Positions 1 to 64,000 of a stretch of DNA of 64,000 bases are shown piece by piece (the first letter of the stretch is position 1; each line of letters opens with the position of its first letter). This stretch comes from Candidatus Soleaferrea massiliensis AP7. Lineage in GTDB: Bacteria; Bacillota; Clostridia; Oscillospirales; Ruminococcaceae. The notes below the pieces were generated by a model. The model saw only the letters and a list, made by a program, of their open reading frames with translations. It was not told the DNA's origin and made no database searches. The stretch spans positions 1 to 64,000 of the forward strand of contig NZ_CCYH01000038.1 of the NCBI RefSeq assembly GCF_000820765.1, read 5' to 3'. The position numbers were made by a program, and so were the translations under genes.

Positions 1-125
1 TGGGTTCTAAACTGCTGGAACACCAGTGGGTTCTAAACTGCTGGAACACCAGTGGGTTCTAAACTGCTGGAACACCAGTGGGTTCTAAACTGCTGGAACA
101 CCAGTGGGTTCTAAACTGCTGGAAC
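1..125. repeat. Tandem array of a 26-bp direct repeat (4 full copies plus 21 bp)
   Basis: Identical 26-bp units start at 1, 27, 53 and 79, and a 21-bp partial copy ends at 125. The unit begins TGGGTTCTAAACTGCTGG and contains a small inverted repeat (CTGG-AACA-CCAG). There are no spacers between units, so this is a tandem repeat and not a CRISPR array. The array runs off the left edge, so its true copy number is unknown. It lies just downstream of the stop codon of the dockerin glycosidase. Confidence 0.95.
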
Positions 126-159
126 GCCCCCGTTTTGGACAACGGTCCAAAACGGGGGC
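126..159 (-). terminator. Perfect 15-bp hairpin downstream of the glycosidase gene
   Basis: Arms 126-140 and 145-159 are perfectly complementary around an AACG loop. The hairpin lies 23 bp past the stop codon of the large minus-strand gene. No T-tract follows on the minus strand because the tandem repeats begin there. It could therefore be a 3'-end stabilising hairpin or a non-canonical terminator. Confidence 0.55.
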
Positions 160-182
160 GTTCTGTTATCGCTGGTATTCGT

Positions 183-3100
183 TTAGATACCCTTCAAAAT
201 ATCCAGCTTGAGCTGAACCAGATCAAAGATGTTGATGCTGCCGTCGCCATAGTAATCGGCTGCCTTCTCCTGTGCCGCGGAGTATTCTCCTCTGCCCAGG
301 ATCATGCTCTTGATGTTGATCAGATCGGCGACACCTTTGATTCCATTGCCGTCCATATCGCCCAAAACCGCCAGCGCAACTGTTTCAACAGTCTCGCCAT
401 CCATGGTCAGTACGATCTGGCAGTCTGTGCCGGCTTTGCCGCCCTCTGCGAGCGGGTTTCCATCCTTGTCAAGGATCGAGAGCGTGCCCTCATTGATGTC
501 AAACCGGCTGAGAATCTCCTGTGCATCCATATCGGCCGGAACCACGGCGATGCCGTCCGCTATTGTATAATCATAGGACATGATCTTGCATGGCTGTTCG
601 GCGACATCCATCAAGAACTTCGCATCGGCCCAGTCCGCGTGGTCGTTGCTGTTGTTCTCCACCTTGTCGGCGACCAGCTTGACCTCTTTGACGTCTGTGA
701 TGTCCAGATCCACGAACTTCGCGCCGGTATTGTAACGCATCACACCGCTGTCATAGGACTCTGTGCCGTCCAGGTATACCTTGAACTGCACACTGCCCGC
801 GCGGTTGTTGTACTGCGTGTAGTCCACGCCGATCCAGGACTGGAACCTTGTAAGGCCCATACCCTCGACGTCGTAGATGATTGTGGAATCCGCATGGGTG
901 CCAAGACCCTTTTCATAGGTGACCGGGCCGCCGACGTCGTCATGATAGAGGTTCAGCGGAACGCCTTCAATCTCTTGATCCTTCTGGACCGGATGTCCGG
1001 ACCATCCGCTGGTCGCGCTGACCCAATCGAGATCGCTCAGGTAAACGGCTCCGTCGTTGCGGATGACAAAGCTGTAGACCTTCTCGCTGCCGTCCGGCGC
1101 CGTGACGGTCGCCTGCACCTTGTTCGCGCCCTTGTACAGAGGAATCTCGCCGTCCACGGTGTTGTCCTCCGATATAAATTCGATGCCGTTTGCGCGCACC
1201 GTGATCCTTGCGCCGAGATCCTCCGCCATCATGCTGAACACGGTGGACTCGTTGTAGCTGGAACCGGTGTAGCTGAGCTGTCCGGTCTGGAAGACGTCGT
1301 TCAGTTTCACGCCGCTGAACGATGCCGCTTCGAGGTTGCTGTTGTCCTCCTTGGCGACCTTCACCTGTACGGTGTAGTACTGGATGGCACCCATCGATTC
1401 GGATTTGACCGCCACCGTAAATTTGTTGCTGCCGGGCTGTGCTTCACAGGTAATAGCCGAACCCGCTGTGACCGTATGTCCATTCGATACGATGATTTCG
1501 GAGCGCGCGTTCTCCGCGCTCGCCTCCAGTGTGAAGGACATCGGCTCGTCCGAAGCAATCAGATATTCGGTCTTGGCCGGATCAAAGCCCTCGATGGTCT
1601 GGCCGTTGATCTTCAGGTCGGACAGGTTCGCGTCACGGTAGCCGTTGCGGACCACGACCACGCGGTACTGTTCCGTGGTTTCGCCGTCCGGCGCGGTGAC
1701 ATCCATGTAGATGTAGTTGAGGCCGGAGAGCAGCGTGATCTCTTCGTCAAACGCGGCGACATCCTGTGCAAGGATCTCATCATTGACCTTAACGGTCATC
1801 TTCGCGCCTGCGTTCTGCACGGCGCAGCGCAGCGGAAGACTCTCGACATCCTGGGATACGCCGGTGATATAACGCATTGTGTTGTAAGCAAAGCTTGGGG
1901 AAAGCTGCGCTTCACCCATCTCGATGTTCGACAGCCATGCGTTCGGGGAAACCGCAATGCTGTTGCGGATGATCGTCACAACATATTCCTTCACAGTGCC
2001 GTCCGCGGCAATTACCTGGACTGTTACGGTATTTTCACCCTCATTGAGCGCGATGGTATCGCTGCTTTCTGCAGGTTTTCCGGGCCACTGCAGCGCTATC
2101 TGCGCTTCGCTGTTCTCCGCCTGTGCCGTGAGCCTGACAGCGTCTGCGCTGGTGACCGCCTGATAAGCTGTGGTATTTGCATCAAACGCCGGGGACAGCG
2201 CGATCACCGCACCGTTTTCCTTCTCCAGCTTCAGCGCCTTCAGATAGTTGTTGCCCTGCGGATTGCTGCGCGCCTTGATGGCCGCAGTTGCTTCGGTATA
2301 GACCGCATCTCCCGGAAGATTCATCACATCCGCCGGAATTACCGCCGCCTTGATGTATTTGCCTTCATAGTCCGCGGTCAGTCTCAGTGTCTTTCCGCTG
2401 ACGCCGTCGATCTTGGTATATGCGCCGTCCGCGCTGTCCGCCATGAACCATGCGACAGCCGTCGCGCCCTCTTTATCGCCGTTCGGGTCGGAGAAGTCGT
2501 AGCTGACCGAAAGGGTATCTCCGACAGCCGCTTCGCTCGCGCCCAGCGTCACATTCTGTGCCGACGGGGCCTCGTTCTCATAGGCGAATACCTGTGGTTC
2601 GCCGTTGATGGTCAGATCCTCCCACCGGTATACATTTCCGTTTCCGTTGCCCGAAGCCGCCCACATGGTGAGCCGCAGATCGCTGTTGCCGACCGTGTTG
2701 TTGTCCGTCTCGCCGATCTTCGTCCAGTCGGCATCGGTCAGGCGTTTATAATAACCTTCGAAATGGTTGTCCCTCTTGACAATCTTAAAGTAGACCTCAT
2801 TGTCGGCGATCTTGCCGGTGCGGATCGCTTCGCTGCCCTTCGCGTTGGATTCGGTGACCAGCAGCGTTCCCAGATGGTTTTTCTTCTGCACACCGACAAA
2901 GTTGTCATAATCCTTCAGGATGCCGAAGCCGGTTTCTTCATAGGTGGCCTTGGTGTTGCCGACCAGCTTGACGGTCGCCTCATAGTTTGTTCCGTCCGGA
3001 ATCGGGAAGGAGATCAGCGTCTCCGGCTGGTTGCGCGAATCGAAGAACGCATATTTGTTCGATACGACCTGGCTGATGCTGTTCGCGCTGTTGATCCACC

Positions 3101-5636
3101 ACGCGCCCTCCAGTTCGTGTTCGATGTTCGGCACCACAGTATAGCCCGGTATCGCGACTGAAATCAGCTTCGAGCCGGATACGCCGTTGGCGCTGACCGC
3201 TTTGACCTCCACAACACCGTTTTTGACCGCGGTCAGAACGCCGTTCTGATCGATCGTGGCTGCGGCAGACGCCGCGCCGGTCGCCGCATCCAGCGCATAC
3301 CAGGTCACATTCTGCGACGCTTCGGCCGGGGCGACCTGTGCGTTCATCTGTGCGGTGTCGCCTGCTGCACCCAGAACATCCTTATCGGAACTGACCGCAA
3401 CCGATTTGGCCGGGAACGCCGATCCTCCGGCGACCACAACCGGGATGTAGTTGCTTTCACAGACAGTGTCGTCCGCTGTGGTGATCACGGCATAGACCTG
3501 CGCGGAGCCTGTGCCCACCGCTTCGATGGAATTGCCGCTCTCATCGATCCGGATGACATCCTCATCAGAGCTGACATACTGTACCTTGCAGCCCTCCAGC
3601 GGGTTGCTGTCGATGTTGCTCTGATTCAGCTTGAAATCGTCGTCCAGAACGGTCACCTCGCTGGTATCCATGTTGGAGGTGGTTGCGCTCTTGTTGAGTC
3701 CCGCGCCGTAGGTATTGCCGGAAAGCTCGACGTTTTTGCAGTAATTGAACTGGAACAGCGTCGCGTTGTGCACGGCGGTATCCATATCGAGACTCAGCTG
3801 CGCGGTCTCCCCCGGCGTAAGCTCGGTTTTGGCCGCCGTCAGCGTGCTGTTGACGTCGTCATCCGCGCGCTTGATGATATTGTTGCGTATTTTGACATTT
3901 TCCACATTGGTCAATGTTACAGCCGCGGTGTTTTTCAGCAGGAAGGTGTTTTCTTCGATCACCAGATTTTTATGCAGCGGATTGTTGCGGTCCGGATTCT
4001 GCACAACAGGGCCGAAGTTGATGACCGCCTGGTTGCACAGCTCGAAGGTGTTGCCGCGGATGATGACGTCGCGGCAGTAACCCGACTCATACCAGCTGTT
4101 CGCATCGTCTGAGATAAAGATGCTGTGCATGTTCGTATTTTTAAACACATTGTTTTCAATGACAACTTTTTTACGGGTTGTACACAGAATGCCGCGCACC
4201 GGGGACTGGTCAAAGATGCAGTCGGTGATCTCGACCTCCGGCGTGTAGGTGATGTTCTCCACCACATAGCCGCTCGGCGTTCCGTTCAGAATCTCCTCCG
4301 GAAGATCGCGGTCGAATGTCAGGGTGATCAGCTTGCGCGCTTCTTTATCGTAGCTCTCCTGAGGCGGATTGACCACCTCGGTGACGACGGCGTTCTTATT
4401 CTCATCGGTTCCCACCGCGTTTAAGGTGGAACGCTTGATAAATTCGACCTCATCGCCGACATAGTAGTTCGGGAAGCCGTAGGTCTCAGGCTGCATATAG
4501 CGCACACGGATTTTATTCGGCGCAAGGACTTCCTCGATCTGCAGGAAGGTACCGTGGATGTTGATCGGATCGTCATGCGGATTGACAAAGTGGCAGTTCT
4601 TCACCGTGATTTTGCCCTTACAGCCGGACATCTGAACCATATCCGCACAGGCCGCGCTGACATTTCCCTTGCGCGGATCGGTGATGGTGTCCACATTGTC
4701 CAAGGTCACGTTCTCCGTAAACTGTCCGACAATGCCGAAGGAATACATGAAATAGCTGTGGACGTCCCGGATGGTGACATCCTTGCTCTCCCACAATAAA
4801 ACGGATGGGTTGTCGCGCACCGTTCCATGCATCTGGGTATTGTATCCGGCCTTGACCGGCGTCGCCGTCGAGTAGTGGAAGCGCACCCGGCGGTTTCCAA
4901 GCTCCTCGATGGATGTGCAGTTTGAGAACAGCGCCGGTGAACCGCCGGTACGGTAAAGCTCTCCGGTATTGAGTTCGTTGACCAGCGTATAGTAATAATC
5001 CTCGATTGTCCAGTAGCGTTCTCCGGTTTTCGGGCTTTCCTCCCCGTAGAATGCCAGCTTATTGCCTTTGATTTCATATTCATAGCAGTCCGGGATATAC
5101 ACATCGGCTGTGTTGTCCCCAACAGATTCGACGGTGATATCGATGGAGAACGGCCTTGCGAAATCATATGAAAGGTTTTGAATCGTGACGTTTTCGCAGC
5201 CGATGACGGCAAAGCTCATCATCTTGCCATGATAGATCAGCTTGGAGCCGTTGCCTTCCAGTGTGACATCCTTCATATCCTCAAGCAGGATGCCAATGGT
5301 CCTGATGGCGTTCTCCTCTTCGGGCGTGCTGCTCGGGGTCGTCGCGTTGGAGATGTAGATCCTGCGCACGATCGCGTCATCCGGCCAGAGGTTGTATTCG
5401 CCCTTCGGAAAACTGATGGTGACCGGTCCGTCCACCTGTTTGGCGGCTTCGATCGCCTTCTGAATCGGAATGACGCTGTCAGTCCTGCCGCTCGGATCGG
5501 CGCCGTAATCGGTGACGTCGATGATCGTGGTATCCGAATCCGCGGCCGACGCGGAGAATGTCAGTCCGGTCAGACAGCTTGTCAAAATCATCGAGAGGAT
5601 GCATAGCCATGAGATGGTTCTTTTCATTGTTTTCAT
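183..5636 (-). CDS. Secreted GH110-type alpha-1,3-galactosidase with Ig-like, cadherin-like, NPCBM and dockerin modules
   Basis: About 1,817 aa. The start at 5636 is chosen over the in-frame ATG at 5654 because the ribosome binding site AAAGGAG (about 5641-5650) lies between them. A signal peptide (to about residue 32) is followed by a right-handed beta-helix region (about 35-690). This opens with DYGADPSGRTDS and carries NPHDDPINIHG at about 352, features I recognise from GH110 enzymes that remove terminal alpha-1,3-galactose, as on blood group B glycans. Next come a BIG2-like Ig domain (about 740-830), a lectin-like sandwich (about 835-1025), an Ig-like segment, several cadherin-like beta-sandwich repeats (about 1140-1560), an NPCBM/CBM51 module (about 1570-1720) and a C-terminal type I dockerin (about 1755-1817). 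The dockerin has two calcium loops, DMDGNGIKG and DYYGDGSIN. It is expected to be exported and docked to a cohesin scaffold. GH110 is assigned from motifs, without alignment. Confidence 0.85.
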   Translation of the reverse strand: MKTMKRTISWLCILSMILTSCLTGLTFSASAADSDTTIIDVTDYGADPSGRTDSVIPIQKAIEAAKQVDGPVTISFPKGEYNLWPDDAIVRRIYISNATTPSSTPEEENAIRTIGILLEDMKDVTLEGNGSKLIYHGKMMSFAVIGCENVTIQNLSYDFARPFSIDITVESVGDNTADVYIPDCYEYEIKGNKLAFYGEESPKTGERYWTIEDYYYTLVNELNTGELYRTGGSPALFSNCTSIEELGNRRVRFHYSTATPVKAGYNTQMHGTVRDNPSVLLWESKDVTIRDVHSYFMYSFGIVGQFTENVTLDNVDTITDPRKGNVSAACADMVQMSGCKGKITVKNCHFVNPHDDPINIHGTFLQIEEVLAPNKIRVRYMQPETYGFPNYYVGDEVEFIKRSTLNAVGTDENKNAVVTEVVNPPQESYDKEARKLITLTFDRDLPEEILNGTPSGYVVENITYTPEVEITDCIFDQSPVRGILCTTRKKVVIENNVFKNTNMHSIFISDDANSWYESGYCRDVIIRGNTFELCNQAVINFGPVVQNPDRNNPLHKNLVIEENTFLLKNTAAVTLTNVENVKIRNNIIKRADDDVNSTLTAAKTELTPGETAQLSLDMDTAVHNATLFQFNYCKNVELSGNTYGAGLNKSATTSNMDTSEVTVLDDDFKLNQSNIDSNPLEGCKVQYVSSDEDVIRIDESGNSIEAVGTGSAQVYAVITTADDTVCESNYIPVVVAGGSAFPAKSVAVSSDKDVLGAAGDTAQMNAQVAPAEASQNVTWYALDAATGAASAAATIDQNGVLTAVKNGVVEVKAVSANGVSGSKLISVAIPGYTVVPNIEHELEGAWWINSANSISQVVSNKYAFFDSRNQPETLISFPIPDGTNYEATVKLVGNTKATYEETGFGILKDYDNFVGVQKKNHLGTLLVTESNAKGSEAIRTGKIADNEVYFKIVKRDNHFEGYYKRLTDADWTKIGETDNNTVGNSDLRLTMWAASGNGNGNVYRWEDLTINGEPQVFAYENEAPSAQNVTLGASEAAVGDTLSVSYDFSDPNGDKEGATAVAWFMADSADGAYTKIDGVSGKTLRLTADYEGKYIKAAVIPADVMNLPGDAVYTEATAAIKARSNPQGNNYLKALKLEKENGAVIALSPAFDANTTAYQAVTSADAVRLTAQAENSEAQIALQWPGKPAESSDTIALNEGENTVTVQVIAADGTVKEYVVTIIRNSIAVSPNAWLSNIEMGEAQLSPSFAYNTMRYITGVSQDVESLPLRCAVQNAGAKMTVKVNDEILAQDVAAFDEEITLLSGLNYIYMDVTAPDGETTEQYRVVVVRNGYRDANLSDLKINGQTIEGFDPAKTEYLIASDEPMSFTLEASAENARSEIIVSNGHTVTAGSAITCEAQPGSNKFTVAVKSESMGAIQYYTVQVKVAKEDNSNLEAASFSGVKLNDVFQTGQLSYTGSSYNESTVFSMMAEDLGARITVRANGIEFISEDNTVDGEIPLYKGANKVQATVTAPDGSEKVYSFVIRNDGAVYLSDLDWVSATSGWSGHPVQKDQEIEGVPLNLYHDDVGGPVTYEKGLGTHADSTIIYDVEGMGLTRFQSWIGVDYTQYNNRAGSVQFKVYLDGTESYDSGVMRYNTGAKFVDLDITDVKEVKLVADKVENNSNDHADWADAKFLMDVAEQPCKIMSYDYTIADGIAVVPADMDAQEILSRFDINEGTLSILDKDGNPLAEGGKAGTDCQIVLTMDGETVETVALAVLGDMDGNGIKGVADLINIKSMILGRGEYSAAQEKAADYYGDGSINIFDLVQLKLDILKGI

Positions 5637-5890
5637 GCTGAAACTCCTTTTCATTTTGTTTTTAAGCGATTATCTGCAGATCCTTCAGGCTGCCTCCTTC
5701 CTTTCATGCTGCAGACTTGGATTGGCCTATGTGGTGTTTTGTTGCCATATATTTTCATACAAACTTCATTATAATTTTACTATATTTCAACAACAGTTTC
5801 TACTGGCAGAATCCACGTATTTTCATTATTTTTTTGTATAGACCATACAACTATTTTATTTATTTCTCGTTCAACCTGTAAAAAAAACAC

Positions 5891-5924
5891 AAAAAAGGAA
5901 TGACGCAAACGTCATTCCTTTTTT
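5891..5924 (-). terminator. Intrinsic terminator after the S41 protease gene
   Basis: A 15-bp perfect stem (5891-5905 with 5910-5924), flanked by A-runs on one side and T-runs on the other, lies 20 bp past the protease stop codon. It would work in either direction. The rest of the gap (5637-5890) is AT-rich leader of the glycosidase gene, and I could not assign a convincing promoter there. Confidence 0.85.
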
Positions 5925-5943
5925 ATTTCGATATTCAGTAAAA

Positions 5944-7329
5944 TCAGAATCTATTCAGCCAGTTTCTATAGGCTTCGGGCAACATACCAGCTGACTCTGC
6001 AAGCGAAAGCTTCGCACTGCTTTTGGAAGCAGCTGGCGTTTCCTCAGAGGCAGCGCTCTGCTCCTCGGACGCGCCCGACAGCACACCGGCAGAGCTTTCT
6101 TCCCCGCCGCCCTGCTGCTGTTTGTTCGCAAATTCCTTCTTGGCGATTTCAATGACCTCTAGCGCCTTCTGGAGCTGCGAATCATTCGCCTCCGCAAGCG
6201 CCACTTCGCCGCTGAGCACATCCGCCGGCAGCTGCACCTCATAGTCCGGCTTGACGCCGATGCCGTCAAAATTGTCGCTCATCGGCGGATTGTATTTCGC
6301 CACGGTCAGATCCAGTGCCGAGCCGTCGGACAGCTGGAACACGGTCTGCATGGAGCCCTTGCCAAAGGTCTTCGCACCGACCGACTTTGCCTTATCGTAA
6401 TCCTTCAGCGCCTGTGTGAACAGCTCCGCGGCACTTGCGGACTTCTCGTTCGTGATGACAACCATCGGCAGCTCCACCTCGTCCGCATCGGACTCCTTGA
6501 GCACCTCGGTCTTGCCGTTTTTATAGGTAGCCGATACAATCGTACCCTCCGGCAGCAGGATGTCCAGAATGTCCGCGACCGAATTGATCGTGCCGCCCGG
6601 ATTGCCGCGCACATCGAAGATCAGCGACTGCGCGCCCTGGTCCGCCAGTTCATCCAGCGCATCCTGGAACTGCGTCGTGGTGGAATCATTGAATTCGGTG
6701 ATCTTGATGTAGCCGTTCTGATCGCCGATCATCTTGGATTCGACCGTCCTGATCTCAAACTGCCTGCGGGTGATTTCGGTTGTGATCTCCTGCGTGTCGC
6801 GGTGGATCACAATGGTCACCTTGGTGCCGGCCTCCCCGCTGAGCTTGTCGATCGCATCGCTGTAATTGTTGGTTGTGATATCCAAATCGTCCACCTTGAC
6901 GATCAGGTCCCCTTCTTTAAGACCCGCAGACTCGGCGGGAGACTCATCGTACACCTGTTTGACCTTGATATAACCGCTGGCGTCCTTCTCGGAACCGATG
7001 CCGATGCCGACCATCTTGCCGGTGTAGGAGTCCATCAGCTGCTTGTACTGCTTTGCAGTCAGATAGGTTCCGTAGGTGTCCCCGGTTCCCCGGATATAGC
7101 CGTCCGCAATTTCATCGTTCAGATATTCCTCGTCGATGGTCCCAATATAGTTCTGACGGACCAGACGGTCGACCTCCGCCACCTTGGTGTACATGTTTTC
7201 CCGTTCTTCCAGGCTGAGAACCTTCTCATTGAAGCTCTGCATCGAGAAGACCATGGTGATCGAAAACGTGACGGCAATGGTGATGATGATTGCAGACAAT
7301 GCCGCGCCAAGTGATATTTTTTTATTCAT
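5944..7329 (-). CDS. C-terminal processing peptidase (S41 family, CtpA/CtpB-like)
   Basis: 461 aa. An N-terminal membrane anchor (about 8-30) is followed by a PDZ domain (about 95-180, with GIGIGSE and ESPAESAGLKEGDLIV) and an S41 catalytic core. The nucleophile serine is in NEKSASAAELF and the partner lysine in GAKTFGKGSMQ. A Ser/Ala/Glu-rich low-complexity tail ends the protein. Members cut C-terminal tails of envelope proteins, and Bacillus CtpB signals in sporulation. The gene is last in the ftsE-ftsX-M23-M23 run. Bacillus subtilis also has a ctpB next to ftsEX. An AGGAG site precedes the ATG. Confidence 0.93.
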   Translation of the reverse strand: MNKKISLGAALSAIIITIAVTFSITMVFSMQSFNEKVLSLEERENMYTKVAEVDRLVRQNYIGTIDEEYLNDEIADGYIRGTGDTYGTYLTAKQYKQLMDSYTGKMVGIGIGSEKDASGYIKVKQVYDESPAESAGLKEGDLIVKVDDLDITTNNYSDAIDKLSGEAGTKVTIVIHRDTQEITTEITRRQFEIRTVESKMIGDQNGYIKITEFNDSTTTQFQDALDELADQGAQSLIFDVRGNPGGTINSVADILDILLPEGTIVSATYKNGKTEVLKESDADEVELPMVVITNEKSASAAELFTQALKDYDKAKSVGAKTFGKGSMQTVFQLSDGSALDLTVAKYNPPMSDNFDGIGVKPDYEVQLPADVLSGEVALAEANDSQLQKALEVIEIAKKEFANKQQQGGGEESSAGVLSGASEEQSAASEETPAASKSSAKLSLAESAGMLPEAYRNWLNRF

Positions 7330-7438
7330 AACATACTCCTAACATCATGTCCTGTTCAAATATGAAGTCAGCGCAAACCGTATTGCACGCTTATAAAAAG
7401 TATGGCAGTATTCCGCCGAGGATAAACCATCTTTTTCA

Positions 7439-8674
7439 TCATTTAAAATGGCTCATCGGGTCGGTGGTCTCATTGTTGACGCGGACCTCAAAATGCAGAT
7501 GCGGCCCGGTGGACCAGCCGGTGCTGCCGACCTTTCCGACCACCTCGCCTTTGGAAACCTCCTGTCCCGGCTTGACCAGGACCTCGTCACAATGGGCATA
7601 CAATGTGGAGATACCGCCGCCGTGGTCGATCTGGAAGTAGTTTCCGTATCCGTTCGGCATCCAGCCCACCACAATGACGATGCCGGAATTGGCCGCAACA
7701 ATGTCCTTGCCGCGCGCGCCCCCGCCGGTGATATCGGTGCCGGTGTGGAAATCCGCTCCGCCGAAGCGGGAGCCATATGGCGAGGAAATCGTGTAATATC
7801 CCGGAAGCGGCCAGGCAAGGTCGCCGCCCGCATATTCCTCGCTGAGCTCAAACTGGCCGATGGCCTCGCTGTACTTTTGATTCACCTCGTCCCGGATTGC
7901 CTTCATCCGCCGGACGGTCTGTTCCCTGTTGTCAATAAATTGACGTTCCAGTTCCTCTATATTGCTAATCTGGTCGACAATCTCACGTTTCTTCTCGGCC
8001 AGCTGAGTTTTCTTCTTTTCAACCTCTTTTTTGTTGGACTCCATGTCTTTCTGATCCTTTTCGAGCCGGGTTTTCTCATTGGTCAGCCCCTCCATTTCGC
8101 TGGTCAGGGACTCGATCAGCTCGTTGTCATGCTCTGTGATCCGCTCCACCGTGTCGGTCCGGGTCAGCATATCGGTATAACTCTGAGCGCCCAGAAAAAT
8201 CTCCAAAAGGGAGGTATCCCCCACCATATACATGGCGCGCAGACGCTTTTTAAACAGCTCGAACTTGTCTTCGACGTCGACCTGCTTCTTTTCAATCGCT
8301 TGTTTTTTATCCTCAATCCCCTCACCCAGCAGTTTTCCCTGGGTGTTCAGCACCTTCAGCTGCCGTTCAATCAGGACGATGTCCCGCTGCAGCTTCTGCT
8401 TTTCGATCTCTTTTTTCTGTTTGTCGTTTTGTACCTCCGAAGACTTCTGCTTGAGTTCCTCCTGCTGCTGTTCCAGCTGTGCATACTGATCCTTCAAGCC
8501 CTGCAATTCATCCGGATTTTCGGACGAAGCCGGCGAACCGGATGTCTGGGAAACAGAGCTTTCGGATGACGTCCCGCTCGTCTGCGCCGCGAAGGGCGTT
8601 ACCGTCAGACTGGAGAGCAAAACAAGAAATGATAAAATCAATGCGGTTACACTTCGTACATTCCTTTTCAGCAT
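7439..8674 (-). CDS. Secreted coiled-coil M23 (LytM) endopeptidase, EnvC/CwlO-like partner of FtsEX
   Basis: 411 aa. AGGAGG at 8684-8689 is 9 nt from the ATG at 8674, which favours that start over the upstream ATG at 8680. A signal peptide is followed by a long Gln/Glu/Lys-rich coiled coil (about 45-270), which contains the segment AMYMVGDTSLLEIFLGAQSY. A C-terminal M23 metallopeptidase domain (about 300-411) keeps its zinc ligands, HTGTD and HLHFE. It should cut peptidoglycan cross-links or activate hydrolases under FtsEX control. The next gene upstream is a clear paralogue, so the pair looks like a local duplication. Confidence 0.9.
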   Translation of the reverse strand: MLKRNVRSVTALILSFLVLLSSLTVTPFAAQTSGTSSESSVSQTSGSPASSENPDELQGLKDQYAQLEQQQEELKQKSSEVQNDKQKKEIEKQKLQRDIVLIERQLKVLNTQGKLLGEGIEDKKQAIEKKQVDVEDKFELFKKRLRAMYMVGDTSLLEIFLGAQSYTDMLTRTDTVERITEHDNELIESLTSEMEGLTNEKTRLEKDQKDMESNKKEVEKKKTQLAEKKREIVDQISNIEELERQFIDNREQTVRRMKAIRDEVNQKYSEAIGQFELSEEYAGGDLAWPLPGYYTISSPYGSRFGGADFHTGTDITGGGARGKDIVAANSGIVIVVGWMPNGYGNYFQIDHGGGISTLYAHCDEVLVKPGQEVSKGEVVGKVGSTGWSTGPHLHFEVRVNNETTDPMSHFK

Positions 8675-8770
8675 GATCATATGCCTCCTGGTATTTGCTT
8701 TCTGAGGTTCCAAAGGAAGGCAGTCCCAGAATGTGGATCTGCCTTCCCTTCCATGTCGTTATGTATTCGC

Positions 8771-10036
8771 TTAGAGGACGCTTTCCGGATCGATGCGGAC
8801 GCCGTTCTTGTACACCTCAAAGTGCAGGTGCGGTCCGGTCGTCCAGCCGGTATCTCCGACCTTCGCAATCGTCTGGCCGCGGCTGACAGACTGTCCTTCC
8901 GAAACCAATATCGCGCTGGTGTGCGCGTACAGTGTCCGGTAGCCGTTTTCATGATCGATGATCAGGTATTTGCCCCAGCCGTCCGCATCCCAGCCGACGT
9001 ACGCGACCCTGCCGGAATCCGCCGCCACAATGTCCGCGCCGTAGCAGCCGCTTCCCGTGATGTCGATGCCGCCGTGGTTATCGCCAAACTCCGGACGATA
9101 GCCGAAGTGGCAGATGATCCATCCGTAGCCCGGCATCGGCCAGGTGAATTCCCCGGTTCCAACCGACGGGGTGTTCGAAGAGCTCCCGCCGGAAGAACCG
9201 CCGGACGAGGATTCGCCGGATGAGCCGTTGCCGGAGGACTGGTTCTGCTGTGCCTCCTGCTGCTTTCTGCGTTCCTCTGCCTCCCGGTCTAGCTGTGCCA
9301 TGACGTCATCAATCTCACTGTCCATGGCCTTCTGCTTCTCTTCAACCTCTTCAGCACTCTGCTGGTATTTCTCCATTTTGGTTGCGATATCGTTGAACGC
9401 CTTCTCGGCTTCGGCCATCTTGCTGTCAAGCTCGGTCTTTTTGGCGGTGGTTTCCTGCCGGCTCGCCTCCAGATCCTGCTTGTCCTGCTCGAGTTCGCTC
9501 TTGATCTGTTTAAGCTCTTCTATCTCCTTGAGCAGTGTTTCGATAAGCTCATTGTCATGCTGCGCGATACGGTTGACCGTATCCTTCTTGGTCAGCATGT
9601 CGGTATAGCTCTCCGAACCGAGGATGATTTCCAAAAGCGCGGTGTCCCCCGCCATATACATGGCGCGCAGGCGTTTCTTAAACAGTTCGTAGTTTTCATC
9701 AATCTGCTTTTCTTTTGCCTGAATGTCCTTTTCCCTCTGTTCAATGTTCTCGTTGAGCTTTGCCATTCGCTCATTCAGAATATCAATCTGCCCCTGGATC
9801 AATTCGACTTCCTGTACGAGCCGATCATACTCTGTAGCCGCTTCTTTCTTTTCCTGGTCGGCCTGACTGATCTTGTCCTGCAACTCCTTTTTCTGCTGCT
9901 CCAATGCACTGTACTGATTCTTTAAGCTGTCAAGTTCATCCTGTGTCGAAGCAGTGGAGACAAACAGCTGGGAGGTCATTAAAACGGTCAGGGCCAATAC
10001 GAAGGAAACGGCCCTCTTGAGCTGATTTTTCTGCAT
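8771..10036 (-). CDS. Secreted coiled-coil M23 endopeptidase, second paralogue
   Basis: 421 aa. A signal peptide (about 1-30) and a long coiled coil (about 32-260) are followed by a Gly/Ser-rich linker (about 265-290) and an M23 domain. The zinc-binding motifs NHGGID and HLHFE are intact. The AMYMAGDTALLEIILGSESYTDML segment nearly duplicates one in the downstream gene, which shows the relation. The linker is the main difference from its neighbour. It lies directly downstream of ftsX, in the position of the FtsEX-controlled hydrolase in other Firmicutes. Confidence 0.9.
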   Translation of the reverse strand: MQKNQLKRAVSFVLALTVLMTSQLFVSTASTQDELDSLKNQYSALEQQKKELQDKISQADQEKKEAATEYDRLVQEVELIQGQIDILNERMAKLNENIEQREKDIQAKEKQIDENYELFKKRLRAMYMAGDTALLEIILGSESYTDMLTKKDTVNRIAQHDNELIETLLKEIEELKQIKSELEQDKQDLEASRQETTAKKTELDSKMAEAEKAFNDIATKMEKYQQSAEEVEEKQKAMDSEIDDVMAQLDREAEERRKQQEAQQNQSSGNGSSGESSSGGSSGGSSSNTPSVGTGEFTWPMPGYGWIICHFGYRPEFGDNHGGIDITGSGCYGADIVAADSGRVAYVGWDADGWGKYLIIDHENGYRTLYAHTSAILVSEGQSVSRGQTIAKVGDTGWTTGPHLHFEVYKNGVRIDPESVL

Positions 10037-10061
10037 GGTGCTTCCTACCCCCTGTTTCTCT

Positions 10062-10967
10062 TTATACCCTTAAATGCTTTCTAACAAATACGAAGCTGCC
10101 CAGAACGCCGATGAGCGAACCGCCCAGCGCAAACCCGCCGAAAAGCGGCCAAGCCATCTGGGTAAACGGCACAAAGGAACCGTACGCGCTCTGCAGCCAG
10201 CTCTGCGGATTGGCGATCAACCAGCTCATCAGCCAGTTGTAAGCGCCCCACAGGATAAAGAAGGATACAATCGCTGAGATCAGTCCCAGGATGATACCTT
10301 CCGCAATGAACGGCAGGCGTATAAACGAATCGGTCGCGCCGACATACTTCATAATGTTGATCTCTGTGCGTCTGGAAAAAACCGTGAGCTTGATGGTGTT
10401 CGCAATGATGATCAGCGTGACCACCGCCAAGATCAGGATGATAAACGATCCCGCAAAGGATACCGCATACCGGATGTTGACCAGCATGTCCGCGACATTG
10501 CGCGGCGCCTGCGTGCTCTCCACCCCTTTGAGGTGCTCGATATCCCGCACCGTATCATTGATGTATTCCAGATTTTTGAGCTGAACGACAAATTTATCCG
10601 GCAGCGGATTGTCTTTAAACAGGCCGTCAAATAAGGCTGCCGCATCGCCCATGTTTTCCATTTCTTTTAACAATGCCTCTTCCTTGGAAACGAAGGTGAT
10701 GCCGCTCAGGTTGTCGTTGTCGCCAAGCTGGGCACGCAAATCTTCAATTTCCTGGTCGGTCACATCGTCGTCCAGAAAGACGACGACCTCGTTCTGGCTT
10801 TCCACATAGCCGACAAAGCTGTTCACGTTGATCGAAAACAGCATGGCGGCGCCCACAATCAGCAGGCAGGCAACCATAACGCCGACCGACGCAAAGGACA
10901 TGAGACGGTTGTTCCATATATTTTTTGCGCCTTCCTTGATCAGGTAGGTAAAACTGCTTCCTTTCAT
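10062..10967 (-). CDS. ftsX: Cell division ABC transporter permease FtsX
   Basis: 301 aa. The start at 10967 has GGAGG five nucleotides upstream, and its ATG shares one base with the ftsE stop (TAATG), so the two are translationally coupled. There is one N-terminal transmembrane helix, an extracellular domain (about 55-165) and three C-terminal helices, the standard FtsX topology. FtsX passes ATP-driven conformational change from FtsE to periplasmic or secreted cell-wall hydrolases. The two downstream M23 coiled-coil proteins are the likely clients. Confidence 0.95.
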   Translation of the reverse strand: MKGSSFTYLIKEGAKNIWNNRLMSFASVGVMVACLLIVGAAMLFSINVNSFVGYVESQNEVVVFLDDDVTDQEIEDLRAQLGDNDNLSGITFVSKEEALLKEMENMGDAAALFDGLFKDNPLPDKFVVQLKNLEYINDTVRDIEHLKGVESTQAPRNVADMLVNIRYAVSFAGSFIILILAVVTLIIIANTIKLTVFSRRTEINIMKYVGATDSFIRLPFIAEGIILGLISAIVSFFILWGAYNWLMSWLIANPQSWLQSAYGSFVPFTQMAWPLFGGFALGGSLIGVLGSFVFVRKHLRV

Positions 10968-11641
10968 TATGGCCTCCAATCTAACTCATCCGAATCAACT
11001 TCGCCTTCCTTCAGCACGAGAACGCGCTGGTTAAATTTTGTAACCAGATCGTGCTCATGCGTGACGACGACGACCGTTGTTCCGTATTTGTTGATCTCAT
11101 TCAGGAGTTCCATAATTTCAAGGGACATTTCCGGGTCGATGTTTCCGGTTGGCTCGTCCGCGATGATCAGAGACGGGTTGTTGACCAGCGCGCGCGCCAG
11201 ACTGACCCTCTGCTGCTCTCCGCCGGAAAGCTGCGTCGGGTAATTCCTGGCCTTCGATGAAAGTCCCACCAGTCCCAGGACATAAGGCACCCTGCGTCTG
11301 ATGATTCGATTCGAAACATTTGTCACACGCAGCGCAAATGCGACGTTGTCAAACACCGTCATGGTCGGGATCAGCCGAAAATCCTGAAAAACCACGCCAA
11401 GGGTCCGGCGGAACTTCGGAATCTTCCGGCGTTTCAGCCGGTTCAGATTGTACCCGTTGACCTCCACCTCGCCGGATGTGGGCTTTTCCTCCCTTAAAAT
11501 CAGTTTCATCAGCGTACTTTTTCCCGCTCCCGACGCGCCGACAATAAACACAAACTCTCCGTCTTTTATTTCCAAATTGATGTCCTTGAGCGCCTCGGTA
11601 CCGTTCGCATAGCATTTGCTGACATCCGTAAATTTTATCAC
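10967..11641 (-). CDS. ftsE: Cell division ATP-binding protein FtsE
   Basis: 224 aa, standard length. It has Walker A GASGAGKST, signature LSGGEQQRV, Walker B LIIADEPTG and the H-loop VVVVTHEHD. The start codon is GTG, preceded by an AAGGGG site. It is the first gene of the ftsE-ftsX-M23-M23-S41 cluster, which is probably one operon. It powers FtsX at the membrane. Confidence 0.96.
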   Translation of the reverse strand: MIKFTDVSKCYANGTEALKDINLEIKDGEFVFIVGASGAGKSTLMKLILREEKPTSGEVEVNGYNLNRLKRRKIPKFRRTLGVVFQDFRLIPTMTVFDNVAFALRVTNVSNRIIRRRVPYVLGLVGLSSKARNYPTQLSGGEQQRVSLARALVNNPSLIIADEPTGNIDPEMSLEIMELLNEINKYGTTVVVVTHEHDLVTKFNQRVLVLKEGEVDSDELDWRP

Positions 11642-11775
11642 GTTTTATTTCGCCCCTTGGAATAAAGTCACCGTAAAAAGCATATTCCAAATACACACTT
11701 TCACTTTTTCAGGCTGAACCGGCATCCGCGCAGATACATCCCTATACCCCATGCTGTTCCGCGCGCCGAGGCCAA

Positions 11776-12861
11776 TCAATATTTGATCGGATTGGCCGTC
11801 AGATATTTCTTGACCATCAATGCAACCTTGAAGACGATTGCATGGTCAAACTCCCTTAAATCAAGGCCGGTCAGCTTTTTAATCTTTTCTAGACGGTAAA
11901 CCAGCGTATTGCGGTGTACAAACAGCTTTCTGGAGGTCTCGGACACGTTCAGGTTGTTCTCAAAGAAACGCTGAATCGTGAACAGCGTCTCATGGTCCAG
12001 ACTTTCGATCGAACCCTTTTTGAAGACTTCCTGCAAAAACATCTCGCACAGCGTAGTCGGAAGCTGATAGATCAGCCTTGCGATGCCAAGGTTCTCATAG
12101 CTGACAATCGATTTCTCGTTGTCGAAAACCTTGCCGACTTCCAGCGCCACCTGCGCCTCCTTGAAGGAACGCGCAAGCTCCTTGATGCCCTGTACCGCCG
12201 TGCCGATGCCGACCGAGGTCCGGATGTAGAACTCGCTGCCCAGCGTGTCGACGATGGAACGCGCAAGCTTCTCCAGATCCTTGGTCTCGATGCCCGGTTT
12301 GATCTCCTTTACCAGCACGATATCCGATTCGCTGATGTTGAAGACAAAGTCCTTCTGCTTGTCCGGAAACAGGTTCTGGACAACATCCAGCGCCGAAATA
12401 TCGGTGGAGGAGATGATTCTGATCAGTAGCACCACCCGGCTGACATCCGCGTTGAAATGGAGTTCCCTCGATTTCACATAGATGTCGCCCGGCAGAAAGT
12501 TGTCGAGAATCACATTTTTGATAAAATTGCTTCTATCGTATTTCTCATCATAGTACTGTTTTATACTCGAAAGGGAAATGGCCAGAATGTTCGCATACTT
12601 CATTGCGACCTCATCCGTTCCCTCGACAAATACCGCGTAGTCCGATTTTAAGCGGGTGCCAAACGGTTTGTAGGTGTATCCGTCCCTGATAAATACCTCA
12701 GGCGATTCGCCCAAATCCAAGGACACATACTCGCTTGTCTCGCCAATTTTGGACAGCTCGCTGCATGCGACCACGGTAGCGTTGTCATCGATGATGCCGA
12801 TCGTCCGTTCAATGACATCCCGCATCTGATGGATCACGCCCTGAAAAAGCCTGTTAGACAT
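11776..12861 (-). CDS. CdaR/PucR-family transcriptional regulator with diacid-recognition-like N-terminus
   Basis: 361 aa from the ATG at 12861, which has a GAGGGGG site. The in-frame ATG at 12948 lacks one. The N-terminus (MSNRLFQGVIHQ, then a stretch including TIGIIDDN) resembles the sugar-diacid recognition domain of CdaR. A GGDEF-like central region is followed by a PucR-type C-terminal helix-turn-helix (about 300-355), with NVSETSRKLFVHRNTLVYRL. Such proteins activate carbohydrate or amino-acid uptake genes. The next gene upstream on the same strand encodes a defective sugar-type ABC ATPase, so the two may act together. The effector is unknown. Confidence 0.8.
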   Translation of the reverse strand: MSNRLFQGVIHQMRDVIERTIGIIDDNATVVACSELSKIGETSEYVSLDLGESPEVFIRDGYTYKPFGTRLKSDYAVFVEGTDEVAMKYANILAISLSSIKQYYDEKYDRSNFIKNVILDNFLPGDIYVKSRELHFNADVSRVVLLIRIISSTDISALDVVQNLFPDKQKDFVFNISESDIVLVKEIKPGIETKDLEKLARSIVDTLGSEFYIRTSVGIGTAVQGIKELARSFKEAQVALEVGKVFDNEKSIVSYENLGIARLIYQLPTTLCEMFLQEVFKKGSIESLDHETLFTIQRFFENNLNVSETSRKLFVHRNTLVYRLEKIKKLTGLDLREFDHAIVFKVALMVKKYLTANPIKY

Positions 12862-13131
12862 ATTCTTCCCCCTCTTTTTGTTGTTTGAACGGGATGTTTT
12901 GAGTTGCCTAAAAAACATCCCAACAAAGCCATCATATACATTGTACAAAATTTGAGCGCGTTTTGCAACATTTTGAATAATAAAACTTGCAAATATTTAT
13001 TAATTTTTTATCAGACCCGGCGCAAAATCTCTATTTCATACAATTTTATGGGGGTATCATTGTCTATAACTATTTCAGTTGTAATATACTGGTATGTACA
13101 ATCCTTTCTCTGCCGCCCGGGCAGAGAAAAT

Positions 13132-13174
13132 AAAAAAACGCGCCCGGTTGAGAAGCGGCCTTCACAAACCGGGC
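13132..13174 (-). terminator. Intrinsic terminator after the ABC-like gene
   Basis: GCCCGGTT (13142-13149) pairs with AACCGGGC (13167-13174), with an inner stem between them. On the minus strand a seven-T run follows (13132-13138). A second hairpin lies immediately further on (about 13107-13128, TCTCTGCC/GGGCAGAGA), so termination may be double. Confidence 0.8.
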
Positions 13175-13223
13175 TGGATGTTGTTCTTATATTGTTCTGT
13201 CAGACGCCCGGGGACACACCGTG

Positions 13224-14174
13224 TTACAGCGCAATGTTCTTTCCGCTGGATTTGTTGAAAAGGTACAGTGTCCCAGACTGCGGGTACTGTGCGATCTTTT
13301 TGGCCTTGCTTTCCTCGATGCACAGCACGACGTCTTCTTTTAATATGTCCGGCGCGGCTTTTTCCACCAGCTCGTCCGGTACCCTCAGCTTGATGCTGCT
13401 GTCGGAATAATAACAGAAATAGGCGCCGTCTTTGGTGTTCTTGATGGAACCGTCATAAAAATGAAACTGTGGACTCCCCAATATCTGTGCGACATGCACG
13501 TTTTTGGGCACGGAGAGAACCTCCCGGACCTCCCCGCTCTGCAGCACGACGCCATCCTCGATGATGGTCAGCTTTTCCGCCAGATCGAGAATCCCGTCGT
13601 TTTTTACGGTTGTACAGAGTATAACACAATCCAGCGCTTTCTGCACGGTTTTCAGTGCAGATTTAACGCTATTTTTATCTTCTGTTAAAACATCCTGCAG
13701 CGCTTCCTCGATCAAAATCGCCTTGGGCTGCTTGATGATCGCCTTGGCGAGCAGCACCATCAGCCGGTTGTACGCGCTGAGCTCGGCGGCCGGTTCGCTG
13801 AGGATATCCTCGATTTTCAGAAGCTTCACGGCATAGTTGATCCGGTCCGTGTCGATGGTGCGGTCCACGCCCATCAGGCTCTTGATGTTCTCCAGCACCG
13901 TCATATTCGGGTACAGCGTACTCTGCTTGAAGATCACCGCGACGCCGCGGTCCCGCGCATGCTTGGCTGTCACATCGGCCTCGTCGATGTAGATTTTGCC
14001 GGACATCACGGTGTCCAGCCCGGAAATCACCTTCAGCAGACAGAACAGGCTTTCCGCATTGGAGGACAGCACCACATGGATGGCGCTGCTCTCAAAGGAG
14101 ATGCTCGCGTTGTTCAGCACGTCGGTCATTTCATAGCTCTTTTTGGATACAGATTTCAAATTAATACACTTCAT
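13224..14174 (-). CDS. Degenerate MalK/UgpC-like ABC ATPase homologue lacking all catalytic motifs
   Basis: 316 aa, intact reading frame. The fold markers of a sugar-importer ATPase are present: SGLDTVMSGKIYIDEADVT, then TLYPNMTVLENI, and a C-terminal TOBE-like region (about 235-316). The Walker A position reads SSNAESLF instead of GxxGxGKS/T. The Q-loop glutamine is lysine. The signature reads LSAYNRLMV instead of LSGGQ. Walker B reads ILIEEALQ, and no H-loop histidine is visible. It should not hydrolyse ATP. The frame is open over its full length, so it is probably selected for a binding or regulatory role, perhaps with the CdaR-type neighbour. That role is inference. Confidence 0.75.
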   Translation of the reverse strand: MKCINLKSVSKKSYEMTDVLNNASISFESSAIHVVLSSNAESLFCLLKVISGLDTVMSGKIYIDEADVTAKHARDRGVAVIFKQSTLYPNMTVLENIKSLMGVDRTIDTDRINYAVKLLKIEDILSEPAAELSAYNRLMVLLAKAIIKQPKAILIEEALQDVLTEDKNSVKSALKTVQKALDCVILCTTVKNDGILDLAEKLTIIEDGVVLQSGEVREVLSVPKNVHVAQILGSPQFHFYDGSIKNTKDGAYFCYYSDSSIKLRVPDELVEKAAPDILKEDVVLCIEESKAKKIAQYPQSGTLYLFNKSSGKNIAL

Positions 14175-14396
14175 CTATACACTTCACCCCACTGTATTCG
14201 GCCGACTGATCCGTTATGGCCGGTTCTGGCAACCAGTTTCCGATCTCTATGTTTTCTTATTTTTTCCAAACTTTCAGACTTTTCCACTGATACAATCATA
14301 ACATATCGCGGCAATCTTTTAAACTAGTCAGATGACCAAAGTTTTTTGACGATTCCTTGTGATATTTACCCATAAATGCCCCCGGTAAAATTTCAT

Positions 14397-15122
14397 TCAC
14401 AGTCTTTTCATGCAAATTAAACCAACCTCGTTTGGGGTAAGCTCCCGGCATTCCCCGGGCTTCAGCGCATCATCCAGCGCGAGCGCGCCCATGCGCACCC
14501 GCTTGAGGGCCAGCACCCTTCTGCCGAAGGCCTCGAACATTCGTTTGATCTGATGGTACATCCCCTCGCAGATCGTGATCTGCACGTACGGATGCTCCGC
14601 GTCCCTTAAAATCCGCAGCTCTGCCGGGCGGCACAGCGTATCCCCGCCCAGGCTTACGCCCTGGTGGAACCGCCGGATGAGCTCGTCGTCCACCGGCCCG
14701 TCAATCTCGGCCTCATAGGTTTTGGGGATGTGGTTTTTGGGCGACAGGATGCGGTGTGCAAATTCACCGTCGTCGGTGATGAGGACAAATCCTTCAGTAT
14801 CCCTGTCCAGCCGGCCTGCCGGAAACAGGTTTCTGCGCCGAAGCGCTTCCGGAAGCAGATCCAGCACCGTCTTCATCCTCCGGTCTTCGGTTGCGCTGAC
14901 GACGCCCTTCGGCTTATTGAGCATGATATAGAGGTGCTTCTTAAACTGCAGCCGCTGAGAACTGATCTGGATCTGGTCCTCGTCGGGGTCCGCCTTGTGG
15001 TCCGAAGCCCGGATGCGTTCCCCGTTGACCCTGACCATCCCTTTCCTCACCAGGTCCTTGACCTGGCTGCGGGAATATTTTCCCTGCGACGCAATCAACT
15101 TGTCAATCCGTTCCTTTGCCAA
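14397..15122 (-). CDS. 16S/23S rRNA pseudouridine synthase, RsuA/RluB/RluE family
   Basis: 241 aa. An N-terminal S4 RNA-binding domain (about 3-60, ERIDKLIASQGKYSRSQVKD) is followed by the catalytic domain with the aspartate motif GRLDRDTEGFVLIT (about 101-114). It converts a specific rRNA uridine to pseudouridine. The length and S4 domain fit RsuA (16S U516), but the exact target cannot be set from sequence alone. The start follows a GGGG-rich site. Confidence 0.9.
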   Translation of the reverse strand: MAKERIDKLIASQGKYSRSQVKDLVRKGMVRVNGERIRASDHKADPDEDQIQISSQRLQFKKHLYIMLNKPKGVVSATEDRRMKTVLDLLPEALRRRNLFPAGRLDRDTEGFVLITDDGEFAHRILSPKNHIPKTYEAEIDGPVDDELIRRFHQGVSLGGDTLCRPAELRILRDAEHPYVQITICEGMYHQIKRMFEAFGRRVLALKRVRMGALALDDALKPGECRELTPNEVGLICMKRL

Positions 15123-15438
15123 CTGCCGGCACCCCTTTCCAATGTTTGCATATCCTCAGTATATCACAGATCCCTGCCGGGTTGTTACCGAAATGACGGC
15201 CCGGCGTAAACTTTCTGCAACCGGCTCCGGGAACCGCGGCACAGGCATCCTGCCGGCCGCTTAATTGATGGTCTGGGGCTGATAAATTCGCTGGACAGTT
15301 CTATAAATGACGATGATTTGCTAAGGACGCCGGTCTGCAAAAACGGATTGCCCGCACATCTCATAAAGCCATAAACGCTGTGAGATGCAGCTCATCCAGT
15401 CCGCTGTACAAAACGGCTGATCACCAATCCGGCGGCAG
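15123..15438. other. Intergenic stretch without a recognised gene
   Basis: About 315 bp between the pseudouridine synthase start and the sigE terminator. I see no open frame with a ribosome site and no tRNA. It presumably holds the promoter of the pseudouridine synthase gene, but I could not place it with confidence. Confidence 0.5.
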
Positions 15439-15469
15439 CAAAAAAGCGGGGCCCGCTTCGGGGCCCCGC
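15439..15469 (-). terminator. sigE terminator
   Basis: A GC-rich stem, GCGGGGCCC (15446-15454) with GGGCCCCGC (15461-15469), is followed on the minus strand by a run of T (15439-15445). It lies immediately after the sigE stop codon. Confidence 0.9.
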
Positions 15470-15474
15470 CTGTT

Positions 15475-16188
15475 TCATATCTCCTTTTCAATATCCTTTT
15501 TCAGCCGCTTGATGATGCGCTTTTCCAGCCTCGATATGTAGGACTGCGAGATGCCGATGATATCCGCTACCTCCTTCTGGGTGTGCTCCACACCGGTATT
15601 CAGACCGAAGCGAAGCTGCATAATCGTCCGTTCCCGGTCGCACAGCCGGTCCACCGCCTTGTGCAGGATGCCCTTCTCCACATCGTTTTCGATGTCCCGG
15701 TTGACACAGTCGTTGTCGGTGCCCAATACGTCGGAGAGCAGCAGCTCATTGCCGTCCCAGTCGATGTTCAGCGGCTCGTCGATGGAAACCTCGTTTTTCA
15801 GCGTTTGGCTTTTGCGCAGATGCATGAGAATTTCATTCTCGATGCAGCGCGACGCATAGGTCGCCAGCTTGATGTTCCGTTCCGGACAGAAGGTGTTGAC
15901 CGCTTTGATCAGCCCGATGGTGCCGATTGAGATCAAATCCTCCACACAGACGCCGGTCGACTCAAACTTTTTCGCGATGTACACAACCAGACGAAGATTG
16001 TGCACGATCAGCGTCTGTCGCGCCTGGTCGGTATGGACCTTCAGATCCTCAAACACCCGCACCTCCTCTTCCCGCGAGAGCGGCGCCGGGAGCGTCTCAG
16101 GCCCGTTGATATAATGAACGTCCTTTTTCAGTTTCCACCTCAGAAGCAGCTGTTCCAGCTTCAGCCGCAGTCTGTCCAGCACATGCAT
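15475..16188 (-). CDS. sigE: Sporulation sigma factor SigE (mother cell)
   Basis: 237 aa from the ATG at 16188. GGGAGG at 16199-16204 is ten nucleotides away, and the length then matches known SigE. The open frame extends to 16275 without support. A basic N-terminal pro-sequence precedes sigma region 2 ([26 protein letters not shown], about 60-85), then [17 protein letters not shown] and a region 4 helix-turn-helix ([21 protein letters not shown]). It directs early mother-cell transcription after SpoIIGA removes the pro-sequence. The spoIIGA gene lies upstream, with an unusually long gap of about 280 bp. Confidence 0.96.
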
Positions 16189-16470
16189 TCCAGTCATGCC
16201 TCCCTGCAAATGAATTGACGGCCTTTCCGGCCAATCATATAAATCCACATCTTTCGATGCATTTCCAACAAACATCCGACAAATACAACCATACCGCCTG
16301 AATCAAAACCGCTTTGATGTACGCTTCATTCCGAAAAAACGAACGATTGAATCGCTTTAAAACCGTTCAATAAGAGCCCATTTCCTATTCATCCGCAAAA
16401 ATGATTTCCGCCGCATCCGCATGCGGACGACCGGTCGTTTCACCGGCAGGCGAACAAGCCGCGGCATATA

Positions 16471-17379
16471 TTACGTAGTATGTACCATCTGCATCTGCTC
16501 CCCAAACAGCGACGGGTTCAGCAGGATGTCGCAGTCCCGGCCCGCAAAGCTGTCCGGCGACACGGCGATCAGTACATCCCCGATGTCGCGTCGTTCCTTG
16601 TCGTTCTGCACAAAGAAGCGGTCCGGCCGGAAGGCTGGCAGGACACCGGCGCTTCCAACGCCGGCGTACGGCACCATCCGCAGCTTGCAGTAGAACGCGT
16701 CCTGCTTGTGCAGGTTCGCGGAAAAGGACTCCATATCGCGATAGAATTCCCCGAAATCCCGCGGCAGCAGCGTTTTGATCTTCTCATACGGACAGACCAC
16801 GACCGGCGTATCAGAAAACGCATCGGTCAGCTTGTTTCCGGTGTCCACGAAGCCCTTGAGCAGCACCTCTTTGTGTCCCAGGCGCACCGTCACCATATAG
16901 TTCTCATGCGGCACTTTGTCCTTCTTGAGATGGCGGTTGACAAAGTAAAGGACCGCGTAGGCGCCGATGGTTGTAAAGATCAGGATCGGCACCGAAATGT
17001 TCACATAAAGCACGCCGTTCTGGTAAAGCATATTGTTGGGGCTGATCAGATACCAGACGCCCAGCGTACAGCCCGCAAACGCAAAGTTGACCGCAAAAAA
17101 ACAGAGCAGCAGCTTGCAGTAGGCCCTCCAGTTGACGAAGCGGAACGCCGCGATCACAATCGTCGCGGACAGCGCGAGCCGGATGAGAAAGGTCAGCGGC
17201 AGCGGCATTTCCGGGAAAAAAATGGCGACAGAATACAACGCCCCGAGCAGCGAGGCCGCCAGAAGCCGGCCGCGCGAGGTGTGGCGGCTGCCGATTTTCA
17301 TGGTTGCCAGCAGCAGGAAGTAATTGATAAACAGATTGATAAAAAACAGTACGTCCAAATAAACAACAGTTTTTTGCAA
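16471..17379 (-). CDS. spoIIGA: Sigma-E processing peptidase SpoIIGA
   Basis: 302 aa. Five N-terminal transmembrane segments (about 5-150) are followed by a cytosolic domain with the aspartic-protease-like motif GFVDTGNKLTD (about 185). It sits in the sporulation septum and cleaves pro-SigE on a signal from the forespore. TTG at 17379 is the only start available after an in-frame TAG, and its ribosome site is weak. The sigE gene follows. Confidence 0.93.
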   Translation of the reverse strand: MQKTVVYLDVLFFINLFINYFLLLATMKIGSRHTSRGRLLAASLLGALYSVAIFFPEMPLPLTFLIRLALSATIVIAAFRFVNWRAYCKLLLCFFAVNFAFAGCTLGVWYLISPNNMLYQNGVLYVNISVPILIFTTIGAYAVLYFVNRHLKKDKVPHENYMVTVRLGHKEVLLKGFVDTGNKLTDAFSDTPVVVCPYEKIKTLLPRDFGEFYRDMESFSANLHKQDAFYCKLRMVPYAGVGSAGVLPAFRPDRFFVQNDKERRDIGDVLIAVSPDSFAGRDCDILLNPSLFGEQMQMVHTT

Positions 17380-17724
17380 TTCCTATCACAGCCCAGTCAG
17401 GTTTTTGATATTGAAAAAAGCCGCCGGTCTTCAGCCGGCCTGCCAGTACCTATTATATGAGTTTGTCTTCCTGTAATATGTCGAAATAGAAATATATTCC
17501 CAATATATTTTTCTTAGAACCCCGCGGCCCCTCCGCACACCCGTAGCCGCGGTGATTTTACATTTTAGCCATTGAAATGGTGTTCTTTTTATTGTAGAAT
17601 GAAGTTTAAGTATCAACGCTTCGGCGGCTGAAAACGGGGCTTTTCTATCTTTCACAGGGAAACGCACCCGTATTTTTTCTACAATGCAGGGCCATTGGCC
17701 TGAAACCATGAAAGGAACATCTAC
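17380..17724 (-). promoter_or_regulatory. spoIIGA upstream region with candidate Spo0A box and minus-strand hairpin
   Basis: A TGTCGAA heptamer, identical to the Spo0A box core, lies at 17479-17485, about 95 bp before the spoIIGA start. In Bacillus subtilis this promoter is Spo0A-dependent, so the position makes sense, but a 7-mer can occur by chance. Between it and the gene is a hairpin (GCCGG 17423-17427 / CCGGC 17435-17439) followed on the minus strand by six T (17414-17419). It looks like a terminator or attenuator. No gene is evident in this gap. Confidence 0.4.
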
Positions 17725-18588
17725 TTGTTTGGATATATCAAACCGCTGAAACCGGAGCTCAAGGTCAAGGAGGCCGCACAGTACGACGGCATGTACTGCG
17801 GGCTGTGCAAACAGCTGGGCCTGTCCTTCGGGCCGTTCCTGCGCCTGTCCCTGAGCTACGATTTCACCTTTCTCTCGATGCTGAAGGCATCGCTGGACGA
17901 CAGCTGCCCTAAATATGAAACCAAACGGTGCATACTGAATCCGCTGCGGAAGAAATCCTGCTGCGCGTCCAGCGAGCCGCTCATCTTCAGCGCCAGCATC
18001 GCGATGCTGCTCCTTTACTACAAGGTGAAGGACAATCTCAAGGATTCCGGTTTCTTCGGCAGACTGGGCAGCCTGTGCCTGCTGCCGCTCGTCTCATCCG
18101 CCCGCAAAAAGGCGCTGAAGCGCTTCGCCGGACACGACCGGGTCATCGCCGCCTGCATGGAGGATCAGGCCGTACTGGAACAGGACGGCTGCACCGATGT
18201 GGACAGGGCCTGCGAGCCCACCGCGAAGATGCTGGAATTCATCTGCGTATCTTTATCGGAAGATCCGACTGAACGGCGCATCCTTTCCAGGACGGGATAC
18301 CTTCTCGGACGCTGGATCTATATGATGGACGCGCTCGACGACCTCGAGAAGGATATCAAACAGAAAAGCTTCAACCCGTTCCTGCCGGCCGACCGTTCGG
18401 ATGTGTCCGGACAGGATCTGAAGGAAATCCGGGAAAACGCGGCCGGTTCGATCAACCTGACGATGGCCGAGGTGGTCAGTTCCTATGAACTGCTGCCGGT
18501 CCGGCATTTCAAACCGATTTTGGACAACATTGTCTATCTGGGCCTGCGGGAAACCTGCAGCCAACTACTGTTAAAAGGAGAAAAATAA
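17725..18588 (+). CDS. DUF5685-family protein of unknown function
   Basis: 287 aa. TTG start with AAAGGAA eight nucleotides upstream. It is largely helical and probably cytosolic. The N-terminus carries conserved Cys residues (MYCGLCKQLG, about 27-36), with further Cys at KRCILNPLRKKSCC. An acidic LDDLEKDIK motif occurs in the second half. The opening MFGYIKPLKPELKVKE is what I associate with DUF5685, which commonly sits beside DnaJ-domain genes in Clostridia. Its stop codon directly abuts the ATG of the DnaJ gene, which indicates co-translation. Confidence 0.75.
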   Translation: MFGYIKPLKPELKVKEAAQYDGMYCGLCKQLGLSFGPFLRLSLSYDFTFLSMLKASLDDSCPKYETKRCILNPLRKKSCCASSEPLIFSASIAMLLLYYKVKDNLKDSGFFGRLGSLCLLPLVSSARKKALKRFAGHDRVIAACMEDQAVLEQDGCTDVDRACEPTAKMLEFICVSLSEDPTERRILSRTGYLLGRWIYMMDALDDLEKDIKQKSFNPFLPADRSDVSGQDLKEIRENAAGSINLTMAEVVSSYELLPVRHFKPILDNIVYLGLRETCSQLLLKGEK

Positions 18589-19200
18589 ATGGCTAACGAC
18601 CCGTATCAAGTACTAGGCGTCTCCCCCAACGCGAGCGACGACGAAATCAAATCGGCTTACCGTGAGCTTGCGAAGAAGTACCATCCCGACAACTACGCGA
18701 ACAATCCGCTTTCCGATCTGGCCGCGCAGAAGATGCAGGAGATCAACGAAGCATACGACACCATCATCAACGCACGCCGTACTTCGAAGAACAACGCAGG
18801 CGGCCAGCAGGGCTACAACGCGAACGCAGCCGGTTCCCAGTTCCCGGATGTGCGCAGGTTGATCGGCCAGAACCGGATTGACGATGCGGAGGAGATTCTC
18901 AACGGCGTCGCGGAGCTTTCCCGGAATGCCGAATGGTATTATCTGAAAGGCATGATCTTCTACCGCCGCGGCTGGATGGACCAGGCCATGAGCTACTATG
19001 CCAGGGCCGTGCAGATGGAACCGGGCAATCGGGAGTACGCCACCGCCTACCAGCAGATGAACTATCAGCGTCAGACCGGCACCAACCCGAATTATCAGGG
19101 CGGATACAACACCAGGCCCGCCGGCGGCGGATGTACAATGTGCGACTGCTGTACCGCTTATCTGTGTACCGACTGTCTGTGTGACTGCTGCTGCCGATAG
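18589..19200 (+). CDS. J-domain (DnaJ-like) protein with TPR-like middle and Cys-rich tail
   Basis: 203 aa. A J domain (about 3-65) has the HPD tripeptide in KKYHPDNYANN, so it can stimulate an Hsp70. A helical TPR-like stretch (about 85-150) follows. The end is strikingly Cys-rich, with ten cysteines in the last 23 residues (CTMCDCC ... CDCCCR). The tail could bind metal, or be acylated or inserted in membrane, but no function is established here. It is co-translated with the DUF5685 gene. A loose hairpin (about 19256-19298) may end the transcript. Confidence 0.88.
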   Translation: MANDPYQVLGVSPNASDDEIKSAYRELAKKYHPDNYANNPLSDLAAQKMQEINEAYDTIINARRTSKNNAGGQQGYNANAAGSQFPDVRRLIGQNRIDDAEEILNGVAELSRNAEWYYLKGMIFYRRGWMDQAMSYYARAVQMEPGNREYATAYQQMNYQRQTGTNPNYQGGYNTRPAGGGCTMCDCCTAYLCTDCLCDCCCR

Positions 19201-19348
19201 GTTTGATATAGGTTTTGATACGCCGGCATGCAACGATAAACGACGGTACGGATGAAAGCGCTCCGCAGCCCATAGGCCGGACTGCAGCCGGCGCTTTGTC
19301 AGAACCCGAACCGGCAGCTGCCGCCAGAGCATGCATATTGCGGCAGCC

Positions 19349-19540
19349 GATGTGCGGCGGATACATTCTGCCGATGCTGCGTTCTTTCCAGACACCATAA
19401 GCTTCATATGATATCCGGCGGATTTATTTCGTCGATACTGCGTTCTTTCCGAATACAATCCGTTTCAATATGATGTGCGGCGGACATATCCTGCCGATGC
19501 TGCGTTCTTTCCGAACACAGTCCGTTTCATAATGTTGGGC
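19349..19540. repeat. Imperfect tandem repeats of 61-62 bp (about three copies)
   Basis: Similar units start at 19349, 19410 and 19472, and a fourth begins to decay at 19534. Each reads GATGTGCGGCGGA ... CTGCGTTCTTTCC ... TTTCATAT with substitutions. The period of 61-62 bp is regular. The array fills the gap between the DnaJ-like gene and the next membrane-protein gene, and no coding function is apparent. Confidence 0.85.
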
Positions 19541-19655
19541 GGCCGTCTTTTGACACATGGAACCTGCATATACTTTTACACGAGGACGAAGTTTTCGTCC
19601 CTGCGTGATTGTCCATTGACATCCACTGAAAAACACATCCTGAAGAGGTGTTTCT

Positions 19656-20201
19656 ATGCCAAAACAAAAGAGCAGCTACCGGATTGCGCTTGGCGGACTG
19701 ATCACCGCGCTGTCCATCCTGTTTTTGTTCATGACCGGCGTCATCCCGTTCGGCACCTTCGCGCTGCCCACGCTCGCCGGTGCGGTACTGGTCGCCATCG
19801 TCATTGAGTTTTCCGGCAAAACGGCGCTGCTTACCTATATCGCCGTGTCCATCCTGGCCGTCTTCATCACGCCGGACCGGGAGGCCGCGCTGCTGTTTGT
19901 CTTCTTCTTCGGCTACTACCCCATTTTGAAGGAAAAGCTGGAGATGCTCAAAAGCAAAGTCATTTCCTACCTGATCAAATTCGCTGTGTTCAACGTGAGC
20001 ATCGCCGCGGCCTATTCGCTGCTGATCTTCCTGTTCCAGCTTCCTGTCTTTGAAGCGTTCGGCGTTTACGGTATATGGGGAATCATTGGGCTGTGGGTTG
20101 TCGCAAACCTCGTGTTCATCCTGTACGACGTCGCGCTGACCAGGGTCATCAGTATGTATGTGAACTGGTTCCGACCCAAGTTTCTGCGAAAACTCCATTA
20201 A
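19656..20201 (+). CDS. Multi-pass membrane protein of unknown function
   Basis: 181 aa with about five predicted transmembrane helices (roughly 10-32, 38-56, 60-75, 100-125, 140-165). It has a basic N-terminus (MPKQKSSYR) and C-terminus. AGAGGTG lies just before the ATG. The overall look, small and Gly/Ala-rich with short loops, recalls ECF-transporter S components, but I see no family-defining motif. A 33-aa membrane peptide gene follows in the same direction. Confidence 0.7.
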   Translation: MPKQKSSYRIALGGLITALSILFLFMTGVIPFGTFALPTLAGAVLVAIVIEFSGKTALLTYIAVSILAVFITPDREAALLFVFFFGYYPILKEKLEMLKSKVISYLIKFAVFNVSIAAAYSLLIFLFQLPVFEAFGVYGIWGIIGLWVVANLVFILYDVALTRVISMYVNWFRPKFLRKLH

Positions 20202-20245
20202 ATAAGCTTTACATAAAGATATGATATAAAAGGACGGATCAAACT

Positions 20246-20347
20246 ATGAGAAGTAAAAAGATGCTGACGATTGTTTCGCTTGTACTGGTCGGCTGCATGG
20301 TGCTGTCTATTGTGGCAGCCGGAATTGCCGCGCTTTTTTCACTCTAA
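20246..20347 (+). CDS. 33-aa single-pass membrane peptide
   Basis: ATG at 20246 with an AAAAGGA site at about 20227-20234, and stop TAA at 20345-20347. It has a basic start (MRSKKM) followed by one hydrophobic helix (about 7-31). An intrinsic terminator begins 18 bp after the stop, so it is the last reading frame of its transcript. It resembles the tiny basic-plus-TM proteins of DUF4044 type, but the family is unproven. Confidence 0.6.
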   Translation: MRSKKMLTIVSLVLVGCMVLSIVAAGIAALFSL

Positions 20348-20364
20348 ACTGTGGGAAACTGCAT

Positions 20365-20407
20365 AAAAAAGTACCTGTTGTTTAAACTAACAACAGGTAC
20401 TTTTTTT
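20365..20407 (+). terminator. Strong intrinsic terminator
   Basis: GTACCTGTTGTT (20371-20382) pairs perfectly with AACAACAGGTAC (20389-20400), flanked by six A and seven T. It ends the 19.7-20.3 kb transcript just before the DUF421 gene. Confidence 0.95.
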
Positions 20408-20424
20408 ATATTGGAGATTGAAAT

Positions 20425-21108
20425 ATGACAATTATCTTTATTCGAACCATTCTGCTGTACATACTCATTATTTTCGCACTGCGGATAATGGGTAAACGGC
20501 AGCTTGGCCAGCTGCAGCCTTCGGAACTTGTGATTACGATTTTGATTTCCGACATTGCGACGCTCCCGATCGAAGACAGCGAAATTCCGCTGCTTGCCGG
20601 CATCATACCGATCCTCGCCCTGGTCTGCTTCGAGGTCATCATGTCCGCATGGACGCTCAAATGCAGCCGCGCGCGAACGATCATATCCGGCAATCCAAAG
20701 ATCATCATCAAGGACGGCGTGATCAACCAGCAGGTCATGAAGGACCTGCGTTTCTCGATCGACGACCTGATGGAGCAGCTTCGAATTAACAGCATCTTCG
20801 ACGTGGAAGAGGTGTCCTTTGCCATTGTGGAAACCACCGGATCGATCAGCATTTATCAGAAATCTGAACATAGGCCCGTGACGCCAAGCACACTCAATAT
20901 TCCGAACGACAACCAGAACTTCCCGCCTGCCGTCATCATCGATGACGGAACCATCAACCATCAGTCGCTGGATCTGTGCGGACTGAATGAGGAGTGGGTG
21001 TACAGCACCCTCAAGAAGGAAGGCTACCGGTTAAAGGATATCTTTCTGCTGACATCGGATAACGCTGGGAATTATTATATTGTTCCAAAGGAGAAACTCA
21101 AAAAATGA
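20425..21108 (+). CDS. DUF421 (YetF-like) membrane protein
   Basis: 227 aa. Three N-terminal transmembrane helices contain RIMGKRQLGQLQPSELVITILISD, the hallmark of the DUF421/YetF family. A cytosolic domain (about 85-150) has SGNPKIIIKDGVINQQVMKDLRFSIDDLMEQLR. Bacillus relatives are spore-membrane and germination-related, though the biochemical role is open. It overlaps the DUF4363 gene by four bases (ATGA), a pair common in Clostridia. Confidence 0.9.
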   Translation: MTIIFIRTILLYILIIFALRIMGKRQLGQLQPSELVITILISDIATLPIEDSEIPLLAGIIPILALVCFEVIMSAWTLKCSRARTIISGNPKIIIKDGVINQQVMKDLRFSIDDLMEQLRINSIFDVEEVSFAIVETTGSISIYQKSEHRPVTPSTLNIPNDNQNFPPAVIIDDGTINHQSLDLCGLNEEWVYSTLKKEGYRLKDIFLLTSDNAGNYYIVPKEKLKK

Positions 21109-21485
21109 AACGATTTATCATCGCGGTCTGCATCTTTCTCCTGCTGATTGGAACCTGCCTGTTTGGCCTCTACGAGGTTTACAACGTCAAAAACGATATG
21201 TCGGCCTCGCTTGAAGAGATTGGTGAACAGGTTCTGAACAACCATTTGGAAAAAGCACAGCAGTCTATTGAGAATCTGAAGAAGGATTGGATCGGCTATG
21301 AAAAAAAGCTGGTTCAGTTTGTGGGACATATTCCGCTCAACGAAATTTCCAGCACCTTGGAGGGCCTCACCTACTACATCCAATACGACGACACCGCGAC
21401 CTTTTTCGCGGAGCTGCACCGCATCAAATCGTTGGTGGACCATGTGTGGTATACGGAAATCCCGACGCTTACCAATATCTTTTAA
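21105..21485 (+). CDS. DUF4363-family membrane-anchored protein
   Basis: 126 aa. One N-terminal transmembrane helix (about 5-23) is followed by an extracytoplasmic helical domain with NHLEKAQQSIENLKKDW. Its start overlaps the DUF421 stop, and this pairing is the main reason for the family call. It may act with DUF421 in the spore or cell envelope. Confidence 0.8.
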   Translation: MKRFIIAVCIFLLLIGTCLFGLYEVYNVKNDMSASLEEIGEQVLNNHLEKAQQSIENLKKDWIGYEKKLVQFVGHIPLNEISSTLEGLTYYIQYDDTATFFAELHRIKSLVDHVWYTEIPTLTNIF

Positions 21486-21495
21486 GCGCCCCTGT

Positions 21496-21951
21496 CTATT
21501 TATCTTTCAGGAGCAGCTTCAGCTCATCCATAAAGGAATTGACATCCGCAAACTGACGGTATACCGATGCAAACCTGACATAAGCGACTTCGTCGATCTG
21601 TTTGAGCTTGCTCATGCTCAATTCTCCGATCCGATAGGATGTGACTTCGCGGTCCAATGAATTCAGAAGCTCCGCTTCGATTTCATTGACCGCTTTTTCA
21701 AGCATTTCCATGCGGACCGGCCTTTTTTCGCAAGCCTTGATCAAACCGCCCAACAACTTGTTCCGGTCAAACGTCTCGATCGACTTGTCCTTTTTGACCA
21801 CCATCAGGGGCAGTCTCTCTATAATCTCATAGGTGGTAAATCTTTTCAAGCATTTTAAACACTCACGGCGTCTTCTGATTTTTTCGCCCTCGTCGGTGGG
21901 CCTTGAATCAACGACGCGGCTTTCTGTATAGGAGCAGTACGGACATTTCAA
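21496..21951 (-). CDS. nrdR: Transcriptional repressor NrdR
   Basis: 151 aa using the TTG at 21951, which has GAGGTG six nucleotides upstream and gives the canonical N-terminus MKCPYC. A GTG three codons earlier (21960) is the alternative. An N-terminal zinc ribbon (CPYC, then CLKC) precedes an ATP-cone ([20 protein letters not shown]). NrdR senses ATP/dATP and represses ribonucleotide reductase genes. The gene is convergent with the DUF421-DUF4363 pair, and the stop codons are about 10 bp apart. Confidence 0.95.
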
Positions 21952-22082
21952 TCTGAACACCTCAAAACATCTTTTATGATGATTGTATCATATCATGTTT
22001 TCGCGGGATTCACAAGAAATTTTTTCTATCTCTCATCCAGCTCCCCAGCCGATTCAGAAGCGCGGTGCCCAACCTGTTATCT

Positions 22083-22358
22083 TTACAGGCCGTAGACGAT
22101 GCCGAGGTAATCATCCAGAACATCGTAAACATGATCGATGCTCACCCGGCTGTTCACACAGCGGCGTGCAAACTCCTCAGCAAGATTCTTGTCCGGAGAG
22201 ATGTCCTTGATATCGACGAACGTATTTTTGTGATTTCCATAATACAGTCTTGCGCCGAATGTGACGAATCCTTTCTCCTCGGTTGTCTGAATGGAACTGA
22301 TCAACTCATAAGCGTGCACAATCGATGTGCTGGGCCTTGTTAACACTACATTTTCCAT
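22083..22358 (-). CDS. Small conserved protein, DUF6514-like
   Basis: 91 aa with GGAGG nine nucleotides from the ATG. Mixed alpha/beta, no membrane segment. It contains VTFGARLYYGNH ... DISPDKNLAEEFARRCVNSRVSIDHVYDVLDDYL, which I associate with the clostridial DUF6514 family (function unknown). This is from memory, without alignment. A TGTCGAA heptamer (22543-22549 region) upstream could be a Spo0A site but may be chance. Confidence 0.6.
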   Translation of the reverse strand: MENVVLTRPSTSIVHAYELISSIQTTEEKGFVTFGARLYYGNHKNTFVDIKDISPDKNLAEEFARRCVNSRVSIDHVYDVLDDYLGIVYGL

Positions 22359-22554
22359 TGTTCTTTACCTCCATATAATAAATTTTGTGGTGCACTCCTA
22401 TTATACCGCTAAATCATCATATGGAAAAGAGCTTTTTATCGCAAAATTAGACAGATAAAACCGTGAAATTCTCCATAGTCGATAAGAAATGCGATTCCAA
22501 TCTGTATATCTTCGTTGTTTTGGAGTAAAATCCGCAAGCATTGTCGAATTTTAT

Positions 22555-23334
22555 CTAACGATTTTTCGTTAACAAATAGTCATAGGATGCTATTAGATCC
22601 TGCAAATTTTGGAAATTATTACGATAAAGTTCTATAATAATACCACCGTGGTATGAATTATCATGCATTTTTGCAAAAAATGACTCAAAATCAAAGGTTC
22701 CTTCGCCAGGCGGCAGGCAGTCGGCATTTTCCGTAAAATCACTGATGTGGATATGGGCTATATTTTTCCCCATCGCGTCCAGCAGGTCGTAGAATTTGAC
22801 GCCGCTGCGGATGGCCTGCTTGCTGTCCAGCACAAACGAAACGTCCTCGCCGAGATACTCCCGCATACCGCGGATATAGGACAGATCATGGCTCTTGCAG
22901 CGCGCGACATTCTCCTGCGCGACGGTGACGCCAAACGAAGCGCCGGTGTGGTACAGCGTCCGAAACCGCTCCCAGTTTTCCCGCTGGTCCGCCCCCGGGA
23001 CATTCTTCTCCCCGTGAAACACCAGCAGATCGCTTCCCAGGATGTTCGCCGCCTCGAAATACCGTTTGTAGATATCCAGCGCATCCCGGAAGCGCCGTTC
23101 ATAATTGGTGAAGAAGAACAGCGTTTCAATCTCCGACGTAAACGGATGAAGCGATTTGACATGTACTCCGTAAATATCCGCCATGATTTTGAGCTGTTTC
23201 AGGTACGGGATATGCAGCTCGGACGGCGCGTTGAAGAAAATCTCAACTGTTTTTACGCCGCTTTTGCAGAGCGTTTCCAAGGCCTGCTCGACCTGCATCG
23301 GATACAGGCAGGCCGTCGAGATACCCAGTTCCAT
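22555..23334 (-). CDS. Sugar phosphate isomerase/epimerase family protein (AP-endonuclease-2 TIM barrel)
   Basis: 259 aa. It is a TIM barrel of the xylose-isomerase-like superfamily. It opens MELGISTACLYPMQVEQAL and has metal-site type segments at VTVAQENV, VSFVLDSKQAI, IAHIHISDF and GIIIELY. Substrate unknown; related proteins act on sugars or in inositol metabolism. GGGAGG precedes the ATG. It stands alone between nrdR/DUF6514 and secF. Confidence 0.85.
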   Translation of the reverse strand: MELGISTACLYPMQVEQALETLCKSGVKTVEIFFNAPSELHIPYLKQLKIMADIYGVHVKSLHPFTSEIETLFFFTNYERRFRDALDIYKRYFEAANILGSDLLVFHGEKNVPGADQRENWERFRTLYHTGASFGVTVAQENVARCKSHDLSYIRGMREYLGEDVSFVLDSKQAIRSGVKFYDLLDAMGKNIAHIHISDFTENADCLPPGEGTFDFESFFAKMHDNSYHGGIIIELYRNNFQNLQDLIASYDYLLTKNR

Positions 23335-23556
23335 GTGTTCCTCCCATCCGCCCTCTAGGGCCGTGACTTCTCATCAATATTATACCAGCAAGTCTTGTCG
23401 AAATCATCTCTAAAACGTAACCATCGTATACCGGAGCGGCTGGGATACCTTCGGCACCTGCCGTCCTTGTACATCCTATTGATGTATGGTCCGTTCGGTT
23501 CCTCTCTTTCGGAACGGGAATAGCCACAGGGAACGGATGTGCGGTGAAAACCGCAC

Positions 23557-23594
23557 AAAAAAGGATACTCCGCTTTCAGATAAGCGGAGTATCC
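23557..23594 (-). terminator. secDF terminator
   Basis: GGATACTCCGCTT (23563-23575) pairs perfectly with AAGCGGAGTATCC (23582-23594), and six T follow on the minus strand. It lies 16 bp after the secF stop. Confidence 0.93.
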
Positions 23595-23609
23595 CCATAA
23601 AACATTCTT

Positions 23610-24563
23610 CTATTTCTTTTTGGATTTCTTATTTTCCAGCTTTGCCTTTTCGACCTTCTTGACCTTGTGCTCCTGCCAGGAAACCCAGAGGGAACCGCAG
23701 ATACAGAGGCTGGAGAAGGCGCCGTACGCGACACCGATGAGCATCGGGAACGCGAAGGTGACAATTGAGCTGATGTTGAAGATCAGCGAGATGACACAGA
23801 CGGTTCCGATGGCCAGGGCGGTTGTGACACTGGTGTTGATCGAACGCGCGAAGGACTGCGTAATGCTCTTGTTGACCAGTTCCCTGATCGGGACCTTCGG
23901 GCCGAGCAGCCTGCGGTTCTCACGAATACGGTCGTAGATGATGATCGTATCGTTGATCGAGTAACCCAAAATCATCAGTTCCACCGCGATGAAGTTGTCG
24001 TTCAGCGGAATACGGAAGATGACGAAGACCGCGAAGACGACCAGCATATCGTTGCAGAGGGTCAGAACGCCCATGACGCCGGCCGACAGGCCGCCGATCT
24101 TTCTGAACCGGATCGCAACGTAGATGATGATCAGCACCGCCGCAAGCAGCAGCGCGAACAGGGATTTTGCCAGGAACTCGCCGCCGATGGTCGGGTCAAC
24201 CGTGTTCATCTGCATGACTTCCAGGCTGTTGTCGGCGAATTTCTCCTGCAGCGCCTTGGTAAGTCCAGCCGTCTCATCGACATTCAGCTTGGACGCGACG
24301 GTGATGACGACGTTCTTGTTGCCGCTCGCATCCTGCTGTTCCTGGATGCTGGATTCCTTGCCGACAGCGTCCTTGACAGCCGCCTTGACTTCGTCGGCGC
24401 TCAGGTCGCCCGTATACGAATAGGTGGCAATGGTACCACCGCTGAACTGCACATCCATTTTGACGCCGAAAACAAAGCTGCAGATGAGGGCCACACCGAT
24501 GATGCACAATGCGATTGTGAAAAAGATCTTACGTTTTCCAATGAAATCAATCGTTTTGGTCAT
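23610..24563 (-). CDS. secF: Protein translocase subunit SecF
   Basis: 317 aa. Six transmembrane helices with a large extracytoplasmic loop (about 45-125). SecF motifs visible are MDVQFSGGT, the ELMILGYSINDTIIIYDRIRENRR segment and INTSVTTALA. It uses the proton gradient with SecD to pull secreted proteins out of the SecYEG channel. AGGAGG is seven nucleotides from the ATG, and the start overlaps secD by 17 bp. A Lys-rich tail ends it. Confidence 0.96.
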   Translation of the reverse strand: MTKTIDFIGKRKIFFTIALCIIGVALICSFVFGVKMDVQFSGGTIATYSYTGDLSADEVKAAVKDAVGKESSIQEQQDASGNKNVVITVASKLNVDETAGLTKALQEKFADNSLEVMQMNTVDPTIGGEFLAKSLFALLLAAVLIIIYVAIRFRKIGGLSAGVMGVLTLCNDMLVVFAVFVIFRIPLNDNFIAVELMILGYSINDTIIIYDRIRENRRLLGPKVPIRELVNKSITQSFARSINTSVTTALAIGTVCVISLIFNISSIVTFAFPMLIGVAYGAFSSLCICGSLWVSWQEHKVKKVEKAKLENKKSKKK

Positions 24564-25959
24564 TTCGAACCCTCCTATACAGACTTTCTTTTCTAAACGG
24601 ACCCCATTTAGAAAGGGATTTGAGCATCAGGCGCGAGCAGAGCACGCCGAACACCAGGTTCATGATCACGCCGACGAGCAGCGTGTAGCCGAAGGAGTAG
24701 ATCGAACCTGCCGTGGACGGTCCAAACATGAAGAAGACCGGTGTCAGGATCTTCGCAAAGATGCTCGAAGGAGGTCCAAACGCACCCATCAGAACGATGG
24801 ATACCAGAATGACGGTGACGTTTCCGTCCAGGATCGCCGAGAACGCGCGGGAGAAACCGGCATCGATGGCGCCGTCGATCGTTTTGCCCACACGCAGCTC
24901 CTCTTTGATGCGCTCCGCCGTGATGATGTTGGCGTCCGCGCCGATGCCGATGGTCAAAACGATACCCGCAATACCCGGAAGTGTGAGCGTAAAGCTCGGG
25001 ATAAACGGCAGGAAGCCGGAAACCGCGGCCACAGAGCCTGCCAGGATGGCCAGCAGCGAAATGGACGCCACCAGGCCGGGGATTCTATAGAAGACAATCA
25101 GGTAAGCCGCGACGAGCAGGAAGGCGATCGCCATTGCCAGGATCATCGCGTCCCTTGCGCCCATGCCGAGCGTCGGGCTGATTGTGCTGAAGCTTTCAAC
25201 ATTCAGGCTGAACGGCAGTGCACCGCCGTTGATCTTGTCCGCCAAAGCTTTTGCCGATTCAACGGTGAAGTTTCCGGTGATCGATGCCTTTCCGTCGGTG
25301 ATGGCGGTCTGAACGGTCGGGGCGGAGATCATGGTGTTGTCCATCCAGATCGAGATGGTGCCCTTGGAAGAGGCCAGACGGGTGGTCGCTTCCGAGAACT
25401 TGTCCTTGCCGCTGTCGTTCAGTTCCAGGCTGACGCCCGGTTCATTGGTCTGGGTGTTGATCTGTACGGTAGCCTCTTTGACATCCGCACCGGTCAGGAT
25501 GATGGTGCTTTCGGTCGTGCCGGTCGGCGCGCCGGTGGTCTCATCGACCTCCGCACCTTCGCGGAAGGTGAGTTCAGCGGTTGCGCCGAGCTCTTTGACC
25601 GCGTCCTCCGCGTGCTGGATCTGTTCCTCGTCCTTCCACGGATAACGGACAATGATTCTCTGGTTGTTGTAGTCGGTGTAGATCTCATGGTCCGTGATGT
25701 TCTGTGCGACGAGCCTTTGCTTGATAACAGCTTCCGCTGCGTTCATCTGTTCTTCAGTTGCTTTGGTATCGGCTGGCGGTGTGAAAACCACATCGACGCC
25801 ACCCCTGATATCGATACCCCAACGGATATCATTGACGCCTTTGACATATACCTGCTTGGTATCTGCCACCTGGGAACTGACGCCAAAGAATGAGAGATAG
25901 GAAAATGCCAATATCAGAGCCAAAACAATGAAGAATACTGGTTTGCCAACTCTTTTCAT
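24547..25959 (-). CDS. secD: Protein translocase subunit SecD
   Basis: 470 aa from the ATG at 25959 (GGAGG eight nucleotides upstream). The frame is open to 26088 without support. It has an N-terminal membrane helix, the RWGIDIRGGVDVVF motif, a large periplasmic-type domain and five C-terminal helices with GIVLTIGIGADANIITAERIKEELR. It forms SecDF with the overlapping downstream gene and is important for exporting proteins such as the secreted enzymes in this window. Confidence 0.96.
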   Translation of the reverse strand: MKRVGKPVFFIVLALILAFSYLSFFGVSSQVADTKQVYVKGVNDIRWGIDIRGGVDVVFTPPADTKATEEQMNAAEAVIKQRLVAQNITDHEIYTDYNNQRIIVRYPWKDEEQIQHAEDAVKELGATAELTFREGAEVDETTGAPTGTTESTIILTGADVKEATVQINTQTNEPGVSLELNDSGKDKFSEATTRLASSKGTISIWMDNTMISAPTVQTAITDGKASITGNFTVESAKALADKINGGALPFSLNVESFSTISPTLGMGARDAMILAMAIAFLLVAAYLIVFYRIPGLVASISLLAILAGSVAAVSGFLPFIPSFTLTLPGIAGIVLTIGIGADANIITAERIKEELRVGKTIDGAIDAGFSRAFSAILDGNVTVILVSIVLMGAFGPPSSIFAKILTPVFFMFGPSTAGSIYSFGYTLLVGVIMNLVFGVLCSRLMLKSLSKWGPFRKESLYRRVRNDQND

Positions 25960-26164
25960 GGATAAATCCTCCAATGCTTTAACATGGCCGGGCAGGCCCG
26001 CTTTTTGTTCAGACTGCACAAAGCTGACCGATTGGGTTGATCGTTTCATCTCCGGCAGAAAATCCAATGAAAGCGGTCTGTTCGACACTCATGCCATTTA
26101 TTATATTGCAAATTTCATAAATTGTCAATAAGATGGCTAAAAAATATGAAGAAAAGCTACGAAA

Positions 26165-27601
26165 CTAAACCGATAATTCTGCACTTTCGCCCAAAATCTG
26201 TTGATTTTTCGTCAAGATGGGCTGAACAACCTCAGCGAGGTATTCGTCCACCTGTTCGGGGCTTCTTCCGACGAAATTCTTCGGGTCGAGGATCTTGTCC
26301 AGCTCCTCATGGCTGGTCATAAAGCTCTCGTCGGCGCAGATACGGTCGATCAGATCGTTCTCGCCGCCCTCCTCCTTGACGACCTTCGCGGCGGCCAGAG
26401 AGTGCTGGCGCAGCTTCTCATGCAGCTGCTGGCGATCTCCGCCCTTCTTGACGGCGTTCATCATGATGTTTTCGGTCGCCATGAACGGCAGCTCCTTCAT
26501 GACGCGCTGGCGGACGACCTTCGGATAGACGACCAGCCCGTCGCAGACGTTGATCAGGATGTTGAGGATCGAATCGATGGCCAAAAAGCCCTCCGCGACC
26601 GAGACGCGCTTGTTCGCCGAGTCGTCGAGCGTCCTTTCAAACCACTGGGTACCGGCTGTGAAGGCCGGGTTCAGCGCGTCGATCATGACATATCTCGCAA
26701 GCGAGGTGATGCGTTCGCTGCGCATCGGGTTGCGCTTGTACGGCATGGCCGACGAACCGATCTGGTGGCTTTCAAACGGCTCTTCCATCTCCTTGAAGTT
26801 CTGCAGGATCCGCATGTCGTTTGAAAACTTGCTGGCCGACTGCGCGATGCCGCTGAGGGTATTCAGGACATTCGTGTCCATCTTTCTGGAATAGGTCTGT
26901 CCGGAAACCGGGACGACCTGGTCCTTCTCGAAGCCCATCGCCTCGGCGATCGACTGCTCCACCTTCTTGATCTTCGCGCTGTCGCCGCCGAACAGCTCGA
27001 CAAAGCTGGCCTGCGTGCCGGTCGTTCCCTTCGAGCCGAGCAGCTTCAGCGTGGTAAGCCTGTGTTCGACCTCCTCGAGATCCATCACAAACTCATTGAG
27101 CCACAGCGTCGCGCGCTTGCCGACCGTGGTCAGCTGCGCCGGCTGCAGATGGGTGTAGGCGAGCGCCGGCATATCCTTGTACTGGTCCGCAAATTTCGCC
27201 AGCAGCGCAATCACGTTGATCAGCTTGCGGCGGACCGCCTGCAGGGCGTCCCGCATGATGATGACATCGGTGTTGTCGCCGACATAGCAGCTGGTCGCGC
27301 CGAGATGGATGATGCCCTTCGCCTTCGGGCACTGCACACCGTAGGCGTAGACATGGCTCATCACGTCGTGGCGGACCTCCTTTTCACGCTGGATGGCCAC
27401 ATCGTAGTTGATGTCGTCCACATGCGCTTCGAGCTCGGCAATCTGTTCGTCGGTGATGGCAAGTCCCTGTTCCTGTTCCGCCTTCGCCAGAGCCACCCAG
27501 AGCTTCCTCCAGGTCTTAAACTTCTTGTCGGCGGAGAACAGGTACTGCATCTCCCCGCTCGCATACCGCGTGCTGAATGGGCTTTCATAGCGATCTGTCA
27601 T
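26165..27601 (-). CDS. purB: Adenylosuccinate lyase
   Basis: 478 aa. The fumarase-superfamily signature is GSSAMPYKRNPMRSERI (about 285-300), and further superfamily segments are THLQPAQLTTVGKR and HLGATSCYVGDNTD. It catalyses two steps of purine synthesis: SAICAR to AICAR, and adenylosuccinate to AMP. GGGAGG precedes the ATG. No other purine genes are adjacent. Confidence 0.95.
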   Translation of the reverse strand: MTDRYESPFSTRYASGEMQYLFSADKKFKTWRKLWVALAKAEQEQGLAITDEQIAELEAHVDDINYDVAIQREKEVRHDVMSHVYAYGVQCPKAKGIIHLGATSCYVGDNTDVIIMRDALQAVRRKLINVIALLAKFADQYKDMPALAYTHLQPAQLTTVGKRATLWLNEFVMDLEEVEHRLTTLKLLGSKGTTGTQASFVELFGGDSAKIKKVEQSIAEAMGFEKDQVVPVSGQTYSRKMDTNVLNTLSGIAQSASKFSNDMRILQNFKEMEEPFESHQIGSSAMPYKRNPMRSERITSLARYVMIDALNPAFTAGTQWFERTLDDSANKRVSVAEGFLAIDSILNILINVCDGLVVYPKVVRQRVMKELPFMATENIMMNAVKKGGDRQQLHEKLRQHSLAAAKVVKEEGGENDLIDRICADESFMTSHEELDKILDPKNFVGRSPEQVDEYLAEVVQPILTKNQQILGESAELSV

Positions 27602-28037
27602 GTTGGTTCCTCCCTTTTATATCAACCTTCGTTTGGACAAAAATAAAAAACAGCGCTTGTGACTGCACACATCGCGTCGTTTTTTTGCGTGTTGGATGCT
27701 TCCGATGGAAGCATCTCTTATTATACTACAGGATGCGGCGATAGACCAGAGGTATCCGCAAAATCACACAATTTTTTTCAGTTTTCGCAGATACTGCTCC
27801 CGACGGCTGTCTGTTTGCGGGATTCGTGAATATCCCCTTCGCGTACATGGCCAAGCTGCGGCCGGTTAAATCGCGGCCATGCCGCCTTAAAACCGCGAAG
27901 CGTACGACGGGCATCCTGGACGGCTACATTACAAGCCGGCTGCCTATCAGCCCAGAAAGAAGCCCTATCAAAATGCAGGGGACATCAGGCCAAAGCCCTT
28001 CATCCCCTGCCCTGTTTTTTATGAATGATACGGCGCC
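27602..28037. other. Intergenic region with a hairpin, no gene recognised
   Basis: About 435 bp between purB and the aminotransferase. A stem GCAGGGGA/TCCCCTGC (about 27975-28010) followed by GTTTTTT on the plus strand resembles a terminator. The region presumably holds the purB promoter. Open frames here lack ribosome sites. Confidence 0.5.
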
Positions 28038-29375
28038 TTATCTGGAAACCGCCGCGTTTGCTGCCGCTTCACAGACAATTCCGCATGCACGGCTTGCAAG
28101 GATTTTCTCAACACTTGCAATTTTGATCGCAATGCAGAGAATTTCCACAGCCTTCGCAAGCTCCGCGCTGCTCGGATAGGTCGGCGCGATGCGGATATTC
28201 TGATCCTTCGGGTCATTTCCATACGGATAGGTCGCGCCCGCCGGGGTCATGACGACGCCCGCTTCTTTACAGAGCTGCACCACGCGTTTCGCGCATCCCT
28301 CCAGCACATCCAGAGAGATGAAGTATCCGCCGTTCGGATTGGTCCAGGACGCGACGCCCAGCCCATCCAAATGCTTGGACAGACCCTGCAGCACGGCATG
28401 GAATTTTGGACGGATGATCGCCGCATGCTTCTTCATATGCGCATGGATGCCGTCGGCATTCTGATAGAACCGGACATGGCGAAGCTGGTTGATCTTATCC
28501 GGGCCGATGGTCTGCACCGCAATCTGTCTGCGCAGAAATTCGATGTTGTTTTTGCTGGCCGCAATCATCGAGATGCCGGAACCCGAAAAGCTGATCTTCG
28601 AGGTGGAGGCAAACAGGAACACGATGTCCCCGTTGCCGGCCTTCTGCGACTCGGTCAGCAGGTTCAGCAGATGGTCTTTGCGGTCCTCGTACAGGTCGTG
28701 GACGCAGTAAGCGTCGTCCCAGAAGATGCGGAAATCCGACGCCTTCGGCTTCAGATTTGCAAAGCGGCGCACCACCTCATCGGAATAGGTGATGCCCTGC
28801 GGGTTGGAGTATTTCGGCACGCACCAGATGCCCTTGATCGTCTCATCCTCCAGGACCAGACGCTCAATCATATCCATATCCGGTCCGTCCTCGCGCATGT
28901 CGATGTTGACCATCTCGATGCCGAAGAATTCGCAGATGGCGAAATGGCGGTCATAGCCCGGCGCCGGACACAGGAATTTGATCTTATCATATTTGCACCA
29001 GGGCTTCTCGCTGCCATACACGCCGTGCGTCATGGCGCGCGCCACGGTGTCGTACATCATGTTGAGGCTGGAGTTTCCGCCGATGATGATCTGATCAGCC
29101 GGAATATGCAGGATATCCGCAAACAGCTGTCTTGCCTCGGGAATGCCGTCCAGAAGGCCGTAGTTCCTGCAATCTATGTTATTCTGGGTTTTGACATCGG
29201 TAGAGCTGCTCACACAGTCGAGCATATGTACCGCGAGATCCAGCTGTTCGGTGGAAGGCTTGCCTCTGGACATATCCAGCTTCAACCCCTCTGCCTGATA
29301 GGCCTGATAGGCTTTTCTGCTCTCTTCCTGCAAACTTTCCAGATCCTGCTTTGACATTTCCAATAATGATGCCAT
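28038..29375 (-). CDS. PLP-dependent aminotransferase, MocR-domain type (probable aspartate aminotransferase)
   Basis: 445 aa. Fold type I aminotransferase. It has LKLDMSRGKPS at the N-terminus, NYGLLDGIPEARQLFA, IIIGGNSSLNMMYDTVARA, GIWCVPKYSNPQGITYSDE and the PLP lysine in STSKISFSGSG (about 258). This pattern fits the PF12897 group, reported as aspartate aminotransferase. AGGAGG is six nucleotides from the ATG. Monocistronic by spacing. Confidence 0.88.
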   Translation of the reverse strand: MASLLEMSKQDLESLQEESRKAYQAYQAEGLKLDMSRGKPSTEQLDLAVHMLDCVSSSTDVKTQNNIDCRNYGLLDGIPEARQLFADILHIPADQIIIGGNSSLNMMYDTVARAMTHGVYGSEKPWCKYDKIKFLCPAPGYDRHFAICEFFGIEMVNIDMREDGPDMDMIERLVLEDETIKGIWCVPKYSNPQGITYSDEVVRRFANLKPKASDFRIFWDDAYCVHDLYEDRKDHLLNLLTESQKAGNGDIVFLFASTSKISFSGSGISMIAASKNNIEFLRRQIAVQTIGPDKINQLRHVRFYQNADGIHAHMKKHAAIIRPKFHAVLQGLSKHLDGLGVASWTNPNGGYFISLDVLEGCAKRVVQLCKEAGVVMTPAGATYPYGNDPKDQNIRIAPTYPSSAELAKAVEILCIAIKIASVEKILASRACGIVCEAAANAAVSR

Positions 29376-29600
29376 ACAAATCCTCCTACCCTGATTTCAA
29401 TGATTGTATTACAAGCGATCCATCTGTAATACACGAAATACACTCTTATTATCGTACAGACTCTATTGTAATACAAATCCCTTCATTTTGCAAGTTTTAT
29501 TTTGAAATCTTGCAAAAAGTTCCTGTGAAAATTTTTGAAGCCTGTTGGAGACGTACCATCATCATTATATGTAAAAATCAAAATCCGGTTCAAAAAGTCC

Positions 29601-29816
29601 TCAATCCTCTGTTTTCTGTGTGCGGTAGCCTTCCAGATCCAGCACAACGCGGTCATAGCCCATGCTCTTAATCTCATGTACCATGTCGTCCGCCTTTTCC
29701 AAAAATGCAGGAAAGTTGTATTTGAGTATCTCAATCACCACCATGTTTTCCACAACGCAGACACGGCATTTTTTAAATCCAAGCGTCTGCAGATAGAGCT
29801 CAAGCTGTTCAATCAT
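29601..29816 (-). CDS. 71-aa protein resembling the C-terminal end of LarE
   Basis: 71 aa with an AAGGA site upstream. The segment GYDRVVLDLEGYRTQ closely resembles the conserved LDLEGYRTGSMN end of LarE sulfur transferases. The first half (LGFKKCRVCVVENMVVIEI) resembles the beta strand before it in that family. The ATP-pyrophosphatase domain of LarE is absent, and no lar genes are nearby. It may be a domain remnant kept as an independent small protein, or an unrelated protein with a similar motif. Confidence 0.6.
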   Translation of the reverse strand: MIEQLELYLQTLGFKKCRVCVVENMVVIEILKYNFPAFLEKADDMVHEIKSMGYDRVVLDLEGYRTQKTED

Positions 29817-29957
29817 CTTTTACACATCCTTATCATCATGTATCATGCTTCATTCTGTTAAATGTATCCATAATCAGGAATCCTTATTGGATGAAGATGG
29901 GCAGAGCCCTGTAAGACAGACCCTGCCCCATCCTATTCAAATCGGTATACGTCACGA

Positions 29958-31349
<1,392 letters not shown>

Positions 31350-31538
31350 ATGATTTCCTCCAACATTCTGATGGGTTCTGTTTCCCTGCCCATTATGATG
31401 TCCGTCTTTTTGTCAAAAATCCGGGTTTGTATGCACAAGGCCCAACAAAACCTCACGTTCTACTCTGCATTTCGCCTAATATTGTTATTATAGTACTTTT
31501 TGCCGCTGTCTACAAGTCTTTTCTTGTCGCCTGCCGGC

Positions 31539-31994
31539 TTATGCATACTGCAGCCTGTCCGGCGTCCAGTTTTCGAGTACCTTTGCCATCCGTGCCCCCA
31601 TCTTTTTCGCCGAAGCCAGGTCGTGTTCCAAAAAGTTGCCGCATTCCACCACCGTATTGCCGGGTATCTCCCCTTCATACGACGCGATAAACGCCATGGC
31701 GTCCTGCACAAGGCGGATGGCATCCGCTTCATCCAGGTCTCGCACAAGCAGGTAGAATCCGGTGCGGCAGCCCATCGGTCCGACATAGATGACCTCATCG
31801 GCAAAGGCCGAATTGCGCGCATAGGTTGCAAACAAATGCTCAAAGGTGTGCATGCCCGGGTTGTCCAGATAATCGCCGCCGTTCGGCTTGCACATCCGGA
31901 TATCGTAGGTCTTGATGTCCCCGTCGATTCTCGACAGATACATCCCCTTTTCAAGCTTCGTATGGTCCACGCAGAAACTGCTGATTTTTTTCAT
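31539..31994 (-). CDS. luxS: S-ribosylhomocysteine lyase LuxS
   Basis: 151 aa from the ATG at 31994 (GGGAGG seven nucleotides upstream). The in-frame ATG at 32036 lacks a site. The metal ligands HTFEH (49-53) and the later Cys in VVECGNFLEHDL are present, as is the catalytic Cys in VGPMGCRTGFY. It splits S-ribosylhomocysteine to homocysteine and the AI-2 precursor DPD. The divergent neighbour mtnN makes its substrate. Confidence 0.97.
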   Translation of the reverse strand: MKKISSFCVDHTKLEKGMYLSRIDGDIKTYDIRMCKPNGGDYLDNPGMHTFEHLFATYARNSAFADEVIYVGPMGCRTGFYLLVRDLDEADAIRLVQDAMAFIASYEGEIPGNTVVECGNFLEHDLASAKKMGARMAKVLENWTPDRLQYA

Positions 31995-32086
31995 CGTTCT
32001 TCCTCCCGTTTCATGATGCGCACTGTTCAGCAACATATGGAAAAGTTCTGAAAAGGCACATATTTCATAAGATTACAGTCTTTTTT

Positions 32087-32121
32087 GGCTTACCTCACCG
32101 CCTGCGGCGGTGAGGTAAGCC
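32087..32121. repeat. Perfect 16-bp inverted repeat between luxS and mtnN
   Basis: GGCTTACCTCACCGCC (32087-32102) is perfectly complementary to 32106-32121 around a TGC loop. No T-tract follows on either strand, so it is not a canonical terminator. It lies between the luxS start and the mtnN promoter and could be in a luxS leader, an operator, or a mobile-element footprint. Confidence 0.85.
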
Positions 32122-32189
32122 GCTTTCATGTTCCCTTAACAAAGCCCATGACATGCCATTCTATCTTATTTTACATCATGAACCGCAAA

Positions 32190-32218
32190 TTGACAAGCAT
32201 CCCGGGGCGTTGTATAAT
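32190..32218 (+). promoter_or_regulatory. Consensus SigA promoter of mtnN
   Basis: TTGACA (32190-32195), 17-bp spacer, TATAAT (32213-32218) with an upstream TG. It is a full consensus match 30 bp before the mtnN start codon. Confidence 0.9.
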
Positions 32219-32247
32219 GAAACAAATGTAAATGGGAGGAATGTTTG

Positions 32248-32937
32248 ATGACATGGGGCATTATAGGCGCGCTGGATACCGAAGTCGCATTGATCAAAAA
32301 GAAGATGCAGGTGCGTGAAACCAAAACCATTATGGGCTGTGAATACTATATTGGAACCATCGGCAGCCAGGAGGTCGTGACGGTCTGCTGCAGCATCGGC
32401 AAGATCAACGCCGCGATCTGCACCAACACCATCATCCGCGAACTGGGCGCGGATGTGGTGATCAACATCGGTGTCGCCGGCGCGCTGCATCCAAGCTTAA
32501 AGATTCTCGACGTCGTGATTTCGGAGAACGTCATCCTGCACGATGCCGACCTGCACATCCTGAAAAACTATTATCCGTTCCGGGAAGATTACAAAGCCGA
32601 TCCGAAACTGATCGAGCTGTGCAGGAACGCCTGCGAGCGGATTGAAAACCGCAGCTTCCAGGTTCACACCGGCCGGATTGCATCCGGAGACCGGTTCATC
32701 GAGGACAAAGCCGTCAAAGCGGATATCATTGAACGCTTCTCCCCCTGGTGCGTCGAGATGGAGGGCGCATCGGTCGGGCAGGTTGCCTATATGAACGACA
32801 CGCCGTTTCTGATCATCCGGTCCATTTCGGACAACGCGGATGACGGCGCTTACGAGGTCTATGACAATTTTGTAGACCTTGCCGCGCACAACTCCGCCCA
32901 GATTGTACTGAACATGATGGCGCTTTATACCGAATAA
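32248..32937 (+). CDS. mtnN: 5'-methylthioadenosine/S-adenosylhomocysteine nucleosidase
   Basis: 229 aa from the ATG at 32248, with GGGAGG eight nucleotides upstream. A TTG one codon earlier is less well placed. It opens MTWGIIGALDTEVALIKKKM and has INIGVAGALHPSL, VEMEGASVGQVAY and the catalytic Asp in RSISDNADDG. It removes adenine from MTA and SAH, which feeds LuxS. A strong promoter drives it. Confidence 0.95.
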   Translation: MTWGIIGALDTEVALIKKKMQVRETKTIMGCEYYIGTIGSQEVVTVCCSIGKINAAICTNTIIRELGADVVINIGVAGALHPSLKILDVVISENVILHDADLHILKNYYPFREDYKADPKLIELCRNACERIENRSFQVHTGRIASGDRFIEDKAVKADIIERFSPWCVEMEGASVGQVAYMNDTPFLIIRSISDNADDGAYEVYDNFVDLAAHNSAQIVLNMMALYTE

Positions 32938-33749
32938 GGATCAGATGTATACCGTTCCCCTAAGACTGAACGCATCGGTGAACGCATCAAAACGAAACGG
33001 AACTGTTGCAAAATAACTCCTCGGAAAAAGATACACAAAAACGCCCTTGAATCTGGCTGTAAGAGGCCATTTTCAAAGGCGTTTTCTTTCGTCGTAAACT
33101 GTTTTTCGTGCGATGTGCTGTTACAAATTCATCGCTATCGCTTTTATTGGACCACCGGCACCGTCCGTTCATTGGTCCACAACGAGAACAGCGCCGCAAC
33201 CAACACGATTGCGGCGCTGTCTTTATTATACTGCCGTTCAATGAATTTCACTCATACATACCCTATATAATACACATTAGGGCTTCAGCACTTTTATGAG
33301 ATTAAAAAATACTGATTCTGTGATATGACGATCTGTTATCCAAACTCCTGATGCTTTTTCTTTATTTTGATTGTATCGTTCTCATACAACCGGGTTTTTG
33401 AAAAGCATCTATCCTTGAGAACACTCCATCGAGAACTCTTGGCCGCTATCTACCTCATAGCAAACCTCATCCCCCACTTTGCCGGATATTTATTTTGATC
33501 GCATATCCTGATCATTGACTACTGCATGGGTCTCACCTTTTTACAAGATTCGTTCTTCTGAACAGATGTTTTTTCAATCTGTTCCATCATGACTATTTCA
33601 TTGGACTCACCATTCCATAGATTATTTTATGAAACTGAACTCCTTTTACTTTATATGAATTTTAAAAAGAACCGAGAATCTATATAAATTTTGCGAGAAT
33701 GATGAAATTATAGATTGGATGATCAGCTTTCGTGATACACGAAATGTCG
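32938..33749. other. AT-rich intergenic region with two hairpins
   Basis: About 810 bp with no supported gene. An imperfect hairpin (about 33041-33093, ACGCCCTTGAA/TTCAAAGGCGT followed by TTTTCTTT) probably terminates mtnN. A perfect 10-bp stem AGCGCCGCAA/TTGCGGCGCT (33190-33218) with a T-rich tail is a second terminator-like element. From about 33250 onward the DNA is AT-rich and featureless. A minus-strand frame (32987-33241) spans the hairpins and is not convincing. Confidence 0.6.
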
Positions 33750-34454
33750 TTATTCCTCGATCTCTCGGATAATTCCCATGGGCGTTTGCTCATGACATTG
33801 ACCTAATGGATTGTCTTTCAGAATGGCTACCAGTCTTTCGATATCATTCTGATCACCGGAATAGCCCAATATATTTCCACCAATATCGTTGATATCGGTG
33901 ATTGCTACCGGAAACCCAATTTTTTCTGACAGTTCATGTGCAACCTTATCAGGCTGTGCAGGTGTTAAGACTACATACTCATTATATGGAGGTAATGTTC
34001 CACTGGTCGGTCCGTCGATTCCACGGGCCTGTTCACCTGCGATCTTGTAGAACCAGCCGCGTCTGCGAAACAATTTGCCAATGGCCGATATAAATGCTGC
34101 AAATAATATTCTGATCGTACCGCATTCCCGAAGCGCCATCTCCATGGTTTCCGGCATTGCCAAGCCTATTCCGTAGGGTGTCTTGACAACAAACCTGCTT
34201 AAAAACACCGCCAGCCTTCTCGGCTTGATGTCCTTCATGGGAATCGCCCGGTGCTGCGTACATGCTACTATTTTTTCCGTGATAAATAAGATATCGCCAT
34301 CCTGCAAAAATTCGACCGCGTATTTGTCTACAACTTCGTCGATCTTGTCACTGTCGGTAATGACATGGGTTTTGATGGGTAGCCGCTGATATTTTTTACC
34401 ATCTACTTCTATAACTTCAACTTTGCCTTCATTGGCCTTTAAAATCTCGCTCAC
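33750..34454 (-). CDS. CofE-like protein (coenzyme F420-0:L-glutamate ligase family)
   Basis: 234 aa, GTG start with GGAGGG six nucleotides upstream. The N-terminus (RLPIKTHVITDSDKIDEVVDKY, DILFITEKIVA) and the segment GIDGPTSGTLPPYNEYVVL match the F420_ligase family. GFPVAITDINDIGGNILGYSG is the conserved C-terminal part. No F420 biosynthesis genes are in the window and Clostridia generally lack F420, so it probably ligates an amino acid to another acceptor. Its codons are AT-richer than the neighbours, which suggests transfer. Confidence 0.75.
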   Translation of the reverse strand: MSEILKANEGKVEVIEVDGKKYQRLPIKTHVITDSDKIDEVVDKYAVEFLQDGDILFITEKIVACTQHRAIPMKDIKPRRLAVFLSRFVVKTPYGIGLAMPETMEMALRECGTIRILFAAFISAIGKLFRRRGWFYKIAGEQARGIDGPTSGTLPPYNEYVVLTPAQPDKVAHELSEKIGFPVAITDINDIGGNILGYSGDQNDIERLVAILKDNPLGQCHEQTPMGIIREIEE

Positions 34455-34648
34455 AATTTACCCTCCACACTTCCGTTTTGCTTTTTCTGCACTTGCCATA
34501 CTACTCAGTATTGCAAACGGAAATTGCCAAACATCGTGCTTTAAGTAAAATTATTTTAAATGTTAGGCCTACAGCGAAATATTATCAAAACAACCGGATT
34601 CATATTTCTTCTTTTAACCTGATACGGTGGTCAGCCTTTATCCTTGTA

Positions 34649-34723
34649 TTATGATAATGATTTGCCTTTCAGAGAGCGAAATTCCTCCGGCGTATAATAA
34701 TGTGACTCGACTGCACTGTCCAT
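34649..34723 (-). CDS. 24-aa mini-ORF with strong ribosome site (leader peptide or microprotein)
   Basis: ATG at 34723 lies eight nucleotides after a full AAAGGAGG Shine-Dalgarno (34732-34739 on the plus strand). It ends with TAA at 34649-34651. The peptide is MDSAVESHYYTPEEFRSLKG plus four residues (KSLS). It is soluble and charged, with no membrane segment. It sits 195 bp upstream of the CofE-like gene on the same strand and right behind a perfect promoter, so it is very likely translated. Function unknown. Confidence 0.6.
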   Translation of the reverse strand: MDSAVESHYYTPEEFRSLKGKSLS

Positions 34724-34777
34724 TGGACTCGCCTCCTTTCAATGTTCTGTAATGCAGTCATCTCTGACTGTGGCTTT

Positions 34778-34806
34778 ATTATAGCACGCCAATTGGAATA
34801 TGTCAA
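34778..34806 (-). promoter_or_regulatory. Perfect-consensus SigA promoter for the mini-ORF and probably the CofE-like gene
   Basis: On the minus strand TTGACA (34801-34806), exactly 17 bp, then TATAAT (34778-34783). Both hexamers match consensus fully. The transcript would begin near 34770, 47 nt before the mini-ORF start. Confidence 0.9.
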
Positions 34807-35007
34807 TAGTTTTATTGAATTTATTTTTCTTTTTCTATATAATATGCAACAATCTTTCGGCTTGAGACAGCCAAAAATAATATATTCAGTAAAATTTATA
34901 CAAGTGGTTCTCGTCATGTCCTATGGCGCTTTTAAACACATCCGATTCCCTATTTTTATGTCCTCATACCTTCTTATCGCCCTTTACTTCCCTAACTGAG
35001 ATACGGC

Positions 35008-35172
35008 ATGGAAACGAATGGTTCCCATCTCTCTTACGGGGTACTGCTGTGCATCGCTGCGGTCCTATCCATGCTCCGGTTTGGCGAAACGGTTTTGCAT
35101 ATGAGCAGAATCGCTAAAAAGCAGATGAAATCGACGAAAAAAACCCCGCGAATCTTCCAAAAATTCACTTGA
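35008..35172 (+). CDS. Possible 54-aa membrane peptide
   Basis: An open frame from ATG 35008 to TGA 35172 encodes a hydrophobic helix (YGVLLCIAAVLSM) followed by a strongly basic tail (RIAKKQMKSTKKTPR), a plausible small membrane protein. There is no convincing ribosome site, and the 3' end overlaps the promoter of the next gene. Weak call. The rest of 34807-35168 shows no other feature. Confidence 0.25.
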   Translation: METNGSHLSYGVLLCIAAVLSMLRFGETVLHMSRIAKKQMKSTKKTPRIFQKFT

Positions 35173-35197
35173 CTTCTCGGCAGATTTGTTTTACAAT
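35169..35197 (+). promoter_or_regulatory. SigA promoter of the DUF1292 gene
   Basis: TTGACT (35169-35174), 17-bp spacer, TACAAT (35192-35197), 54 bp upstream of the start codon. Confidence 0.8.
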
Positions 35198-35250
35198 CTT
35201 AGATGTTGAACCGTTCGCGGTCTGTTTAAAATGGAAAGGAGCTGAAGTAA

Positions 35251-35550
35251 TTGTCTGAAGAAAAGGAATACAATCCGGAGCTTCTGAACCTTGTGGATGA
35301 CGAGGGAAATGAACATGAGTTTGAGATCCTGGATGTGCTTGATCTGGATGATAAGCAGTATTTTGCATTGATTCCGGTGTTTGACAAACCCGAAGAGGTT
35401 TTGGAGGACGACGCCGAGCTTGTCATCCTCAAAGCCGTGGAGGACGGAGAGGAAAGCTATCTGGAGGTCATCGAGGATGATGACGAATTCAACAAGGTCG
35501 CCGCGATTTTTACCGACCGTTTGTCCGAAACTTTTGAAATTGAAGAATAA
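35251..35550 (+). CDS. DUF1292 (YrzB-like) acidic protein
   Basis: 99 aa, TTG start with AAAGGAG upstream. Very acidic. It contains VDDEGNEHEFEILDVLDLDDKQYFALIPV and ELVILKAVEDGEESYLEVIEDDDEFN, the DUF1292 pattern. Function unknown; in Bacillus the family member lies in a yrrK-yrzB cluster. The probable 6S RNA follows. Confidence 0.9.
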   Translation: MSEEKEYNPELLNLVDDEGNEHEFEILDVLDLDDKQYFALIPVFDKPEEVLEDDAELVILKAVEDGEESYLEVIEDDDEFNKVAAIFTDRLSETFEIEE

Positions 35551-35575
35551 ATTTTAGATATTTTGGATATCGCTC

Positions 35576-35604
35576 TTGAAAATCCCATCCATCCGTGCTA
35601 TAAT
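35576..35604 (+). promoter_or_regulatory. Promoter of the probable 6S RNA
   Basis: TTGAAA (35576-35581), 17-bp spacer, TATAAT (35599-35604). Transcription would start near 35611, exactly at the base of the RNA's closing stem. Confidence 0.85.
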
Positions 35605-35610
35605 ACACTC

Positions 35611-35815
35611 AAGTAATATAGAACCCTGCCATGTGCGTGAGTGCAGCTTTTATAATCCAACACATTTTTCCAAGGGAATTTGACTCTTGGTGTGAAGTGC
35701 AGACCTCCCTATTTATTAGGACGAAGGGAGCGTGCAGCTCCAAGGCATTTACCCACCTGTCGAGAGACGGGTTTTAACTCGCTGTGCAACGGCTTGGCGG
35801 GGGTTATATTATAAA
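35611..35815 (+). ncRNA. ssrS: Probable 6S RNA (SsrS)
   Basis: About 200 nt with its own promoter and terminator and no ORF. The two ends pair: TAATATAGAACCCTGCC (35614-35630) with GGCGGGGGTTATATTA (about 35796-35811), giving a long rod. Interior parts (CCAAGGGA...TCTTGG, CTCCCT...AGGGAG) fold into further helices around a large central region. Size, rod shape and closing stem fit 6S RNA, which binds the SigA RNA polymerase as a promoter mimic. The call rests on architecture; a covariance search was not possible. Confidence 0.7.
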
Positions 35816-35818
35816 AAC

Positions 35819-35844
35819 ACCGGGTCTTTGCACTCGGTTTTTTT
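35819..35844 (+). terminator. Terminator of the 6S-like RNA
   Basis: ACCGGG (35819-35824) pairs with CTCGGT (35833-35838) with one wobble, followed by seven T. Confidence 0.85.
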
Positions 35845-35865
35845 ATGCCCTTTTCTACCGATGTA

Positions 35866-35895
35866 TTGACAACGCCCACCAGGGTATGCTATAGT
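35866..35895 (+). promoter_or_regulatory. Promoter of the ABC-F leader
   Basis: TTGACA (35866-35871), 18-bp spacer, TATAGT (35890-35895). Transcription would start near 35902, giving a leader of about 245 nt before the ABC-F gene. Confidence 0.82.
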
Positions 35896-35927
35896 ATGGT
35901 CATCATACAGATGTCAGGAGTGAAAGC

Positions 35928-35948
35928 GTGTATCATTTTTCTTGCTAG
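35928..35948 (+). CDS. Six-codon leader peptide ORF of the ABC-F gene
   Basis: AGGAG (35916-35920) is seven nucleotides from GTG 35928. The ORF reads (M)YHFSC and stops at TAG 35946-35948. Its last codons contain the ATTTTTCTTGC element (35935-35945) that takes part in the attenuator. Short leader peptides like this sense drug-stalled ribosomes in other ABC-F and erm systems. Confidence 0.65.
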   Translation: MYHFSC

Positions 35949-36089
35949 ATCAAACAAACCGGATATCATCGTTCCAAGGAATCCTTCTTGGGGCTTTATT
36001 GGGTATCCGTCTGCAAGAAAAAACGCGCTGCATTCCATGATCTGAAGGATGGGGAGATCTCTTCTCCGTCTGTCATATTTGTCATGTCT

Positions 36090-36124
36090 GAGCTGCAGGA
36101 TTTTTCTTGCGGCTCTTATTTTTT
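36090..36124 (+). terminator. Intrinsic terminator inside the ABC-F leader
   Basis: GAGCTGCAGG (36090-36099) pairs with CTTGCGGCTC (36106-36115), including G-U pairs, around ATTTTT. A T-rich tract (36116-36124) follows. It ends only 21 bp before the ABC-F start codon, so it must be overcome for expression. Confidence 0.88.
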
Positions 36125-36145
36125 GTATGACAGGGGGAAATTCCA

Positions 36146-37729
36146 TTGTCCATGATCAGCGTACAGAACCTCACCTTCCATTACGAAAGCAACTATGAGA
36201 ACATCTTTGAAAACGTCTCGTTCCAGCTTGACACCGACTGGAAAACCGGCTTTATCTCCCGCAACGGCCGGGGGAAAACCACCTTTTTAAAGCTGCTGAT
36301 GGGAGAATTCCCGTACAGCGGCCGCATCGAAAGCAGCGTCAGCTTCGATTACTTTCCGTTCCCGGCCGAGGATACAAAACGGCCGGCGATAGAGCTGCTC
36401 AAGGAGGTCATCGCCCCTTACAAGGTTTGGGAAGACCGTATGGAACAGCTTTTGGATTCAGATGCACCCGAAGACCAGCTGGCATATTCCACGCTGCTCC
36501 AGCGGTATCTGGACCATGACGGTTACACCATCGATGAGCAGATTAAGTGTGAGGCCGGAAAGCTCGGCGTCTCTTCCGACGCTTTGGCCCGCCCGTTTTC
36601 CACGCTCAGCTACGGGGAGCGCACCAAGCTTCTGCTCGGCGCGCTGTTCCTGAAAAAGAACAACTTCCTGCTGATCGACGAGCCGACCAACCATCTTGAC
36701 CTTGCGGGCAAACAGGCGGTCGCCGGTTATCTGGCTTGCAAAAAGGGATTCATCCTGGTATCGCATGACAGGGATTTTCTGGACCGGACGGTGGACCACA
36801 TCCTTTCGATCAACCGCGCCGGCATCGAAATCCAAAAGGGCAATTTCACCACCTGGAAGCAGAACCGCGACAACATTGACCAATTTGAACGGGATGAGAA
36901 CGAAAAGCTCAAAAAAGAGATTCGAAAGCTGACCGGCGCGTTCCGGCGCACGGCGGGATGGTCCGATCAGATCGAGAAATCCAAAATCGGGGAGCACTCG
37001 GCCGATCGCGGCTTTGTCGGGCATCAGGCCGCGAAGATGATGAAGCGCGCAAAATCCATTGAACAGCGCCGGGAACGCGCGCTCGACGAGAAACAGTCGC
37101 TTCTGAAAAACACCGAAATTGTCTCCGCTTTAAAAATTCATCCTCTGACCTTTTCGAAGGAAAAGCTGGTGGAATGCAGCCATCTGACCCTGCGCTATGG
37201 GGAGCGGACGGTCGCAGAGGACCTGAATTTCTGCGTACGGCGCGGTGACCGCATTGCACTGCAGGGGCGAAACGGATGCGGTAAATCGAGTGTGCTCAAG
37301 CTGATCCTCGGTGAAACGATTGCATACAGCGGCACCCTGCTGGTTTCGAGCGGTCTTGCCATCTCCTATGTACCGCAGGACAGCTCGTTTCTGAAAGGAA
37401 GCCTGCGCCAATTCATTGCCGATGAGCGGATCGACGAAAGCCTGTTCAAGGCAATCCTTCGAAAGCTGGATTTCTCCCGCAACCAGTTTGACAAGGATCT
37501 GGAAGCATACAGCGAAGGACAGAAGAAAAAGGTCCTGCTTGCCGGCAGCTTGTGCCGGCAGGCGCACCTTTATATCTGGGATGAGCCGCTCAACTACATC
37601 GATATCTTTTCTCGCATGCAGATCGAGGAACTGATCACCTCCTACCAGCCCACCATGCTGTTTGTAGACCATGACACGGCGTTTCTGCAGGGAGCGGCAA
37701 CACAGATCATCACATTGCAGCAAATATAG
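36146..37729 (+). CDS. ABC-F ribosomal protection protein, Lsa-like
   Basis: 527 aa, TTG start with AGGGGG eight nucleotides upstream; an ATG two codons later is possible. Two ABC domains: Walker A NGRGKTT (about 40) and NGCGKSS (about 375), signature LSYGERTKLLLG, Walker B FLLIDEPTNHLD and LYIWDEPLNYID, and the H-loop LVSHDRDFLD. There are no membrane segments. The interdomain linker (about 250-330) is basic and helical, as in ABC-F proteins that displace drugs from the ribosome. N-terminal sequence DTDWKTGFISRNGRGKTTFLKLL strongly recalls Lsa proteins (lincosamide, streptogramin A, pleuromutilin resistance). The drug profile is inference. Regulated by the upstream attenuator. Confidence 0.9.
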   Translation: MSMISVQNLTFHYESNYENIFENVSFQLDTDWKTGFISRNGRGKTTFLKLLMGEFPYSGRIESSVSFDYFPFPAEDTKRPAIELLKEVIAPYKVWEDRMEQLLDSDAPEDQLAYSTLLQRYLDHDGYTIDEQIKCEAGKLGVSSDALARPFSTLSYGERTKLLLGALFLKKNNFLLIDEPTNHLDLAGKQAVAGYLACKKGFILVSHDRDFLDRTVDHILSINRAGIEIQKGNFTTWKQNRDNIDQFERDENEKLKKEIRKLTGAFRRTAGWSDQIEKSKIGEHSADRGFVGHQAAKMMKRAKSIEQRRERALDEKQSLLKNTEIVSALKIHPLTFSKEKLVECSHLTLRYGERTVAEDLNFCVRRGDRIALQGRNGCGKSSVLKLILGETIAYSGTLLVSSGLAISYVPQDSSFLKGSLRQFIADERIDESLFKAILRKLDFSRNQFDKDLEAYSEGQKKKVLLAGSLCRQAHLYIWDEPLNYIDIFSRMQIEELITSYQPTMLFVDHDTAFLQGAATQIITLQQI

Positions 37730-37807
37730 ACTGCGGCCATTTTCAGTTATATCATTTCAATCAAAGAATTCTGTGTTTTTTCATGTAAACGTTCCCGTTT
37801 AAACAGC

Positions 37808-37848
37808 ATCGGAACGGATGAAGGCCTTCATCCGTTCCGATTTCTTTT
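37808..37848 (+). terminator. Terminator of the ABC-F gene
   Basis: A perfect 17-bp inverted repeat (37808-37824 with 37825-37841) is followed by a T-rich tail (TTTCTTTT). It lies about 80 bp past the ABC-F stop. Confidence 0.85.
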
Positions 37849-37923
37849 ATAGAAAGTATAATTGACCATTTGCATGGAAAAATGTTAGTAGCCCAATTGG
37901 AAAAACTGTATCTGGTGGTAATT

Positions 37924-38283
37924 ATGAAAAAGAAACACAATCTGGCTTACGGCCTTATCGGCTTTTTCGGCGGCATTCTGAACGGCCTGTTCGGCGCCGG
38001 CGGCGGTATGGTCGTCGTGCCGTTTTTGGAAAAAACCGGCCTTGAGCCGCAGAAATCCCACGCGACCTCCATCTCCATCATCCTGCCGCTCTCCATCTTC
38101 AGCGTCGTGCTCTATCTGATGGGCGGCAGATTTTCCATTCAGGACGCACTGATCTTCCTGCCCTCCGGCCTGGTCGGCGCGGCGGTCGGCGCATTTCTGC
38201 TGCCGAAGATCCCGAATAAATGGCTGCGCAAAATCTTTGCCGTCCTGATTGTCATCTCATCGATAAGGTTGTTGTTAAAATGA
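37924..38283 (+). CDS. TauE/SafE-family membrane protein, N-terminal half-type subunit
   Basis: 119 aa from the ATG at 37924. About four transmembrane helices with the family glycine motif GGILNGLFGAGGGMVVVPFL near the start and QKSHATSISIILPLS after it. A full TauE/SafE anion exporter is about 250 aa with two such halves. This gene holds one half, and its stop overlaps the next gene's ATG (ATGA). Confidence 0.88.
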   Translation: MKKKHNLAYGLIGFFGGILNGLFGAGGGMVVVPFLEKTGLEPQKSHATSISIILPLSIFSVVLYLMGGRFSIQDALIFLPSGLVGAAVGAFLLPKIPNKWLRKIFAVLIVISSIRLLLK

Positions 38284-38648
38284 TCGGTCTCATTATCGCC
38301 GCGTTTTTTGCCGCCATCGCCGGATCGCTCGGTCTGGGCGGCGGCGGCATCCTGCTTTTATATCTGACCGCCTTTGCGGACTATGAACAGCTGAAGGCGC
38401 AGGGAATCAATCTGATTTTCTTTATCCCCTGCGCCATCATCGCGCTGATTATCCATGCAAAAAATAAACTGATCGAATGGAAGGCCACATTGGTCTGCGG
38501 CATCACCGGGCTTGCCGGCGTCGCGCTCGGCTTTTATCTGGCCGGGCTGTTCGATCCCAAATGGCTGGGCAAGGCCTTCGCCGTATTTCTGCTGTTTCTG
38601 GGTCTGAAAGAGCTGTTCCACAGGGAAAAAGATCAAAAGAAACCGTGA
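38280..38648 (+). CDS. TauE/SafE-family membrane protein, C-terminal half-type subunit
   Basis: 122 aa. Four transmembrane helices with the second half-repeat motif AAIAGSLGLGGGGILLLYL and EQLKAQGINLIFFIPCAI. It overlaps the upstream half by four bases, so the two are made together and probably form a heteromeric exporter of sulfite, sulfonate or similar anions. The substrate is not predictable. Confidence 0.88.
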   Translation: MIGLIIAAFFAAIAGSLGLGGGGILLLYLTAFADYEQLKAQGINLIFFIPCAIIALIIHAKNKLIEWKATLVCGITGLAGVALGFYLAGLFDPKWLGKAFAVFLLFLGLKELFHREKDQKKP

Positions 38649-38730
38649 AACGTCCGGTGAACAAAAAACCTGCGTTTCATACCGAAAGGCTGCGTCGTTT
38701 GTGTCCGCCCGCCTGTCATTTTCATGAAAA

Positions 38731-38772
38731 AACGGCTGTGTCAGCAGATTACATGCTGACACAGCCGTTTTT
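38731..38772 (+). terminator. Terminator of the TauE-like pair
   Basis: AACGGCTGTGTCAGCA (38731-38746) pairs with TGCTGACACAGCCGTT (38754-38769), followed by T. Confidence 0.9.
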
Positions 38773-38846
38773 GTGAGCGTATTTTCCAATGAGTATATCC
38801 GTGCATCCATAGTCTCTCCGATGAGTATCCTTTACTTTTTCGGAGA

Positions 38847-39728
38847 TTATTTTGTGCTCTTGTCAATCAGCTCCTGCAGCTCTTTGCGGTTAAAACGGTA
38901 TTTCTTGTTGCAAAAATGGCAGTCCACCTCGGTTACCGCCTGCTCCTCCTTCAGCTTGTCAAGCTCCTCTTTTCTAAGGCTCAGGAGAGTTTTTTCCACC
39001 CGCTCACGGCTGCAGTCGCATTGATACCGCACCTCGGCCTCATCCAAAATCTCCGGTTCAAAGCCTTCCAGAATTTTCATGCAGATGTCCGCAGGCGTCA
39101 TGCCGTCGTCGATCATCTGGGACACCGGCTTCAGCGTCTTCATATTTTTTTCCAGCTGATCGATGAGCGAGTCGTCCGCGCCCGGCAGCAGCTGGATCAG
39201 GTAGCCGCCGGCCGCTCTCACCGTCAGGTCCGGATTGACCAGCACGCCAAGCCCGCAGGCGGTCGGAATCTGCTCGCTGATCGCATAGTAGCTTGTGATG
39301 TCCTCGGCTATCTCGCCCGAAATGATCGGCACCTGTCCGATATACGGGTCCTTGAGACCTAAATCCTTAATGACATACAGGATTCCCTCTTTGCCGACCG
39401 CGCCCGCCACATCCAGCTTGCCGTGTTCGTTCAGCGGCAGCTCGACGACCGGGTTCATCACGTAGCCCTTGACATTGCCCAGCCCATCCGACACCACAAT
39501 CAGCGAGCCGGCCGGGCCGTCGCCTTTCATACGCAGTGTCAGCGAATCATCCTGAGATTTCAGCATTGAGCCCATCAGCGAACCGGCGGTCAGCAGCCTT
39601 CCCAGCGCGGCCGTGACGACGGCGGAGGTGCGGTGCAGCCATTCGGCCCGCGACGCGATATCGGTGGAATTGACCGTGGCGGCTGCAATCGAGCCGTCCT
39701 TCGAAATGGCCCTTACGATTTTTCCCAT
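38847..39728 (-). CDS. hslO: Redox-regulated holdase chaperone Hsp33
   Basis: 293 aa. N-terminal chaperone core (VRAISKDGSIAAATVNSTDI; GRLLTAGSLMGSML). The C-terminal zinc centre is CDCSRERVEKTLL (about 237-239) and CHFCNKKYRF (about 269-272). Oxidation of these four Cys releases zinc and activates holding of unfolded proteins. An AAAGGA site precedes the ATG. A strong hairpin lies in its upstream region. Confidence 0.95.
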   Translation of the reverse strand: MGKIVRAISKDGSIAAATVNSTDIASRAEWLHRTSAVVTAALGRLLTAGSLMGSMLKSQDDSLTLRMKGDGPAGSLIVVSDGLGNVKGYVMNPVVELPLNEHGKLDVAGAVGKEGILYVIKDLGLKDPYIGQVPIISGEIAEDITSYYAISEQIPTACGLGVLVNPDLTVRAAGGYLIQLLPGADDSLIDQLEKNMKTLKPVSQMIDDGMTPADICMKILEGFEPEILDEAEVRYQCDCSRERVEKTLLSLRKEELDKLKEEQAVTEVDCHFCNKKYRFNRKELQELIDKSTK

Positions 39729-39752
39729 AGTGACATCCTTTCTATCATAACG

Positions 39753-39784
39753 CTGCCGTCCACAATTGTGGACGGCAGTTTTTT
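39753..39784 (+). terminator. Perfect 26-bp palindrome with T6 on the plus strand, upstream of hslO
   Basis: CTGCCGTCCACAA (39753-39765) is followed directly by its reverse complement (39766-39778) and TTTTTT. It has terminator form only on the plus strand, but no plus-strand gene precedes it. On the minus strand it falls between the methyltransferase stop and the hslO ribosome site. Confidence 0.6.
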
Positions 39785-39924
39785 CATCCGTTCCAGAAAA
39801 CGGCCTTTAACAGCCGTTCTGTTTTCTTCCTCTTCATGGCTGCATCCGTCTGTTCCGGCCTTGCAGGATACCTGTAAAGTACGCTGCATGCTATCCCCTG
39901 CACAGCATGATGGCATCCATACCG

Positions 39925-40659
39925 TCATTTCTTTCGCGCCACAAAGATCAGGCGCTCGGAGTCGGGCTTCGGCTCATCCAGGCTGTCCTCATGATGGATG
40001 TGCAGCAGCTCAAAGCCTGCCTTCTCCAAAAGCATTTCCAGCTGTTCGGGCTGATAGGCGCGTTCGCAGAAATACTCCGAATAGCGGCGGTAGCACTGCC
40101 CGTCCGGCTCAAAGAAATCGAGATCGATCTCGACCACATCATCTTCCTGATGATAGGTATTCTGCCAGGTGCAGAACACCGCATCGGTCTCATAGACAAA
40201 GCTGTTGTCCGCCAAAACCTCCCGGTGCTTGTACGGCGTGTTGACGTCAAACACAAACAGCGCGCCCGGATTCGAGAACAGCGACACGCCCTGGAAGGTA
40301 TCCAGCACATCCTCTTCATCCTCCAGATGGTTGATGCTGTCCAGCGCGCAGACCGCCGCGTCGATGGTGCCGTACAGGTCGATCTCCCGCATATCCTGGC
40401 AGAGGTACAGAATCTCGGGCGGGGACTTCTGCATCGCCTTCGAAAGCATCTCCTCTGAAGCGTCGATGCCGATCACATCGTAGCCGCAGGCCGCAAGCTC
40501 AACCGACAGGCTGCCGGTGCCGCATCCTAGATCCAAAAGCAGCTTCGCATCCGGCAGATGCTGACGGATGATCCGATTGAAGTAACCCGCGCGGGACTTG
40601 TAGTCGACATCCGCCGTCAGCAGGTCGTAATACTCCGCAAATTTATGATATTGACTCAT
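39925..40659 (-). CDS. Class I SAM-dependent methyltransferase
   Basis: 244 aa. The SAM-binding motif is LLLDLGCGTGSLSVELA (about 37-53), followed by acidic DVIGIDASEEML. The N-terminus YHKFAEYYDLLTADVDYKSR is typical of small-molecule methyltransferases in Firmicutes. Substrate unknown. Its start lies within the end of the upstream TrpR-like gene (17-bp overlap), so the two are co-expressed. Confidence 0.88.
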   Translation of the reverse strand: MSQYHKFAEYYDLLTADVDYKSRAGYFNRIIRQHLPDAKLLLDLGCGTGSLSVELAACGYDVIGIDASEEMLSKAMQKSPPEILYLCQDMREIDLYGTIDAAVCALDSINHLEDEEDVLDTFQGVSLFSNPGALFVFDVNTPYKHREVLADNSFVYETDAVFCTWQNTYHQEDDVVEIDLDFFEPDGQCYRRYSEYFCERAYQPEQLEMLLEKAGFELLHIHHEDSLDEPKPDSERLIFVARKK

Positions 40660-40960
40660 CGTTTGTCTTTTCCTTCTCCTTCAGCCGGTCAAATACAACC
40701 GCATATCCGTCGCAGCCATAGGCAAGCGAACGGTTGACACGGCTGATGGTCGCGGTGCTGGCGCCGGTCTGACCGACGATATCGCTGTACACGTTGTGCT
40801 CGCTGAGCATCTTCGCCACCTGCAGCCGCTGGGACAGCGCCTTCAATTCCTGCACCGTGCACAGGTCTTCAAAAAAGTTGTAGCATTCCTCTATCGTTCT
40901 GAGCTCCAGAATTGCCTGGAACAAAAAATCCACATTGGTATCTTTGAGTTTACTGTTCAT
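40643..40960 (-). CDS. YerC/YecD-family TrpR-like DNA-binding protein
   Basis: 105 aa. Helical Trp-repressor fold with LCTVQELKALSQRLQVAKML and the helix-turn-helix region VGQTGASTATISRVNRSLAYG. Family members are repressors of uncertain ligand. GAGGG precedes the ATG. It overlaps the methyltransferase, which makes a two-gene operon. Confidence 0.9.
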   Translation of the reverse strand: MNSKLKDTNVDFLFQAILELRTIEECYNFFEDLCTVQELKALSQRLQVAKMLSEHNVYSDIVGQTGASTATISRVNRSLAYGCDGYAVVFDRLKEKEKTNDESIS

Positions 40961-41025
40961 AGATCCGCCCTCTTTACCTGTTCGTTAGATTTTTACCGAT
41001 ACTTCATTTTACCACATTAAAAGAT

Positions 41026-41056
41026 AAAAGTAAATGCAGAAACTGCATTTACTTTT
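41026..41056 (-). terminator. lysA terminator
   Basis: AAAAGTAAATGCAG (41026-41039) pairs perfectly with 41043-41056, with A/T runs at the base. It lies about 55 bp beyond the lysA stop. Confidence 0.85.
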
Positions 41057-41111
41057 ATGAATTCACCAGAATATCGGTACGATTCAGCAGATTTATGGGA
41101 TGATTTCACAA

Positions 41112-42413
41112 TCAATCCAGGTCGTTGCGGACAATATCCGCAAGGGTTTCGCGTTTGACGACAATCCGCTCGGAGCCGCCGTTCACCATGACAACCGCAG
41201 GCTTCGGGATGCGGTTGTAATTGGAGGACATCGAATAGTTGTACGCGCCGGTCGAGAGCACCGCCAGCGTATCGCCCGCCCGGACGTCCTGCACCGGCAG
41301 GTTTTCACCGATCAGGTCGCCGCTTTCACAGCATTTGCCGGCCACGGTGACCTTGCCGACCCTCGGCTGATCTGCGCGATCCGCAACCAGCACCTCATAT
41401 TCCGACTGGTACAGCGCATAGCGCGGGTTGTCGGTCATGCCGCCGTCCACAGAGATGTAGGTGCGGATGTTCGGGATATCCTTGAGAGCTCCAACCGTGT
41501 ACAGCGTGATACCGGCCGTGCCGACGATCGAACGGCCCGGCTCGATGATGATGAACGGGCAGTTGATACCAAGCTCCTCACAGGTCTTTTTGACGGTCTG
41601 GGAAACCTTCTCCATGTACTGGTCATACGGAACCGGCTTATCCTGCTCGGTGTATTTGATGCCGAAGCCGCCGCCGAGGTTCAATTCGGACAGCTCGGCC
41701 CCGGTTTCCGCTTTGACCTGCGCGATGAAGCGCAGCATGACCTCGCTTGCCAGCTCAAACGGCTGGATGTCGAAGATCTGCGAGCCGATGTGGCAGTGCA
41801 CGCCCCTGACATGGATGCTCCGCATACCGATGGCCTGTTTCACCACCTGCAGCGCTTCGCCGGTCTCCAGCGCAAGGCCGAACTTCGAATCGATCTGGCC
41901 GGTGCGGATGAAGCTGTGGGTGTGCGCATCGATGCCCGGCTTGATCCGGAACAGGATTTCGGCGGTCACATCCATTTCTTCGGCCAGCTTCTGCAGCCGG
42001 ACAAGCTCGTCCGGATTGTCGACCACAATGCGGCCCACGCCGCATTCCAGTGCGTAGCGCAGCTCGGAGACCGTTTTGTTGTTTCCGTGGAAGACCAGCC
42101 GCGACGCCGGGAATCCGCTGGAAACAGCCGTGTAAAGCTCGCCCTCGGAGACGACGTCCAATCCCAGCTTTTCCTCGTTCGCGATCCGGCACATCGCGCG
42201 GCAGCAGAACGCCTTGCTGGCGAACGCGACCATGCCTTTGCCGTCGTAGCAGCGGTCGATGGAACGCACATAGGCCCGGCAGTTTTCGCGGATCTGCTGT
42301 TCGTCCATGACGTAAAGCGGCGTGCCGTACTGCTTCGCAAGCTCGACGGTGTCCTTCCCGCCGATGGTCAGATGGCCCTTTTCGTTGATATTCAAACAGT
42401 CTGAAACAAACAT
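41112..42413 (-). CDS. lysA: Diaminopimelate decarboxylase
   Basis: 433 aa. ATG 42413 is eight nucleotides from AAAGGAG; TTG 42419 is too close. It is a fold type III PLP enzyme. The lysine is in GMVAFASKAFCCRAM (about 60), and further segments are HCHIGSQIFD, NLGGGFGIKY and EPGRSIVGTAG. It makes L-lysine from meso-diaminopimelate, the last lysine step. It ends the ysxC-lysA run at the end of the protease cluster. Confidence 0.95.
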   Translation of the reverse strand: MFVSDCLNINEKGHLTIGGKDTVELAKQYGTPLYVMDEQQIRENCRAYVRSIDRCYDGKGMVAFASKAFCCRAMCRIANEEKLGLDVVSEGELYTAVSSGFPASRLVFHGNNKTVSELRYALECGVGRIVVDNPDELVRLQKLAEEMDVTAEILFRIKPGIDAHTHSFIRTGQIDSKFGLALETGEALQVVKQAIGMRSIHVRGVHCHIGSQIFDIQPFELASEVMLRFIAQVKAETGAELSELNLGGGFGIKYTEQDKPVPYDQYMEKVSQTVKKTCEELGINCPFIIIEPGRSIVGTAGITLYTVGALKDIPNIRTYISVDGGMTDNPRYALYQSEYEVLVADRADQPRVGKVTVAGKCCESGDLIGENLPVQDVRAGDTLAVLSTGAYNYSMSSNYNRIPKPAVVMVNGGSERIVVKRETLADIVRNDLD

Positions 42414-42426
42414 GCGCAACTCTCCT

Positions 42427-43017
42427 TTAGCTCTCGTCGTTTACAATCTCTTCTATAATCTCTTTGAGCTCCTCGACACCCTCGCCGGTCATCGAGGAGA
42501 ACGGTATCATCGTGATCTGGTCCGCGTATTCGAGCTCCTGAAGGATCGACTCCATGCGCGCGGCGCGCTGTGTCTTGTTCAGCTTGTCGCTCTTGGTCAG
42601 CACCACGACAAACGGAAGCTCCATCTCGATCAGGAATTCGATCATCTGCCTGTCGTCGGCCGTCGGCGGATGCCGCATATCGATGAGCTGGAACACCAGC
42701 CCGATGTCCCGACCGCTGTGAAAATATCCCTCAATGAGTCCCGCCCAGCGCTTCTTCTCAACCTTGGAAACCTTCGCGTAGCCGTAGCCCGGCAGGTCGG
42801 CAAACCGCACGTCCTCTACCCGAAAAAAGTTGATCGTGCTGGTCTTGCCGGGGCTGGAGCTGACCCTTGCCAGCTGCTTGCGGTTGAAGATCTTGTTGAT
42901 CAGCGACGACTTACCGACATTTGACCGGCCCGCAAACGCGAATTCGATCTTATCGGACTCCGGCAGCTGCGACGCCAGTCCATATGAGCACTCAAACTCC
43001 ACCTTGTTAAAATTCAT
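42427..43017 (-). CDS. ysxC: Ribosome biogenesis GTP-binding protein YsxC/EngB
   Basis: 196 aa. G1 GRSNVGKSSLINKI, G3 DLPGYGYAKV, G4 LTKSDKLN. It assists 50S subunit assembly. AAGGAG precedes the ATG. It lies 39 bp after lon, as in Bacillus subtilis, where lonA and ysxC are adjacent. Confidence 0.96.
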   Translation of the reverse strand: MNFNKVEFECSYGLASQLPESDKIEFAFAGRSNVGKSSLINKIFNRKQLARVSSSPGKTSTINFFRVEDVRFADLPGYGYAKVSKVEKKRWAGLIEGYFHSGRDIGLVFQLIDMRHPPTADDRQMIEFLIEMELPFVVVLTKSDKLNKTQRAARMESILQELEYADQITMIPFSSMTGEGVEELKEIIEEIVNDES

Positions 43018-43056
43018 AGAAACTCCTTCGATGTATATCGGATCATTTTGACCCGT

Positions 43057-45483
43057 TTAATTCCCTATGCGCAGCGCGGCCGGTTCCTTTTCTGTTTCCG
43101 GCAGCAGCACCGGCAGCACCGGCTTCGATTCGTCGATGTTTTTATGGATGTTCCTGAGCGCTGTGCCAAGCACCTTATCCATCGTATCGACCGGGATAAA
43201 CTCAATTTTATCCTTCACGACCTGATCGACCTCAGCCAGATCCGGCTCGTTGTCCATCGGGATCAGCACCGTTTTGATGCCGTAGCGGTAGGCGGCCATC
43301 GTCTTCTCCTTGAGCCCGCCGATTGGCAGCACCCGGCCGCGCAGCGTGACCTCGCCGGTCATCGCCACATCGTGCCGCACCGGGATTTCGGTCAGCGCCG
43401 AGACAATCGCCGTGCAGATCGTGATGCCCGCGGACGGGCCGTCCTTCGGCACCGCGCCTTCCGGCACATGGATGTGGATATCCTTGTTCTTGTAGAACTC
43501 CTTGTCGATCTTAAATAAGTGCGACCGGCTGCGGATGTAGCTGACCGCCGCCTGCGCGGACTCCTTCATGACATCCCCGAGATTGCCGGTCAGCTGCAGC
43601 TTGCCGCTGCCCTCGAGTACCGCGACCTCGACCGGCATTGTCTCCCCGCCAACGGAGGTCCAGGCAAGCCCGGTCACCACGCCGACCTCATCGGTCAGCC
43701 CCGCCGTTTCGGTCTTATATTTGATCGGACCTAAAAAGTCCGGGAGATTCTTCGGCGTAAAGGAAACCTTTTGATCCTCGCCCGAAACGATGCGCTTGGC
43801 AGCCATACGGCAGAGCTTCGCGATCGTGCGCTCCAGACTGCGGACCCCCGCTTCCCTTGTGTAGCTGTCGGCCAGCATGTACAGCGCGTCGTTCGAGATG
43901 CGCACCGTCTTTGCGCTCAGTCCGTGCTTTGCGGTCTGCTTGCGCCACAGATGCCGCTTGGCGATCTGGAACTTCTCCTCACGGGTATAGCTGGAAAGAT
44001 CGATGACATCCATACGGTCATACAGCGGCCCCGGGATCGTCGAAGCGTCGTTCGCCGTCGTGATGAACAGCACGTCGCTCAGATCGAACGGCAGCTCGAT
44101 GTAGTGGTCGCGGAACGCCACGTTCTGCTCCGAATCGAGTACCTCGAGCAGCGCCGACGCGGGGTCCCCGCGGAAGTCGTTGCCGACCTTGTCGATCTCG
44201 TCGAGCAGGATGACCGGATTCTTTGTCCCAGCCAGCTTCATCGCGTTGATGATGCGGCCCGGCATCGCGCCGATATAGGTTTTGCGGTGTCCGCGGATTT
44301 CGGATTCGTCCTTGATGCCGCCCAGCGAGATGCGCACATATTTGCGTCCCAGGCTCTTCGCAACCGATTTTGCGATCGAGGTCTTACCGACGCCCGGCGG
44401 ACCGACAAGGCAGAGGATCTGCCCACGGATATCCGGGTTCAGCCGCCGCACCGCGATGACCTCCAGGATGCGTTCCTTGACCTTCTGAAGCCCGTAGTGG
44501 TCGCGGTCCAGAATCTTCTGCGCTTTCAGGATATCGGGCTTCTGTTTGCTGTATGTATTCCAGGGCAGCTCCAGGCAGGTGTCCAGATAGTTCCGGATCA
44601 CATTGGCCTCCGGCGAACTCGACGGCATCTTGCTCAGCCGATCCAATTCCTTGGCAAGCTTGTCATGCGCCTCTTCGGACAGCCCCAGCTTCTCTATTTT
44701 ATTGTAGTATTCGTTGAACTCGGCGTCCTCGCCGTCCTCCTCGCCAAGCTCCTGCGAGATGACCCGCATCTGCTCGCGCAGGAAGTATTCGCGCTGGCCC
44801 TTGTCGATCTGTTCCTTGACCTTGTCGTAGATCTCGTTCTCCAGCACCAGGATGCTGTTCTCCTGTTCGAACAGCTCGGCGGCCATCTCCAGACGCTTGA
44901 CCGGGTCGGACTGCTCGAGCATCGCCTGCTTGGTATCCGCGTCGAACGGCAGGTTGCCGACGATGCGTTCGATCAGCGCGTGCGGGTCGTGCTCGGTGAT
45001 GACCTGCGTGATGATCTCCTGCGGGATCTTCGGCGAGAGCATACAGTATTCCTCAAACTGCTCCTTGACCGTGCGCACCCATGCTTCGATCAGCTCGGCG
45101 TCCTTCGCGCGGGGCTGCCGCACATCAAAGCGCTCCACCTCGGTCAGCCAGAACGGATTGGATGCCAGCACATCGCCCATCTTCGCGCGGTAAAGGCCCT
45201 CCACCAGCACGCGCAGATGGTTGCCCGGCATCCGCAGGATCTGCGTGATCCTAGCCACCACGCCGACCTTGAAGAGCTGATTCGCGTCCGGGTCGTCGTC
45301 CCGCAGGTCCTTCTGCGCCACCAGAAAGATCTGCTGGTTGTAGCTTTTCATCGCCGTTTCCAGCGCTTTGATCGATTTTTCCCGCGCCACTTCGAAGTGC
45401 AGGATCATATTCGGATATAGAACCAAACCGCGCAGCGCCAGCATCGGGCAGATTTGCAGCTCGGATTCATGATTCATATTCAT
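43057..45483 (-). CDS. lon: ATP-dependent protease Lon
   Basis: 808 aa. N-terminal LON substrate domain (about 10-200), coiled coil, AAA+ module with Walker A GPPGVGKTS (about 360) and PVILLDEIDKVG, and C-terminal serine protease domain with KDGPSAGITI (catalytic Ser about 685) and the partner Lys in GGLKEKTMAAYRYG. It degrades misfolded and regulatory proteins. AAAGGA precedes the ATG. Start could alternatively be the Met at codon 3. Confidence 0.97.
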   Translation of the reverse strand: MNMNHESELQICPMLALRGLVLYPNMILHFEVAREKSIKALETAMKSYNQQIFLVAQKDLRDDDPDANQLFKVGVVARITQILRMPGNHLRVLVEGLYRAKMGDVLASNPFWLTEVERFDVRQPRAKDAELIEAWVRTVKEQFEEYCMLSPKIPQEIITQVITEHDPHALIERIVGNLPFDADTKQAMLEQSDPVKRLEMAAELFEQENSILVLENEIYDKVKEQIDKGQREYFLREQMRVISQELGEEDGEDAEFNEYYNKIEKLGLSEEAHDKLAKELDRLSKMPSSSPEANVIRNYLDTCLELPWNTYSKQKPDILKAQKILDRDHYGLQKVKERILEVIAVRRLNPDIRGQILCLVGPPGVGKTSIAKSVAKSLGRKYVRISLGGIKDESEIRGHRKTYIGAMPGRIINAMKLAGTKNPVILLDEIDKVGNDFRGDPASALLEVLDSEQNVAFRDHYIELPFDLSDVLFITTANDASTIPGPLYDRMDVIDLSSYTREEKFQIAKRHLWRKQTAKHGLSAKTVRISNDALYMLADSYTREAGVRSLERTIAKLCRMAAKRIVSGEDQKVSFTPKNLPDFLGPIKYKTETAGLTDEVGVVTGLAWTSVGGETMPVEVAVLEGSGKLQLTGNLGDVMKESAQAAVSYIRSRSHLFKIDKEFYKNKDIHIHVPEGAVPKDGPSAGITICTAIVSALTEIPVRHDVAMTGEVTLRGRVLPIGGLKEKTMAAYRYGIKTVLIPMDNEPDLAEVDQVVKDKIEFIPVDTMDKVLGTALRNIHKNIDESKPVLPVLLPETEKEPAALRIGN

Positions 45484-45646
45484 AGATTTCCTTTCGTTTC
45501 TTCGTATCTTTCCTATCGTTGAGCATCGTCCATGCGAACGATACAGCTACTATCATATGAGAAAGATGTGAATTTTTCAAGATGCATTTTGCAACCTTTT
45601 ATAGCCGGAATTCGGCTTCACCGCCGGGTTTCCGGGCATTTGACAC

Positions 45647-45685
45647 AAAAAGCCCCCGAGGGCCGGACCGGCCCTTCAGGAGCTC
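45647..45685 (-). terminator. clpX terminator
   Basis: A GC-rich stem (AGGGCCG/CGGCCCT, extended by CCTCC/GGGGG pairs) lies at 45652-45685. Five T follow on the minus strand (45647-45651), just beyond the clpX stop. Confidence 0.85.
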
Positions 45686-45694
45686 CATTGCTCT

Positions 45695-47041
45695 TTACAT
45701 ATACAAATCGTTCTTGCCCGAGCCAATGGCCTGAACCGCAAATTTCAGGGTTTTAGGAACCTTGTTCGGGTTGTGCGTGATCTTCGGCGGCTCGTGATCC
45801 GCGACGCATTCCTTCGTGATGGTGATCGTCTCGATCATCGGATCGCTCGGCGCGTCGTACATGATCTTTGAGAGGATTTCCTCCATGATGGAGCGGAGTC
45901 CGCGCGCGCCGGTCTTACGCTCGATCGCCTTCTTGGCGACCTCGGTCAGCGCGTCCTGCTCAAATTCGAGCTGGATGTCGTCGAGCTCCAGCAGCCGCTT
46001 GTACTGTTTGACCAGCGAGTTCTTCGGCTCGACCAGAATCCGCACCAGCGCGTCGGGATCGAGATCCCTGAGCGTGGTCAGCACCGGCAGTCTTCCGACC
46101 AGCTCCGGGATGATGCCGTACTTGACCAGGTCGTGCGGGATGATGTACTGAACCAGGTTCTCGCGCGTCGCCTCGGCTTTGGAACGGATGTTCGCGCCGA
46201 AGCCCATCACGGTCTTGTTGACCCGGCTCTCCACGATCTTTTCAATGCCCTCGAACGCACCGCCGCAGATAAACAGGATGTTCGCGGTGTTGATCTGGAT
46301 GAACTCCTGCTGCGGATGCTTCCTGCCGCCCTGCGGCGGCACGTTGGACACGGTGCCCTCGATGATCTTTAAGAGCGCCTGCTGCACGCCCTCTCCGCTG
46401 ACGTCGCGGGTCAGCGACGTGTTTTCGGATTTGCGCCCGATCTTGTCGATCTCATCGATGTAGATGATGCCGTACTCGGCGCGCTTGACATCGAAGTCCG
46501 CATTCTGGATCAGTCTGAGCAGGATGTTCTCGACGTCCTCGCCGACATATCCGGCTTCGGTCAGCGTCGTCGCGTCGGCAATCGCAAACGGGACGTTGAG
46601 CATCTTGGCCAGCGTCTGCGCGAGCAGCGTCTTGCCAACGCCGGTCGGGCCGAGCAGCAGCACGTTGCTCTTCTGCAGCTCCACGTCGTCCTGACGGTTG
46701 TAGCAGATGCGCTTGTAGTGGTTGTAAACGGCGACCGCCAGCACCATCTTTGCGTCGTCCTGGCCGATCACATACTGGTCGAGGTGCTCCTTGATCTCGG
46801 CCGGCTTCGGAATCACGATTTCCGGCGGCTCATTCGACGCTGCCCTGGTTCTGGGCGGGTTGGTATTCTCTTTTTTACCGCGCGGCATCTTTGCCTTCTC
46901 ATAAAAATGATCCAGGCAGAGTTCGATGCACTCGTCACAGATGCATGCGCCGGTGTAACCGGTGATCATACCGGCCACTTCATTTTCAAATTTTCCGCAA
47001 AACGAACACTGTGCGGGTCTTTCATTTTTTGGCATGGACAT
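45695..47041 (-). CDS. clpX: ATP-dependent Clp protease ATP-binding subunit ClpX
   Basis: 448 aa with ATG 47041 (AGGG six nucleotides upstream). The ATG at 47035 is an alternative. An N-terminal zinc-binding domain (CSFCGK ... CICDECI) is followed by an AAA+ core with Walker A GPTGVGKT (about 120) and Walker [10 protein letters not shown]. The [14 protein letters not shown] sensor region is C-terminal, and IGF-type ClpP contact sits in the loop. It unfolds substrates for ClpP. It starts right after the clpP stop. Confidence 0.97.
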
Positions 47042-47043
47042 CA

Positions 47044-47625
47044 CTATCCCTTATAAATCACTTTGTCGACCAGACCGTACTCGGCCGCCTCGGCCGCGGT
47101 CATAAAATTGTCACGCTCGGTATCGCGCTCGATGGTTTCCAGCGGTTTTCCGGTGTTCTGAGCGAGCAGCTCGTTGAGGTGCTTCTTCAGACGAAGCATG
47201 CGCTCGGCCTGGATGCCGATATCGGTTGTCTGTCCCTGCGCGCCGCCGGACGGCTGATGGATCATGATCTCGCTGTTCGGCAATGCGAAGCGTTTTCCCT
47301 TCTGGCCCGCCGCAAGCAGGAAGGCGCCCATCGACGCCGCCATTCCGACGCAGATCGTCGAGACGTCCGCCTTGATGTACTGCATGGTATCATAGATCGC
47401 CATGCCGGCGGTGACCGATCCGCCCGGGCTGTTGATGTACAGGTTGATATCCTTATCGGGGTCCTGTGCTTCCAGATACAGAAGCTGTGCGACTACCAAG
47501 CTGGCGGACGCGTCGTTGACCTCGTCGCACAGCATGATGATTCTGTCATTGAGCAGCCTTGAGAAGATGTCGTAGGAACGTTCACCGCGGTTGGTCTGTT
47601 CCACTACCATTGGCACTAAGCTCAT
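47044..47625 (-). CDS. clpP: ATP-dependent Clp protease proteolytic subunit ClpP
   Basis: 193 aa from ATG 47625, eight nucleotides after AAAGGAG. Catalytic Ser is in [16 protein letters not shown] (about 98), His in [11 protein letters not shown] (about 123) and Asp in the DTERD region (about 172). It forms the barrel that ClpX feeds. Its stop nearly touches the clpX start, so they are one operon. Confidence 0.97.
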
Positions 47626-48200
47626 GTAAAACACTCCTTTTCTTCATCTCAAACCGGAAAATCCAAATCGATTGCCGGTCTGATCATGGTATTTCAAATC
47701 GTATACGGGAATGCCGGACATCCCTGTCCGGGCGGTTTATGGCTTTGCTCGTCTTCGATATGACTTGCTGAAGGGAACGCCAATCTGCTCGGCAGCCACC
47801 GGATGCACTGCGGCTTGATATAAACTGAGGAATAAACCAAATCGCTGCATCCCGGCCAAAAGATACCGCATGGCCCCTTCTTTGAGCCAGGTCACAAAAA
47901 ACCCGGCCGCGCCACTTTTACAGCGGTTTCCAGATGTATTCCACCCTGATACGAATTACGGAATGAATCAGGCGGCTGCATCCTGACTGAACAATGCCAG
48001 AAGCATTTCTCCTGAAGCGGAATAAAAAGATTTGGTATCCCCTGCCGGCAAACGCCGAACCTCACCGCCTTCGACACACATCGACGAAAGGTATCGGCGG
48101 CCGTCAGGATGCGCGTATCGTTTCAGGCGAAGCAAAAAACCGCAGTTTTTAAGGCAACAGCCAGCCGACGGATGCGGCTGGCCAATGTTGAGCTTGTAAA
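47626..48200. other. Intergenic region between tig and clpP, no gene recognised
   Basis: About 575 bp. Near its right end a perfect stem GCCAGCCG/CGGCTGGC (about 48161-48183) just past the tig stop probably marks the tig 3' end, followed by a weaker A/T palindrome (about 48132-48148). The clpP promoter should lie near the left end. No credible ORF. Confidence 0.5.
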
Positions 48201-49505
48201 TTATTGAATTTCTTCCTGTTTGACCTCTTCGGTGATCTTAGCGCTCTCCTTGATGAGGTCGACCGCCTTGTTCATCTTGATATCGTTGACGATATCCTTC
48301 ACATTGAGCGCCTGCTTGACGTTCTCAACCGGGACGCCGTACTGGGCAGCCAGCTTCTCGCACTCGGCGGCGATATCCTCTTCGGTCGGCTCGATGTTTT
48401 CGAGCTGCGCGACCTTTTCGAGGGTCAGACGGGTTTTGACCTGACGTTCGGCCTGCTCGCGGAAGGTTTTGCGGATGGTCTCCTCGTCCTGGTTGGTGAT
48501 CTGCAGGTAGGTCTTCATATCCATGCCCTGCGACTGCAGTCTGTACTGAAAGTCGCGCAGGTATTCATTGACCGAATTTTCATACATGACTTCCGGAATC
48601 TCCGCTTTGAGCGTCGAAACGACCTGTTCGATCAGGCTGTTCTCAACGGCCTGGGTCGCGGTCTTTTCACGCGCTTCCTCTAGTTTGGTCCTAAAATCGG
48701 CCTTTAATTCATCCATCGTGTCAAACTCGCTGACATCTTTCGCAAACTCGTCGTCCACATCCGGCAGCTCCATCGTGCGGATCTCGTGCAGCTTGGTCTG
48801 GAATACGGCAAGCTTGGAGGCCAGCTCCTTGGAGAAGTACTCATCCGGGAACTTCACGGTGACTTCAAACTCGTCGCCCGGCTTGTGGCCGATGATCTGA
48901 TCCTCGAAGCCCGGGATAAACTGTCCGGAGCCGAGTTCGAGCTGATAGCCGTCGCCCTTGCCGCCTTCGAACGGCACGCCGTCCACAAAGCCCTCAAAGT
49001 CGATGACGACCGTGTCGCCGTTTTGGGAATCGCGGTCCTCCACAGTGACCATGCGGCCGTTCTGCTTGCGGAGCTTGTCGATCTCCTCTTCAATATCCTT
49101 GCCGGCGACCGGCTGGATGGTCTTGGTGGCCTCAAGGCCTTTATATTCACCGATTTCAACCTCCGGCTTGACATGGAAGGTTGCCTTGAAGCTGAAACCG
49201 TCCTTACTGACTTCCATAACCTCAACGTCGGCCTGCTCGACCGGCTCAAGTCCGCTCTCCGTCATGGCCTCCTCAAAGGCGCCCGGCAGCACATTGTTGA
49301 CAGCGTCTTCATAAAACACGCCCTCGCCGTACATCTTCTCGATGATGCCGCGCGGCGCTTTGCCCTTTCTGAATCCCGGAACATTGATCTTGGATACGCT
49401 CTTGCGGTATGCCTGATCAACCGCTTTGCCAAAGGTTTCGCCGTCCACCGCGATCTCCAAACAGTACTGATTGGTATTTATCTTCTCTGCCTTGGTAAGA
49501 CTCAT
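48201..49505 (-). CDS. tig: Trigger factor (ribosome-associated chaperone)
   Basis: 434 aa from ATG 49505 with AGGAGG nine nucleotides upstream. The frame is open to 49538 without support. The ribosome-binding domain carries the signature PGFRKGKAPRGIIEKMYG (about 45-62). A PPIase domain (about 155-240, DTVVIDFEGFVDGVPFEGGK) and a C-terminal helical chaperone domain follow. It folds nascent chains. The tig-clpP-clpX-lon order is classic for Firmicutes. Confidence 0.97.
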   Translation of the reverse strand: MSLTKAEKINTNQYCLEIAVDGETFGKAVDQAYRKSVSKINVPGFRKGKAPRGIIEKMYGEGVFYEDAVNNVLPGAFEEAMTESGLEPVEQADVEVMEVSKDGFSFKATFHVKPEVEIGEYKGLEATKTIQPVAGKDIEEEIDKLRKQNGRMVTVEDRDSQNGDTVVIDFEGFVDGVPFEGGKGDGYQLELGSGQFIPGFEDQIIGHKPGDEFEVTVKFPDEYFSKELASKLAVFQTKLHEIRTMELPDVDDEFAKDVSEFDTMDELKADFRTKLEEAREKTATQAVENSLIEQVVSTLKAEIPEVMYENSVNEYLRDFQYRLQSQGMDMKTYLQITNQDEETIRKTFREQAERQVKTRLTLEKVAQLENIEPTEEDIAAECEKLAAQYGVPVENVKQALNVKDIVNDIKMNKAVDLIKESAKITEEVKQEEIQ

Positions 49506-49597
49506 CTTAAACTGCCTCCTAAATTTTATGAAAAACAAAATTATCTAATTGATTATAGCATAATGATGCCTAAAAAGCCACTGTCTTGATAAATTTT

Positions 49598-50287
49598 TTA
49601 CACCTGTATCTTTAAAGGTTTAAATTTGAGAAAATCCCCTGAAATCAGCTCAAACTGGATGCCCGCAAACTGCCCGCGCAGCGCGTAATCGCAGCTCTGC
49701 CCGTGCAGATGCCCGTAGTAGCAGCGCTGTATGTTGTGCTTCACCAGCACGTCGACGATCTTCGCTGAAAGCTGGTTGCCATAGACCGGCGGGTAATGCA
49801 GAAACGCGATGATCTCCCCGCCGTACTGCATGGCGTGCCGGATGGACATATCCAGACGGCCGGCTTCCCGGTTCAGGATCTTCTGGTCGTGCGGTTCCCC
49901 GGCCTCAAACAGCCATCCGCGGGTGCCGCAGACGACCGCGTTCCCGACCTTGAAGCTGTTGTTGTGCAGAATCTGGATGGTCTCCAGCCCGTTTTCCTCA
50001 AAAAAGCCGTCCATTTTGCTTTTGGTCGACCACCAGTAGTCGTGGTTGCCCTTCATCACAATCTTTTTTCCGGGCAGTTTATCGATAAAGCGGAAATCGG
50101 TCAGCGACTCCTGCAGCGACATGCCCCATGAGCTGTCGCCCGCAAGCACCACGGTGTCTTCGGCGCCGACCTCTTTCAGCCAGTTTTCCTGTAACCGATC
50201 CACATAATTGTCCCAGCCGCTGAAGATATCCATCGGCTTGTCGCTGCCAAGGGACAGATGCAGATCTCCTATTGCAAATAAAGCCAT
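49598..50287 (-). CDS. Calcineurin-like metallophosphoesterase
   Basis: 229 aa. Metal-binding motifs in order: GDLHLSLG (about 7), VLAGDSSWGM (about 48), KGNHDYWW (about 78), AFLHYPPVYG and YYGHLHGQS. Cytosolic; substrate unknown. An AGAGGA site precedes the ATG. It stands alone and is divergent from the DUF1540 gene. Confidence 0.9.
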   Translation of the reverse strand: MALFAIGDLHLSLGSDKPMDIFSGWDNYVDRLQENWLKEVGAEDTVVLAGDSSWGMSLQESLTDFRFIDKLPGKKIVMKGNHDYWWSTKSKMDGFFEENGLETIQILHNNSFKVGNAVVCGTRGWLFEAGEPHDQKILNREAGRLDMSIRHAMQYGGEIIAFLHYPPVYGNQLSAKIVDVLVKHNIQRCYYGHLHGQSCDYALRGQFAGIQFELISGDFLKFKPLKIQV

Positions 50288-50387
50288 CCTTGTCCTCTCT
50301 TGTGTATATCCGTTTGGTTCCTCGTTATACTAACATTGTATCCGTTTACACATTCAAATTATTCCATTTTCTGGGGAGGTCCTTTTC

Positions 50388-50570
50388 ATGAAATCCATCA
50401 TCGATGAAGAAGAAAACAGCCGCGATTATCTGAACGGCGTACAGTGCCACGTTGACAACTGCATCTACAACGAACAGGGCTGCCGGTGCACTGCCGACCG
50501 CATCCTGATCGACCCGCATCACGCGATCACGAGCCAGGATACCATCTGCGCGACCTTCCAGGCGCAGTAA
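50388..50570 (+). CDS. DUF1540 small Cys-rich protein
   Basis: 60 aa with GGGGAGG eight nucleotides before the ATG. Four Cys in the pattern GVQCHVDNCIYNEQGCRC plus a late TICATF Cys are typical of DUF1540, small probable metal-binding proteins found in spore-forming Clostridia. Function unknown. Confidence 0.9.
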   Translation: MKSIIDEEENSRDYLNGVQCHVDNCIYNEQGCRCTADRILIDPHHAITSQDTICATFQAQ

Positions 50571-50576
50571 AGCTTC

Positions 50577-50615
50577 AAAAAGCATACCGGACAGCAGATT
50601 GCCGGCCGGTATGCT
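50577..50615 (-). terminator. Terminator between thrC and the DUF1540 gene
   Basis: AGCATACCGG (50581-50590) pairs with CCGGTATGCT (50606-50615). On the minus strand TTTTTG follows, which fits termination of thrC. The convergent DUF1540 transcript may use the same stem. Confidence 0.8.
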
Positions 50616-50635
50616 ACATATAATCGATTGGATCG

Positions 50636-52135
50636 CTACGCTTCGATTCCCAGCATGTCGAACACGACCTGCTTCATATTCTGGCGTTCACAGGCGCTTT
50701 CAAAGCGCACCTGTTTTTCACCCAGCGATGCCAGCGGTGCCGGAATCTGTGTGCCGGTTTTCGCGGACAGGGTCTTCACCGCTTCGAATTCGTCGGTCTT
50801 CACTTCCCCGCCGTTCAATGCGCTCAGCACGCTGACCGGGAATTTATATGGGCTTGCCGTCGACGCGATGACCGTCTTGGTCTTGTCGCCGGTCTGCTCG
50901 ATATACTGCCAATAGGCGTTGACCGCCACAGCGGTATGGGTGTCGATCAGGTAACCGTACTGCTCAAACACCTGTTTGATGGTCTGCTTCGTGATGTGGT
51001 CGTCACAGCAGGCGGCAAAGAAATCCTTCTGCAGCTTGCCTTTCATCTCGTCGTTGATGGTGTACTGGTTCTCCTTCTGCAACGCGTCCATCAGAGAGAC
51101 CACCATCCGGTCGTCGTTGCCGCTCAGGTGGTACAGCAGCCGTTCGAGGTTGCTGGAGATCAGGATATCCATCGACGGGGAGATCGTCGTCACAAACCGG
51201 CGGTTTTTATCATAGGTGCCGGTGCGGATGAAATCGGTCAGGATGTTGTTCTCATTCGACGCGCAGACCAGCTTCGCGATCGGAAGGCCCATCTCCTTGG
51301 CATAGTAGGCCGCGAGGATGTTGCCGAAGTTTCCGGTCGGAACCACGACGTTCATGCTGTCTCCCGGCTGCAGCTCGCCCTTTGCGAGCAGGTCGCAGTA
51401 GGCCGAGAAATAGTAGACGATCTGCGGCACCAGGCGGCCCCAGTTGATCGAATTCGCGCTGGAGAAGAGCATACCGTGTGCTTTCAGCTTCTCTTCGATT
51501 TCACGGTCGGTGAAGATGGCCTTGACGCCGCTCTGCGCATCGTCGAAGTTGCCTTCGATCGCGCAGACCGATACGTTTTCGCCCTCCTGCGTCGTCATCT
51601 GCAGCTTCTGCATGACGCTGACGCCGTCGCGCGGATAGAACACCAGAATCTGTGTGCCGCCGACATCCTTAAAGCCTTCGAGCGCGGCTTTTCCGGTATC
51701 GCCGCTGGTGGCGACCAGGATGACGATCTTCTTATCCTTTACGGTCTTTCCGGCCGATACGGTCAGCAGGTACGGAAGAAGCTGCAACGCCATATCCTTG
51801 AACGCACAGGTCGGGCCGTGCCAAAGCTCCAGCACAAACGCGCTGTCGTCGAGCTTTCTGAGCGGCGCTTTCTTCGGGTCGGCAAATTTTCCCCCGCCAT
51901 ACGCGCCTTCCACACAGGATGCGATTTCCTGTTCCGTAAAATCGGTCAGATAGCGCGACAGGATGCGTTTCGCCCGGTCGGTGTATCCTTCCCCCGCCAT
52001 CGCTGCAATTTCATCCATCGAGATGCGCGGGAACGATTCCGGCACAAACAGGCCGGCGTCGCGGGAGATTCCCTGTGTGATCGCCGCGGCGGCTTCCACC
52101 TTTGCGGCGCTGTTTCTGGTACTCTGATAAAGCAT
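50636..52135 (-). CDS. thrC: Threonine synthase
   Basis: 499 aa from ATG 52135, which has AAAGGAG upstream. The frame is open another 103 codons through a repeat region, with no start support. PLP lysine is in LWHGPTCAFKDMALQLLPYL (about 112), and the phosphate-binding loop is in VPTGNFGNILAAYYAKEMGLP. The family's N-terminal YQSTR opening is present. It converts O-phosphohomoserine to threonine. Confidence 0.95.
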   Translation of the reverse strand: MLYQSTRNSAAKVEAAAAITQGISRDAGLFVPESFPRISMDEIAAMAGEGYTDRAKRILSRYLTDFTEQEIASCVEGAYGGGKFADPKKAPLRKLDDSAFVLELWHGPTCAFKDMALQLLPYLLTVSAGKTVKDKKIVILVATSGDTGKAALEGFKDVGGTQILVFYPRDGVSVMQKLQMTTQEGENVSVCAIEGNFDDAQSGVKAIFTDREIEEKLKAHGMLFSSANSINWGRLVPQIVYYFSAYCDLLAKGELQPGDSMNVVVPTGNFGNILAAYYAKEMGLPIAKLVCASNENNILTDFIRTGTYDKNRRFVTTISPSMDILISSNLERLLYHLSGNDDRMVVSLMDALQKENQYTINDEMKGKLQKDFFAACCDDHITKQTIKQVFEQYGYLIDTHTAVAVNAYWQYIEQTGDKTKTVIASTASPYKFPVSVLSALNGGEVKTDEFEAVKTLSAKTGTQIPAPLASLGEKQVRFESACERQNMKQVVFDMLGIEA

Positions 52136-52325
52136 CTGTTCTTCTCCTTTACCCTGATCTGCCGAATATCGTCGGCGGGTGATGTCCGCACAGCTGTTCT
52201 GTGCGGGGTGATCTATATTTTCGTCTGTTATGTTCTGTTTGACTTTTTTCACTGCTTTGGTTTTTTTTAGCTTTGAGGATTGCCGCATGGGCTGATCTGC
52301 GCCGATACGCGGCAGTTTTCCTTTG

Positions 52326-52432
52326 GTTTGCCAAATTCCCCTTGGCAAGGTGGTCGTTACTCTTTTGCGTGGCCAAAAGAGTAACCAGAAAAGGCCATTC
52401 AAGGGGTCTACCGCCCCCTTAAAAATCCCCCA
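52326..52432 (+). repeat. Dispersed structured repeat, copy A
   Basis: Three consecutive hairpins: TTGCCAA/TTGGCAA (52328-52348), GTTACTCTTTTG/CAAAAGAGTAAC (52356-52385) and AAGGGG/CCCCTT (52401-52420). The same modules occur in the same order and orientation at 62103-62325. The second stem differs at two paired positions between copies, with pairing kept. It lies upstream of thrC. The following stretch to 52723 shows no gene. Confidence 0.75.
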
Positions 52433-52723
52433 ATCACGCAGCATTCATCAAATTGGGCAGTTTCTGCTTCTAGATGACGGCTGGGATACCCGCAATGGCT
52501 TGGTTCAGAGGCGATGCGATGCGCGGTGTTCTTTACAGCCATTGTGCTGTCGCTGTAAGCGACCCGTCTCATCTTCGTCCTCACGTCGTCCAGCCTCATA
52601 GACTTCCGCCCGCTAGGGATGGAATCCTCGCTTTCCGACGTATGGGAGGTAATTTCATGCTTCGTTCTGTAACGGCCATCCAAATAGTTCTTAACTGTTT
52701 GACTCCATCAGATGCATCTGCGT

Positions 52724-53095
52724 TCATCTTTCGCCTGCGTCAAATGTGTTCTCCAGATGTGTGATGGAGATCGGTTCGAAGCTGTCCTTGCTTTGAATCA
52801 TCACTTCGATGATATCGAACCGGTACTGCGTGTCGGATGGAAACTGTGACGAATACTGCATGGCCGTTTGGATGATCTTCCGCTGCTTTCGGGGATCTAC
52901 GAATTCCCGCGGCAGCGCGAATGCATCACTGCTGCGGGTTTTGACCTCGACAAACGCCGTGATGCCGCCCTTTTGCGCGATGATATCGATCTCTCCATAC
53001 CGGCTGCGGTAATTGCGCGTCACAATCTTGTAGCCGTTTTGTATGAGATAACCGGCGGCGCAGTCTTCGCCAAGGCTGCCGGTTTTATGCTTCAT
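52724..53095 (-). CDS. YraN-family (UPF0102) nuclease-like protein
   Basis: 123 aa. Restriction-endonuclease-like fold, with [20 protein letters not shown], the YGEIDIIAQ acidic motif and FVEVKTRSS. Probably acts in DNA or RNA metabolism; no defined role. Its start overlaps the rnhB stop region by 11 bp. Confidence 0.92.
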
Positions 53096-53702
53096 GCTTA
53101 AAAAGGGTCTTTAAAAACGTGGTTCTATGTATGGCACAGGGTCCATGCTCCAGGATCATGGCATAATGTTCCTTCGTCGGATATCCCTTGTGTTTTTCAA
53201 AATGATACTGCGGATACTGCTCAGCCATCTGTTTCATGAAGCGGTCGCGGCTGACCTTCGCGAGGATCGACGCCGCCGCGATGCTGGCGCTCTTGGCGTC
53301 TCCCTTGACGATGCAGACCGATTCGATTGGAAGGCCCGGGTCGCGGTTGCCGTCCACCAATGCCAGATCCGGACGTTCCTCCAGTCCGGCTACGGCGCGT
53401 TTCATGGCCAAAAAGGTGGCGTTCAGGATGTTGTGCTGATCGATTTCCTTCTCGGTCGCAAACGCGATTTCATAATCCAGCGCCGCGGCGATGATCTGGT
53501 CAAACAGCGCTTCGCGCTTCTTTTCACTGAGCTTCTTGGAATCGTCGAGGCCCTCGATCACCGCGTCCGGCGGCAGGATAACCGCCGCGGCGAATACCGG
53601 TCCCGCAAGCGGGCCGCGGCCCGCTTCATCGATGCCGCAGACCCGTTCAAATCCATTTTGATAGGCTTCGTGTTCAAACTGCCACAAATCATTCATTGGC
53701 AT
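53085..53702 (-). CDS. rnhB: Ribonuclease HII
   Basis: 205 aa from ATG 53702, ten nucleotides after GAAAGG. The TTG at 53711 is within the site, and an ATG at 53696 is possible. The N-terminal catalytic motif is [14 protein letters not shown], followed by [25 protein letters not shown] and the [18 protein letters not shown] segment. It removes ribonucleotides misincorporated in DNA. It overlaps rbgA slightly, as in Bacillus, where ylqF and rnhB are adjacent. Confidence 0.95.
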
Positions 53703-54588
53703 CTGCTTCAAACCTTTCTATGTCGTCCGGCGTTTCCAGCGTGACGCGCCCGATCTTGCTGGCGCGGAATTCATCCAGCACAATGATCGCCGCGCGCTCG
53801 GTATCCACCTCGCCGCCTGGAACCAGCATGCCGCGCCGTTTGCCGATCCTTTGGAGCAGCTCATAGGCGTCGTCCGTATCGAGATCCTCCTCGGTCAGCT
53901 TATAGCGGTCGGCCAGCAGCTGCCCGTAACGCTCCTTGAGCTGCAGCACCAGACGCATGGCCAGAAGCTCCGTATCCAGGATGTCGTCGCGCACCGCGCC
54001 CGTGAACGCCAGATGCTCGCCGACGGTTTTGTTTTCGAATTTCGGCCACAGCACACCCGGCATATCCAGCAGCTCCAGGCCCTTGTCAAGGGTCACCCAC
54101 TGCTTGCCGCGCGTGACGCCCGGCCGGTCCGCCACCTTCGTACGCTTGGACTTCGCCATGCGGTTGATAAAGGAGGACTTGCCGACATTCGGGATGCCGA
54201 CGATCATCATGCGGATCGGCTGTCCCTCCATGCCCTTCAGTTTGCGGCGCTTGATCTCATCCTTCAGGGTGCGTCTCAGAAGCGACAGGAAGCCGCCAAG
54301 CCCCTTTCCGCTGCGGCAGTCCGCCGCAAGGACCGGGATGCCCTTTTCCTGAAAGTAGCCGCACCACTGCTTGGTGATGCGGTCGTCCGCCGCGTCGCTC
54401 TTGTTGAGCAGAACGATTCTCGGCTTTCTGCCGATCATCCTGTCTATTTCAGGGTTCCGGCTGCTGATCGGGATGCGCGCGTCGATGAGTTCCACAACGA
54501 CGTCGACAAACCGCATGCTGTCCCGCATAATGCGCCGGGTTTTGGCCATATGTCCCGGAAACCACTGAATGGACGGTGTCTCTATCAT
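53689..54588 (-). CDS. rbgA: Ribosome biogenesis GTPase RbgA (YlqF)
   Basis: 299 aa. Circularly permuted GTPase: G4 LLNKSDAAD (about 57) precedes G1 [12 protein letters not shown] (about 130) and G3 DMPGVLWP. The N-terminus [12 protein letters not shown] is the family signature. It completes 50S subunit assembly. Its ATG overlaps the lepB stop by one base. Confidence 0.96.
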
Positions 54589-55277
54589 TAACTTACAACT
54601 CCCATACGATTAATCGGAAGGATTCTAAAAATAGCTTTTCCCAGAATATAGCGGTTATCCACCATACCGACCTGTTCAAACCGGCTGTCCAGAGAATGGT
54701 TGCGGTTGTCGCCCAGGACAAACACACAGCCTTCCTTCACCTTCACCGGGAAGGTGACATTTCCCTTGGTGTAGGTCGGTTCATTGATATACGGTTCGTC
54801 CAGCACCTTGCCGTCCACCGTGACCGCTCCGGAATCGAAATCGATGTCCACCGTCTGTCCTTCGGTAGCAATGACCCGCTTGATAATCGGCACATTCTCC
54901 ACATTGGTGCCCGGCTTGGTGACGACCACAATGTCGCCCGGCTGCGGTGTGTAGAACATATGGGTCAGTATGACGCGGTCGCCCATGCCGCCGTTATCCC
55001 CGCCGTCCAGCGTCGGCTGCATCGAGACGCCTTCCACGCCGACGATGCGGAACACAAAGGTAAACAGGATGATCACCGCCACCACCGATGTGACAATGGC
55101 TTCAATCCATTCCATAAATTCCGCTTTCGCGCCGACCGTCCGTTCAGATTCCGGGATTTCTGCATCCTCTAAAAATACGTCTTCTTCCGCGAATTCCTCG
55201 GTATCCTGTACGGAATCCGAAAATTCTGCTGGCTGTTCTTTTTCAAATTTGTTTTCATCAAACGGTTCGTTGGACAT
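54588..55277 (-). CDS. lepB: Signal peptidase I
   Basis: 229 aa from ATG 55277 (AAAGGAG upstream). An acidic cytosolic N-terminus (about 1-55) is followed by one membrane helix (about 62-85). Catalytic Ser is in GVSMQPTLDGGD and the general-base Lys in PIIKRVIATEGQ. GDNRNHSLDSR completes the motif set. It removes signal peptides after Sec export. The long acidic N-terminal extension is unusual but not unique. Confidence 0.95.
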   Translation of the reverse strand: MSNEPFDENKFEKEQPAEFSDSVQDTEEFAEEDVFLEDAEIPESERTVGAKAEFMEWIEAIVTSVVAVIILFTFVFRIVGVEGVSMQPTLDGGDNGGMGDRVILTHMFYTPQPGDIVVVTKPGTNVENVPIIKRVIATEGQTVDIDFDSGAVTVDGKVLDEPYINEPTYTKGNVTFPVKVKEGCVFVLGDNRNHSLDSRFEQVGMVDNRYILGKAIFRILPINRMGVVS

Positions 55278-55613
55278 CAGGACCACATCTCCTTTTGTAT
55301 GTATTGCAATGGACAAACCGGACTTTTCTCTATTCTATCAAAAAATAAGCGGATATCCAATCTTTATTTTTTACGAGTTGTTGAATTTTAGTCAGCCAGG
55401 CGGCTCATAACGGGAATTTTCATGCTTCCATGCATCCCTGCACATCTCTTTGCATGCACACATGCATCTATTCATATTATGATAGCCCCAAGCGCGGACT
55501 CCGCGGGGCACCTCAGAGACGACACGGCAACAGCGTCAATGCATTCCGGTATCCCGATAAAAGTATAACAAAAAAGGGACGGAATCGTCCCTTTTTCTGA
55601 ATCCGTTTTAAAT
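55278..55613 (-). terminator. rplS-lepB intergenic region with the rplS terminator
   Basis: AAAAAGGGACG (55571-55581) pairs with CGTCCCTTTTT (55586-55596), and T follows on the minus strand. This ends rplS. The remaining about 290 bp presumably hold the lepB promoter; no gene is visible. Confidence 0.75.
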
Positions 55614-55958
55614 TCAGCGGATTGCTTCTTTAACTTTCGCAGCTTTACCGACTCTGTCACGCAGATAGTACAGCTTGCCTCTGCGGACCTTACCGTGTCT
55701 GATAATCTCGACCTTTGCGACATTCGGGCTGTGGATCGGGAATACCCTTTCAATACCGCAGCCATGCGCTACACGGCGAACGGTAAAGGTTTCCGCGATA
55801 CCGCCATGTTTCTTCGCGATAACGGTGCCTTCAAATGCCTGCAGTCTCTCCCTGTTTCCCTCCTTGATCTTAACAAAGACCCGGATGGTGTCACCGATAT
55901 CAAACTGCGGCAACTCAGCCTTCAAGCTCTCCTGAGCAATGTGCTTTAAAGCATCCAT
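55614..55958 (-). CDS. rplS: 50S ribosomal protein L19
   Basis: 114 aa, the usual length. ATG 55958 has GGAGGAAG upstream; the frame is open far beyond it but unsupported. Contains [36 protein letters not shown] and [18 protein letters not shown]. It sits at the 30S/50S interface. It precedes lepB-rbgA-rnhB, a common Firmicutes order. Confidence 0.98.
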
Positions 55959-56125
55959 CGATACTTCCTCCTTAATTTTAGGACATTCATAACCAGCACC
56001 TGGAAAGAGGACTGTCCGATTAAATGTCTCGCCGCGAAAAGCGGCGGGCATTAACCACCACCGAACATGCCATCCGGCGTACTTAAATGCTTTGATATTA
56101 TACCATATTCTGTTCCTGTTTGCAA
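55959..56125 (-). promoter_or_regulatory. rplS promoter and structured leader (L19-leader-like)
   Basis: On the minus strand TTGCAA (56120-56125), 17-bp spacer, TATAAT (56097-56102). The leader of about 130 nt carries a hairpin (GCCGC/GCGGC at 56031-56045). Firmicutes rplS mRNAs often have an autoregulatory L19 leader. The position fits, but the fold was not checked against the family. Confidence 0.65.
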
Positions 56126-56487
56126 GTAAAAGGTCAAAAAACTTTTCCGTCCGGCTTGATTTACAAAAACCGTCCATCACGCAGGAATGGAGATGCAGAA
56201 ACGAGGGATATGCATGCAAATATTATCTTATATGGATCTTCTATCATGCGGCTAACCGTGATTTGTGCATAGGTTGCGCGAAGATTTTCAGTTTTCCTTT
56301 TCTGCTTCATATAGACAACACCGAGCATCTTGGGCGGAAGCTGTCGTTTTCAAGATCAGCATCCTATTGAGGCTCCCGCCATATCATGACGCACTGTTTT
56401 GGATCATGCTGCTCCATATCCATGATACGAATCCGTCTTAAAAATCAAATCCGTGTTTTCCTGTCACGCGGGAATCAAGTGCGCAGA
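56126..56487. other. Intergenic region without a recognised gene
   Basis: About 360 bp between the rplS promoter and the terminator of the spoIIP operon. I see no ORF with a ribosome site and no RNA gene. Confidence 0.5.
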
Positions 56488-56510
56488 TAAAAAAGGGGCC
56501 CGAAGGCCCC
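56488..56510 (-). terminator. Terminator of the gpr/spoIIP region
   Basis: GGGGCC (56495-56500) pairs with GGCCCC (56505-56510) around a tetraloop, and six T follow on the minus strand. It abuts the stop codon of the last gene. Confidence 0.92.
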
Positions 56511-56511
56511 T

Positions 56512-56874
56512 TTAATCCTGAATGTTTTTTTCAAACTCCTCACGCCGCTGCTGTTCCATGTACCCATTTACCTGTTCCTGCAGCGCGGCCACGCCCTGTT
56601 CAATCAGGCGAACCGGCGCAGGCGTCAGGGTAAAATAGGATTTCCGAACCCGGTTGGCTGTTTTGAGCGGCTGGAAAGAGAACTCATAGGTCTCGCCAAA
56701 AACGGTAAATCTCCAGGCGTCTTCATCGGCCTGCTGCAGCTGCAGCACCTCCTGCGTGGCGTCCCCTGTCAGGCTCCTCGCCTGCGCGGCAATTTGAAAA
56801 AACGCCGCCGCAAAGATAATCAGGATCAGCGTGATTGCGATGGATGTAAAATAATATTTTAAACTTTCTTTCAT
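56512..56874 (-). CDS. Membrane-anchored protein downstream of spoIIP (YqxA position)
   Basis: 120 aa. One N-terminal transmembrane helix (about 9-30) precedes a mostly helical extracytoplasmic domain (about 35-120). No motif recognised. In Bacillus subtilis the order is gpr-spoIIP-yqxA, and yqxA also encodes a small membrane protein. This gene holds the same place, so a sporulation role is likely but unproven. Confidence 0.7.
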   Translation of the reverse strand: MKESLKYYFTSIAITLILIIFAAAFFQIAAQARSLTGDATQEVLQLQQADEDAWRFTVFGETYEFSFQPLKTANRVRKSYFTLTPAPVRLIEQGVAALQEQVNGYMEQQRREEFEKNIQD

Positions 56875-56901
56875 ATGTTAAAACGTCCTTTTGGGTGATC
56901 T

Positions 56902-58050
56902 TTATTTCGTGATGGAGGTCAAAAGCTCCGCCAGCGCCTTGCCGACCATCTCGCCGGAATACTGCGCTTCCTTCAGCGAATTGGCGTGGCCTCCCATTTC
57001 TATCAGCAGCGAACCGGCCGTGAGGTCCTGGTTGTATTTGCGGTAACAGAAGAAGATCGGGCGGGTCAGCGTCGGGAACATCGACTCGCACTTATCCTGC
57101 AGCGCCACGGCAAATCTCAGATTTTTATCCCAGTTCGGCATATCCATCGTGCCATCGTCGCATCCGGCGATGATCATGATCTGCGCCGCCTTCTTGCCGT
57201 CAATTTCGGTCACGGGCTTGACACGTACGCCCCCGTCCCGCTCGATGGCGTCACGGTGGATATCCAGCACCACCTGAATCGTCGGGTACTCCTTCAGATA
57301 CTTTTTAACGGTCTCCGCACTGCGCTCATATCCGCCGTTGTAGGATGGGTAGTCGTGCTTGGTTGTATCGTGCAGCACGCCGATGCCGGCTTTCTTCAGC
57401 TGCTCCTCAATCTTGTTGCCGACACTGACCATATTCTGTTCATCGTTGGTGCTTCTGGCGTTGTAGGTTGGATCGTAAAACAGCTGGCTGTGCAGCTGGT
57501 AGGATTCCGTCGTATGGGTGTGCATAATCAAAACCTGCGGCTTGTCGGTCTTCTCAAGCTTCATCTCGAGCGGCTTGTCGATGACCTCCTTCACCTGCGC
57601 GTTGGACAGCTCGGTTGTATTTTTAAGGAATCCGCTGCCGTATTTGAGCATGGAGGAGCTGCTTTGGATGTTGAAGTCCTCCGCCACGATGTCCTTGGCA
57701 TTCTCCGGACGCTCCACGGGTTCTTCGGGCTCCTCTTCGCTTGCTGTCTGGGAATCGGCCTTGGAATCATCCGCCGGCTGTGAACCGGATTTGGAATTGT
57801 CATTGCTTTTCTGCGAGGAAGCATCATCTGAAACGATGGCATCCTTAAAACGTTTTTCAATAAGGCTCAATCCGCCTTCCGGCATGGCAATGCCGGCGGA
57901 AACCATTGCCGCCTGCGCCGTCACCATCTCCAGCGACGGCAGCATCGCACCGGCAAGGCGCAGCACCACCGGCGCGCCCAATGCAATGGCTGTAATGGTC
58001 AAAATAATACGTCTTGTATGATTTTTCGCGCGTTTCAATCTATCGCCCAT
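56902..58050 (-). CDS. spoIIP: Stage II sporulation protein P (peptidoglycan hydrolase)
   Basis: 382 aa. N-terminal membrane anchor (about 13-35), a Ser/Glu-rich linker (about 75-115) and a catalytic domain. The domain has VLIMHTHTTESY (about 173), VVLDIHRDAIERDG (about 260) and SLLIEMGGHANSLKEA (about 350). SpoIIP is an amidase and endopeptidase that thins septal peptidoglycan with SpoIID and SpoIIM during engulfment. An AAAGGGG stretch directly precedes the ATG at very short spacing. Confidence 0.95.
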   Translation of the reverse strand: MGDRLKRAKNHTRRIILTITAIALGAPVVLRLAGAMLPSLEMVTAQAAMVSAGIAMPEGGLSLIEKRFKDAIVSDDASSQKSNDNSKSGSQPADDSKADSQTASEEEPEEPVERPENAKDIVAEDFNIQSSSSMLKYGSGFLKNTTELSNAQVKEVIDKPLEMKLEKTDKPQVLIMHTHTTESYQLHSQLFYDPTYNARSTNDEQNMVSVGNKIEEQLKKAGIGVLHDTTKHDYPSYNGGYERSAETVKKYLKEYPTIQVVLDIHRDAIERDGGVRVKPVTEIDGKKAAQIMIIAGCDDGTMDMPNWDKNLRFAVALQDKCESMFPTLTRPIFFCYRKYNQDLTAGSLLIEMGGHANSLKEAQYSGEMVGKALAELLTSITK

Positions 58051-58499
58051 CCCCTTTACGGTAAATTCCTCCCTGTGCAGGCTTAGACAGAAGAAATCAG
58101 AACCTCTTCAACGGAAAGCCCGTCCACAGCGGCTTACGCCCTGGGTCTGACCTGGCAGAAATTCTATACTTCCATACATATGCGGCACAGCGGCCGGTTA
58201 TGTCTTGGGGACGCGTTCAAGAATACGGTCGATCGGCACCGTTCTCTTAAAACGGATACCATACACATCGTTTCTGCGCTTTTTTAAACATCCACCGGGC
58301 AGGCTTCATTTATCAATACTTTGAAAGTAAAACACCATCACCGGACAGACCGTCCAGTGGGGTATTGTCCCTTAGCCTATTGCCAGTATAATAAAGAAGG
58401 AATACCATCACGGCGGAAAAGATAAGCGCATCACAGATACGGAACCAGATCATAAAACAAAAAGGATCTGACTGTATGATCGACAAAGCGCTTTTCAGG
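58051..58499. other. Intergenic region between gpr and spoIIP
   Basis: About 450 bp, longer than the short gpr-spoIIP gap usual in Bacilli, so spoIIP probably has its own sporulation promoter here. I could not identify a sigma-specific motif with confidence, and no ORF or RNA is supported. Confidence 0.5.
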
Positions 58500-59390
58500 T
58501 CAGGCGGTCAGATAGATCAGGTCCTCGTTGGAAACGCCCGGCTGCAGCGCCTTATTGATCGAAAAGGACAGCACCTTCGCGGCCCGTTCCACCAGAAGAT
58601 CGATTTCCCGCGGCGTGATCATCATCTTCTCGCCGCGTGGTTCCACGTTCCTTTTGATCTCCTCGATGTTGTCCTTCATGCTGCCGCTGAGCAGCTCGCA
58701 GACCAGCGTCGTCGCGTCGACCACGGTCGGGATGCCCAGAGACAGCACCGGAACGCCCAAGGTCTCCCGGCTCAGCTCTTTGCGCTTGTTGAAGACGCCC
58801 GATCCCGGGGAAATGCCGGTGTTCGAAATCTGGATGGTACATCCGAGCCTGCTCAGCGACATCGATGCCAGCGAGTCGATGATGATGACCGCGGCGGGCT
58901 TGATATCCCGGACGATCGACGCTGTGATCTCCGCAACCTCGATACCGGTCTGGCCCAGCACGCCCGGGCTGATAGCGGCTACCGGGCGCAGAAATCCAAA
59001 ATTCGCGCCGGCGTTGATGTCCTCGGTCACATGACGCGTGGCCAGAATCTGCGAGATGGTTTTCGGGCCGAGCGCATCCGGCGTGATGTTGTAGTTGCCC
59101 AGTCCCACCACCAGTACCAGCCCTTTTTCGGGAAGCAGGTTCTGGATTTCCTGCGCCACCACCTCCATTTCGCTGTCGGAGCTCTGCGTTGTGGTGGAAA
59201 ACGGCGGGACCGTCACCGTCACATAATGCCCGATGGGCTTTTCCATGACCTTGGCGGCTTCCTGATTGGTGATTTCAATCCTCGATATCGTCACATGCTC
59301 TTTCTGATATTCTTCAAATTTTACGCCGTCCGGCAGGTTCGGCGCTATGTTCTCCTTGATCTCTATGGCAAGGTCGGTTCTGAAATTCAT
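58500..59390 (-). CDS. gpr: Germination protease GPR
   Basis: 296 aa from ATG 59390 (GAGGG upstream). The N-terminus MNFRTDLAIEIKEN contains the RTDLA propeptide region. Conserved GLVLVVGLGNYNITPDALGPKT and AAVIIIDSLASMSLSRLGCTIQ are diagnostic. It degrades small acid-soluble spore proteins at germination. Divergent from rpsT, as in Bacillus. Confidence 0.96.
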   Translation of the reverse strand: MNFRTDLAIEIKENIAPNLPDGVKFEEYQKEHVTISRIEITNQEAAKVMEKPIGHYVTVTVPPFSTTTQSSDSEMEVVAQEIQNLLPEKGLVLVVGLGNYNITPDALGPKTISQILATRHVTEDINAGANFGFLRPVAAISPGVLGQTGIEVAEITASIVRDIKPAAVIIIDSLASMSLSRLGCTIQISNTGISPGSGVFNKRKELSRETLGVPVLSLGIPTVVDATTLVCELLSGSMKDNIEEIKRNVEPRGEKMMITPREIDLLVERAAKVLSFSINKALQPGVSNEDLIYLTA

Positions 59391-59536
59391 AGCATTCCCT
59401 CGATTCTTCTGGATGTTCCAGGCACAATTTCGTGTCACGGGTCCTGAATTCGCATGTCATTCATTATTGTTCACCGTTCATAGGACTCCATGCATCTGTT
59501 TTGCGGCGCATTCTAAAATTTTTTTGCGTATAACGG

Positions 59537-59565
59537 TTGCAATTTTTCTGAAAAAATGTTATGAT
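59537..59565 (+). promoter_or_regulatory. SigA promoter of rpsT
   Basis: TTGCAA (59537-59542), 17-bp spacer, TATGAT (59560-59565), 37 bp upstream of the rpsT start. Confidence 0.8.
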
Positions 59566-59602
59566 GAATTGTAATGTGTAGGAATGCAAAGGAGGTGTCA
59601 CT

Positions 59603-59863
59603 ATGCCAAACATTAAGTCCGCAAAGAAGAGAGTAAAGGTCATCCAGACCAAGACGATGCAGAACAAGGCTGTCAACTCCAACCTGAAGACCGTTTTGAA
59701 GAAAGCTGACGCAGCGATCACAAACGGCAGTGAGGATAAGAACGAAGCCGTAAAGCTCGCGGTCAAAAAGATTGACCAGGCTGTTGCGAAGGGCATCCTT
59801 CATAAGAACTGCGCCGCAAGAAAAAAATCCAAGCTGACGGTCAGGCTGAACCAGGCCGGCTAA
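59603..59863 (+). CDS. rpsT: 30S ribosomal protein S20
   Basis: 86 aa. MPNIKSAKKRVKVIQTKTMQNKAVNSNLKT and a basic helical body are typical of S20. AAAGGAGGTG precedes the ATG. It binds 16S rRNA in the 30S body. Confidence 0.98.
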   Translation: MPNIKSAKKRVKVIQTKTMQNKAVNSNLKTVLKKADAAITNGSEDKNEAVKLAVKKIDQAVAKGILHKNCAARKKSKLTVRLNQAG

Positions 59864-59892
59864 GGCTTCGCAATTGCAGCATAAACAAAAGG

Positions 59893-59939
59893 AAGCAGAA
59901 TCACCGTGTACTTTGTCGTAACGGGTCTGCTTTTTTTGT
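59893..59939 (+). terminator. rpsT terminator
   Basis: AAGCAGA and TCTGCTT pair around an inner CCGT/ACGG stem, followed by seven T. The stem is imperfect but the T-tract is strong. Confidence 0.75.
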
Positions 59940-59977
59940 TGCCTTTTTTGCCCTCTCAGGCAGTCCCATTTTCTGTA

Positions 59978-60006
59978 TTGACTTTCCCGGTTAAATCGGG
60001 TATGAT
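59978..60006 (+). promoter_or_regulatory. Promoter of the 53-aa membrane protein gene
   Basis: TTGACT (59978-59983), 17-bp spacer, TATGAT (60001-60006), 32 bp before the start codon. Confidence 0.82.
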
Positions 60007-60038
60007 AGAAGCATCATAAAACGTGGAGGTGGCAGTAC

Positions 60039-60200
60039 ATGAAGCTGATCAAGTTCATCAAAGAGAATAAGGTATTCGTCTCCATCATCTTTTCCGTCCT
60101 CTCGCTGGTGATGTCTGCCGGATATATTGTGTACAAGCTGGCAAATGAACGTGCATACCGTGAAAAGTGGAAGGATTATAATGACTGCGGCTTATCCTGA
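60039..60200 (+). CDS. 53-aa single-pass membrane protein
   Basis: GGAGG lies nine nucleotides before ATG 60039, and stop TGA is at 60198-60200. A basic amphipathic start (MKLIKFIKENK) precedes one transmembrane helix (about 12-32, VFVSIIFSVLSLVMSAGYIVY) and a charged tail. It has its own SigA-type promoter and terminator, so it is a complete monocistronic unit. No family recognised. Its place among sporulation genes may be incidental because the promoter looks vegetative. Confidence 0.75.
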   Translation: MKLIKFIKENKVFVSIIFSVLSLVMSAGYIVYKLANERAYREKWKDYNDCGLS

Positions 60201-60223
60201 CATATATTCTTACTGATAGAAAC

Positions 60224-60261
60224 AAAAAACCGGTCCAGCAATGCTGGGACCGGTTTTTTTT
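60224..60261 (+). terminator. Terminator of the 53-aa protein gene, shared with the convergent spoIIQ-like gene
   Basis: AACCGGTCC...GGGACCGGTT with an inner AGCA/TGCT stem, A-run before and eight T after. It can end both convergent transcripts. Confidence 0.9.
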
Positions 60262-60289
60262 GCCTCTGGACGAAAACACCGAAGGCAGT

Positions 60290-61072
60290 TTACGATACTT
60301 TGTCCATACATTTGAGCGGGTCGACATACTTGCCGTTTTCCTTCATCGCAAAATGCAGATGCGGCTGCAGCGCCACCTCCGCAAGCGCGGTGTTGCCGAT
60401 GGAACCGATGATGGTGCCGAGTTCCACCTTGTCGCCCTTCTTGACATTGACCGCTTTGTTGAGGTTGCAGTAGATGCTCTGCATGTTGCCGCCGTGGTCG
60501 ATGACGACCATCATGCCCCACATGGCGTCCTCGGTAACTTCGGAAACCGTTCCGTTGGCCGCGGCTTTCACCTGCGTGCCCTCTTTGCCCTTGATGTCAA
60601 CGCCGTCGTGGGTGCGCCAGTCGCCCAATGTCTCGGATTTGACAAGCTCGTTGTTGCTGTACTCTTTAATGACGTCCCCCGTGACGGGCAGCATAAACAA
60701 GGGCTTCTCCCCCGTCGACGAGCCGGTATCCTTTTTGGACGTTTCGGACTGTTTTGATGAGTCTGACTGCTGCGCCTGCGAGGAGGACTGATTTGAGGAG
60801 GAGGAAGCCGACTGAGAAGACTCGTTCTTCTCTACGCTGCTGACGATTTCGCCGGCCTCCTCCAAATCGGGGAAAAGGGAAGACGTGGTGCTGTTCGTGT
60901 TCTGATCGCTCAGATAGTTCTGATTTTCTTGTGTGATATTGCCGAGCGTTTTATCCACTGCGACCCATGCAGCAGCACCCGCGCCGACAACACATACTGC
61001 CAGGGCTACATAAAATCCTTTGCCTGAAATAAATTTGGAAAATTTTGATTTGCCGAAATGTAGGTTGCTCAT
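60290..61072 (-). CDS. spoIIQ: SpoIIQ-like M23 peptidase
   Basis: 260 aa from ATG 61072, eleven nucleotides after GGAGG. The TTG at 61090 overlaps the site. N-terminal membrane helix (about 22-42), a Ser/Gln-rich linker (about 70-115) and an M23 domain (about 150-255). The domain keeps THDGVD and PHLHFA, so the zinc site looks intact, as in clostridial SpoIIQ and unlike the Bacillus protein. SpoIIQ joins SpoIIIAH across the forespore membranes. The assignment is from domain layout and sporulation context. Confidence 0.8.
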   Translation of the reverse strand: MSNLHFGKSKFSKFISGKGFYVALAVCVVGAGAAAWVAVDKTLGNITQENQNYLSDQNTNSTTSSLFPDLEEAGEIVSSVEKNESSQSASSSSNQSSSQAQQSDSSKQSETSKKDTGSSTGEKPLFMLPVTGDVIKEYSNNELVKSETLGDWRTHDGVDIKGKEGTQVKAAANGTVSEVTEDAMWGMMVVIDHGGNMQSIYCNLNKAVNVKKGDKVELGTIIGSIGNTALAEVALQPHLHFAMKENGKYVDPLKCMDKVS

Positions 61073-61382
61073 ATTTCTTTGCACCTCCAATTGTATTTTT
61101 GACAGCCGATCAGGCTTTTATGCTCACGCATTCGAGAAAGCGCCAAAATACCGGACTCTTTTCAACGTTATGTAAACGTTGCTGTCTATTGATGATATCC
61201 GTCTCACAGGATCTCAAATACTCTGGCAATTTCTTTGGGCGGATATTCTGATGAAAGCCTTTCTTTCATCTGCAGAGCGGATGAAGGCCGGCATATGCCA
61301 TCCTTTTAAACGCATTCCCGGTAAGCGGCAGCCGCCTGCTGAGGATGCCGGATACTTTAAAATTCCACAGCACCCGCAATGA
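61073..61382. other. Intergenic region upstream of the spoIIQ-like gene
   Basis: About 310 bp with no gene. It should contain the spoIIQ promoter (forespore SigF in other species). I could not place -35 and -10 elements reliably. Confidence 0.5.
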
Positions 61383-61655
61383 TCACTGAACCTGCGGCGG
61401 ATACTTCTGTTTCACCTGATCGATCTGGGGCTGCTGAGCTGCCTGCACCGGATACCAGCCGCGTTTGCTCATCTCGGTGAAAAGCTCCATCTGAATCTGA
61501 TGCTCCTCGTTCAGGATGTTCATCAGTTCGCTTTTGATCTGCTGGGTAGCGCATTCGTTGGCCCAGATGTTGTAATTGTCGGTGATGAATTTCTGTGCCG
61601 ACAGCGCGTCGGTCATCATCTCTTTGTCGCCAAACATGTTGGTGTTGATTTCCAT
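61383..61655 (-). CDS. CotF-like spore coat protein
   Basis: 90 aa from ATG 61655, seven nucleotides after GGAGGG. Helical, ferritin-like half with DALSAQKFITDNYNIWANECA and LMNILNEEHQIQMELFTEMSKRGWYPVQAA, the CotF family pattern, then a short Gln/Pro tail. Probably a spore coat component. It forms a pair with the next gene. Confidence 0.85.
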   Translation of the reverse strand: MEINTNMFGDKEMMTDALSAQKFITDNYNIWANECATQQIKSELMNILNEEHQIQMELFTEMSKRGWYPVQAAQQPQIDQVKQKYPPQVQ

Positions 61656-61671
61656 AACGGTTCCCTCCAAA

Positions 61672-61857
61672 TTAGTTCAATGTGTTCAGCAGCCGGCTGT
61701 AATGGTTTTGATGCTTGTTTGCAATCTCCTCGCATTTTGCTTTGATCTGCGGATCCGTGCAGGCCTGCGCATACACCCTGTACTTTTTGATGAGAAGCTG
61801 TTCCTGACTCAGCTGATCTTCAATGGCAGTCAGTTCCTTGCTTGTTAAATTCGGCAT
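61672..61857 (-). CDS. Small helical protein, CotF-associated
   Basis: 61 aa from ATG 61857, eight nucleotides after AAAGGAG. Mostly helical (LTAIEDQLSQEQLLIKKYRVYAQACTDPQIKAKCEEIANKHQNHYSRLL). Small proteins of this kind regularly precede CotF genes in Clostridia. It ends 16 bp before the CotF-like start, so they are one operon. Confidence 0.8.
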   Translation of the reverse strand: MPNLTSKELTAIEDQLSQEQLLIKKYRVYAQACTDPQIKAKCEEIANKHQNHYSRLLNTLN

Positions 61858-61959
61858 TTGAATCTCTCCTTTATGGTTGCTTGCATATGAATGCATTCCT
61901 AGTTTTTCCTCCTTTTTCATGTTCTATTCCATCTCTTTGTGAATTCTCTGAACCTGCAT

Positions 61960-62005
61960 AAAAAAAGCAGCGAAAATTTTTCGATAATTGAAAAATTTTC
62001 GCTGC
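61960..62005 (-). terminator. Perfect 16-bp hairpin terminator with no gene upstream
   Basis: Arms 61967-61982 and 61990-62005 are perfectly complementary, and seven T follow on the minus strand (61960-61966). The nearest upstream minus-strand gene stop is about 750 bp away and has its own terminator. It lies about 100 bp before the CotF pair. Confidence 0.85.
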
Positions 62006-62102
62006 GGCCTATCAAAAAGGAACATGTATTCTGTCTTTGTTTGTGAAGGTATGCTTTTTGCTATGTTGAGGTGATAACACTGTAACACAGCGGTTTTATT
62101 GT

Positions 62103-62325
62103 GTTTGCCAAGATATCTTGGCAATGTGGTCGTTACTTCTTTGCCGGCCAAAGAAGGTACCAAGAAAGGCCGTTCAAGGGGGCCAGCTGCGCTGGCGCAC
62201 GCGCTACGCGTCACTGAGATAAGAAAAGAGCCTATGACAAACACACCACAACTATGCGGCAGAAAAGACGGCATAGCCGAGTGCACCACCGCAGGTGGTT
62301 ACCCTCCTTGAAAATCCCCCTCTGA
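62103..62325 (+). repeat. Dispersed structured repeat, copy B
   Basis: Same modules as 52326-52432: TTGCCAAGATATCTTGGCAA (62105-62124, perfect palindrome), CTTCTTTG/CAAAGAAG (62136-62156), GGCCGTTCAAGGGGG, and at the end CCCTCCTTGAAAATCCCCC. The TTCAAGG and CCTTGAA ends can pair. About 110 bp of extra sequence sits inside the last stem compared with copy A. Confidence 0.75.
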
Positions 62326-62752
62326 TATCCCTCTTTCTGCTTCGGCCGTCTGCGGACGGCGTTTGGCTTTGGTCAGGGCGGCTGAATGGCTGGCAGCGGA
62401 CGCTTACGTTCTCTAAGTCGATCTTTGCAGGTACCCCCATTTCCGCAGCTGCTTTGTAAATGACTCTTTAACCGATATTTGTAGACAAGCTGCGCGTATT
62501 CCATACAAGCCTTTTCGAAATCATGTTTCATCTGCATTCATCCCTTTATACCATAAATACCGCACAATGTCTGTTTCGTTACAATGTTTCTGCTTATTCT
62601 ATAAAAAAGAGCCTGCTGTGTCAACAGCAGGTCCCTGTCTCTGTCTGCGTCCATATCCTGATGCCGCCGTCTGCGTCCGGCTTATCCCAACTGGATAACC
62701 GAACGATGCCGCGGCAGCCATGCAAAGCATCTTGCCAGACTTGTCGTCCGGA
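62326..62752 (-). terminator. Intergenic region with the terminator of the FAD oxidoreductase gene
   Basis: CCTGCTGT (62612-62619) pairs with ACAGCAGG (62624-62631), and TCTTTTTTAT follows on the minus strand (62601-62611). It ends the oxidoreductase transcript. No gene is visible in the rest. Confidence 0.7.
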
Positions 62753-64000
62753 TCAGTCTGTGTCCGGCGCGTAGCGGCGCATCAGCGCCTGCGCTACGCG
62801 CAGCCCGTCCACGCCGGCGCTGACGATGCCGCCGGCATAACCGGCTCCTTCTCCGCAGGGAAAAAGCCCTTCGGCGCCAGCCGATTGCAGCGTTTCACCG
62901 CGCAGGATGCGGATGGGCGACGAGGTGCGCGTTTCCACGCCGGTCAGCACCGCATCGTCACAGGCATACCCTTTGATCCTTCGGTCAAAACGGTACAAGC
63001 CTTTTTTCAACATCTGAGAGATAAACGGTGGAAAGAATGCGCCAAAATCGCAGGCTTCCACGCCAAGGCTGTAGCTCGGCTGTATCCTTCCAAGCGTCAG
63101 CCCCTTCTTTCCCGCCAGAAAGTTTCCGACGGTCTGCGCGGGCGCGCGGTAGGTGCCGTTCCCGGCCCGGAAGGCCTTCTGTTCCAGCTCCCGCTGGAAA
63201 TGCATCCCCGCAAACACATCGGAACCGAAATCCGACGCGCCCACCGATACCACAAGCGCCGCGTTCGCATTCTCCCGGTCGCGCGCATACTCGCTCATGC
63301 CGTTGGTCACCACGCCTCCGGCCTCGGAGGAGGACGGCACCACCAGCCCGCCCGGGCACATGCAGAAGGTATAGACCGCACGGTCCCCTTCCCGCAGGCT
63401 GAGCTGGTATTCCCCATGCCTGAGCGCCGGATGGGACGCGAACTTCCCATACAGTGCGGTGTCGATTTCACGCTGCAGATGCTCAATCCGCACGCCGACC
63501 GAGAATGCCTTTGGTTCCATCGGGACTTCCCTATTCCCCAGCATCTCAAAGGTATCCCGTGCGCTGTGCCCGATGGCCAGCACCAGCGCTTCGGTCTCCA
63601 GTTTCCCCTCATCCAGCTCAATCGAGCAGAGCCTGCCATTCCGCACCGAGATATCGCGCAGAGCGGCATGGAAGCGGATCTCCCCGCCGAGCGAAAGGAT
63701 CTCCTCCCGGATGGACCGGACCACCTCGCGCAGCCGGTCGGTCCCGATATGCGGCTTGGCCCTTGTCAGGATCTCCCGGGGCGCGCCGTGCTGCGCAAAG
63801 GTCTCCAAGATATAGCCGCATCGATCATCGTGGATGCGGGTCGTGAGCTTGCCGTCCGAAAAGGTGCCGGCGCCGCCTTCGCCGAACTGCACGTTGTTGT
63901 TTTCGTCGAGCGTCCCTTCCTTCCAGAAGCGCTCCACCGCCTGTATCCGCTCTTCAACCGGCGCACCGCGCTCCAAAACCAGCGGCCGGTAGCCGTTTCT
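62753..64000 (-). CDS. FAD-dependent oxidoreductase (COG2509-type), partial at the window edge
   Basis: At least 415 aa; the gene continues past 64000. The visible start of the frame, NGYRPLVLERG, is the end of an N-terminal FAD-binding Rossmann strand, so the GxGxxG motif lies outside the window. Within it are NNNVQFGEGGAGTFSDGKLTTR, ALVLAIGHSARDTFEML, PKAFSVGVRIEHLQ and the C-terminal LFPCGEGAGYAGGIVSAGVDGLRVA. This set fits the uncharacterised FAD-dependent dehydrogenase family, with unknown substrate. An internal ATG at 63976 is not the real start. Confidence 0.88.
   Translation of the reverse strand, partial: RNGYRPLVLERGAPVEERIQAVERFWKEGTLDENNNVQFGEGGAGTFSDGKLTTRIHDDRCGYILETFAQHGAPREILTRAKPHIGTDRLREVVRSIREEILSLGGEIRFHAALRDISVRNGRLCSIELDEGKLETEALVLAIGHSARDTFEMLGNREVPMEPKAFSVGVRIEHLQREIDTALYGKFASHPALRHGEYQLSLREGDRAVYTFCMCPGGLVVPSSSEAGGVVTNGMSEYARDRENANAALVVSVGASDFGSDVFAGMHFQRELEQKAFRAGNGTYRAPAQTVGNFLAGKKGLTLGRIQPSYSLGVEACDFGAFFPPFISQMLKKGLYRFDRRIKGYACDDAVLTGVETRTSSPIRILRGETLQSAGAEGLFPCGEGAGYAGGIVSAGVDGLRVAQALMRRYAPDTD

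Follow-up and report, generated by a model that had tools for sequence, protein, structure and literature searches.

Two leaders with the logic proposed here, those of the ABC-F genes vmlR and cplR, have been proven by experiment (PMC9226507, PMC10201436), and attenuation controlled by an upstream open reading frame (uORF) has also been reported for msrD. Like the gene in the window (the whole stretch of 64,000 nucleotides of Candidatus Soleaferrea massiliensis AP7 DNA that was analyzed), vmlR of Bacillus subtilis encodes an ABC-F protein of the kind that protects against lincosamides and pleuromutilins. Its leader likewise has a very short uORF in an anti-antiterminator hairpin and a terminator before the gene, and induction by drugs acting at the initiation stage has been proven there (PMC9226507). 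The vmlR uORF differs in having three codons, MIN, as judged from its description (PMC9226507), and in the window, unlike in vmlR, the last uORF codons form a pairing strand, A, that is copied in the terminator. The cplR leader of Clostridioides difficile shares with the window a clostridial ABC-F gene, a short uORF, a terminator and two exclusive folds, but it serves another ABC-F subfamily, has the uORF MR[I/M], and holds the Shine-Dalgarno (SD) sequence of the gene within its terminator hairpin (PMC10201436). lsaA of Enterococcus faecalis lies in the Lsa branch, as the window gene does, and differs in its computed uORF, MAGN, which is known from the published peptide (PMC10201436). For are5sc and tiaA of Streptomyces coelicolor, start-codon stalling on a short uORF was toeprinted with a lincosamide, a streptogramin A and a pleuromutilin, although these are actinobacterial ARE5 genes with other uORFs (PMC12421871).

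The uORF of the window, MYHFSC, matches none of MIN, MR[I/M] and MAGN. While the class of mechanism is already established, the leader family described below, which precedes the genes of many relatives from gut bacteria, its peptide consensus and its presence at lsa(E) were not found in the literature searched or in Rfam. In that literature, from which most subscription journals are absent, we saw neither this leader nor attenuation of lsa(E) described and met none of six uORF peptide strings, and neither the window leader nor the lsa(E) leader matched an Rfam family at gathering score.

The leader of the Lsa-like gene in the window

A sequence-only reading of this DNA had proposed a promoter, a six-codon MYHFSC ORF with an SD and an intrinsic terminator upstream of an ABC-F gene, and all of these are present where it placed them (Table 1). 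Its statement that the terminator ends 21 bp before the start codon holds if the gene starts at TTG 36146. We consider this start more probable than ATG 36152 because many homologs begin MSLI... or MSQI... and an SD lies 8 nt upstream. The gene product passes the curated cut-off of 380 bits for ribo_prot_ABC_F (NF000355, 458.1 bits) and stays below the curated cut-off of 750 bits for Lsa (NF000167, 648.9 bits), and it is called Lsa-like here rather than filed as Lsa. Lsa(A) (7nhk) is the solved protein closest to it in sequence.

Table 1. Features of the leader and of the ABC-F gene, in window coordinates
Feature	Position	Strand	Description	Basis
Promoter	35866-35895	+	TTGACA 35866-35871, TATAGT 35890-35895, 18-nt spacer, TG before the -10	11/12 consensus matches
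uORF SD	35916-35920	+	AGGAG, 7 nt before GTG	Sequence; similar SD text in relatives
uORF	35928-35948	+	GTG TAT CAT TTT TCT TGC TAG, M-Y-H-F-S-C	Sequence; same uORF type in relatives
Strand A	35936-35945	+	TTTTTCTTGC, last uORF codons	Conserved complement to A'
Strand A'	36013-36022	+	GCAAGAAAAA, candidate partner of A (terminator on) or A2 (antiterminator)	Sequence, folding, relatives
Intrinsic terminator	36090-36124	+	Hairpin 36090-36115, then T-rich tail TTATTTTTT	Hairpin -17.6 kcal/mol
Strand A2	36101-36110	+	Second copy of A, in terminator loop and 3' arm	Sequence, repeat search
ABC-F gene SD	36132-36137	+	AGGGGG, 8 nt before TTG 36146	Sequence
ABC-F gene	36146-37729	+	Lsa-like ABC-F ribosomal protection gene, 527 aa, probable TTG start	NCBIfam models

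A search of both strands of the 64-kb window returned exactly two copies of the 11-mer ATTTTTCTTGC, as had been claimed, at 35935-35945 and 36100-36110; 0.03 copies were expected, and none of 100 shuffles reached two. The middle element that had been said to pair with either copy, GCAAGAAAAA, proved to complement the final ten bases of each copy exactly. Sequence and folding thus both allow mutually exclusive anti-antiterminator and antiterminator pairings in this leader, which spans about 250 bases between a 6S RNA gene and the ABC-F gene and includes a long hairpin. The RNA from 35900 to 36130 was predicted to fold with -94.5 kcal/mol (z -8.9), a stability equaled by none of 200 shuffles, and the predicted fold contains A:A' and the terminator together. 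Two candidates in the leader were set aside as chance: an Rfam match to RcsR1 over the terminator (25 bits, cut-off 60) and a longer ORF of 42 codons in another frame (VKACIIFLARS...), which starts at GTG 35920 with the SD abutting its start, whereas relatives keep the uORF frame.

The neighboring DNA holds several further features. The 6S RNA gene directly upstream, at 35620-35807 (Rfam RF00013, 72 bits), has its own terminator-like hairpin at 35819-35838, ahead of the ABC-F promoter. Downstream, at 37927-38648, two adjacent half-size TauE/SafE genes overlap by about 64 bases; the C-terminal half of the Pfam model is matched by the first and its N-terminal half by the second. On the minus strand, 33750-34454 encodes a protein with a modest match to F420-0:gamma-glutamyl ligase (47 bits, cut-off 25).

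We think it very probable that the window leader is a ribosome-mediated transcription attenuator before the Lsa-like ABC-F gene. Without drug, ribosomes would finish the six codons and leave, and A would pair with A' in the long hairpin; the terminator would then form and RNA polymerase would halt ahead of the ABC-F gene. A PTC-blocking drug would hold a ribosome at the uORF start or the next codons, with most of A covered. A', left free, would pair with A2 in the terminator and transcription would enter the ABC-F gene, whose product would then clear the drug. We infer, in this scheme, that the uORF is translated, that lincosamides, pleuromutilins or streptogramin A stall the ribosome on it and that read-through follows.

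Folding with the uORF blocked, the check that the sequence-only reading had suggested, releases the middle strand and makes the terminator less probable in the prediction, but only partly. For the free RNA of the window, the probabilities of A:A' and of the terminator were both 0.99. A ribosome footprint at the start codon abolished A:A' and left the terminator at 0.63 with its hairpin just complete, at 0.91 ten bases later and at 0.98 with the gene start included. A footprint at codon 3 gave 0.55, 0.82 and 0.98 at the same three RNA lengths, and with a footprint at codon 6 the terminator stayed at 0.99. When the same masks were applied to the 87 related leaders described below, the start-codon mask lowered the terminator by more than 0.2 in 37, the codon-3 mask in 35 and the codon-6 mask in 23, compared with 0 of 82 for each of two control masks; in the other 50 of the 87 the start-codon mask lowered it by 0.2 or less. 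Terminators for this comparison were found by a lenient rule (87/87), and those of L052, L080, L103 and L157, which look wrong by eye, were kept. As equilibrium folding, these results support which way the predicted switch goes and that it prefers early codons, but not how strong it is; in the window the modeled switch is partial.

Recurrence of the leader and complementarity of its strands

The homologs came from whole genomes and from a single scan of genome contigs (best 80 of 92), and the closest ABC-F homologs in this collection are about 60% identical to the window gene. Ultra-short, SD-linked uORFs of the Cys-ending type were present in 63 of 120 homologous leaders, compared with 0 to 3 of 120 in each of 20 rounds of shuffling. 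The pattern behind these counts (4 to 9 codons, an SD, and final residues [SAT]-C plus at most one more) was drawn up after a first look at the leaders. Longer SD-linked ORFs in the homologous leaders showed no common peptide by eye.

A gene-blind DNA pattern, made up of A, a stop codon and A', was also searched for in 394 genomes of the order and 398 of the phylum. It occurred at 32 and 38 places, respectively, versus 8 and 1 for the reversed pattern. An SC-type uORF with an SD of at least 4 was found at 29 of the places that were returned as loci (17 in the order and 12 in the phylum, where several places were listed without a locus). Lsa-like ABC-F genes lie downstream in 27 of these 29 (16/17 and 11/12), the 16 order loci including the window itself and two leaders of the protein-based set. 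At locus L176, the ABC-F match extends over the first 24 residues only. Locus L167 has the uORF MRNFSC, A' and a terminator, followed from about 1500 by only the first codons of an Lsa-like gene, and the DNA after this fragment does not match an Lsa-like gene. L142 is an orphan leader on the minus strand (about 1500-1650) with promoter-like sequence by eye, the uORF MHKFSC and A'; there is no ABC-F gene within the locus, and the next long ORF, 457 nt on, encodes an unrelated 375-aa protein. Two further matches, L143 (MFSC) and L150 (MREALFSC), have an SD of three only and no ABC-F gene and were counted as chance.

The comparisons below use 87 distinct leaders, 62 of them from the 120 and 25 from the pattern searches and plasmids. 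A promoter with at least 9 of 12 consensus matches stands upstream of the uORF in 71 of the 87, versus 10.8% of mononucleotide shuffles. The uORFs start with ATG (76), GTG (9) or TTG (2) and stop with TAA (44), TGA (34) or TAG (9), closing at the Cys codon or one codon after it. The Cys codon is TGC in 87/87, and the Ser codon is TCT or TCC in 86/87, the remaining leader having GCT (Ala). The wobble base of the Ser codon and its partner in A' form C-G in 35 leaders, T-A in 32 and T-G in 20; C-A does not occur among the 87.

When 52 leaders were aligned, the only helix returned by RNAalifold was the 9-bp A:A', with 97.2% of its cells paired. This alignment omitted eight leaders of the same gap range: L040, L041 and L049, which are about three near-identical sequences, and L002, L110, L117, L118 and L119, some of them weak, which were left out for no good reason. 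Once every leader with an A-A' gap of 42-77 nt was included (60 leaders), 96.2% of the cells were paired, compared with 47-70% after the strands had been shifted against each other by one, two or three columns. In the remaining 27 of the 87 the gap falls outside this range; an ungapped comparison of all 87 gave 728 of 783 paired cells (93.0%), a value to be read with the fact that A' had been chosen for complementarity. Dealing out the A' letters anew still left 94.7% of cells paired, although the observed value was reached in 0 of 500 shuffles, and double changes occur at only one of the nine pairs, the Ser wobble position (13 cells). The agreement between A and A' is, on these sequences, mainly conserved complementarity rather than covariation. 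In a tree-aware covariation test, the differing changes all went in the expected direction but too few were independent to reach significance (median p 0.25); the 27 label changes in that test are an overcount because three genomes had been entered twice under different locus ids (L146, L155 and L156). In 74 of the 87 leaders, the sequence downstream of A' contains a complement to it that outscores shuffles (p ≤ 0.05), by eye mostly in the 3' arm of the terminator. These 87-leader counts retain two leaders whose A' was picked inside the terminator (L052 and L103) and one whose A' is apparently misplaced (L045).

The spread of the leader was read from the listed part of a FastTree protein tree with 154 rows. 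There, most subclades of Lsa-like proteins have it, and one subclade of 17 to 18 homologs (support 94 and 88) lacks it. Near the window it is patchy, being found in 7 of 19 rows of the smallest well-supported group that extends beyond the window itself, in which two of the 12 leaderless rows are duplicates; several of the window's nearest relatives carry variant uORFs. The idea that the family keeps the short ORF together with its pairing elements was borne out in many homologs, but 58 of the 120, one of them a duplicate leader (L067), fall outside the final uORF set. Terminator-like hairpins are present in 40 of these 58, and the situation named beforehand as speaking against the attenuator, a terminator without the short ORF or its complement, is in part encountered. 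Only nine of the 40 gave A, A' and an SD-linked uORF in the first search; further outside-set leaders with all three came out in the later peptide-blind test. Given the subclade without it and the homologs with only a hairpin, the leader is, as far as these sequences tell, lost or replaced in places. The comparative data otherwise support a ribosome-sensing attenuator with exclusive strands, and they establish, at the sequence level, its parts, their conservation, their complementarity and a fixed spacing between the uORF start and A.

Ribosome position, the uORF peptide and rival explanations

In 84 of the 87 leaders the distance from the first base of the start codon to the end of strand A is 18 nt, in a search that allowed 12, 15, 18 or 21 nt; this is about where the front edge of an initiating ribosome would lie. 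An initiating ribosome on the vmlR uORF gives a toeprint 16 nt downstream (PMC9226507), so one held on the start codon here would mask the greater part of A. Initiation, or the step just after it, is the stage at which lincosamides, pleuromutilins and streptogramin A act (PMC9226507, PMC12421871), and the spacing would suit a ribosome stalled at that stage, as by these drugs.

The sensing peptide had been thought unusual. This was not upheld: MYHFSC is ordinary within the leader family, and the uORF peptide is probably not the sensor and probably carries little information, because relatives change or truncate it yet keep the strands. The last uORF codons would be conserved because they form strand A. 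At least 11 of the 58 outside-set leaders keep the design with other peptides or shortened uORFs. L113 reads MYISR, with TTTCCCGC, A' GCGGGAAG and terminator CTTCCCGC, and other variants are MHITR (L112), MINASR (L053), MIYISR (L126), MKKSSR (L004), MYRISR (L021), MRITA (L121) and MIGFSL (L129). In three leaders the ORF closes before A, namely L047 (MRK-stop-TCTTGC), L018 (MRK-stop-ATCCTGC) and L014 (MF-stop-TCTTTCCTGC), and here the distance from the start codon to the end of A is 18, 19 and 19 nt, respectively.

We also applied a test blind to the peptide, which considered bases 8-20 after each SD-linked short-ORF start with a threshold of p ≤ 0.02. It was passed by 80 of 117 leaders, 22 of them without a Cys ending, compared with 9 of 102 reversed leaders, 4 of 111 shuffled leaders and 2 of 88 stretches of downstream DNA. 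Each p is that of the best candidate ORF per leader and so is optimistic, the controls giving the false-positive rates. Eight of the 22 non-Cys matches are doubtful (MCMPAV twice, MKNR, MSKNFCR, MIQD, MNIKP, MKK and MMQK). The threshold was missed by L018, L115, L116, L122 and L123 and, among Cys-type leaders, by L002, L019, L110 and L117.

These variants bear on the explanation that a nascent M-x-x-F-S-C peptide and drug together arrest the ribosome at a defined codon, the peptide sequence being selected as in macrolide leaders. Although Ser-Cys is nearly invariant (in uORFs that were found by that ending), codons 5 and 6 are only those that fit A', and position 4 can be F, I, T, L, A or V across the 87 leaders. 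The strands persist, moreover, with MYISR, MHITR, MINASR, MIYISR, MRITA and MIGFSL, and also where the ORF stops after MRK or MF and A lies outside it. We therefore regard peptide-specific stalling as unlikely, even with the poorer induction of the MRK variant of the VmlR leader relative to MIN (PMC9226507). The peptide or codons 2-3 may have some influence, because 84 of the 87 leaders have one of R, I, K and Y as their second residue. The Cys codon that ends the uORF in 87/87 leaders, a set chosen by that ending, might instead recall a Cys or Ser attenuator of the trp-leader type. There is a single Cys codon only, the design is kept in relatives without Cys or without Ser, and the regulated gene encodes a ribosomal protection protein, not a biosynthetic one, all of which makes such an attenuator exceedingly improbable.

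The leader could also act mainly on translation, hiding the ribosome-binding site of the ABC-F gene instead of stopping transcription. CplR combines both modes (PMC10201436), and in Sedimentibacter and near relatives (L031-L034 and L094) the uORF is just three codons long, MIR, and is accompanied by A, A' and an A2 that lies beside the SD of the gene; a terminator scan of these five leaders found none in four. When they were folded, however, the predicted opening of the SD rose in three of five and not in the other two, and the MIR leaders are perhaps, on this modeling, a translational version of the switch. The window itself has a standard terminator between A' and the gene, and the layout with A2 in the terminator is common to many related leaders, so a mainly translational mode is rather improbable there. 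Repeats occurring by chance around a constitutive terminator, with no regulation, would be a very improbable reading, as exact repeats are not expected by chance and the uORF, A, A' and A2 recur in the family far above controls. Transcription attenuation by a ribosome held early on the uORF remains our preferred reading of the window leader.

The lsa(E) leader and the reach of the family

On sequence evidence, the leader family also stands before the mobile lsa(E) gene in Enterococcus, Listeria and Staphylococcus. The leader of plasmid-borne lsa(E) (L159) has the uORF MYNFSC, A, A' and a terminator with A2, and a mask on its start codon lowered the predicted terminator from 0.97 to 0.01. It belongs to the same family as the window leader by sequence but differs in its distance to the gene, the uORF start lying 363 nt before the annotated lsa(E) start, and in an extra ORF. 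This extra SD-linked ORF (GTG, MIDNDTMSFMTKSLQSWITL) was noted between the terminator and lsa(E), within 1110-1500 of L159. The lsa(E) leader DNA matched 111 plasmid records, 102 of them over at least 80% and 106 of them from Enterococcus, and PLSDB resistance predictions class lsa(E) under lincosamides, streptogramins and pleuromutilins. Another plasmid gene with the leader is from Monoglobus. In a Paenibacillus plasmid relative (L161), A, A' and A2 can be made out by eye and the ORF is framed differently; the leader was not seen at lsa(B) or at the Paraclostridium and E. raffinosus relatives.

In one of the 87 leaders (L100), A' follows an ATG and reads ATG GCA GGA AAG TGA, or MAGK. A' preceded by ATG would in general read ATG GCA GGA AAN, so the lsaA leader, with its MAGN, and the window leader may be related; this is our guess from the sequences. 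A wider picture, to which as a whole we give a little less than an even chance, is that the leader family is old in the Lsa branch, that its peptide is a by-product of RNA pairing, the position of the ribosome being sensed and not its product, that lsa(E) resistance would thus be drug-inducible, and that the MAGN of lsaA may be an A' strand read as an ORF.

Whether peptide or position is sensed is a question raised by the authors of the VmlR and CplR studies (PMC9226507, PMC10201436), and the natural variants of this family, with changed peptides and matching strands or with two- and three-codon uORFs, could tell the two apart. With the leaders described here, resistance under uORF control would take in many clostridial Lsa-like genes as well as lsa(E), and inducibility of lsa(E) by drug, if real, could lead to resistance being under-called when no inducer is present.
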